Assembly: GCA_026707585.1 (NCBI GenBank)
Contig: JAPOWQ010000005.1
Span: 1 to 40,232, forward strand
Length of the DNA: 40,232 nt
Direction of reading: 5' to 3'
DNA from: Chloroflexota bacterium
GTDB lineage: Bacteria > Chloroflexota > UBA11872
Shown here: in pieces, positions 1-40,232 of the stretch
Layout: each line of letters starts with the position of its first letter
Numbering within the stretch: position 1 is the stretch's first letter
Notes under the pieces: model-generated
Told to the model about the DNA's origin: nothing
Seen by the model: only the letters and a program-made list of their open reading frames with translations
Databases searched by the model: none
Translations under genes and position numbers: made by a program

Positions 1-2
1 CC

Positions 3-1316
3 GCCGCCCGCTTCTTCCAGTCCGTCTCCACCACCGGCCGCGTCGCCGGCATCTATGACTTCGAGAACCGGAAGATCTTCTTCAAAGACATCCACGCCTC
101 TTTCAAGTTCTGCGCCCTCATCGTCGGCGGCCCGCAGCGCACGTTCCCCGAGACTCGCTGCTCGTTCTTCCTGCATGACACGGACACCATCAAGGATCCC
201 AACCGCGCTTTCACCCTCACGCCCGACGACTTCGCCCGCGTCAACCCCAACACCGGCACCGCCCCCGTCTTCCGCACCCGCCGCGACGCCGATATCACTC
301 GCCGCATCTACCAGGACCACCCCGTCCTCGTCGACCGCTCCGGAGACGAGGAGCACCGCGTCTGGCCCGTCCGCTACGTCCGCATGCTGGACATGACCAA
401 CGACTCCCACCTCTTCCGCACCGCCGCCCAACTCGAAGACGAAGGCTTCTACCCGGTCCAGGGCAACCGCTGGAAGCGCGGCAATGATCTCTGTGTGCCG
501 CTCTACGAGGGCAAGATGGTCCAGGCCTTCGACCACCGCGCCGCCAGCGTGGTCGTCAATCCCGAAAACCTGAACCGACCCGCCCGTCCACGCCAGACCA
601 CGCTTGAAGAGCACTCAGATTCCAATTGGTCGCCGGACCCGCAATTCTGGGTGAGCGAAGATTCCTATGAGTGGCCGTGGCCGCTTGAATGGGTGCTCGG
701 ATTCAAGGAAATTACCGCGCCTACCAACAGACGGACGGTAATCGCCTCTCTGTTCCCAAAATCCGCGTTCGGGAATAAGACGCCGATCTTTCTGCCCGCC
801 AACGGGGATACGGAGGACTCAGCAGACGCCTACAAGGATTGTGCCCTCCTGCTAGCCGCCAATCTCAATAGCTACGCTCTGGACTTCGTGGCTCGTCAGA
901 AAGTGCATGGACAAACGCTGAACCTCTACCTCCTTGAGCAGTTCCCCCTAATCGCGCCCGACGCCTACCACCGCCGCTTCGGCGACCTCACCGCCGCCGA
1001 TCTAGTCCGAGATTATGTCCTCCGCCTCACCTACACCTCCCACGACATGGTTCCCTTCGCCCGCGACCTCGGCCACCACGGCCCACCCTTCCCCTGGGAC
1101 CCCGCACAACGCCGCCACCTCAGCGCCCGCCTCGATGCCCTCTACTTCCACCTCTACGGCCTCACCCGCGACGACGTCCGCTACATCCTCGATACCTTTC
1201 CCATCGTCAGGCGCCAAGACGAAGCTGAGTACGGCCACTATCGCACCAAGGCACTAATCCTCGCCTACATGAACGCCCTCACCGCCGGGGACACCGTAGC
1301 CCGAGTGGCGATCTAG
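3..1316 (+). CDS. C-terminal part of an Eco57I/type IIG-like restriction-modification methylase (5' truncated by window edge)
   Basis: The frame is open from the left edge to a TAG stop and encodes 437 residues. It lacks the SAM-binding and NPPY motifs, which would lie upstream. What remains resembles the specificity and C-terminal region of large Eco57I-type adenine methylase proteins (type IIG, or the methylase of DISARM/BREX-like systems). Recognisable pieces are FRTRRDADITRRIY, then RMLDMTNDSHLFRT, then YEGKMVQAFDHRAA, a core with FPKSAFGNKTP, and the family-typical end LDALYFHLYGLTRDDV. Such proteins methylate adenine at a target site and in some systems also cut DNA. The exact subtype cannot be fixed from this part. 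Codon use matches a real GC-rich gene and no lesions are seen. It is the only strong defence-gene call at the left end. Confidence 0.8.
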   Translation, partial: AARFFQSVSTTGRVAGIYDFENRKIFFKDIHASFKFCALIVGGPQRTFPETRCSFFLHDTDTIKDPNRAFTLTPDDFARVNPNTGTAPVFRTRRDADITRRIYQDHPVLVDRSGDEEHRVWPVRYVRMLDMTNDSHLFRTAAQLEDEGFYPVQGNRWKRGNDLCVPLYEGKMVQAFDHRAASVVVNPENLNRPARPRQTTLEEHSDSNWSPDPQFWVSEDSYEWPWPLEWVLGFKEITAPTNRRTVIASLFPKSAFGNKTPIFLPANGDTEDSADAYKDCALLLAANLNSYALDFVARQKVHGQTLNLYLLEQFPLIAPDAYHRRFGDLTAADLVRDYVLRLTYTSHDMVPFARDLGHHGPPFPWDPAQRRHLSARLDALYFHLYGLTRDDVRYILDTFPIVRRQDEAEYGHYRTKALILAYMNALTAGDTVARVAI

Positions 1317-1476
1317 ATCCGATGCACGTATTCGAATGTTGCCTCTGCCTCGAGACTATCGACTCAACTGTCCTGTTCCGTTTGTGGACGGCGACGTGTT
1401 TTCGCCGCGACGAGGGGCGCTGGCCGAGCATTGAGTCCGGTACGCACCTGGCGTTGATCGACATCGGTAAACGACC

Positions 1477-1801
1477 GTGGTGAACAGGGAGAGACGATCC
1501 GCGTACCTCCTAATCTCGGTCGTACTGATCACAATTGGGATCGTCGTGGCGATCCCTCCTAGTGTGTGGGCCATCAAGCAACTTGGGTGGTTTCAGTCGA
1601 ATGACGTCGTTATGCCCACGCCAGAGCCTACGCCGCCCGCGCGAATTGTCACCTATACCTTGCGGCCGGGCGACACGCTGTCGGGAGTCGCTCGCCGGTT
1701 CAACGTGACGGTGGAACGATCTGATGGACTCAAACAGCATTGTTGATCCCGACGCCCTCTTTGTCGGCCAGATACTGCAGATTCCAAATCGGCGGCGATA
1801 G
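1477..1801 (+). pseudogene. Membrane-anchored LysM protein, frameshifted inside the LysM domain
   Basis: A GTG start opens a frame encoding a basic N-terminus and one membrane segment (about residues 9-31, LLISVVLITIGIVVAIPP). A proline-rich linker (PTPEPTPPA) and the start of a LysM repeat follow (YTLRPGDTLSGVARRFNVTV). Just after that, near 1710-1716, the match moves to the next frame, which supplies the rest of the repeat (NDLMDSNSIVDPDALFVGQI, ending LQIP) and stops at 1799-1801. Joined, the two pieces make one complete LysM of about 44 residues, a peptidoglycan-binding module. The intact protein would be a small peptidoglycan-binding protein facing outward. A single-base indel, real or an assembly error, is the simplest explanation. 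Confidence 0.75.
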
Positions 1802-2002
1802 TCGGCCTCGATTTCAGGCTGGTCCCCCCAAAGCTCTTGGTCTTGCCGGCAGAGGATCTGTCGAAGGAGGGAGACCAACTGCCGTTCGAGCATGTGGTCG
1901 GGGAAAGGGCTGCCACGAGCGAGATATCGCACTGCAAAAGTGTCAGAGGACGGAATCAAATACATGGCTAGATATTTCTCAGTAACAGGGGCCGTGTGGG
2001 CC

Positions 2003-3366
2003 TTACCGGTTCGTCAGGCTGATGTCGCTCAGTTTCAGGAGTCGTTCGTCAATCGTCACCACGTAGTTTTAACCCGAGGCGTCGGTGCCGAATGAACTGA
2101 TCGGATTCCGAACATTAGCGATTTCCATACGTCGCTGCCCGCCGCGTTCGTCCGAGATGAGAGCCCACACTCGCATGTTGCAGGCGTCGCCGAAGACATA
2201 TGTGCCCGCGAGGTGGGGGATCGCTGGCCACCGATACACCACCCCGCCAATGACGTCGCATGCCCCGTCCGCATTCGGGTAGGTACACACGGGCCGGATG
2301 AGGCTCGTCTTCGCGTCGCAGTCGTACGCCACGATGTCCGGCCCATAGTGGGTGGTCATGGACTCGTCAAGCGCACGGGAGGTGTCGCCTTCGAACGCCG
2401 GCCGGCCGAGATTCGCCCCGGTCGTGACGATCGACACCTCATCCTTGCGGTCGTGCCCGACGTTGCCAACCGACAGCCGACCGGTGACCCGATCTAGGGC
2501 CATGTGCCACGGATTACGGAGCCCCTACGCCCAGATCTCAGGTCTCGCACCGGGGCGCCCGAAATACGGGTTGTGGTCGGGGACGGCATAGGGACGCTAC
2601 GTCGACGCCCGCGAACGTCTATGCGGAGGATCTTGCCGTGCAGGCTCGTCAGGTTCTGCGGTCAGGTGAAACAATGGTCGTCGCCAATGCTGAGATACAG
2701 CAAGCCGTCCGGGCCAAAGCGAACGGCCCTGCCATAGTGACTGCTGCTCTCACACCCATAGGTCGGATGCGGTCGCATCGGTATTTCAAGGAGCACAAAC
2801 TTGACATCGGGGACCGCCTGCTCGCCGACGACAGGAACCCGCATCAGTCGAGTCATTTCACATCCGTCGTCGTGCTCAAGACGCATCGTGAAGTGCAGGT
2901 AGAGAAAGGGATGGGCGTGAACATTGGGATCGACGGCGGCGCTGAGGAGGCCACTCGAGAAGCCGCTTGCGTCAACGGGGTGCTGGAGGTCAAGAACGAC
3001 GTGCGCGCCTGCGCCCTAGACGTAAACCGGAATCACGCCGTGGCGGTCGGCCACGGCCAAGCCACCGATCGGCCACGGAAAGGCCTCCGTTGGCTGCGAG
3101 ACTACGAGGCCGGGCGAGGCAAAGACGACCTCCAGGCGTTTGACGAGCGAGACTGGACCGTCCGGTTGAACAAACGCCGTCGCAGCGGACGCAGGATTCG
3201 CCCGATCTGGAAACACTCAAGGCCACACACCCGTCGGCACGTACCGTGGTGTCCGGTCGGGCGGCGGGGCTGATGCCGGGGTAACCGCGCAGGCCGCCAG
3301 CAGCATGTGGACGACCAGGGTCAGGACGATTGTCGGGGCACTAGGACCAGACTTCGCCGATGTCAT
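2003..3366 (-). pseudogene. PQQ-dependent soluble sugar (glucose/sorbosone) dehydrogenase, multiply inactivated
   Basis: Starting from ATG at 3366, the frame gives a lipoprotein-like signal (about residues 10-27, ending LLAAC). It continues with family blocks: GFSSGLLSAAVDPNVHAHPF, AVRFGPDGLLYLSIGDD and NLTSLHGKILRIDV. After a frameshift near 2600-2630 come PYAVPDHNPYFG, GLRNPWHMALDRVTGRL, GGVVYRWPAIPHLAGTYVFG and the end NYVVTIDERLLKL. These are the six-bladed propeller repeats of periplasmic PQQ sugar dehydrogenases. Six in-frame stops interrupt it: TGA 3217-3219, TAG 3016-3018, TGA 2662-2664, TAG 2597-2599, TAG 2525-2527 and TAA 2069-2071. The mix of all three stop codons argues against recoding. 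The surrounding residues are still well kept, so inactivation looks recent. Confidence 0.85.
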
Positions 3367-3384
3367 GCCATCATCTCTCATTCA

Positions 3385-3682
3385 TCCTCCGCGCTTGGTA
3401 CCAACAACAGGCCCACCGCCAAGGATCGTGGGCATGCACCGTTCGACCCAGCCACCGGAACTCTTCAACGCCAAGCTGCCGCCGCTGCCCCACGGGCCCG
3501 ACGACCAGCGCCGACGGGTGGGCTTGGTCGGGCGGGTGTCGTTCCAGGGCCGTCGCATTCAGGTTCCCAAGGGCCTGCAGGGCAAACTGGTCGCGGTGCG
3601 CCCGACCGTCACGGTCGGCTGCTGGACCGTGCACTTCATGACCGACCAGCTGGCCACCATCGATCTCCGGAAGCCCGCCTAA
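3385..3682 (+). pseudogene. C-terminal remnant of an IS481-family transposase
   Basis: The last 80 or so residues of this frame match the C-terminal beta-rich tail of IS481/integrase-core transposases: GRVSFQGRRIQVPKGLQGKL, then VAVRPTVTVGCWTVHF, then ATIDLR and a TAA stop. The DDE catalytic core is absent. The plausible part starts around the Met at 3434. Upstream residues in the same frame are antisense to the dehydrogenase signal peptide and mean nothing. The element therefore survives only as a 3' scar next to the 5' end of the dehydrogenase pseudogene, whose promoter region it may have disrupted. The call rests on pattern memory of the family tail plus the terminal repeat just downstream. 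Confidence 0.55.
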
Positions 3683-3685
3683 ATG

Positions 3686-3725
3686 TGTAAACCATGTCTC
3701 CGAACGTCTGTAAGCCATGTGTCCG
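3686..3725 (+). repeat. Direct 17-bp repeat typical of an IS481 3' end
   Basis: Two near-identical 17-mers, TGTAAACCATGTCTCCG (3686-3702) and TGTAAGCCATGTGTCCG (3709-3725), lie 6 bp apart immediately after the transposase stop. They differ at two positions. Many IS481 elements end with this kind of TGT-AACCATGT motif, so the right end of the insertion is probably here. The matching left end is not seen. Confidence 0.5.
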
Positions 3726-3870
3726 GTCTGGACACTATCTGGGGGGCGCCTCGCTATCCCGAATCTTCAGCTTCCGCGCCGAGGTCTAGCAACTGAGCCG
3801 TGGGAGCTGCGGTGCATCGCTGCCGCGACGGGCAGGCCACTGCTGTGTCGTCAGTGTTCGACACAGGGAA

Positions 3871-3980
3871 GCGAATCGACCTGCCGATGGGCCGATAGCT
3901 CAACAGCCAAGAGCAGCGGACTTAGGATCCGTGGGCCGTGGATTCAAGAACCACCCGGTCCCACCGGCAGGTCGATTCGC
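3871..3980. repeat. 16-bp perfect inverted repeat enclosing a tRNA-like fold
   Basis: GCGAATCGACCTGCCG at 3871-3886 is exactly complementary to 3965-3980. Pairing continues inward after one mismatch (3887/3964) and with one bulged T (3959), giving about 23 paired bases. The arms therefore extend directly into what would be the acceptor stem of the enclosed tRNA-like sequence. Nothing codes here. It may be a small palindromic insertion, a MITE-like remnant or a structured RNA. Confidence 0.7.
3889..3962 (+). tRNA. tRNA-like cloverleaf, anticodon position UAG, probably degenerate
   Basis: The 74 bases fold as a class I cloverleaf. There is a 7-bp acceptor stem (GGGCCGA/CCGGTCC, with one G-U and one A-C), T8-A9, and a 4-bp D stem GCTC/GAGC. 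The anticodon stem is GCGGA/TCCGT with loop CTTAGGA, the variable loop has 5 nt, and the T arm is GTGGA-TTCAAGA-ACCAC. Faults are the A-A mismatch closing the T loop (normally G53-C61), loss of the GG pair in the D loop, and no CCA. Anticodon UAG would mean leucine, yet bacterial leucine tRNAs have a long variable arm and this one does not. It is better called tRNA-like than a working tRNA-Leu. It sits inside the inverted repeat at 3871-3980. Confidence 0.45.
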
Positions 3981-3985
3981 AGCGG

Positions 3986-4114
3986 TTAGCGGGGCTTCGG
4001 GCGAGGCGGAACTGGCCGCAAGAGCGCCTTCACCAACTGTTCCTGCGTCGCCGTGTTCGGCCGCACCACCACGGGTAGACGGGAGGGTCGCTTCGGTGCT
4101 GGACCCTTGGCCAT
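3986..4114 (-). CDS. Small basic proline-rich protein, 42 aa, function unknown
   Basis: The ATG at 4114 is preceded by a good Shine-Dalgarno sequence (GGGAGAA, 5 nt upstream), which favours it over the longer reading from 4183. The product begins MAKGPAPKRPSRLP and ends RPVPPRPKPR. It is strongly basic, with proline-rich ends around a short helical middle (TATQEQLVKALL). No domain is recognised. The composition would suit a nucleic-acid-binding or surface-binding peptide, but that is a guess. It lies just beside the inverted repeat/tRNA-like structure. Confidence 0.5.
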   Translation of the reverse strand: MAKGPAPKRPSRLPVVVRPNTATQEQLVKALLRPVPPRPKPR

Positions 4115-4225
4115 CGGCTTCTCCCTGCGGTGCACGTAACTCCGGTTTAGGCGCCCCGCGGGTGACCCTGGCACATGCGACACACAGGGTCGGTGACTAC
4201 CAACATGAATCTCATCCGCAGCCAG

Positions 4226-4609
4226 CTACTCCACATGCTTCTGGATGATCGCCCCGAGACCCTGGGCACTCAGCGACGTCTCCAGCTCCTCGGCCTCGGC
4301 CGACAAGTCACGGCAGGCCGACCGCGCTGACTCAGTCTCCCAAAGCTCAGCAATGAGCTCGTCGAAATCTACCTGCTCCCAAAAGAAGCCCCTGCTGATC
4401 TCGTCCAATTCGTGATCCCGGCTGCGCTGCAAGGACTCAAGTTTTCCGGACATGCGGTGACGCAAGATTGCGTAACGGCGATCAGCTGCCGCGCGCTGCG
4501 TCAGGTTCTCGCTGTATCGACGGACCGGCACCTCCGTATCCTGCACGGCCCTATCGTCTGGGTGGGGGTGGTGGCGGCGGGGATGGAGGTCGAGGTGTCG
4601 GGCCGCCAC
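4226..4609 (-). CDS. Helical, charged protein downstream of a SLATT-like gene; start uncertain
   Basis: From about residue 30 this reads as a genuine helical protein rich in Arg, Glu and Leu (RRYSENLTQRAAADRRYAIL, then DFDELIAELWETESARSACR and AEAEELETSLSAQGLGAIIQ). The first 25 residues are His/Pro-rich and unconvincing. In the next frame, an ATG that overlaps the end of the upstream gene opens MPLRKRSVVRKGG followed by a poly-proline run that stops at the GC-rich tract near 4550. The real protein may therefore start there, with a frameshift in the CCCCCACCC-type tract. It probably forms an operon with the SLATT-like gene, and a cytoplasmic coiled-coil role is possible. Confidence 0.55.
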   Translation of the reverse strand: MAARHLDLHPRRHHPHPDDRAVQDTEVPVRRYSENLTQRAAADRRYAILRHRMSGKLESLQRSRDHELDEISRGFFWEQVDFDELIAELWETESARSACRDLSAEAEELETSLSAQGLGAIIQKHVE

Positions 4610-4629
4610 CCTTGCGTACCACCGACCGC

Positions 4630-5148
4630 TTACGCAGCGGCATATTGCGCGTCGTATCCCCGGCCCACGGTTTGCACCGCCTCAATGTGGCAGCGTTCAT
4701 TCAGCTGATCGTCGATCGCAACCCCCACCTCCGGAGAGTTTGCCATGCGCTCGGTGAGGATCGACAGGGTCGTCTCATCATCGACGGGGCTGTCCCACGC
4801 CCGCTGCCAATCGCGTCCCAGCATCGCAAAGTAAGCGTACGCACTCTCAGCCTTGGCCACCGTTCGGGCGTCATTGAGTCGGATCAGCATCAGCACGCCG
4901 GCCCCGGCGCCAAACGAAAACACGAGGCCCAGCCAGTAGACCCACCCCTGGGACGAGAGATGGCCCGCGGTGTTGAGAGCCCCGGCCGCAATCGTGGCGA
5001 CGCCGACGCCACTGACCATCAGGGAATGGCGCCGACGGTACCTGTCGCTGGTCAGCCGGTAGTATTGAGCGCTGCGCTCAGCGTCGATATGGTTGAGCCA
5101 GATCTGTTCGGTGAATCGCTGGTTTCTGCTCATCGAGCGTCGCCGCAT
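4630..5148 (-). CDS. SLATT-like two-helix membrane protein (putative defence effector)
   Basis: The 172-residue product has an N-terminal helical part (FTEQIWLNHIDAERSAQYYR). Two closely spaced membrane helices follow (about residues 43-60, LMVSGVGVATIAAGAL, and 69-90, WVYWLGLVFSFGAGAGVLML), then a long charged C-terminal helix region. This layout, with the pattern of an amphipathic helix then two TM segments then a helical tail, fits SLATT domains (SMODS/SLOG-associating 2TM effectors). These are thought to form membrane pores in nucleotide-triggered defence. No CD-NTase, SLOG or reverse transcriptase partner is visible nearby, so any trigger would have to be the adjacent unknown gene. Start is ATG 5148 or the in-frame ATG five codons later; no strong RBS decides it. 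Confidence 0.6.
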   Translation of the reverse strand: MRRRSMSRNQRFTEQIWLNHIDAERSAQYYRLTSDRYRRRHSLMVSGVGVATIAAGALNTAGHLSSQGWVYWLGLVFSFGAGAGVLMLIRLNDARTVAKAESAYAYFAMLGRDWQRAWDSPVDDETTLSILTERMANSPEVGVAIDDQLNERCHIEAVQTVGRGYDAQYAAA

Positions 5149-5437
5149 GCTGTCGTGCCTAGCCCTGGACGCGGCATCGCGTAGGCCCTCCTACCAACCT
5201 CACAAAAAAGGATACAAAGACTGCCACACCGGCGTCAACGTGTCAAGCGATCCTAGGCCCGGGGGTGAACTGATCCTGCTGGCGGTCGAGTTCTGAGCGC
5301 CAGCAGCAAGCCAAGTAGTCAGATAAGCACATGCCGTTATCAAGGTCAGTGGCTCCGAACGTGAAGGGAGGAACGCCACCGTCAACGGCCGCAGCTTCAG
5401 GTAGTCTGGCCCACCATTCTGCCTGCCCGGAGGAGCC

Positions 5438-5728
5438 ATGACCATTGATGCCACGCGTCCTCGTGTCTTCGGAATCCTGCTGGAAGAGCCGTACCCTGAG
5501 GTCATTGACGCCATCACCTCGCGATACAAGGCCTACAAAGCGTCGCCGACGTTTTACCTGGTCGCAAGCGCGGATCTTGCGCAAACCATCGCGACGACCA
5601 TTGGCATTCGTCCACCCGAAGGGGCCGATCTGCACGCGGCCAAGACAGGCGTCGTCTTTCGACTCAACGGCGTGTATTCGGGGTACTTCGACCGCTCAAT
5701 CTGGGAGTGGCTGGGGAACTACGAATGA
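5438..5728 (+). CDS. Conserved-looking 96-aa protein of unknown function
   Basis: The start ATG follows a strong Shine-Dalgarno (GGAGGA, 4 nt away). The product begins MTIDATRPRVFGILLEEPYP and ends with an aromatic-rich tail (GVYSGYFDRSIWEWLGNYE). It looks like a compact alpha/beta soluble domain without membrane segments, Cys clusters or known catalytic motifs. The stop overlaps the start of the next gene (ATGA), so the two are translationally coupled and probably act together. I do not recognise the family. Its position beside a SLATT-like gene raises the possibility of a cytoplasmic partner in a membrane-acting system, which is inference only. Confidence 0.75.
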   Translation: MTIDATRPRVFGILLEEPYPEVIDAITSRYKAYKASPTFYLVASADLAQTIATTIGIRPPEGADLHAAKTGVVFRLNGVYSGYFDRSIWEWLGNYE

Positions 5729-5994
5729 CCGTCCCCAACCAAGAGCTGAGCCCTGATCGCCCCTCACGCGACCCAACATTCGAGCGCTTTCTCGGACGCG
5801 CCGAGTCGCTTGCAGACCGTGAGTTCGTGCAACAACAGATCGCGCCCGTCAGCACGAACGTGCAGGAACTCGACAAGCGAGTCATTCGACTAGAGACCGT
5901 GGTCGGCTTCGCCAAGTGGATCGGCGCCACGCTGTTCGCAGCCCTGGCGGGAGGCGCGTTCTTTGCCTTCTTTCGGTGGCAGTGGCCGCAGTAG
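5725..5994 (+). CDS. Small coiled-coil protein with one C-terminal membrane anchor
   Basis: The start ATG overlaps the preceding stop by one base step (ATGA at 5725-5728). The 89-residue product has a charged N-terminal part, a heptad-like segment (STNVQELDKRVIRLETVV, about residues 44-62) and a single hydrophobic helix near the C-terminus (IGATLFAALAGGAFFAFF). It ends WQWPQ. This is the layout of bdr-like or haemolysin-XhlA-like small anchors: a coiled coil in the cytoplasm held at the membrane by a tail helix. It is probably the membrane partner of the 96-residue protein. No catalytic residues are seen. Confidence 0.75.
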   Translation: MTVPNQELSPDRPSRDPTFERFLGRAESLADREFVQQQIAPVSTNVQELDKRVIRLETVVGFAKWIGATLFAALAGGAFFAFFRWQWPQ

Positions 5995-5998
5995 CGAC

Positions 5999-6667
5999 TC
6001 AGCGCCGCGGATACGCCGGCCCGCCAGCCATGAGGATCGCGTACGTCAGCCGCCGCCCAACCATCCGCGCGGCGACTTCGGCCACCAATTCCGCCGCGTC
6101 CATCTCACGCAGGCTATGCCGCGTAGCCATTCTATCGACGTACCGTTGCAAGTGCTTCGGACTGAAATGGCGGTACGTGCCGCGATACGCCCGCTTCAGC
6201 ATCGCCCAAAACGACTCAGTCCCGTTCCTGTGGGCCTGGCCGGCGACGTACTCCCCGACGCTTTTGCGGACTGTCTCGTGGTTCGGCAGGTGGTCGTAGA
6301 TAGGGCTTTCGTCGGTGTACACCATTGCGTCCAGCTTCGTGTGCTCGTAGATGAACGCGGCTAGGACGCTGCGGTTGACGTGGCTGACTGCGCGAGCCCG
6401 GACCTCGCGGATGCGGTAGACAATGAGCCAAGCCGACTTCTGCGTGATCGCCAGGTCGCGGTGCAGCTTCAAGCTGGTCGTGCACAGGTAGATGGCGAAC
6501 GCCCACTTACGGAGGCTGATCTTTGAGCGTTCCATCACAGATCCGGTGCGGAAGGAGAAGTTCTTGCGGCAGGAGCGACAGCGCCAGGGCATGGGCTTGC
6601 TGCTGGCGACGGGAGCGACCTCCAGGCTGTCACAGCGGGCGCACCGGACGCCGTCGGGCCAGCGCCA
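5999..6667 (-). pseudogene. IS1595 (ISXO2-like) transposase with internal deletion
   Basis: The N-terminal zinc-ribbon region is present (WPDGVRCARC then PWRCRSCRKNFSFRTGSVME), as is the helical part (ISLRKWAFAIYLCTTSLKLH then AITQKSAWLIVYRIREV). The protein then jumps straight to VSHVNRSVLAAF and the second catalytic region (YTDESPIYDHLP), followed by GTESFWAMLKRAYRGTYRHF near the C-terminus. The segment that should carry the first catalytic Asp (VDETYIGGK in the family), roughly 50-70 residues, is missing in frame. The frame also meets TGA at 6668-6670, just before the WPDG motif, where family members have more N-terminal sequence. Without its first catalytic Asp the enzyme cannot transpose itself. 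Confidence 0.8.
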
Positions 6668-6798
6668 TCAGGCTGATCCCGCAGCGATGGACGCGCCCGG
6701 GTCCAGTCATCCGTCGGCACTCTCGGTTTCCAGCCCTCTCTCCGTCGTCCAATCCATCGGCGATGATGTCAAGTTAGATATATAGTTCCCATTCCGGT

Positions 6799-6826
6799 GA
6801 TATCCCCACGAGCGCGGGGGTAGACG
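6799..6826 (+). repeat. Single type I-E-like CRISPR repeat sequence
   Basis: The 28 bases centred on TCCCCACGAGCGCGGGGGTA strongly resemble class I-E repeats (two G/C arms around a short loop, ending GTAGAC). The next 30-60 bp hold no second copy on either side, and no cas gene is in the window. It is either a lone degenerate repeat left by array loss or a chance hairpin next to the IS1595 remnant. Confidence 0.35.
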
Positions 6827-6881
6827 TTCCCTACAGATCCAGCACGAACCTCAGCGTGAAGGTTCTTGATTTTATCCAGCA

Positions 6882-6932
6882 TGGTAGGTCAAGCGAGACT
6901 CGAACTACGCACCCATGCGCTTAGAAGAACCG
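6882..6932 (-). other. tRNA 3'-half-like fragment (resembles tRNA-Arg UCU)
   Basis: Read on the minus strand, the segment runs from an anticodon-loop-like CTTCTAA through GCGCATGGGTGC to a T-loop (TTCGAGT) and ends ACCTACCA, with an encoded CCA. This order and spacing match the 3' half of an arginine tRNA with anticodon TCT. The 5' half is not present and the T stem pairs poorly. Such 3' halves are commonly left as attachment sites of integrated elements. No matching copy is found elsewhere in the window, so the att interpretation is open. Confidence 0.4.
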
Positions 6933-7036
6933 CGGTGACACGCACCCCGCGCGAGCCATCCCGAACCTGTTACGGCGCTGAGGCCGGTTTACAGGCCGTT
7001 GCCCCCTTCCAGGAACAATGGCAGGAAAATTCTACC

Positions 7037-7531
7037 CTAATTCGAGGGAAATTCCTCCTGCGCCAACGCTAAGAACTCGCGGGTCGCGGCTTCCACCGCC
7101 GGGCGCCGGTAGGCCGCCCAGAGGTGCTGGCGGCTGCGCAGGCCCAGCCGGGACGCCATCGCGCCTGTGGTCTGCCCCTCGCAGAACAACTGCAAGGCGA
7201 GGGCCTGCCGCGGGGGTCAAGATCGCCGAGGCCTGCTCGATCGCCTGCCGGAGGAGTCCCCGCGTCGCATGCACGTCCGCGAAGGCGATGCGGCGAAAGC
7301 TCCGGTGCGCGAGCCGTTGGACACTCGGCAGGACGACCAATTGGGAGCAAGCAGGCGATAACCTTCCGCGCGATGGCGAAGGGCGTAATCAACCCAGCGC
7401 TCGTAGGCGGCGAACGACCACCAGGCGTGGCGTGCGATGCCTCGGTCGGTGCCCTCAAATGGGCGCCGCAGCGGCCTGAGGCATCTACACCTTCTGACTA
7501 CACGAGCACCATGGTCTGAGGGTGCCCTCAC
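7037..7531 (-). pseudogene. Helix-turn-helix protein broken by two frameshifts; paralogue of the gene at 30.5-31.1 kb
   Basis: Three frames join into one protein: HAWWSFAAYERWVDYALRHR, then (next frame, from about 7340) VVLPSVQRLAHRSFRRI and GLLRQAIEQASAILTPAAG, then (third frame, from about 7205) ALALQLFCEGQTTGAMASRL and HLWAAYRRPAVEAATREF, with a TAG stop at 7037-7039. The final part is a helix-turn-helix-like segment. The layout, with a pattern of W...AL..R..LP.VQ.LA..., then a QAI helix, then HTH, then YR, parallels the intact protein at 30541-31128, so I take them as one family. Two indels in 500 bp indicate decay. The gene sits next to a tRNA-like fragment, as its paralogue does. Confidence 0.6.
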
Positions 7532-8386
7532 GAGGAGTCGGTGGGAAGGCAGAAGTCCGTACCTCTGCCGCTATGGCTGTAAGAACTCAAGGTGCTACGA
7601 GCAGCCTAGCCAACAGCACGCATCCACGCGATTCGAGGTGCGGCGGTTGGCGGTCGTCTCCACGCGTGCGCTACCGAGGCCTACATTGTGGTGCATTAGC
7701 GCAATTCAGAACGACGTGTCGCCCTGCCCCGGTACCGGGCGTCACTCGGAATCCACAATCTGTCTTTTTCTCCGTTGCCGTTGTTCTCGCCGGGCCTTGG
7801 AAAATCCTCAGAAGCTGGACGTCTTCCAGGTCACTTCGCCCAAGAAATACACCTTCCGACAGAGCTGTCACGCATGTCTGTCCAGGATACGGTCGATCAG
7901 CCAGTTCACCGGCATCCTCGGCGTCGTCTGGCCTTAACCGCCAACCTGGCGCAGCACGCAGGCGCGCGACGACCTGACCACTGTGGACGATTGCATCGCC
8001 TGTGTCGTCGCCGTGCTCGATGGTGAGCAGCTCACTGACGACCTCGAGTTTGAGCTTCGAATCGGTGAGGCGGTGCGAGGTTGGAACACTGGTTACCGAA
8101 CTTCGTAGTTGCCGCTGGACTTTCAGACGACTAATCGATGTCCCCTTTGGAACGGGTTCTGCGAGCCGAAAGAGGCCGGTAGCCACGCATGCACAGAGCA
8201 CCGTATCGCCTCCGGGATTGCCCTCGCGGTGCGTGGGCAGAAGCACGTTGAACGTGCGGAACGCCCGTCCCGGACAAGTGGCTCGCAAATCTGCGGCTGG
8301 GAAGGACTGAACCAGCGGACCCTCGGCCACGGCCTGACGAAGGCCTGTGATGAGAGGGGCTTTGTTCAGCGTGAGATACTCAGGGC
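7532..8386. other. Stretch without a convincing gene
   Basis: The longest reading is a minus-strand frame ending at 7671 and open to 8528. Its 5' third is the shadow of the plus-strand gene at 8387, and the remainder has irregular composition without motifs. No RNA gene, repeat array or terminator was recognised. The stretch is likely decayed DNA. Confidence 0.4.
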
Positions 8387-8674
8387 ATGGAACCGGCTGT
8401 GCGCTCGGTCTCTGGCCCAGCGATCTGGGGCGTCGCTGAGATCCTACAGGTCGTGGGAGTGGTTGGCTTGGTCGCGGTTCTTGTGGGCTACGGCATTGTG
8501 GCGATGCGGTCCGGTGAGGGCGACCCACGTGAGGATCCGAGCCTTCGTGAGCTTACGGCCGCACGTCGCCGGCGGCGTAAGCCGTGGACGCTGGATGACC
8601 CCGACGAACAGCGCGAACGGGATAAGCACTGGGGACCCGTGGGTGGTCCGCCTGGTGGGGATGGCAGCGGCTGA
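8387..8674 (+). CDS. Small single-pass membrane protein, unknown function
   Basis: The 95-residue product has a hydrophobic helix (about residues 18-40, EILQVVGVVGLVAVLVGYGI). A basic, hydrophilic tail follows (LRELTAARRRRRKPW, then DDPDEQRERDKHWGP) and ends in Gly/Pro. The positive-inside rule puts the tail in the cytoplasm. Third-position GC bias is good over the whole frame. The family is not recognised. No strong RBS precedes ATG 8387. Confidence 0.55.
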   Translation: MEPAVRSVSGPAIWGVAEILQVVGVVGLVAVLVGYGIVAMRSGEGDPREDPSLRELTAARRRRRKPWTLDDPDEQRERDKHWGPVGGPPGGDGSG

Positions 8675-8815
8675 CGACTAGCACCCGGTAGTCGGTGGAC
8701 GGCGTGGATGGTGCCAGAATCTCCAGATCGGGTTACAGACGGTTAGAGGAATCCTCGGACTCCGGCGAGGCCACCCACACGAATCCTTGCGGCACCGCGG
8801 AGGCAGCGGCAGCTC

Positions 8816-9838
8816 GTGGGAGAATCCGCCGCCGCCCCGAAGCAAGACTTCGCACGCGCGATGCCGTCCGACCTCACAACCAAGGAACTCCACCATGTGA
8901 TCCGCACGTTCATGACGAGCCTCGGTGCACACGACACGCTGTCTGCTAGGTCCGAATGGGAGATTGTGGAGATCGACGAAGTGAAGCGGCTGCTCGCGAC
9001 GGATTCTTGGCCAAGTGGCAGTATTCCAACCGAAGAACTGCGGTGGTGCTCCCTACCGCTGGCACACTCTGACTTTCCACGCTTCGCGCGATCAGCGGTC
9101 TTCTGGCGGACCACGACGGACAGCCTCGAGTTGTGGATAAGCGACCGCGTACGGTTGCCACAGATGGACGACATCGTGCTTTCGCCACGTCAGATACTCG
9201 AAGGCATTGCCGGCGCCTATCGGATCTCCCTTGACCAGACGATGCTCGATGCACACAGGAGACGGCAGCGTCGACGTCGGTGGCGCATCGTGGCTGGGTT
9301 CGGCTTCACGTATGCGGGCGGACCACTGGCATTGATCGGGTGGCACTTTGTGTCGCCACCTGGATCATTCGAACTTGGTCTTGCGAGAATTGTGTCAATG
9401 GCCTCTGGAATGATTATTGCGCAACTTGTCTTGGTGCCTCTACGTCGTCGATTTGGGGCGAGTTTCGTCGTTGCGACTACGCCCTTGCTGATCATCTATT
9501 ACTTTTATGCTCTGGTCCTTGTATTCAACCGCACTGGCTGGTCAAGCGTTCCAGATGAGTATCTCTTTGGTATCTCGCTCTTCATGAGCTTGGGTTACGG
9601 TGCGATGGTTGCATCTGCTAAGTATCGCAACCCAATGATCACAGAAATTGGGCGTGGATTTATTGCGACCTTCAGCCTTATGACTGGGCTGGCATTGGGA
9701 ACCGTCCAGGCAATAGTGAGTATTGTGTCGCAGATATCGATTGACTCGGCATCTGACTTGTTAGGTTTTCTGGCGATTCCAGCGCTACTTTATGCCTTCT
9801 ATGAATTGACGCGACGCGAGGTCGCGCGGGACGAATGA
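8816..9838 (+). CDS. Multi-pass membrane protein with soluble N-terminal domain, unknown family
   Basis: The start is GTG 8816, with GGAGG about 12 nt upstream; ATG 8861 is the alternative but has no RBS. The first 150 residues are soluble and contain several Trp-rich patches (RSEWEIVEIDEVKRLL, LELWISDRVRLP). A basic stretch (HRRRQRRRRWR) then leads into about five membrane helices to the C-terminus (for example PLLIIYYFYALVLVFN and LLGFLAIPALLYAFYEL). The membrane half is visibly less GC-rich than its surroundings, suggesting separate ancestry. No catalytic motif is seen. Confidence 0.7.
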   Translation: MGESAAAPKQDFARAMPSDLTTKELHHVIRTFMTSLGAHDTLSARSEWEIVEIDEVKRLLATDSWPSGSIPTEELRWCSLPLAHSDFPRFARSAVFWRTTTDSLELWISDRVRLPQMDDIVLSPRQILEGIAGAYRISLDQTMLDAHRRRQRRRRWRIVAGFGFTYAGGPLALIGWHFVSPPGSFELGLARIVSMASGMIIAQLVLVPLRRRFGASFVVATTPLLIIYYFYALVLVFNRTGWSSVPDEYLFGISLFMSLGYGAMVASAKYRNPMITEIGRGFIATFSLMTGLALGTVQAIVSIVSQISIDSASDLLGFLAIPALLYAFYELTRREVARDE

Positions 9839-10212
9839 TCCGACGCTATGGACGGCGCGTCTCGCCACAATAGTCAAGAATCAACCTTGCAGCAAGTACA
9901 CGATCTCGTACATCCATCGGCGGCAGACCGCCAAGGGCCGGTCTCAGGCGGAGGCTATTGAGGTTGCACGCTGGCTTGCTTGCCGACAGTTGCACCCGAC
10001 CCGGCCTACCCCTGCGCGATACTCTGCAGGTCACCAAGGACACCAACGATTCCGATTGGCATCGAGTGGCAGTCCACGTCCTAGGTTGCTCTACAGCATT
10101 CTGCACCCGCCGATTGGCGTGTCTAGGGTTACCGTGCACGCAAGACGGCACCGCTGGGCAGCCCGCTGATCGCTCCGTACGCTGACCGTCTCGCTACGCA
10201 CGGAGGCCACCG
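9839..10212. other. Stretch with only a possible minus-strand gene remnant
   Basis: On the minus strand, a frame ending at 9846 closes with LGGLPPMDVRDRVLAARLIL. This looks like the C-terminal helix of some small DNA-binding or terminase-like protein, but no start or domain supports a complete gene. Nothing else is recognised. The stretch separates the membrane protein from the next small operon. Confidence 0.3.
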
Positions 10213-10290
10213 ATGGCGAAGTCTGACGATGAGGCGACACACGGTGATCCGGCAGACCGCGGCAAAGACCCGGCACAGGGCATGCAGTAG
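10213..10290 (+). CDS. 25-aa acidic small ORF, first of a two-gene mini-operon
   Basis: ATG 10213 is preceded by GGAGG (10202-10206) at a suitable distance. The peptide begins MAKSDDEATHGDPADRGK and ends at TAG 10288-10290. It is hydrophilic with no known motif. It ends 15 bp before the next GTG start, so it could be a leader peptide coupling translation of the zinc-ribbon gene or a genuine small protein. Confidence 0.4.
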   Translation: MAKSDDEATHGDPADRGKDPAQGMQ

Positions 10291-10305
10291 TTGAGGAGGG
10301 TACAA

Positions 10306-10485
10306 GTGCCGAGAGTCAGCCCCTGGCACTCGATAAGGGCAACTCGACGGCTTGTCTATCATGAGTGCACCGAATGTAGGTGGGGACGAGAACTACACCT
10401 GCGACCCTGGAATCGAAGGGAAGGTACTGGCGGACGCAGACGCTGTAGCAACTGTCAGCGATTAATTGACCTGGATCGCTGCTAG
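10306..10485 (+). CDS. 59-aa zinc-ribbon-like small protein
   Basis: GTG 10306 has a strong Shine-Dalgarno (GAGGAGG) 6 nt upstream, which decides the start. The product holds two Cys pairs, CTEC (about residues 22-25) and CSNC (about 47-50), separated by a basic Arg/Trp-rich loop, and ends with a further Cys. This is the pattern of a zinc ribbon that may bind nucleic acid or another protein. It resembles the small zinc-ribbon proteins often found in mobile elements. Its 3' end meets the 3' end of a minus-strand pseudogene. Confidence 0.65.
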   Translation: MPRVSPWHSIRATRRLVYHECTECRWGRELHLRPWNRREGTGGRRRCSNCQRLIDLDRC

Positions 10486-10766
10486 ACGTCCGCCAACTTC
10501 CTGATGTCGAGGATCCCCTGCCACCACCGCTGGCATTGGCCGTCCACGATGCTAGCGATCACCTTGAGTCTGGGCGTCAGCGTGGGTGCTTTTTCCTTCC
10601 CGACCCTGCCTTAGCCTAGGCTGGGCTTGGCCCAGTCAACCCCAAAGCGGCTAATGCACAGATTGATGATGGTGCTGCCGACGGGCGAGAGGCCAGACAT
10701 AACCCGCATCACGGTGCCCTCGTGATCCTTCCATGCGTGGATCTACACGGCAAACAAGCGGCGAAG
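10482..10766 (-). pseudogene. Degenerate unknown protein with two in-frame stops
   Basis: One minus-strand frame reads LRRLFAV-stop-IHAWKDHEGTVMRVMSG, then LSPVGSTIINLCISRFGVDW, then AKPSLG-stop-GRVGKEKAP, then LKVIASIVDGQCQRWWQGIL and KLADV. Stops are TAG 10743-10745 and TAA 10611-10613, and the natural end is TAG 10482-10484. The composition is that of a real protein although no family is recognised. It lies directly downstream of the secretion operon on the same strand and may be a decayed last member of it, or unrelated debris. Confidence 0.45.
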
Positions 10767-10785
10767 TCAGCAAGCACCGTACTAC

Positions 10786-10824
10786 AAATCCGAGACTGAC
10801 TGGAGAGCGAGACCTCTCGGATTT
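10786..10824. terminator. Inverted repeat, possible bidirectional terminator
   Basis: AAATCCGAGA (10786-10795) is perfectly complementary to TCTCGGATTT (10815-10824), with a 19-nt loop. On the plus strand the stem is followed by a short T-run (10821-10825), making a modest terminator for rightward transcription from the mini-operon. It also lies downstream of the M23 gene and could end the leftward operon. Confidence 0.4.
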
Positions 10825-10896
10825 TGTCCTATTAGTGCGCCTCGCGAAACTTGACTTAGTCGTCCCGGTACTTAGAAGGCCGTGGGTCTCTTAGTC

Positions 10897-11574
10897 CTAG
10901 CTCCGAAACACCGAACTAGGATCAACACGAACTCCATCGCGCCAAACCTCGAAGTGCAGGTGCGGACCTGTCGATGCGCCCGAACTCCCAAGACCACCGA
11001 TTGGATCGCCGCGACGAACGCTACCCTTCAGACGCAGCCTAGAGTTGCTGCCGTCAGGTGGCTGCAGGTGCGCGTAGAGCGTCTGCCAGCCGTCGCCATG
11101 CGCGAGGACTACGTAGTGGCCGTAGCCGGCGGGATCCCAGCCAATGGCAGCAACGACGCCATCTCTGGCGGCCAGCACCGGGGTGCCCGGCGATCCGGCG
11201 ATATCGATGCCCCAGTGCGGACACATAACGAACGTGCACCCACCGTAGCGCGTGGTCAGGCGTCCGCGAATCGGCCATCGCCATTCGCCCGTAGACTCGG
11301 TTCCAACCTCCGATCCCTCAGATCCGCCATGCAGTCGCCATCCCTTGGCATGTTCGTCCGCCTGCAGATGTCCGGCCGCGAAGGACCCGGCGACGGCCGT
11401 CTGCAGCAGCATCCCCATGGCCAGCGCCACCGCTGCGGGCAGGGCGCCGATCACAACAACACCGACGAATAGCCACCTGACGGACGGCTCGACCTCGCGC
11501 ATCTGCTCGATTAGGCGTGACACGAGGACACGCGCCAGAATTCGAGCAGCTGCGGTCAATGTGTGCCGAAGCAC
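10897..11574 (-). CDS. M23 (LytM-type) metallopeptidase with N-terminal membrane anchor
   Basis: The 225-residue product starts with a helical, basic N-terminus and one membrane helix (about residues 33-58, VRWLFVGVVVIGALPAAVAL). After a linker comes an M23 domain (about residues 95-225) with the zinc motifs HWGID (HxxxD) and HLHFE (HxH) plus the conserved HGDGW. These enzymes cut peptide cross-links in the cell wall. Placed as the last gene of the secretion operon, it most likely opens a local gap in peptidoglycan for assembly of the channel, the role VirB1 transglycosylases fill in classical systems. The start is GTG 11574, 47 bp after the stop of the TrbL-like gene. All expected metal ligands are present, so it should be active. 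Confidence 0.9.
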   Translation of the reverse strand: MLRHTLTAAARILARVLVSRLIEQMREVEPSVRWLFVGVVVIGALPAAVALAMGMLLQTAVAGSFAAGHLQADEHAKGWRLHGGSEGSEVGTESTGEWRWPIRGRLTTRYGGCTFVMCPHWGIDIAGSPGTPVLAARDGVVAAIGWDPAGYGHYVVLAHGDGWQTLYAHLQPPDGSNSRLRLKGSVRRGDPIGGLGSSGASTGPHLHFEVWRDGVRVDPSSVFRS

Positions 11575-11621
11575 AGCGCCGAGTGCAGGTGCAGAGATGT
11601 CGGACGTCTACTGCGTCGGGA

Positions 11622-12887
11622 TCAGCGACCCGGTCCGCGCAGCGCACCTGCCGATCTCGGAACGGATCGAGCGTCGCGCACCAGATTGCGCACCGTGAGG
11701 TAGTGATGGACGCTGCGTCCCCACACGGACTGCGGCGTAATGGCCGGCAATTCGGCCAGTCCCGCCATGAGCCACCGGGGAAACTGCAGAACCACGCCCA
11801 AGCTGACGATGAGCGTCGCGATCGACAGAAGGCTCGGAGGCTGCGCGGCAACGATTCCAAATACCACCACGAGACCAAACACGATGGCCGCCTTCTCGAA
11901 AACCACCTGGGCCACGCGCTTCATCCACGCGTCCATCAAGCCGCGGGCGAATGGCAGCAGGCTCAGCACCATGACGATCGGTGCTGCGACCACCAGCACC
12001 CAGATCCAGATCAGTCGCAGGGCAAACTTCAGGGCCAGCAGGGCCACCTCAAGCAGGAGCACGAGGTACAACAGGGTCCGGAACAGATCACTCCAAAGTC
12101 CCTCCAAGACTCCCGCCGTCGCCGTTTCACCCCAGCCCCACCGCCTAAAGAGCTCGAGCGGACTGTCGCGATTGATGGCGTCCCCGCCAAGCGCCACGAA
12201 TGTCTGGACGAGCAGATTGTTGAGTTGCAGCAGGGCCTCCACCATGGCGTAACTGCCCAGGGCGAAGCCAACGGCGATCACGGTCTGACCAGCGAAGGCG
12301 CGCAGATCGACCGGCGCGCCCACAAAGACCTTATACAGCGCAAATCCAACAAAGACGGCCACCACCAACGAGACCAGCGGCGTGCTGGCGTTCAAGGCGA
12401 GATCGCGCGTTCGTTCCCACATATCGCGCAACGCCTGGTTGGCCTTCGATGGGATGAAGAAGTCTCGAAGCGCGGTCCCGCCGGGCACCGCGGCAAACGC
12501 CTGATCAAGCTCCCCGCCCGGAGCCGGCTCGATGCTGTCTGGCACGGTGAGCATCCACTCCCACGCCCAGCCCATAGGGGCCTGCAACATATGCGTCAGT
12601 GAGCTGGTGGCCCCGAGGCTCGCGGTCGCGGCCGCCGACTCCGGGTGACGCCACACGGGCGGAAACAGTGCGTTCAACGTTTCTCGAAGCATCTCACCCA
12701 GACGGTCGCCGAGCGGATCAGCCAGGGCGTCGGCGATGCGGCCGGCCGCGTCCCCCGATGTGACCACGTCCGGCTCGTCGGTGTCGGTTACCGTGGACGT
12801 GTCGGCCGGCGCCGGAATACCCACCCCACCGAATACAAAGGCCGCCAGACCCAGGGCCAGGGCAGCCAGCCAGCCGCGCAATGTCAC
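11622..12887 (-). CDS. TrbL/VirB6-like polytopic inner-membrane channel protein
   Basis: The 421-residue product has an N-terminal signal-like helix (1-25), a soluble extracytoplasmic part to about 165, and at least six membrane helices. These lie at about 170-190, 202-222, 268-290, 291-312, 328-348 and 352-370. A soluble basic C-terminus follows (ending SAGALRGPGR). The order of helices and the conserved-type segment ALRLIWIWVLVVAAPIVMVL fit the TrbL/VirB6/CagW group, which forms the membrane pore of type IV secretion. It starts 2 bp after the stop of the VirB4 gene, so it is cotranscribed. Family assignment rests on topology and operon position more than on a signature motif. Confidence 0.8.
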   Translation of the reverse strand: MTLRGWLAALALGLAAFVFGGVGIPAPADTSTVTDTDEPDVVTSGDAAGRIADALADPLGDRLGEMLRETLNALFPPVWRHPESAAATASLGATSSLTHMLQAPMGWAWEWMLTVPDSIEPAPGGELDQAFAAVPGGTALRDFFIPSKANQALRDMWERTRDLALNASTPLVSLVVAVFVGFALYKVFVGAPVDLRAFAGQTVIAVGFALGSYAMVEALLQLNNLLVQTFVALGGDAINRDSPLELFRRWGWGETATAGVLEGLWSDLFRTLLYLVLLLEVALLALKFALRLIWIWVLVVAAPIVMVLSLLPFARGLMDAWMKRVAQVVFEKAAIVFGLVVVFGIVAAQPPSLLSIATLIVSLGVVLQFPRWLMAGLAELPAITPQSVWGRSVHHYLTVRNLVRDARSVPRSAGALRGPGR

Positions 12888-12889
12888 GA

Positions 12890-15439
12890 CTAGTCGAGCG
12901 TCGGCGCCGCTGGTTCCACGCGTCGACGGGTCCGCCTGGCGTCGAGCCGGACGGCCGGCGTCTCCAGGGCCACCCGCTCGCCGGCCCCGATGATTGCCAG
13001 TCCCTGGCCACGCCGCGCCTGCTCGAGCGTAGCTAAGTCCTGATGCGTCAGCGCGAAGGCGTCGCGCAGGGCTCGTTCGTGGGCCGGATGCTGGCGAAAC
13101 AGCAGCGTGGCCGCGCAGTTTGCCAGGATCGCGCGAGTCTTGGTGTTCTCCACGAGCTCTGAGACGTCCTGCGACACCAGAAGGAGCATCGTCTGCAGCG
13201 CTCGCGCCGTCTTGGCCAGTTCGAGGAGAAAGTCGGCACCCTGTTCAGATCGCAGCAGCGTCCAAGCCTCGTCGACAACGATGACGCGCCGCCGCGACTC
13301 CCGGCCCATCCAGTTTCGAAGGTGCAGCAGAATGACGTAGTAGACGAGCGGCAGAATATCGGCCTGATCGGCACGCGGATCGCGGAGCGCAAACACGGTG
13401 CAGTCGTTGTCGAGTTCGACGTTGGTCGGGCGATCGAAGAACGTTGCCAGTTGCCCGCTGGTGAAGCGACGCAGCCGCTCCCCCAGGTCGAGCGCGGCCT
13501 GCCGATACATCGCGTCGTCGCCGTAGCGATCCGCGATGCTGCGCGCAAAGTCGGACGTTGTTGGTGACGGTCGGCGGTATGTCGCCGGGTCGGACGCGTC
13601 GATGGATCGGCGTCGGTAGGTCGGTTCAATGGAGTTATCAATGATCGTGCCCTGCTGGTCGCTGAGTCCGCTCAGCGCCAGTCGCCAGAAGCCGCGAAGC
13701 CCACTTGCCACACGTGCGAAGCCGCGGGCGTCGCTCACGCCGCCGAGGTCCCAGACGTTGATGGCGTGGGCGGTCGCCATGGCCGGCCGTAGCACCCGGC
13801 CGCCGCACACCCGGGCCAGTGCGCCGTATTCGTCCTTGGGATCAAGAATGGTCAGGCTGGCGCCAGACAGCCAGAGGCCGAGGGCGATCTGCTTGGCGCA
13901 GTGGCTCTTGCCACCGCCGCTCTGACCCAAGACGGCCAGGTGGGGGTTCTCATGCTGCGGCCCAAATGGATCAATGATGACCGGCGCATGGCCTCGTCCT
14001 GATCCAACGGTCGTGCCCAGGAAGATGCCCCCGCGCTCGGTCAGGCCGGGCGCGTGGAAGGGCACGGCCGCTGCCAACGGGCCGGTCGTGAGACCACGCC
14101 AACGACCGAGCCGATCGTCGCCCAGCGGCAGCAGACTGCGGAGACCGTCCTGCTGGTATCCGACGACGCGCGAGGCCCCCATGCCGTGGGCCGCCAATTC
14201 CGCCTCGACGTCCAAGGTGGCCTGCTCGAGGGTCGCCGCCGAGTCGGCTCCCACGCCGATCACCACCGAGGTCCGCATGTACCGTTCGCGCGCCCGAAAC
14301 GCTTCGTGCACGTCGTCCAAATCCTCTAAGCGCTGACGTGAGGTCCGCACGACCTCAGGATTGACGTCCTCGCCACGCGCCATTTCGCCGAGCAACTCAC
14401 GCTCCGTCGTGGAAAGCCGCCGGCGCACCTCCCGGTCGTCCACCGGGCGGATGAACAGCGACAGATCCAAGTCGTGTTTCAGCGTCGTGAACCAGCGGAG
14501 CCAGCCAGCCCCTACCTCGCGGGGAAAGCGTCGAAGGGCGAGCGCGCGCAGCCGGCGCGTGTCCGGGCCGGGGCCCTGAATGACCAGTTGGTCCGGCTTG
14601 ACGGCCATCCACTCTGGAAATGGGTCGGCGAGGTCGAACCCCACCCGCGTGACCGGTGGCGCGTCGGTTCGAAACCGCGCCTCGGCGCTTGACGGCGCTG
14701 CATCCAGCACATGGCGCAGCCGTTGGCCCGCCCCCGGGGCCGGGCGAAACAGCCCCTCGACAAGGTCGACCAGGTCGAAGCCATCCAGACGCCGGCTCGC
14801 GAGGCCGGCTCGCGACAGACCGTCGCGAATCATCTGCAGTCGACTATCGCCCATGCCGGAATCCATCGGCTGGCCGTCACGCGCCGAACGCCGCAACCAC
14901 CACGAGCCGCGGGGTTCCAGTGCGTCGTGCGCCACCAGCACAAAACAGCGCACGTGGCGGAGATGCCACTTGCCGTGCGCGGCCTCGAGGGCCTGGGCGT
15001 ACGTGGATGGCCGCCCGGCCTCACCGTCGGCTCCGCCGCCCGGCGTGCCCAACAGGCGACGACGGCGATCCAGCTTCTGATCCCACGCGGCCGACCAGCG
15101 ATCGGTGACATCGCCCAGATAGGCCGATGGATCGAACGCGCGGTTACGAAGCACGATCTGGATCGGACACGGGAGACCGGCCAGGAATTGGGCCAGGCCG
15201 GCCACCGCCGCCGAGATCTGATCCGCCACCATTACTTCGAGGTTCAGCGGTCGCACCGCAAGGACGGCGATCAGGGCCCCATCAGCACGCACGATGCCGT
15301 GCGGCCCTATTTCGCGGATGCCCAGCGAAATCTGTGCCGGCGCATCCGGGTCCGCGTCGTGACCCGCAGTATCAACGTCGCTGCGCGGCTCCGGCACCCC
15401 GGCTGGCTGGTCAACGCGAAACACGGAATCCCCATCCAT
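12890..15439 (-). CDS. virB4: VirB4/TraC-type conjugation ATPase
   Basis: The 849-residue product has an N-terminal VirB4 region. Its C-terminal ATPase part has a Walker A motif (GQSGGGKS, about residues 503-510) followed by LTILDPKDEYGALAR, and a Walker B (RRVIVVDEAWTLL, about 712-724) followed by TARALQTMLLLVSQDVSEL. The last motif is the family's sensor-like SQ signature. VirB4 powers assembly and substrate movement of type IV secretion systems and is their most conserved part. ATG 15439 overlaps the upstream PrgI-like gene by 29 nt. All nucleotide-binding motifs are intact. The size suits VirB4 proteins of the Gram-positive-style (single-membrane) systems. Confidence 0.93.
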   Translation of the reverse strand: MDGDSVFRVDQPAGVPEPRSDVDTAGHDADPDAPAQISLGIREIGPHGIVRADGALIAVLAVRPLNLEVMVADQISAAVAGLAQFLAGLPCPIQIVLRNRAFDPSAYLGDVTDRWSAAWDQKLDRRRRLLGTPGGGADGEAGRPSTYAQALEAAHGKWHLRHVRCFVLVAHDALEPRGSWWLRRSARDGQPMDSGMGDSRLQMIRDGLSRAGLASRRLDGFDLVDLVEGLFRPAPGAGQRLRHVLDAAPSSAEARFRTDAPPVTRVGFDLADPFPEWMAVKPDQLVIQGPGPDTRRLRALALRRFPREVGAGWLRWFTTLKHDLDLSLFIRPVDDREVRRRLSTTERELLGEMARGEDVNPEVVRTSRQRLEDLDDVHEAFRARERYMRTSVVIGVGADSAATLEQATLDVEAELAAHGMGASRVVGYQQDGLRSLLPLGDDRLGRWRGLTTGPLAAAVPFHAPGLTERGGIFLGTTVGSGRGHAPVIIDPFGPQHENPHLAVLGQSGGGKSHCAKQIALGLWLSGASLTILDPKDEYGALARVCGGRVLRPAMATAHAINVWDLGGVSDARGFARVASGLRGFWRLALSGLSDQQGTIIDNSIEPTYRRRSIDASDPATYRRPSPTTSDFARSIADRYGDDAMYRQAALDLGERLRRFTSGQLATFFDRPTNVELDNDCTVFALRDPRADQADILPLVYYVILLHLRNWMGRESRRRVIVVDEAWTLLRSEQGADFLLELAKTARALQTMLLLVSQDVSELVENTKTRAILANCAATLLFRQHPAHERALRDAFALTHQDLATLEQARRGQGLAIIGAGERVALETPAVRLDARRTRRRVEPAAPTLD

Positions 15440-15845
15440 GGCGGGTGATGATCGTTGGCTGCGGCTCCGTCAGGTCAACGCGATACAGGGGTTCCGGAAG
15501 CGAAGCCCGCCATGTCCGCGTGCGCGGCTGGCGCCGGCGACCGAGCAGTCGTGGGCCGGTCCAGTAGCGGGCCATGGCCAGCAGATACCCGTCGAGGGGC
15601 ACCTCGTTGACCCGAACCCGCATGAGCGACCAGCCCAGGAGCACCGGCACGGCCAGCGCAAAGCCGGCCAGCGGTCCGATTCCAACCAGGGGGACCAGCA
15701 CGCTCAGCAACCCAAGTTCGAGCGCCCCGAGAACTAACAGCCAGCACAATTCGCGACTCGTCAGGCGAAACCCACCGAGCGGCCAACGCGTCGGCACGCG
15801 CTCCAGGTCCTCAGGAATAACAAACCGAGGCGCTGGATCCGTCAC
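15411..15845 (-). CDS. PrgI/VirB3-like small membrane protein
   Basis: The 144-residue product has two close membrane helices (about residues 29-53, ELCWLLVLGALELGLLSVLV, and 58-76, LAGFALAVPVLLGWSLM). Before them is a short conserved-type N-terminus (RFVIPEDLERVPTRW), and after them a basic tail with RTRTWRASLPEPLYRVD. A gene of this size and topology immediately before virB4 is the usual place of PrgI/VirB3 proteins, which anchor VirB4 to the membrane. GTG 15845 overlaps the pilin stop by 4 nt (GTGA), showing translational coupling. Confidence 0.8.
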   Translation of the reverse strand: MTDPAPRFVIPEDLERVPTRWPLGGFRLTSRELCWLLVLGALELGLLSVLVPLVGIGPLAGFALAVPVLLGWSLMRVRVNEVPLDGYLLAMARYWTGPRLLGRRRQPRTRTWRASLPEPLYRVDLTEPQPTIITRHGWGFRVSR

Positions 15846-16174
15846 GTCCGACCGCCCAACGTGTTGACCAGGAATTCCACGGCGCTCTGCAGCAGTCCGA
15901 AATTGAAAGCCATCACGAGCCCGTAGATCAGCAAGGCCTGCATGGCAAACCGGCGAGCATCAATCTGCGCATCCACGCTGTTTGAGGTCCATGCGGCAAT
16001 GGCCTTCCACCCGATGGCCGCCGCAACGACCAGGCTGGCAATCGCGGCCAGAAAGCCCTTGAGCGATTCGACGGCAAAGGTGATCGGATCGGTCTGCGCA
16101 AGGACCGACGCCGGAACCGCGGTCGCGAGAGCCGCGAAGGCGAGCGCCAGCAGGGCCCGTCGACGCGCGGTCAT
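15842..16174 (-). CDS. VirB2/TrbC-like pilin precursor
   Basis: The 110-residue product starts at ATG 16174, overlapping the stop of the upstream ATPase (ATGA). It has a cleavable signal peptide (basic start MTARRRALL, hydrophobic core, likely cleavage after PASVLA). Two hydrophobic helices follow (FLAAIASLVVAAAIGWKAI and ALLIYGLVMAFNFGLL), separated by a short polar loop (SNSVDAQIDARR). This matches VirB2/TrbC pilins, which are small two-helix inner-membrane proteins extracted to form the pilus or channel lining. Position before prgI and virB4 supports it. Confidence 0.8.
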   Translation of the reverse strand: MTARRRALLALAFAALATAVPASVLAQTDPITFAVESLKGFLAAIASLVVAAAIGWKAIAAWTSNSVDAQIDARRFAMQALLIYGLVMAFNFGLLQSAVEFLVNTLGGRT

Positions 16175-17562
16175 ACCAGCAACTCGTTGGCCCGTGCGGT
16201 CGCGGTGGGGCGTGGCGTCGCCGAATCTCGCCCGAGGCCGCGCAGCACGCGTCGGACCAGCGCGCCGAGCCCGCGACCGTCGCCGTCGTCGCGGGAAATC
16301 CGCGGCCGCGTGAGACCCAGCCGCTCGGCAAGATTGTCGAAGGCCGCGCGAAAGGGCTCGAGCTCGTCGATCATCCAACTGTGCGGTAGCTCGCCGCGAC
16401 TCTGCGCCACCGCGATATACGGGTGCGCATCGGGGACAGTCCCAATCAGCGGCACGTCGAATCCAACGCCTTCGGCGATCATGGTGGCGATCTCGGCGAT
16501 CCGTCGGCGATCACCCGACCGCACCCGGTTGAGCAGCAGGAAGAGTCGATCCTCGGGCATGAACTCCGGTCCGACGTCGCGTCGAACCATCGTGATATCG
16601 CGGATGGCGTTGACCACGTCCGCCTGCGCCGGCGTCACCACATACAGGACGCGATCCGCCCGCGCCAACGGCTGGAAGCGCCAGTGGCTGTACTCGGTCG
16701 GCAGCGTGACCACGACGGCTCCATAGGGAAAGTCGCGGGCTGTCACCAGTAATTCCCGAATGAGATTCGGCTCGTCGCGGTCGAAGCGCGCATTCCACTG
16801 CGCCGCCAGGTGGTCGTCGGCCAATCCCACCATCAGGTGGAAGTTGCGGAAGCGCTGGAGGCCGGCCGCGAAGCCGTCGCGACTGGGCTGGCGCAGAAAG
16901 GCCGCCACGCCCGGAGCCGGATCAGCCCCGCAGTAGGCGGCCAGGTCGTCTTTCGGATCGCCGCCGATCAGCAGCACGGGCACGTTGCGTTCGGCAATGG
17001 CCCAGGCCAAGTTCGACGCGATGGTGTCTTTGCCGATCCCGCCTTTCCGGGCGGTCACACACACGATGGATCGGCCGGCCGGTGGAACGGCCAACCGCTC
17101 CGCCAGGCGTTCCGCTGCAGCCGTCTCCTTCTGCCGAGCTCGGCCACGCGCTGCCCGGGCGGCCTCCCCAATGGCCAGCGCGCGCGTGAGGACCTGGCCG
17201 GCGTCGATGGGGCGCACCGCAACCTCGGCAACGGCAGACAAGCGCTCGAGCTCGTCTCCCAGGTCTTGGTCCCACACTTCGATGAGCACCATCGCCCGCC
17301 GGCCGAGGGCGTGGACGTGGGTCAGGAACGCCACCAGACCACTCCCGGCATCGTCCGGGAAGAGTTCGGCCCCAACGATCGCCACGTCCGACTGGCTGGC
17401 CGCCACGTGTCCGGCGGCATCCGAACCGTCGGTGGTGAGACCGGCCAGCTCCAGTCGGCGGTCGCCGAGGCTATGCATGGCCGTGCGCAACTCCTGGATC
17501 TCCGCCGACCGCAGCAGGCACATATGCACCCGAATCGGGAGGGCCGTTCCCTGGTCGCTCAC
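16171..17562 (-). CDS. CpaE/MinD-like P-loop ATPase with receiver-like N-terminus, first gene of the secretion operon
   Basis: From GTG 17562, 12 nt after GAGGAG, the product is 463 residues. A longer reading from 17721 adds an Arg/Pro-rich segment that looks non-coding. Residues 1-120 form a receiver-like alpha/beta domain without a clear phosphate acceptor. The MinD/ParA domain starts with the deviant Walker A ARKGGIGKDTIASNLA (about 167-182). It continues with LLIGGDPKDD, the switch-like GAVVVTLPTEY and the base motif LFLLLNRVRSGDRRRI. The usual GKTT/GKST is GKDT here. CpaE proteins localise Tad pilus machinery, so here the protein may place the type IV channel or drive substrate hand-over. 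The C-terminal 50 residues are basic and disordered-looking. Confidence 0.82.
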   Translation of the reverse strand: MSDQGTALPIRVHMCLLRSAEIQELRTAMHSLGDRRLELAGLTTDGSDAAGHVAASQSDVAIVGAELFPDDAGSGLVAFLTHVHALGRRAMVLIEVWDQDLGDELERLSAVAEVAVRPIDAGQVLTRALAIGEAARAARGRARQKETAAAERLAERLAVPPAGRSIVCVTARKGGIGKDTIASNLAWAIAERNVPVLLIGGDPKDDLAAYCGADPAPGVAAFLRQPSRDGFAAGLQRFRNFHLMVGLADDHLAAQWNARFDRDEPNLIRELLVTARDFPYGAVVVTLPTEYSHWRFQPLARADRVLYVVTPAQADVVNAIRDITMVRRDVGPEFMPEDRLFLLLNRVRSGDRRRIAEIATMIAEGVGFDVPLIGTVPDAHPYIAVAQSRGELPHSWMIDELEPFRAAFDNLAERLGLTRPRISRDDGDGRGLGALVRRVLRGLGRDSATPRPTATARANELLV

Positions 17563-17850
17563 GTTGGGTTGGGACTCCTCTGGTGACGCGAGGCGGCGGC
17601 GTCGGGGAGGCGCGACGCCGCCGCCGGCGTGGGGGTGCGCGCCGTCTGCGCGCTGGAGCCACGCTAGGCGCACGCGTCGCCACGGGGTATCCAGGATTCC
17701 GTAAACGTCGCCGGGCGGCATCGCCGCCGCGTCGGTGTGAGCACACGTGCACCGGCCGCCGGCTTGCCGGAGCAGGACGGGTTGAGCGGACGCCCGATGC
17801 CGTCACGCGTCGCGCGGCGGCGCGACGCATCGCCAGCGAACCCGGCGACG

Positions 17851-18582
17851 CTAGCGCAACAGGCCGCGTCGGGCCGCGATGAGACAGGCCTCCGTTCGAT
17901 TGCGCGCCCGGAGCTTCCGGTAAGTCACGGTCAGGGCCTTGTCCACCGTGTTGACGGCCAGGTGCAACTCCGCGGCAATCTCGCGCGAGGTGAGCCCGCG
18001 CGCCCCCCGGGCAAGGATTTGCAGCTCCCGTGGCGTGAGGTCGTCCAGCGGTGTCTCAGCGGCGGCTGGCGCACAGGCGTCAAAAAACGCCTCACGCAGC
18101 GAGCGTCCGATGGTGAGGTGCCCGGCCGCAGCCGTGCCCACCACGGCTCCCACCTCCGGGGTCGGCGCGGCGGCCGCCAGCAGCCCGTCGGGCCGCGCGA
18201 CGACCGATGGCCACAGCCGGTCGTGGCTCCCAACGGCCAGCACCACCCGCGTCGCGGGGAACTTCGCCCGAATGGCCGCCGTGCGTTGAAGCTCCCGTGC
18301 CGACGCCGATGCTGCAGTCGGCACCGCGACGACGACATCGATCCGCGAACGGGCGCACCGCGCGACGGCGGCATCGGCATTCGGCACACTCCCTACGATG
18401 TCAACGGCCGGGAGGCGTTCCAGCCGCTGCCGGATTCCGGCGGCCGTCCGCGGATCCGCAGCGAGCACCAGGACACGAAGGGGCCGCCGATGCGAGTTGG
18501 CGTCGGAGACGGCAGCGCGCGCCGTGCCCTCCGCCGTCGGAAACCCGGCAGTCGCCGGCTCTGTTGGAGCGCGGATTGACAT
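17851..18582 (-). CDS. LuxR/NarL-type regulator with degenerate receiver
   Basis: ATG 18582 gives 243 residues. A receiver-fold domain (about 34-150, starting RPLRVLVLAADPRTAAGIRQ) lacks the phosphate-accepting Asp: the expected position reads VVVAVPT. The conserved Lys is also missing, so it is probably not switched by phosphorylation. The C-terminal GerE helix-turn-helix is intact (about 183-243: LTPRELQILARGARGLTSRE, then IAAELHLAVNTVDKALTVTY, then RKLRARNRTEACLIAARRGL). The gene precedes the secretion operon on the same strand with 288 bp between them, so it is the likely local activator. Its own promoter overlaps that of the divergent XRE gene. Confidence 0.85.
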   Translation of the reverse strand: MSIRAPTEPATAGFPTAEGTARAAVSDANSHRRPLRVLVLAADPRTAAGIRQRLERLPAVDIVGSVPNADAAVARCARSRIDVVVAVPTAASASARELQRTAAIRAKFPATRVVLAVGSHDRLWPSVVARPDGLLAAAAPTPEVGAVVGTAAAGHLTIGRSLREAFFDACAPAAAETPLDDLTPRELQILARGARGLTSREIAAELHLAVNTVDKALTVTYRKLRARNRTEACLIAARRGLLR

Positions 18583-18603
18583 GGCCAATTGGAACACTAT
18601 GAT
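18576..18603 (+). promoter_or_regulatory. Sigma-70-like promoter of the XRE-ImmA operon
   Basis: TTGACA (18576-18581) and TATGAT (18598-18603) are separated by 16 bp, close to consensus. The -35 box overlaps the LuxR start codon (18580-18582), so the divergent transcripts would compete. Transcription would begin near 18610, about 45 nt before the XRE start. Confidence 0.65.
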
Positions 18604-18614
18604 GACGGCCGAAT

Positions 18615-18644
18615 ATCGTAGTGACGGGCGGGAGGCCCTGTCAA
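18615..18644 (-). promoter_or_regulatory. Sigma-70-like promoter of the LuxR gene
   Basis: On the minus strand, TTGACA (18639-18644) is followed after 18 bp by TACGAT (18615-18620). Transcription would start near 18608, about 25 nt before the LuxR ATG. The -35 box is a perfect consensus. Confidence 0.6.
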
Positions 18645-18648
18645 TACA

Positions 18649-18669
18649 ATTGTGATGGAAGATCACAAT
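18649..18669. promoter_or_regulatory. Palindromic operator overlapping the XRE start codon
   Basis: ATTGTGAT (18649-18656) and ATCACAAT (18662-18669) are perfect inverted 8-mers with a 5-bp spacer and cover the XRE start at 18655. The site also lies just upstream of the LuxR -35 box. It is the obvious candidate binding site of the XRE repressor, able to govern both directions. Confidence 0.6.
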
Positions 18670-19059
18670 AGTGAGCACCTGGGCAGGCGACTCGCCGACA
18701 TGGCCCTGCGTATGCAATACCTCCTCGTCACCAATCGCAAGCCCGACAACACCGCGTACAGCATTGACGAGATCGCCCGCGGAACCGGCGTCTCGCGCTC
18801 GTACCTGCGCAACATGCTCGCTGGGCGCCAGGACAATCCCAGCCGCAAGGTCATTGCCGCACTCGCCGGCTTTTTTGACGTCTCGCCCGTCTATTTCTTC
18901 GAGCCGACGAACGAGCCGCCGGCCGCGGACGCTCCGGCGTCTGAGATTGAGGTTGCCCTTCGATCGGCTGAGCAACTCGGTCCGGACGGCCGGCAAATCC
19001 TGCTGGACATGATCCGGCTCGCCCAGCGCATTTCGGAGCAGCGCGGCCCGCGGGAGTGA
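18655..19059 (+). CDS. XRE-family helix-turn-helix repressor (ImmR-like)
   Basis: The 134-residue product carries an XRE domain in its first 85 residues, with the two DNA-binding helices YSIDEIARGTGVSRSYLRNM and a following LAGRQDNPSRKVIAALAGFF segment. Its helical C-terminal half (EVALRSAEQLGPDGRQILLD) probably dimerises. ATG 18655 is used here; an adjacent GTG at 18652 would add one residue. Its stop overlaps the start of a metalloprotease gene (GTGA), the pairing of ImmR with ImmA in ICEBs1 and of many phage and ICE switches. A perfect palindrome spans its start codon, suggesting autorepression. It is probably the negative regulator of the secretion module. Confidence 0.88.
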   Translation: MEDHNSEHLGRRLADMALRMQYLLVTNRKPDNTAYSIDEIARGTGVSRSYLRNMLAGRQDNPSRKVIAALAGFFDVSPVYFFEPTNEPPAADAPASEIEVALRSAEQLGPDGRQILLDMIRLAQRISEQRGPRE

Positions 19060-19553
19060 ACGCGCTGCAGGAGGCCCGGACGCTGCTCCGCCAACTGGGA
19101 CTCAGCGGTCGTCGCTTTACTCCCGAGATCTTCCTCGAGCGACTGGACTCGCGCCTGGGGATTGTCATCGACGCCGTTCCCGACAGCCGGCTGCCCGTCG
19201 GCGGGATCTCCGGTGCTTGCATCACGACCAACGCGTCGCACGTGGTGTTCTATCCGGCCGGCGGCTCCGAGCGCCTGCAGTTGGCGGTCATCTGTCACGA
19301 ATGCGCGCACGTGCTCCTCCGGCACCGTGGCCGATCCGTCGACGACGTGCTGACGGGAGCCGATCCACCGTCGCCGGCTGACGAACTTGACGCCGAAGCC
19401 CTCGGAGCCGCGCTGGCGCATTTCGCGGAACGGCCGGAGCGGTGGCCGTCGCGCATCGAGGGCACGCCGCCGTCCCGCGCCACGTCCCGATCGTCTGCGC
19501 TCGGCATGCGGCTTCGCCGCTACTTTCGACCGGGCCAGCGGTCTGGCGCGTGA
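19056..19553 (+). CDS. ImmA/IrrE-type metalloprotease
   Basis: The 165-residue product has the zinc motif HECAH (HExxH) within LAVICHECAHVLLRHRG at about residues 82-98. The third ligand is probably the acidic cluster of DELDAEALGAAL about 26 residues later, as usual in the COG2856 (ImmA/IrrE) family. These proteases cut their paired XRE repressor when an element is induced. GTG 19056 overlaps the XRE stop, so the pair is coupled. The C-terminus (from about 135) is Arg/Ser-rich and ends MRLRRYFRPGQRSGA. Domain length is normal. Confidence 0.88.
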   Translation: MNALQEARTLLRQLGLSGRRFTPEIFLERLDSRLGIVIDAVPDSRLPVGGISGACITTNASHVVFYPAGGSERLQLAVICHECAHVLLRHRGRSVDDVLTGADPPSPADELDAEALGAALAHFAERPERWPSRIEGTPPSRATSRSSALGMRLRRYFRPGQRSGA

Positions 19554-19770
19554 CCGCGATGGCGTGTTGCCAGCCGGGGCGCCGACCGCGGTCGTGGATG
19601 CGGTCGCGGAAGCCGGTGTTGACGGCGACGCGCTCACGGCGTTCGCCACCGGCCTTCGTCGAGATCACGGCGGAACGTCGAGCTCCGCGAGGACTCCGCC
19701 TCGGTGATGGCGTAGCGACGTCGTTCGTCCGCACCGGCCGCTTGCGGTCAAGCTGTCGGATGACGACGGC

Positions 19771-21018
19771 TCACCGACCACCCCAGCACCCCACGACACG
19801 TTGCAGGGCGTCGACCTCGTCCCAGGCCGGAAACTCCACAGCCAGGACCGTCAGTGCGCAGGTTGATCGCGCGTCGGAGAGGTCGCCGAGGTCGCGGGCC
19901 TGCGTGAGACTCAGGAACCGATCCACCACTTTGAGCACCCGTGCGCCTCGATGGGTCGGCGCGGCCCCGTCGGCTTCCCGCAGGGCCACAAGAACATTCG
20001 CCGGCACCCAGACGGTGCGGGCCACCAGCGAGTGCACGCCGGGGTCCGCCGCCCACTCGACGCCACCGTACACTTCCGGGCGGCCACCGTCCTCCGGTTC
20101 GCGCAGGGTGCGAACAACCAAGTCGGTGTGCAGCAGGGTTGCCGCCAGCCGCACGTGGGCCACCTCATCGAAACCCGCGCCGAGGCGCCGAGTCACCTGC
20201 TCCGATAGAGCAAGGAGGGTCGTCCGCCAGCCCAGGTCGTATCCGGCCGCCACATCCTGCTTCGTTTGCAGCGCGAAGGTTGCCGCGAAGGCCCGGACCT
20301 CGGTCGCCTCACTGAGGGCGGCCCAGCGCAGCCAGGCGTCGGGCGGCGCCAGCGCCAGCCAGAACAGCAGGGCGAAGGCGAGTCGCAGCAGCGCGAGCCC
20401 TGGCTCCGCCCCCTCGGGTGTGAATCCCCGGAGTCCGGCCTGCACGCCCACGATGGCGACACATTCGCCGACCAGGTGCACAAGAGCCGCCCCCGACATC
20501 GCGTGCAGCAAGCGGAGTTGCAGCTGCTTCGGCAGTGACAGCCCGACGCGATAGCGCGAGCGTCCCAGGTCCAGCAGGGCGCCCCAGACCATCGCGAAAT
20601 AGGCGAGATACAGCCCCAGGCCACACCATTCCCACCACGAGGTCTGCGAATGCGGCGTCGGGATTGCACCGTGCCCGGGGAGCCACCAGACTAGCGCCGC
20701 TGCTCCAATGGCCCCGATCCCAAACGCTGGTCGCCAGCGTTCCCGGATACCGAAGGTCGTGACCAGGAAGCCCACCGCAAGGACGCAGCCCACCCGCAGC
20801 CAGGCAGTCGCCAGGTGTCGGACCTCGGCGGACACCCCTGCGTCCGCCAGCCAGAGCCATCCGGCGTCGATTCCGGCCCGCAGGGACCACGCGCTGAAGC
20901 CGGCCACCGCCAGCCACTGGGTCGGGTCACGCCACGCGGCCCGCCCGCGGCGCGCGAGGCTCACGAGCCCGAGCACACCGCAGATCAGCAGGGGCAGATG
21001 GATCAGCGCCGCCGACAT
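19771..21018 (-). CDS. 7-TM membrane protein with HD-like C-terminal domain, neighbour of the XRE/ImmA pair
   Basis: The 415-residue product starts at ATG 21018, whose next residues begin a membrane helix; a start at 21069 adds only an Arg/Pro stretch. It has seven predicted helices in the first 260 residues (from LIHLPLLICGVLGLVSL to LLRLAFALLFWLALA). A cytoplasmic domain of about 150 residues follows, with HD-domain-like spacing (AHVRLAATLLHTDLVVRTLR, later RVLKVVDRFLSLTQARDL) but no clear HD pair, so it may be inactive. In Actinobacteria, XRE, ImmA-like and 7-TM (MAB_1171c-like) genes often travel together, and the grouping here resembles that. It may sense a membrane signal for the switch. 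It is convergent with the protease gene. Confidence 0.65.
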   Translation of the reverse strand: MSAALIHLPLLICGVLGLVSLARRGRAAWRDPTQWLAVAGFSAWSLRAGIDAGWLWLADAGVSAEVRHLATAWLRVGCVLAVGFLVTTFGIRERWRPAFGIGAIGAAALVWWLPGHGAIPTPHSQTSWWEWCGLGLYLAYFAMVWGALLDLGRSRYRVGLSLPKQLQLRLLHAMSGAALVHLVGECVAIVGVQAGLRGFTPEGAEPGLALLRLAFALLFWLALAPPDAWLRWAALSEATEVRAFAATFALQTKQDVAAGYDLGWRTTLLALSEQVTRRLGAGFDEVAHVRLAATLLHTDLVVRTLREPEDGGRPEVYGGVEWAADPGVHSLVARTVWVPANVLVALREADGAAPTHRGARVLKVVDRFLSLTQARDLGDLSDARSTCALTVLAVEFPAWDEVDALQRVVGCWGGR

Positions 21019-21309
21019 CGCGTCCAGGCAACCTAGCCGGGCAGGCGCCGGGCTGCGCCGCGCCGACAAGCGCCGCCGCCGGTCGTGCCCGCCGCGCCGG
21101 CACCTTCGTCAGAAGCGCCCACACTGGACCATCGGTGCGAGTTCCCGCGCCCACATCGCCGACTCGTCGAGTCGCTGTCGGGACCTCGCGGCGACTGGCA
21201 GGCAGGGCCAGTGCGGAATCTGCGTCGCCGAGCCTCGTATTTGTAACCCTCGTGGCCGCCAGCGGGTGCCCGCCGCGGCCGGCCAGCACACACGAGGCAC
21301 AGTCATCGG

Positions 21310-22941
21310 GTGTCCGAACAGTGGCGGAATCAAAGCCCCACGATGCCGCACGAGAGATCACAGTACGATAACGGACACGCACTTTCGGTAACAGAACGGT
21401 GGCGACCTCGTGACCATTCATGGCGTGAGGCCCAGGCCGACGCCACGCCAAACGCGTCGGCCGGTGCGGTGCCGACAGTGCGACGGGCGGCCGACCGTCG
21501 ATCCCGCGGTCACCCCAAAACCAGGTCGGACGCGCGGTTGACTCCAGTCGACGACCTGCGGCGCCAGAACCAAGCCCTGCGCAAGCGCCCTTCGAACCTG
21601 AGCGAGGCCAGTCTTCGCATCACCGAGGACCTCGACCCCGAGACCGTGCTTCAGGAGGTCGTGGACGCGGCGCGCTCGCTCACCAGGGCCAGCCGGGCAT
21701 GCCTCGTCGTCGTGGACGATGCCGGGCAGTTCCAGGCGTTCGTTACGTCCGGCGTCACGGCCACCGAGCACCAACTGATGCTCAAAGTGCCGGATGGCAT
21801 TGAGATCTTCCATTACCTGGCCCGACTGCCCGAACCATTGCGGGTCGCGAACTTCGCATCGCATCTCACGACCGTCGGCCTTCCCGCCATTGGCCCACCG
21901 CTGAGGCCCGTGACCAGCTTCTTGGGCGCGCCCATTCGCCACCGAGGACGCCATGTCGGCAACGTCAACGTTTCGGACAAGCAGGACGGGCGGGCGTTCA
22001 CTCAGGAGGACGAGGACACCCTCCGAATGTTCGCCGCCCACGCGGCCATGGCAATTGCCAACGCCCACCGATACCGGGAGGAACAGCGCGCCAGGGCCGA
22101 CCTTGAGACGCTGGTCAACACCTCACCGGTAGGCGTGGTGGTCTTCGACGCGCAAGTGGGCCTGCCCGTGTCGGTCAACCGAGAGGCGCGGCGGATCGTC
22201 GACGGCCTCCGCAACCCGGACCAGTCAGCGGAGCAGCTGCTCGAGGTGGTGACCTATCGGCGCGCCGACGCTCGTGCGGTCTCAATTGAGGAGTTGCCCC
22301 TGGCCCAAGCGCTCAGTACCGGTGAGACGGTTCGGGCGGCGGAGATCGTCATGCAGGTCGCCGACGGGCGGAGTGTCACGACCCTGATCAACGCCACGCC
22401 CATCTTCTCTGAGGCGGGCGATCTCGAGTCCGTGATCGTCACCCTGCAAGACATGACGCCGCTGGAGGAGCAAGAGCGGCTGCGGGCTGAGTTTCTGGGC
22501 CTGGTGAGTCACGAACTGCGGGCTCCGTTGACCTCCATCAAGGGATCCGCCGCCGCCGTGCTCGGCGCCACGTCTGTCCTTGACGCCGCCGAAATGCAGC
22601 AGTTCTTCAGGATCATTGACGGGCAGGCCACCCACATGCTCGACCTGATCAGCGACCTGCTCGACATGGCGCGCATTGACGCCGGCACCTTTTCGGTAAC
22701 CCCCGAACCCACGGATCTCACCAGCCTCGTCGACCAGGCGCGACGGACCGTCCTGAGCGGACTCGGCCGGTCCACCCGCAGATTGATCTCCCGCTGGACC
22801 TGCCCCGGGTCCAGGCCGATCGTTCGCGCATCGTGCAAGTGCTCAGCAATCTGCTGGCCAACGCGGCCCGGCACGCGCCCGAGTCATCGACGGTTCGTGT
22901 CACGGCCGAAGTCGTCGACGTCCACGTGGCGATCTCGGTGA
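21310..22941 (+). CDS. Fused sensor kinase, N-terminal part: GAF-PAS-HisKA (3' end after frameshift is spurious)
   Basis: A GAF domain covers about residues 95-255, with strongly conserved SFLGAPIRHRGRHVGNVNVS and MFAAHAAMAIANAHRYREE. A PAS domain follows at about 263-385, with ETLVNTSPVGVVVFDA and IVTLQDMTPLEEQERLRAEF. The kinase phospho-acceptor helix is LGLVSHELRAPLTSIKGSAA (His about 400). Coding likeness stops near 22765-22775. There the frame should continue IDLPLDLPRVQADRSRIV, which is found in the overlapping frame, so the reading beyond about 22775 is meaningless. The first 80 residues look weak and the real start may be later. It is one protein with the next entry, split by a single-base indel. 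Confidence 0.8.
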   Translation: MSEQWRNQSPTMPHERSQYDNGHALSVTERWRPRDHSWREAQADATPNASAGAVPTVRRAADRRSRGHPKTRSDARLTPVDDLRRQNQALRKRPSNLSEASLRITEDLDPETVLQEVVDAARSLTRASRACLVVVDDAGQFQAFVTSGVTATEHQLMLKVPDGIEIFHYLARLPEPLRVANFASHLTTVGLPAIGPPLRPVTSFLGAPIRHRGRHVGNVNVSDKQDGRAFTQEDEDTLRMFAAHAAMAIANAHRYREEQRARADLETLVNTSPVGVVVFDAQVGLPVSVNREARRIVDGLRNPDQSAEQLLEVVTYRRADARAVSIEELPLAQALSTGETVRAAEIVMQVADGRSVTTLINATPIFSEAGDLESVIVTLQDMTPLEEQERLRAEFLGLVSHELRAPLTSIKGSAAAVLGATSVLDAAEMQQFFRIIDGQATHMLDLISDLLDMARIDAGTFSVTPEPTDLTSLVDQARRTVLSGLGRSTRRLISRWTCPGSRPIVRASCKCSAICWPTRPGTRPSHRRFVSRPKSSTSTWRSR

Positions 22942-23957
22942 TCGACCGCGGCATCGGGATTCCAGCTGATCGCCTGCCGCACCTGTTTCGAAAGTTCAGT
23001 CGCCGCGAGGACGGCAAGTCCGGCGGCGGAATCGGCGAGACCGGATTGGGACTGGCCATCTGCCGCGGGATCGTCGAGGCCCACGGGGGCCGCATCTGGG
23101 CCGAGAGCGACGGGCCGGGACGCGGCGCGCGCTTCACCTTCACCATCCCGGCAGTTGCAGAGACGGTCCCCCGGCCGTCGTCTCACGATGTACGGGTCGG
23201 GCAGGCGCAACGCCGGCGTCCACGCATCCTGGCCGTTGATGACGATCCGCTGCTGCTCCGGTTCGTCCGAGACGAACTCGCGAAGACAGGCTACGAGGTC
23301 ATTGCCACGGGGGAACCTGCCGAGGCGCTGGTGCACATGCGGCGGCAGCGCCCCCAGCTCGCGCTCGTCGACCTGGTGCTGCCAGGCTCCGATGGCATCG
23401 AACTCATGCAGGAGATCCTCGCCATCGCCGACATCCCGGTCATTTTTCTGTCGGCCTACGCCCGCGATGAGGTCGTGGCCACAGCCCTCCAGATGGGTGC
23501 GGACGACTACATTGTCAAGCCCTTCTCACCCACGGAGTTGTCCGCCCGCATTCACGCGGCCCTCCGCCGGCGGACGGCGACAGCCGGCGTCGAGCCCACC
23601 GAGCCACTGGTCCTGGGTGACCTCACCATCGCATTCGCCGAACGCCGCGTATCGGTGGCGGGTCGGCCGGTGCCATTGACGGCGACGGAGTACAACCTGC
23701 TGGCCGAACTCGCCATCCATGCCGGCCGGGTCGTCACCCACGAACAGTTGCTGGCTCGCGTGTGGGGGCCGAACGACGCCCGCGACATACGGGTGATTCG
23801 CACCCACCTGACCAGACTTCGCCGGAAACTCGGCGACGACGCGAGCAACCCGACCTATATCGTCGCCGAGCCTCGCGTCGGCTACCGCTTCGCGACAAGT
23901 GAGACGTCGTCCAGCCCCGGAGCCGAACTCGGCGGCGCGTCGCGATTGGGCGGATGA
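22833..23957 (+). CDS. Fused sensor kinase, C-terminal part: HATPase-receiver-OmpR winged helix
   Basis: This frame carries the ATPase (N box VLSNLLANAARHAPESSTV, G1 DRGIGIP, and G2 GETGLGLAICRGIVEAHGG). A full receiver follows at about residues 128-246: RPRILAVDDDPLLLRFVRDE, the acceptor Asp in LALVDLVLPGSDG, and the Lys in DYIVKPFSP. An OmpR-type DNA-binding domain comes next (about 265-355: VPLTATEYNLLAELAIHAGR, then VVTHEQLLARVWG and LTRLRRKLGDD). Together with the preceding frame it makes sensor, kinase, phospho-acceptor and DNA binder in one chain. All key residues are intact. The coding continues upstream of 22833 in this frame to about 22765. It has no dedicated RBS, so independent translation is doubtful. 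Confidence 0.88.
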   Translation: MQVLSNLLANAARHAPESSTVRVTAEVVDVHVAISVIDRGIGIPADRLPHLFRKFSRREDGKSGGGIGETGLGLAICRGIVEAHGGRIWAESDGPGRGARFTFTIPAVAETVPRPSSHDVRVGQAQRRRPRILAVDDDPLLLRFVRDELAKTGYEVIATGEPAEALVHMRRQRPQLALVDLVLPGSDGIELMQEILAIADIPVIFLSAYARDEVVATALQMGADDYIVKPFSPTELSARIHAALRRRTATAGVEPTEPLVLGDLTIAFAERRVSVAGRPVPLTATEYNLLAELAIHAGRVVTHEQLLARVWGPNDARDIRVIRTHLTRLRRKLGDDASNPTYIVAEPRVGYRFATSETSSSPGAELGGASRLGG

Positions 23958-25066
23958 TCGCCGCCAGCGCCGGACGCATCGACGGCACCGGGGACTGTCC
24001 ACGGGTCTTCGGATCGGCGGTCCACGGGACCAGCACCTGACGCACCGGCGAGTGTTGCCGGTCCCGGGTCGTCCCGTTCGTGCGGCGACGCACCCTCGCT
24101 CGTCGGCCTTCGTCTGTCCGTCCATGGCGGTCAACGCACGGGCCGAATGACGGCACGGTGCGTGAATGAACCAGTCCGCCAATCGCTATGGGTCAGCCGG
24201 GGCATGCCCCCAGCGCCTCCCCCTACGCAGCCTGCCATCGTCAAGGCTCAGGTTGTCCAGCGTCCTTTCCACACGGTGAACGAGTCTGGCGCCGATCACC
24301 AGGGCTTCGATTGGCCAGCTCTGGTTGGGGTGAGGCAGCCGCAGCGAAAAGTCGCCGCTCGTCGTGTCACGCCAAGTCCGACCGACGGCTAGGACACACC
24401 CTCGGTGGGTCGGACTTGCTCGTTCCGATTGCGAGATTGCCGTTTGCACGCGGTCTCTACCAGTCGTCTCGCATTGTCGGCCCAGTGGCATCGCCTTCGG
24501 CGCACACCCCGAACCACAGTCCTCAACCGGACATCGCGAGGACCAGGGGACGAAGCCCCGCAATCACCTGCCCCGAAGACGTCGCTGGACTGCCGTGATC
24601 GTCGTGACGGCCGGCAGTCCCGCGCCTGCACGACATCCTGGATCCCATCGACAGGGCCGGGTAGCAGCGCGCGTGGCGGCGGTTCGAGAATCCCCTATCT
24701 CAGCACCTTGTGGCAGGAACATTCGACGGACTTCTCTTGCGCATCGCAAGGCGTTAGGGCTAAGAGATGCCCGGACGCTTGTCGGCCTTGTCGACTTCGG
24801 TCTGGTGATTGGGGTACTGGCAGGACTTGCCTTACAGCTACCTCGCGGCATCACCTGCCGAGGCATTGTGGGTATGCGAGAAGGCTTCATCGCAAGTTTC
24901 AGGGACGACGGACTCTCGGCTATGGACATCGCCGTGGGGCTCGACTTCAACCACCGCTCCGTTGGTCAACGCGGCATGGTCTTGTACATCTAGTCCAAGT
25001 CGGTCTTGCATCCGCTCGTTGGCGTGGGCGACATCTAGGGCGGGTGCTCCGGCCGACTGTCCAAAG
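23958..25066. other. Long stretch without a convincing gene
   Basis: Several overlapping frames are open but none has coding-like composition or motifs. The most gene-like scrap is a plus-strand segment near 24770-24990 (LRDARTLVGLVDFGLVIGVL then MREGFIASFRDDGLSAMDIA), without a clear start. It probably represents decayed genes. One clear inverted repeat (24373-24418) lies here and is listed separately. Confidence 0.4.
24373..24418. repeat. 11-bp perfect inverted repeat
   Basis: CAAGTCCGACC (24373-24383) pairs perfectly with GGTCGGACTTG (24408-24418) around a 24-nt loop. No T-run follows, so it is not a clear terminator. It may be an IS end pair from a lost insertion or a protein-binding site. 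Confidence 0.5.
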
Positions 25067-25345
25067 ATGGCGCCACGCGTTGACTTACAGCGAGGTGAGC
25101 GGCAGCAGTTGGATTTACAAAGGTTGGGATCTGTGGGTTACGTGGCCGGTGGCGTCGGCGGCGGCAAACATGGCGCTGCATTCATGCGCTTGGTTTAAGC
25201 CGCAGACGAACTTGCCCGACAGCGCGACGTGATTGTCGGAGACGGTTATCCCGGAGAACTCTTCGCCTGCCTGATTGACGCCTGGAGCGAAACCGACGGC
25301 GTCAACATCATCGACTACGACCGAAGGCTCAGCGAAGCGGTCTAA
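25067..25345 (+). pseudogene. Remnant of an unknown protein with an internal stop
   Basis: One frame reads QQLDLQRLGSVGYVAGGVGG, then GKHGAAFMRLV and a TAA stop at 25196-25198. It resumes in the same frame with ADELARQRDVIVGDGYPGEL, then FACLIDAWSETDGVNIIDYD and RRLSEAV to a natural TAA. The second half has good protein character, so the stop is likely a nonsense mutation. The family is not recognised and the N-terminus is lost in the degenerate stretch upstream. Confidence 0.4.
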
Positions 25346-25570
25346 CCGTCCACCTCGGGTGCGGCTGCCCTGTCACACTTAGGGGGACCAGAGCTTGGGA
25401 ATGAGCCGGCGACGATAAGTGCCGGTTTGACTGGCCGGGCTGAGCCGCAGGGTCTCGGCTGGCTGGCGCGCGGATGACCGCGCCCGTCCGACAGGCACCA
25501 GGGTACGGTCAGGCCGCCAGCGCACGACGGCCCAGGAACCCCGGGGCGCTGACGCGAAGGCCACAGCCCG

Positions 25571-26608
25571 CTATTGGCCGCTGTTTTTCCAGGCTTCGTA
25601 GACAGCCGTCGTCAGGGCGGACAGGCGTTCCTTGTGTTGCTCCCACTCTTCGGCGGTGAACCGGAAATGGATCTCGGTGGCGGGGTCATCCAATGGCTCT
25701 CGATTCTTCGGCCAAGTCGAGTGTCCGATTTCTTCTAGCGGCTGCCTGAACTCGTCTGGACAGAGTTCTTTGGCACGTGGGAAGAAGGCTATGTACACGT
25801 TTCTCTCATTCCTCTCACCTAGGAAAATGCGTGCATATGTCAGTCCTTGGTATTTGACACTTAGTCCCCAGACTCCCTGGTTTGTACTGAACCGAAGCCA
25901 CTTCGTCTCGAACATGCGCTTCACCGCGCTGAATGTGTCAGACATGCCGGAGGCCTCTAGATTTCTATTCAGCCGTTTTCTTGTCTCCTCGGCGGTCAGT
26001 CTTCCCCCACCCGAGCCGGGTCTTGCGGCTGATTCCACTTCGACCTGCCTGGCAAGCAGCGTCTTGCCGTCGTAGGCAAAGCCGTGGAACGTCAGCAGCG
26101 AGATATCCATGCCGGTGTTCTCGGCGAGGAACCGCACCATCCGCTCCGTTCGTTCGTCGGCCCCCAGTCCGATGAGGAATAGGCGCAGCGGCCTGAGGGC
26201 GTCGAGGCTCTGGCCTTCCGTGTTCTCGCCGTACCATTCCTCGAAGTCATCTATGCGCTCGATACCACCCACGCCGGAGTTGGCGGCGATGTGTTCGGCC
26301 AAGGCGACGTCGTTCTTAGCATCCAGGTCGGAGGCGTAGTCGATGATCTGCGCCACGGCGTCGCGCGACAGCGTCCCGCGCTTCAACTCGAACACGACCA
26401 GTCGGCCGTCCTCATCCACCCCGAGCAAATCGAGCGGCCCGCCGTCCGTCGGCGTCTGCCGGCCGACGAGCCTCAGTCCGGGAATCAGCAGGTCGGGGTT
26501 CCTGACGAGGGTCTCCTCCAGCAACGATTCAGTATCGGTCTGGTCCTTCGACACCAAGGGTGTGACGTTCGAGTCACCATCGAGCGCCCAGATCTTCACT
26601 TCGTCCAT
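25571..26608 (-). CDS. NucS/DUF91-like PD-(D/E)XK nuclease-fold protein
   Basis: ATG 26608 is preceded by AAAGG at 7-8 nt, which favours it over the open frame upstream to 26752. The 345-residue product begins MDEVKIWALDGDSN and carries a nuclease-like core at about residues 30-95: LLEETLVRNPDLLIPGL, then PLDLLGVDEDGRLVVFELKR, in which D, E and K are the PD-(D/E)XK triad. Further on are the helical TERMVRFLAENTGMDISLLT and, at about 230-345, a second domain (GVWGLSVKYQGLTYARIFLG, then PLEEIGHSTWPKNRE) of unknown role. DUF91/NucS proteins bind and cut branched or mismatched DNA. Similar stand-alone proteins occur in defence and mobile islands. The triad is intact. Confidence 0.8.
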   Translation of the reverse strand: MDEVKIWALDGDSNVTPLVSKDQTDTESLLEETLVRNPDLLIPGLRLVGRQTPTDGGPLDLLGVDEDGRLVVFELKRGTLSRDAVAQIIDYASDLDAKNDVALAEHIAANSGVGGIERIDDFEEWYGENTEGQSLDALRPLRLFLIGLGADERTERMVRFLAENTGMDISLLTFHGFAYDGKTLLARQVEVESAARPGSGGGRLTAEETRKRLNRNLEASGMSDTFSAVKRMFETKWLRFSTNQGVWGLSVKYQGLTYARIFLGERNERNVYIAFFPRAKELCPDEFRQPLEEIGHSTWPKNREPLDDPATEIHFRFTAEEWEQHKERLSALTTAVYEAWKNSGQ

Positions 26609-26844
26609 CGGAAACCTTTGCCTAACTGACTTCGGATGCGAGAGGTTCGGCGCATATCCGGGCGCGTTCAAGGCCAGGAGGCGCCGGGATTCTTGCCTTC
26701 CGGCAGTGACGGAGGGTAACGCAACGGACTCACGTGGAAGAACCGGCCGCACGCCGTGAATGAGCGCTACTTGCGGCGGGATGGCCGCGCACTCTCGCGC
26801 GTGACAGACTGACCGCCAGAGGCGGCGCGGACGCGAGGGCGGCT

Positions 26845-27513
26845 ATGGGTAACGGTCTGATTGGCCGAATGCTCCGTGCCCTGCGGCTGGACGCGAGCCT
26901 TTACCGCGAGGTGTCGGCGCCTGACGGCGATACGCGGCAGGCGGCGCTGGTGGTTCTGCTGACGGCTGTAGCCGCCGGCACCCAGGGCGTTTGGTTGGGG
27001 GGCAGCGGCGCCGGGCTTATCGCCATTTCGCATATGGCCGCCTGGCCGGTCTGGGCAGCAGGGCTGTGGCTGGTTGGCGCGCGACTCGGAGCGCCCAATG
27101 GCGAGGCGTCGGGATTCCGGCAGGTCGCTCGCGCTATCGCGTTCGCACAGGCGCCGGGCGTTCTCTTCGCGGCAAGCCTCGTCATCTTTTGGATCTCGGC
27201 GCCGCTGTGGGGCACGGTTCGGACGCTGATCTCGGTGTGGGTGCTCGTAGGGACCTTTCTCGCCGTTCGCGAGACGTTGGGGCTCAGCAACGGTCGAACG
27301 CTCGGGGCGCTATTCGGCGTAGGCGCGGCTACTGCAATTCTGCTGGGACCGCCGATTGTGCTGGTCAACGTATGGACCCTCTGGCCTGAGCACACGCTTG
27401 GCAGGATCGTCGCGACCTTTGCCTATGGGGTGTTTGACTTCAACCTCGGACTCGGCCTCATCGACAAGGTGATGAGCCTCGTCCTTCGTGCCGTGATCGA
27501 GTTCATCACGTAG
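26845..27513 (+). CDS. YIP1-like membrane protein, copy 1
   Basis: The 222-residue product begins MGNGLIGRMLRALRLDASLY and has about five hydrophobic helices. Its central segment (GFRQVARAIAFAQAPGVLFA) is typical of Yip1-domain proteins, and the C-terminal segment is VFDFNLGLGLIDKVMSLVL. Bacterial YIP1-like proteins have no settled function. The next gene, 15 bp downstream, is a clear paralogue, so the pair arose by tandem duplication. The shared marks are the N-terminal start (LI.RM.RALRLDA), the ARAIAFAQAPG segment, the VRETL...GR.LG segment and the FNLGLGL end. Confidence 0.75.
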   Translation: MGNGLIGRMLRALRLDASLYREVSAPDGDTRQAALVVLLTAVAAGTQGVWLGGSGAGLIAISHMAAWPVWAAGLWLVGARLGAPNGEASGFRQVARAIAFAQAPGVLFAASLVIFWISAPLWGTVRTLISVWVLVGTFLAVRETLGLSNGRTLGALFGVGAATAILLGPPIVLVNVWTLWPEHTLGRIVATFAYGVFDFNLGLGLIDKVMSLVLRAVIEFIT

Positions 27514-27528
27514 CAAGGAGCGGCGGCG

Positions 27529-28374
27529 ATGGGCCACGGGCTGATCAGCCGGATGCACCGCGCCCTGCGGCTGGACGCGACGCTCGGCCATGACGTCGCG
27601 GCCCCCGGCGCCAGCACTCGTCAGGCCGCGGCTGTGGTGGCGCTCGCGGCGCTGGGAACCGGCGCCGCCCTGGGCGCCGTCTCGACGTTGCCATTGGCTT
27701 GGGGGACTGGACGGCACACGACGTTCGAGGCAGACCTGCTGCGGTTCGTGTTCTACGCCATTCTTGTGGCGATTGTGCATCTCGCGGCCTGGCCGCTTTG
27801 GGCAGGACTTCTCCGGCTGGCCGGTACGTGGCTGGCGACGAGCGATTCCGAGGCGCGGGATCTCGGCCAAACGGCCCGCGCTATCGCGTTCGCGCAGGCG
27901 CCGGGAGCGTTGGGCGTCTTGGTTCCGTCGCTGCTCACGCTCCAGTGGGTCATTCCGGCGGACCCTGAGCCCCTGAGGATCGGGTCGGGGACTGCAAACG
28001 TGATGCTGCTGGCGGGCACCGTGCGGACGTTGCTGGCGGCCTGGGTTCTGCTGGGAACCTTCCTGTCGGTGCGCGAGACGCTGCAATTGAGCAGCGGACG
28101 AGCGCTTGGCACGGTCGCTGCCGCGGCTGCCGCCAGCGCGGGGCTGCTGGGACTGGCCACGGTGGTGATCATCCTGGTCTCCAAGCTGATGGTCATGATC
28201 GTTCAGCCCTATCCGTCTGGCTGGGACTACGGCGTGGCCGTGGCCGGGCCATGGCTTACCGCGTACGGCTACGGGATTCCGGCCGCGCAGGGGTTCGAGT
28301 TCAACCTAGGCCTGGGCCTCAGCAGGCTGGTGATGGAATTCGTCGCGCCGCTTGCCCCCGCGATCATTCCGTAG
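27529..28374 (+). CDS. YIP1-like membrane protein, copy 2
   Basis: The 281-residue product begins MGHGLISRMHRALRLDATLG. It repeats the whole plan of copy 1, with an added helix-containing insert after the N-terminus (ALGTGAALGAVSTLPLAW) and another before the C-terminus (LMVMIVQPYPSGWDYGVAVA). The ARAIAFAQAPGALGVLVPSL segment and the FEFNLGLGLSRLVMEFVAP end mark it as a paralogue. It starts 15 bp after copy 1 with a Shine-Dalgarno (AAGGAG) in the gap, so the two form an operon. Membrane location is clear; role unknown. Confidence 0.75.
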   Translation: MGHGLISRMHRALRLDATLGHDVAAPGASTRQAAAVVALAALGTGAALGAVSTLPLAWGTGRHTTFEADLLRFVFYAILVAIVHLAAWPLWAGLLRLAGTWLATSDSEARDLGQTARAIAFAQAPGALGVLVPSLLTLQWVIPADPEPLRIGSGTANVMLLAGTVRTLLAAWVLLGTFLSVRETLQLSSGRALGTVAAAAAASAGLLGLATVVIILVSKLMVMIVQPYPSGWDYGVAVAGPWLTAYGYGIPAAQGFEFNLGLGLSRLVMEFVAPLAPAIIP

Positions 28375-28800
28375 GTTGTATGCCGGGTGCGGTCCTTGCG
28401 CTACCAGATGCGGGGACGACTTCGACAGGCCGGGGCACAGCAACAGATCTGCACGCCCGGCGTTGGGGAGCGGGTGGAGCGAGTGTTCAGGACAGCGGCA
28501 GTGTGCCCGACGGCGGCTTGGACGGTATTGGCAGGGGCTTGATGCAGACTGGGTTGGGGATTTGTGTAGCGTGGCCGGTGGGGTGGATCTAGCAGGTTTG
28601 TTGGTCGATGCGGAAGGAGACGATGGTGTCGGAGTCCTGATTGGCGGCCAGCATCTAGGTGCGGGCGGGGCGGATGGCGGAATTCTGCGGGGTCCGGCCA
28701 ATGGTGGATTAATAATCGAGGCTCGCGAGGCGTCCCGCAGCCTCGTCGGCGTCAAATCCATCGACATCCCACCGCCGGTCGAAGATTCGGGCCGTCCGGC
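28375..28800. other. Stretch without a clear gene, probably decayed YIP1-like copy 3
   Basis: A plus-strand frame here (from about 28560 to 28790) reads GVGVLIGGQHLGAGGADGGI and SRSLVGVKSIDIPPPVEDSG but lacks a start and motifs. Because the C-terminal end of a third YIP1-like copy follows at 28801, this region may be its eroded body. Confidence 0.35.
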
Positions 28801-28935
28801 CTGGCATTGTTCGGTCTCACCGGCCGCGGCGATCGCTTTGGGATTTCTAACGCAGCCTCCGTCGCCGGTGGATTGGATTTCAACCTGAATATCGGGCAAC
28901 CGCTCATGCGACTCTTCGATGTGATCACAGACTGA
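28801..28935 (+). pseudogene. C-terminal remnant of a third YIP1-like copy
   Basis: The frame reads LALFGLTGRGDRFGISNAAS, then VAGGLDFNLNIGQPLMRLFD and VITD before TGA at 28933-28935. The LDFNLNIG segment at the same distance from the stop matches the FDFNLGLG and FEFNLGLG ends of the two intact copies upstream. There is no start or transmembrane body, so this is a fragment of a former triplicate array. Confidence 0.5.
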
Positions 28936-29879
28936 CGGCGGTCGGCTGATCGCTTGAGCTGTTTCTTGCCGCCGAGTTCCCTTCGATGAGACCGCGAGTT
29001 ATTCGAGAGGCCTTGGGCAGGTGACGAGCCACTCCGCTCGCCCGGGCCACCCTGCCTGAACCAGCCCCTCAATTTCCGGATCTCTCGGCCGGGTCTTCGT
29101 CCGCTTCAGGCTGCGAAGTCCTACGTAACGCGGCGGATGCGTGTCGTGCGTCCTTACTTACTGGTGAGCCGACCGCGGTGGGGCTTCCAGCAGCGCGAGA
29201 CTCCTCATTCGACGGCGGCATGCTCGGTCATGCAGCGCCACCAACTCGCTTTCGGCGGCCGTGCAGTGCGGCAGAGCGTGGCTGTGCGCTCGCCGTGCTC
29301 TGGCAGGCTAGCTGGCCGGGCACCATTTGAGCTGTTCTTGACCCTTAGACCGACCCTCATAAGATCCATCGCCGGGGCCGTACAGATTGCCGAAATCCGG
29401 AGCCAAGGACCGCTAGGCCAGGCTGAGCCGACTCAAGAACGAACCCTACGGCCTGCCAACAATTTGCCGACGTTCGGGCCAGATGTTGGTCGTCCTGACT
29501 GGGAAAGTCATTCGCAGTCGCGGACTAACGAAAGTGGCAAGTGTTGGCCGGTGCCAAATGAGACTCGAGAAACTCCGCCGAGCAGGCCTACTGGTCAACC
29601 GCTTGCGTCCCGGCCGCTCGGCCGTTCGGACCAGCGGGAGCGGTGACGACGCCTGGTGGCGATCTGCCTGATCCGAGTGACATTCGCATCACGATTTGCA
29701 CATTCAGGGTCAACGTCTCGTGACGGGTCGGCACCTCTGCTGTCGACGATCCGTGACGGCCAGTGGGCATGCACGGGTCGGGCCCAGCATCGGGATCCGG
29801 CGATCCGGGACACGGTCCACGAGTGCGCGTCGATGCGCGGCGCGTGCCGGATTCGAAGGCGAACGTGTACTGACGGCGA
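28936..29879. other. Stretch without a convincing gene
   Basis: Open frames on both strands have random-looking composition and no motifs, RBS or repeats that I can support. The right part (29595-29879) is the downstream end of the recombinase frame, where similarity to the family has been lost. It is probably the junction created when the recombinase was truncated. Confidence 0.4.
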
Positions 29880-30281
29880 GCCCCCACCATCGGCGTAGGA
29901 GTGCCTGTCCATGGCGGCCAGCACCGGCTGCTGCTCGGCCGGGTTCAGCGAATCGACCTCCCGCTCCGAAAGGCGGCCCGAGGGGAAGTCGGCCAGGCAA
30001 TTGCCCTCCAGGTACCCGTGGCGCCAGAGCCAGGTCGTGAAGCTGCGCAGCGCGCGGCCGTGCTGGTGGATGGTGTACGGGCACAGCCCGCCCGTCGATC
30101 GCCGCAGGTCGGTCGCCTCTTGGGGCCGATGCTGCAGTTGCCGCTGACAGCGCAGGGCGCTCTCGAGGGTGAGCTCGTCCAGCGTCGGCTCGCCGCCCAG
30201 AAACGCGGCGAATCACGCGAGATTCTCACGGTCGAGGCGCACGGTTTCCGGCGAGAAACCCTGCCCGGTAAGAGTCGCCAG
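29880..30281 (-). pseudogene. Tyrosine recombinase (phage integrase), core-binding domain only
   Basis: The minus frame reads LATLTGQGFSPETVRLDREN, then a TGA stop (30213-30215), then FAAFLGGEPTLDELTLESAL. It continues TIHQHGRALRSFTTWLWRHG, then YLEGNCLADFPSGRLSEREV and NPAEQQPVLAAMDRHSYA. This is the SAM-like N-terminal domain of integrases, ending exactly where the catalytic domain should begin. The catalytic R-H-R-Y residues are absent: after about 29880 the frame stays open to 29595 but no longer resembles a recombinase. A TAA at 30282-30284 cuts the front. The integrase is dead by truncation and nonsense, so any element it served can no longer move by it. Confidence 0.65.
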
Positions 30282-30490
30282 TTAGCGCCGGGTGGTCCTG
30301 GTACGTGGGATCGAATCGTTGTGCGTCGGCCCTTCCTCTCACAGGCGTCCACCCGGCCCACGCACGTATGGCGCGGCTGGGGAGCGACCGTCAACCAAGC
30401 GCTGCGGGCGCGTGCTGGCTTCGAGCGGAACGCTGGGTGTCTCGAACGGCCGCCAGTCGGTCGAGTATTCCGTTCGCAATCTGTCACGAA

Positions 30491-30560
30491 CGTGGGACGG
30501 GTTTCGAACCCGCGACATCCAACTTGGTCAACGCCGGGTCCTATCCGGCACGCGGGGACC
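30491..30560 (-). other. tRNA T-arm-like fragment beside the recombinase
   Basis: On the minus strand GCGGG-TTCGAAA-CCCGT is a clean T arm (stem 5, loop 7). It is preceded by a variable-loop-like GATGTC and followed by an acceptor-like TCCCACG. No anticodon stem folds upstream, so it is not a working tRNA. A tRNA remnant between a recombinase and a regulator is what an old attachment site would look like. Confidence 0.35.
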
Positions 30561-31128
30561 GTCGCGTTCGCGCGATCCCGCTTCGGCTGTTTCGAGTTCC
30601 GGTAAGGTGCATAAACACGTCGGTCACGACCATGACAACCCGTGGTCGGTAGTCCCGCGAAACGTGGGACCGGTCCTTGCCCATCTCGCGGGCCACCTTC
30701 GCGATATTGCCGGTGGCCACCCAGCGACGAAGAAACGTCGCGTGCTGGGGCGCCAGGAGATCGTCCGCCAAGGTGATTGCCTCGTTGACGAGGTCGCGTA
30801 GGGCCAGAGCCTCAGCACCCGGGTGCCCATGGTATTTGCGCGCTGCCAGGTCCTGAACGGCGACAAGTCGGCACAGGGTGTTGTCCTGAAGGTCCCAGGC
30901 GCTCTGGAGGTGGCGAATCGCGTGCTCCACACGTCGCTCCCAGTCCGCCCGAGGTCGGCGTCCGGCGCCAGGTCTCGCCTGCTGTCGAGGGTTAGGCACC
31001 AGGTCGTCGAGGCCCCGGCCGGCAGCGACTGGGCGGCACCGGATCGAAAACCACTCGACCGGCTGATTGCCCAGATGTCGAGCCAAATGGTCCGAAGTCT
31101 CGGGATGGCCCTGGCACGGCTCCGGCAC
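30541..31128 (-). CDS. Helix-turn-helix protein, intact paralogue of the pseudogene at 7.0-7.5 kb
   Basis: The core (about residues 60-165) is gene-like: RADWERRVEHAIRHLQSAWD, then LCRLVAVQDLAARKYHGHPG, then ALALRDLVNEAITLADDLLA. A helix-turn-helix follows: GNIAKVAREMGKDRSHVSRD. The end runs YRPRVVMVVTDVFMHL. The first 50 and last 20 residues look weak, and the true start may be downstream of GTG 31128. Such proteins are probably DNA-binding regulators or small recombination-related factors, and the exact role is unknown. The gene is close to a truncated recombinase and a tRNA-like fragment, consistent with element regulation. The broken copy at 7.0-7.5 kb shows the family occurs at both ends of the island. 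Confidence 0.6.
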   Translation of the reverse strand: MPEPCQGHPETSDHLARHLGNQPVEWFSIRCRPVAAGRGLDDLVPNPRQQARPGAGRRPRADWERRVEHAIRHLQSAWDLQDNTLCRLVAVQDLAARKYHGHPGAEALALRDLVNEAITLADDLLAPQHATFLRRWVATGNIAKVAREMGKDRSHVSRDYRPRVVMVVTDVFMHLTGTRNSRSGIARTRRSPRAG

Positions 31129-32020
31129 ACCGGCCCCGGACCAAGCCCGGCGGATCGCTCGACCGAGCTTGCATCACGTGGTGCCGCGTTCCGACATCAA
31201 AGTCGCGGCTCGTCCAGATCGTCGTCATTCGCGTCGGACTTCTCTGCGAAGTCCAAGGAGACGAGAACCGGTTACGGCTCGCATGCGGCTCTCCTCGGTC
31301 GGGACAGGGATGCCCGTGAATCGCAGTCTGCGCATCGGACACGAGGCGCCGTGTCCGCGAGCGAAACGTTCGGGCAAGTCCGCCGCTAGAAACCTGTGGG
31401 ATCAGTTGACCACGATGGTGGAGCCTACCGCCGACCACGAGGTGGGGCCGCGGTCCGATATGGGAATCAGAGCCACTGGACGCTTCATGTCCTGTGTCGG
31501 CGGGAGTCAGATGCGTCGGGTCTGGAAGCTTGTCGCGCGCCTCATGACAGGAGACCAAAGCACCCAAGAAGCCCCTGGACTCTTGGCACCAAGCATCCGC
31601 GGTTCAAATTTGACGCTCCTCGCGCCACTGATGGCGTCATATCGGCGCGGGTCCGCTCCGGTCCGCCGACTCGAATCGACCGTGGGCCGGGCCGTTACGT
31701 CGTGGCGTGTCTGGGGCTCCGTCGAGCGGTTCGCGAATGACTCGGAGCTCAAGGCTGCACCCGCGCCAGGCCGTTCCTCACGCTGCATCTCGCAGTCGCT
31801 TGATCCACTCGTCGAGACCCACAAGCTCAATCGTGGAGTTTGCTGTGTCGGCTGAAGTCCTCTCGCCCCGACCCAATAGGGCCAGCGACCGCCACGGCCG
31901 TCGGGCCCCGGCGAGGTGGTTGCCCCGGCCGGCGCACCCAGGTAGCCGAGCGGACGCCAGCGCCCGCCTGTGGCCGCCTGACCTGGCTTGGGTCCAGGCC
32001 GGATCCGCGACCTGCCAGTC
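31129..32020. other. Stretch without a convincing gene
   Basis: All frames here are low in coding character and none shows motifs or a good RBS. It marks the end of the accessory region before the next conserved minus-strand genes. No tRNA, terminator or direct repeat was recognised. Confidence 0.4.
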
Positions 32021-32467
32021 TTAATCCGCAAAAAAGTGCTTCAGGTCGACGTCGTACTCAAGCCGGGCCTTGAGGCTCGCAAAGAAGTGGGTCCAGCCCG
32101 AGCATTGGTCAAATGCACTGGCGATGCCGGCGTCATTGCGACGCCAGCCGGTTTCGCTGACGTGGACGGTTGTGCATTCGCCGTCTGCTGCAAACGTGAA
32201 GGTGAACGTGGTGCGGTAGCCGACATTCTGGGAGGCGGGCCAATTGCAGACGATGCGCTGGTTGCGGACCGCCTCCTCGACGTTCACGTCGATCTCAAGA
32301 TCCCCGAACCGCCAGCGGACGGTGCTGCCCGCGGCTAATGGGCCGCTGGATGCGTCCGTGAAGAAGCTGCTGATGGCGGCCTCTTTCGCGACGGTGGCAA
32401 AGACGCGGTCCACGGGCGCATTAATCACGCAGGCGAAGGTGAAGCCGAGGTCCTGCTGCTCGGTCAC
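32021..32467 (-). CDS. SRPBCC/AHSA1-like domain protein
   Basis: GTG 32467 has AAAGGG 8 nt upstream, preferred over the open reading to 32635. The 148-residue product follows the START/AHSA1 plan: a first strand (FTFACVINAPVDRVFATVAK), then the mid-strands VRWRFGDLEIDVNVEE and IVCNWPASQ, then FTFTFAADGECTTVHVSETG. A long C-terminal helix ends the domain (FDQCSGWTHFFASLKARLEY). Such proteins bind hydrophobic ligands or assist Hsp90-like chaperones, and the ligand here is unknown. It follows the solute-binding protein gene by 53 bp on the same strand, so the two may be cotranscribed. Confidence 0.85.
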   Translation of the reverse strand: MTEQQDLGFTFACVINAPVDRVFATVAKEAAISSFFTDASSGPLAAGSTVRWRFGDLEIDVNVEEAVRNQRIVCNWPASQNVGYRTTFTFTFAADGECTTVHVSETGWRRNDAGIASAFDQCSGWTHFFASLKARLEYDVDLKHFFAD

Positions 32468-32520
32468 ACGAACGGCCCTTTCGCAAGCCAGGAGATCCGC
32501 AGCTGCACGCGGGTACCGAC

Positions 32521-33981
32521 CTAGATCCGGGCGCCGAGCGCTTCGAGCCGTTGGATCAGGGCGCTGAGGGCTTCGTTGGCGGAAAGATCGTCGCGAATGA
32601 TGCCGGCGTCGAGCTGGTTGACGAAGGCGCCCCATTGCGGGCGGTCGACGGTGATGTAGGTGGCGGTCTGCATGATGTCGACGACCATCTGGGCAGCTTC
32701 CTCACTGTAGCCGGCGAACAGATGCCGCAACTCGTCGGGCGAGAGGCGCTGGGTGGGGACATTGGCGACACGCTGGGTGTTGCGGTCGAGGGCGCGAAGG
32801 GCGTCGTAGGTGACCTTCGGTTCCTGCGTCCCGTTGCCGATGCCCATCATCATCCAGATGCTGACGGGCGCCCCGCCGCCGCCGAAGCGGGGGAACGGAT
32901 ACAGGACGTTATCGGGGCCGCTACTGCGCGTCATCCAGCCGAAGCTGAGACCGCCAAGGTTCATGATGAGCATGGCGATCTTGCCCTGGACATAGCGGTA
33001 CCAGAGGTTCCCGCTGCTGCTCTCGGCGCTTTCCGCGAGCCCGTAGGTGGTGGCAAGGTCGTAATAGACCTCAGCGATGGCCTTGGCCGGGTCCGAGCGC
33101 AAGGAAGCAAACGAGCCCTGACTGTCGGGCAGCGAGCCGAGGGCGGACTGAAGGAAGAGGAAGCTGGGAGTCCAACTCCACAGCTGGTCGGGAGCGCCCC
33201 ACATGGGTTCGACGTTGAGAAGCAGCCCGAGGGCGTCGCTGCCGCCGGGCGCTTCGGGATCGCCATGCATGGCGAGGGCGGCTTCCACGAAGGCCTGGCC
33301 GTCCCAGGCGCTGCGCGGCGGGATTTGGTAGTCGGCCGCGGCGGCCAGATCGCGGTTGACGATCGTGATCCAGGGCGCGGCTGCCACGGGCAGGGCGTAC
33401 TGGACGCCCTCCACCTGGCCGGTTTCCAGGACGCCGGGCCAGTAGCCGCCCGGATTGAACGTGGAGTCGCTGGCGAGGTGTTCGTCCAGGGGCAGCAGCT
33501 TCCTGCCGGCGACCAGGTTGGCTAAGTCCCACTGTTCAAGCATGACAAGGTCGGTGCGGGCGTTGCCGGAGCCGTCATCCACCGTTGCCGCGTAGTCCCA
33601 GCGGTAGCCAAAGTTGGAGGGCAGTGGCGTGCGCGTGAACTTGTAGCGGGCATCGGTGTCCTGGCGGGCGGCCAGCTCGGCTGAGAGCAGGATGGGTTCG
33701 ACGTCCCAGTTGCCGCCCGCGAAGGTGGGAAGCGCGATGGAGATCGGGCGGTTGGCGCCCGCCTCGGGCAAGCTGCCTTCGCGGCTGGGCGCGCGCTCGC
33801 CCGCGGTGACCACGACCGTGGGTCGGGGCGTGGCCGCGGACTCGGCGCGCTGGGTAGAGGGCAGCACTGGCGGTTGGATCTTGGGGATTTCAGGCTCGCC
33901 GCAGGCAGTAGCCAAGGCGCCGACGCTGGCCGCCGCGGCAAGGCCCAAGACCCGTCGACGCGTCAGATCACGCTGCGCCAC
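32521..33981 (-). CDS. Extracellular solute-binding lipoprotein with Tat-type signal (ABC family 1)
   Basis: GTG 33981, with AAGGA seven nt upstream, gives 486 residues. The signal has the twin-arginine region LTRRRVLGLAAAASVGALAT and a Cys at residue 27. After a Pro/Thr-rich spacer the mature part has the sugar-binding-protein landmarks RTDLVMLEQWDLANLVAGRK, LLPLDEHLA, VQYALPVAAAPWITIVNRDL and MWGAPDQLWSWTPSFLFLQS. It would capture a sugar or similar ligand outside the membrane and deliver it to an ABC permease, but no permease or ATPase gene is near. The ATG- and CTG-type starts further upstream (to 34188) fall in weakly coding sequence. Confidence 0.88.
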   Translation of the reverse strand: MAQRDLTRRRVLGLAAAASVGALATACGEPEIPKIQPPVLPSTQRAESAATPRPTVVVTAGERAPSREGSLPEAGANRPISIALPTFAGGNWDVEPILLSAELAARQDTDARYKFTRTPLPSNFGYRWDYAATVDDGSGNARTDLVMLEQWDLANLVAGRKLLPLDEHLASDSTFNPGGYWPGVLETGQVEGVQYALPVAAAPWITIVNRDLAAAADYQIPPRSAWDGQAFVEAALAMHGDPEAPGGSDALGLLLNVEPMWGAPDQLWSWTPSFLFLQSALGSLPDSQGSFASLRSDPAKAIAEVYYDLATTYGLAESAESSSGNLWYRYVQGKIAMLIMNLGGLSFGWMTRSSGPDNVLYPFPRFGGGGAPVSIWMMMGIGNGTQEPKVTYDALRALDRNTQRVANVPTQRLSPDELRHLFAGYSEEAAQMVVDIMQTATYITVDRPQWGAFVNQLDAGIIRDDLSANEALSALIQRLEALGARI

Positions 33982-34512
33982 GGTGGGTTCCTTGCGTTCG
34001 GCTCGAGAATGCACGGTCAATGCGCTGCCTCCACCGCCCGCGATACGCACGTTGCCAGAGCGGAGATGCTTCGGCGGGAGCGGTTCGAGGACCGGTTTAC
34101 CCGGCCAGGCCCGCTCCCGGCCAACAATCCCCCTGACATGGATGACGAGTCTTCTGGCGTCGGGTCTTCGACCACGACCGTCACACACCCTGGTTCCGTC
34201 ATTCAGGGCAACGAGGGTTTACAGAGCCTTCTATACCCTAGGGCGCCGTTGGGCAACGCCAGGCCAGGCAGAGGTCCGGCTCCTCAAGTCGAGCCTACAT
34301 CACGACGGCGCTGGGTCAATACGGTGCTGGGCTGAGTCGCCGATCGTGTTGGAATCGAGGCGCGTCTCCGGTTCCGCGGCTAGCGGACGCGCGCACGACA
34401 CGCTCCGTTCATGGGGCGCTGCGCGGAACGGACAGCTTCCCGTCCCCTCTCATCGGGGCAGGAGATAGACCGCGCATGCGAATGACGGGACAACGCGCCT
34501 CGCGACCAGGCT
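33982..34512. other. Divergent intergenic region between solute-binding gene and rpoB
   Basis: No gene is convincing here. It lies between the minus-strand solute-binding gene and the plus-strand rpoBC operon and must hold the promoter for the former. No clear -35/-10 pair is found for that direction. Confidence 0.4.
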
Positions 34513-34540
34513 TTGTGTTGGTGAGGCGGTGTGCTAGGAT
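34513..34540 (+). promoter_or_regulatory. Candidate rpoB promoter
   Basis: TTGTGT (34513-34518), 16 bp, then TAGGAT (34535-34540) resembles a sigma-70-type promoter. The first transcribed base would be near 34547, giving a leader of about 310 nt before rpoB. Match is moderate. Confidence 0.4.
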
Positions 34541-34600
34541 TTATCCAACGTGGGGGTGTCCGAATAGCCGCGCGGCTGCGGTGCAACTGAAGATTCGTTA

Positions 34601-34628
34601 CCCAACTGGCGTACGCCAGTTGGGTTTT
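34601..34628 (+). terminator. Leader hairpin upstream of rpoB, possible attenuator
   Basis: CCCAACTGGCGT pairs perfectly with ACGCCAGTTGGG (34601-34624), a 24-bp palindrome, followed directly by TTTT. It looks like a Rho-independent terminator. It lies about 60 nt downstream of the candidate promoter and 230 nt before rpoB, so it could act as an attenuator. Confidence 0.6.
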
Positions 34629-34855
34629 CGCGCCTTGCGACCAACGAACACCTTTTCTCAAAACGGAAGTGACGCGCTGACGCAGTTCTGCCCGCAGTCA
34701 TCCCAGACGAGCGCGATTTGTGTGCGTCGGCATGCTGCATCTTCCGATCCGCTCTACTTCTGGTTGTACGTGAGCACTCGTCCTGCGCGCAGTCGCGGCG
34801 GCATCGCCTGTCGCCGTCCATTCCGCTCGCCGGGGAACGAAGGAGCAGGCGATTC

Positions 34856-40232
<5,377 letters not shown>

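Follow-up and report, generated by a model that had tools for sequence, protein, structure and literature searches.

A degenerate tRNA-Lys-like segment whose acceptor stem runs on into a perfect 16-bp inverted repeat in a Chloroflexota genome

The window analysed here is the first 40,232 nucleotides of contig JAPOWQ010000005.1 of a Chloroflexota bacterium (assembly GCA_026707585.1), in which a tRNA-like segment framed by a long palindrome was found at positions 3871-3980 (Table 1). Near its 5' end the window holds a C-terminal piece of a type IIG restriction enzyme-methyltransferase (384-1316, plus strand; PADLOC, E = 1e-7). A remnant of an IS481-type element ends near position 3736, about 135 bp upstream of the palindrome, in agreement with an initial reading made from the sequence alone (referred to as the sequence-only reading), which had placed an IS481-like element about 140 bp away. 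Downstream, the minus strand carries a possible 42-aa ORF (3986-4114), for which no relatives were found, a 127-aa ORF and a 172-aa protein (4630-5148), which probably has two membrane helices and showed weak similarity to the SLATT domain below the cut-off (E = 0.019). Relatives of the 172-aa protein were present in 7 other genomes, all of the same genus and with up to 38% identity, and no palindrome was found near them. An IS1595 transposase is encoded farther downstream, and a conjugation-type (TraC/VirB4-like) ATPase, an M23 peptidase and a ParA-like protein follow each other in a row at 10897-17721 on the minus strand, a probable integrated conjugative element or remnant of one. The region has the appearance of an island in which mobile and defence genes are numerous. 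What we take to be rpoB, read from its translation, lies at 34718-38317.

Table 1. Features in and around the tRNA-like segment (positions are those of the window)
Feature	Positions	Strand	Sequence or basis
IS481-type element remnant: C-terminal transposase piece (3434-3682) and right end	3434..3736	+	
Small second hairpin just upstream of the palindrome, with 8-bp perfect arms	3843..3866	.	CTGTGTCG/CGACACAG
Left arm of the perfect 16-bp inverted repeat	3871..3886	+	GCGAATCGACCTGCCG
GAT directly 5' of the tRNA body, shared with tRNA-Lys leaders of the genus; includes mismatch base A3887	3886..3888	+	
tRNA-like segment, nearest to tRNA-Lys(UUU), class I shape, degenerate	3889..3962	+	Rfam RF00005, identity to own tRNA-Lys
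Anticodon TAG (UAG), loop CTTAGGA	3923..3925	+	Sequence and RF00005 alignment
Bulged T of the acceptor stem (palindrome register)	3959	+	Sequence
ACC 3' of the body, as in tRNA-Lys genes; G next, hence no CCA	3963..3965	+	
Right arm of the perfect 16-bp inverted repeat	3965..3980	+	CGGCAGGTCGATTCGC
Possible 42-aa ORF, may not be a gene; ends 6 bp from the palindrome	3986..4114	-	

The segment between the arms had been described in the sequence-only reading as a 74-nt fold of class I tRNA type with anticodon UAG, and this description held: the RF00005 covariance model gave 43 bits at 3889-3962 (gathering score, 29), with TAG at 3923-3925 and a class I variable loop of 5 nt, while ARAGORN made no tRNA call at the same positions. 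The nearest tRNA in the source genome was tRNA-Lys(UUU), with 76% identity to the body, and the top match in related genomes (78%) was likewise a tRNA-Lys. The D and anticodon stems are intact, and U33 and G37 are present. The D-loop (AACAGCCAA) is without its GG, the 53-61 pair is lost by an A/A combination, the acceptor stem is bulged, and the 3' end reads ACCG, with CCG in place of CCA. The anticodon loop is identical to that of the source genome's own Leu(UAG) (contig C23), a normal class II tRNA with a long variable arm; an identity as bacterial tRNA-Leu(UAG) was rejected on the 5-nt variable loop, where a long arm is required. Since the tRNA set of the source genome is broad, Leu(UAG) included, even when the tRNA-like segment is left out, the segment is not needed for decoding, and it is unlikely to function as a tRNA.

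The source genome collects tRNA relics. Two low-scoring tRNA-Ala(GGC)-like genes (L045:2001-2073 and L046:2001-2073, on G000:C54 and C24; 38.8 and 36.5 bits) were observed alongside a normal Ala(GGC) at C4. In a Leu-type tRNA-like gene (L044:2001-2113, corresponding to G000:C50:6662-6774), for which ARAGORN gave no call, a 28-nt hairpin (CTTGCCG...CGGCAAG) interrupts the anticodon arm.

The second structural claim of the sequence-only reading, a perfect 16-bp inverted repeat that continues the acceptor stem to about 23 pairs, was borne out by counting, one mismatch and one bulge being allowed. The outer stem consists of 16 perfect pairs (3871-3886 with 3965-3980) and ends inward at a single mismatch, A3887/C3964. 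Inside the mismatch T3888 pairs with A3963 and GGG (3889-3891) with CCC (3960-3962), and past the bulged T3959 there are three further acceptor pairs (3892-3894 with 3956-3958), giving a stem of 23 pairs interrupted by one A·C mismatch and one bulged T. Complementarity between the 21-nt arms 3871-3891 and 3960-3980 is 95%. In shuffled windows, perfect 12-mer inverted repeats (loops of 30-120 nt) appeared 0.6 times per 40 kb window, from which a perfect 16-mer is estimated to be expected about 0.003 times even when abutment on a tRNA is not yet required. Given this expectation and the register of the arms with the acceptor stem, the probability that the palindrome arose by chance is negligible. 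The fold of 3866-3985 had an energy of −59.7 kcal/mol (z = −4.8), which was equalled by 0 of 200 shuffles, and among the 47 other tRNA genes of the source genome the longest perfect match between leader and trailer was 10 and the next 7.

Copies and relatives of the element were sought at several levels. The sequence-only reading had called for a search for further copies of 3871-3980, and none turned up in the source genome, where the arm 16-mer was searched as well, or in the relatives searched. The arms were absent from 18 other genomes of the family and from 400 sampled genomes of the phylum (BLAST), and exact-arm pattern scans of viral and genome collections gave no match. The BLAST matches obtained in the family, the phylum, plasmids and phages were tRNA bodies (Lys, Met), IS481 ends and short chance matches only; no homologous locus was found in relatives by family and phylum BLAST, nor was an empty site. 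Scanning viral contigs with a 14-mer of the arm proved too unspecific, and no palindromic neighbour was present among the loci inspected. With R1, a generic 'tRNA + outer stem' covariance model built from synthetic rows, 24 genomes of the order and 41 of the class yielded ordinary tRNAs only, with no comparable outer stem, and the same model was empty over 400 genomes, which says little since 10 candidates were scored per genome. A pattern of class I D-arm plus UAG, run over the 400 phylum genomes, revealed no clear class I UAG tRNA elsewhere; the two other matches were a misread Lys(UUU) and a sequence that did not look like a tRNA. By the terms set in the sequence-only reading, no other copies and no covariation in relatives, both mobile and functional readings of the element are weakened; no homologues were found that could be aligned for covariation of the stem. 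Readings as an integron attC, a T-box, a retron or an oriT were dropped on inspection, the required boxes or partners being missing.

The 17-mer of the anticodon arm had four matches in genome contigs, of which one was a normal Streptomyces Leu(UAG) and the rest were not tRNAs. This Streptomyces gene (L123:477-600), whose anticodon arm is the same as that of the element, has a hairpin on either side, the downstream one with an 18-bp stem.

On balance, we favour, with only modest confidence, the reading that the element is a decaying single-copy paralogue of tRNA-Lys and that its flanks became a palindrome through fold-back template switching in replication; its origin would most likely be a copying accident, and not that of a working or mobile element. 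A tRNA-Lys paralogue stranded in the island of mobile and defence genes would have decayed there, and its cloverleaf would have folded while the DNA was single-stranded. Pairing at the acceptor end (GGG/CCC, T-A and G-C) would then have primed the growing strand, which would have read off some 15 nt of the flank on the other side before switching back. No function would be required, the hairpin acting perhaps as a passive transcript end or processing site. Such a switch would account for the single copy, the perfect outer pairs, their start at the native flanks and the one retained mismatch. The perfect arms start where the tRNA-Lys-like flanking bases end (leader GAT, trailer ACC), the match to GAT being one of three bases only, and the sole mismatch of the outer stem sits between these native flanks, with both native bases kept. 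In being a single-copy, near-perfect inverted repeat that extends an imperfect hairpin, the element has the properties by which template-switch palindromes are recognised. Inverted repeats are known from E. coli to be created or perfected by template switching (PMC7202029), a process also inferred to be a source of stems in RNA genes (PMC8794818). If true, this would be a natural case in which a long perfect hairpin grew from a tRNA fold in a single step, and new RNA stems could come about in this way.

Some observations speak against this reading. The state before the switch was seen in no relative, and the three changes in the anticodon loop produce precisely the loop of Leu(UAG), G37 included, which does not look like simple decay. 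Moreover, a perfect 16-bp stem beside a core diverged by 24% needs either a recent origin or maintenance by selection, so that selection on a structural RNA is conceivable.

A structural RNA of this kind, with the tRNA-like domain at the tip of a non-coding RNA stem as in a GOLLD linker and left by a phage or conjugative element, is the foremost alternative, although we regard it as rather unlikely; its stem would position the tRNA-like part, which would not be meant for release or charging. A structured non-coding RNA had also been among the options of the sequence-only reading, whose interpretation, unlike its observation, is supported only in part. The alternative draws on viral contigs, which were searched with a slightly stricter form of the class I D-arm plus UAG pattern. 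This search gave 14 contigs with class I tRNAs matching UAG, mostly in tRNA arrays, and the flanks of these tRNAs were more complementary than those of other tRNAs (means of 7.9 and 5.4; Mann-Whitney p = 5e-6, uncorrected for shared ancestry). Single flank tests reached p < 0.02 for 3 of 12 class I UAG tRNAs compared to 6 of 123 others, and phage class I UAG tRNAs tend to lie in inverted repeats. Three of them, each enclosed by a stem, lie inside a GOLLD RNA (L265, 1962-2428; L273, 3186-3683) or a partial GOLLD match (L266:9932-10144). The GOLLD linker has been reported to hold tRNAs (PMC12286853) and a mycobacterial GOLLD to contain a pseudo-tRNA (PMC6582537), and the island around the element has conjugation-type genes. 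On the other hand, the GOLLD covariance model (RF02032) had no match at E < 10 within 3400-5400 of the window, while a similar search detects GOLLD in L265, L273 and L266; none was found in the source genome, in a search that gave no positive-control match. In addition, the stems of GOLLD do not run on into the acceptor stem, tRNA-Arg(UCU) occupies the corresponding position in the homologous GOLLDs of Phaeobacter phage MD18 and phage DSS3_MAL1, the body of the element is nearest to a host-type tRNA-Lys and not to a phage tRNA, and no phage genes were recognised adjoining the element. If a structural RNA were nevertheless present, hairpin-enclosed tRNAs would extend beyond phages and GOLLD into the chromosome. 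It seems distinctly unlikely that the element is a separate chromosomal RNA that presents a class I UAG tRNA-like fold on a long stem, with a design related to that of the hairpin tRNAs of phage arrays and GOLLD, and that serves as a decoy or tether and not as a decoder.

Within phage tRNA arrays, tRNAs were also observed in two-part hairpins (L262:3340-3510, L263:7430-7590, L274:590-760 and L274:1050-1210), three of them with UAG and one with UGU. Paired changes distinguish the two L274 copies (AAAACAG/CTGTTTT and GAAATAG/CTATTTC), and no Rfam family except tRNA matched the hairpin regions of the three contigs, which may represent an undescribed hairpin-enclosed tRNA arrangement.

We give little credit to the idea that a neighbouring transcript is terminated or processed here, at a hairpin that incorporated a tRNA fragment and is retained for its stem. 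The strong fold and the possible minus-strand ORF ending 6 bp away would suit it, but the long stem has no T tract, the only terminator-like call was a short inner hairpin of 5 bp, and the adjoining ORF is without known relatives. A mobile tRNA-derived palindrome, as proposed in the sequence-only reading, or more specifically a small MITE-like element with 16-bp terminal inverted repeats carrying a tRNA, is improbable. Its terminal inverted repeats would indeed be perfect and transposase genes are near (the IS481 remnant and IS1595); however, the element is single-copy with arms found nowhere else in the genomes and collections searched, no convincing target-site duplication was seen by eye around it, and the register of the arms with the acceptor stem would be needless for a transposon. 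Direct repeats around 3807/4125 align over 10 nt only. A mobile-element reading is not needed, whether a relic or a structural RNA is the case.

A relic of the site at which an integrative element had attached to a tRNA gene, for which the island-like region with its conjugation-type ATPase could be cited, is very improbable: when an element integrates site-specifically, the repeats of the tRNA 3' end that it leaves are in direct orientation, whereas those seen here are inverted, no second copy of the tRNA end was found in the window, and no integrase was among the proteins searched. The version in the sequence-only reading, in which an IS481-like element had copied such a relic, is not supported: the tRNA-like segment does not accompany the IS481 right end where this recurs in relatives, and IS481 elements transpose by the DDE mechanism and do not recombine at tRNA sites. 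Least credible of all is a working class I tRNA reading CUA codons. In its favour are the UAG anticodon, U33 and G37, the fact that class I UAG tRNAs occur in phages, and the intact D and anticodon stems. Against it, CCA, the D-loop GG and the 53-61 pair are lacking, the two ends lie within a 16-bp stem expected to impede RNase P, and the source genome already has Leu(UAG).

Compared with known systems, the element resembles tRNA-Lys(UUU) genes (RF00005) and their pseudogenes in its 76-78% identity, class I shape and flanking GAT/ACC, and differs from the genes in its UAG anticodon, the loss of the D-loop GG and the 53-61 pair, the bulged acceptor stem, the absence of CCA and the enclosure in a 16-bp perfect stem. 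With quasipalindrome template-switch mutations (PMC7202029, PMC8794818) it shares an imperfect hairpin that gains a perfect stem, in one event and in a single copy, whereas in the present case a tRNA cloverleaf would have served as the seed, and the event is inferred rather than directly seen. The closest known architecture is that of the GOLLD-linker tRNA (RF02032), where a tRNA or pseudo-tRNA, in some cases class I UAG, is likewise enclosed in an RNA stem; in GOLLD, unpaired linkers separate the stem from the acceptor, whereas in the element, which has no GOLLD core, the stem is continuous with it.
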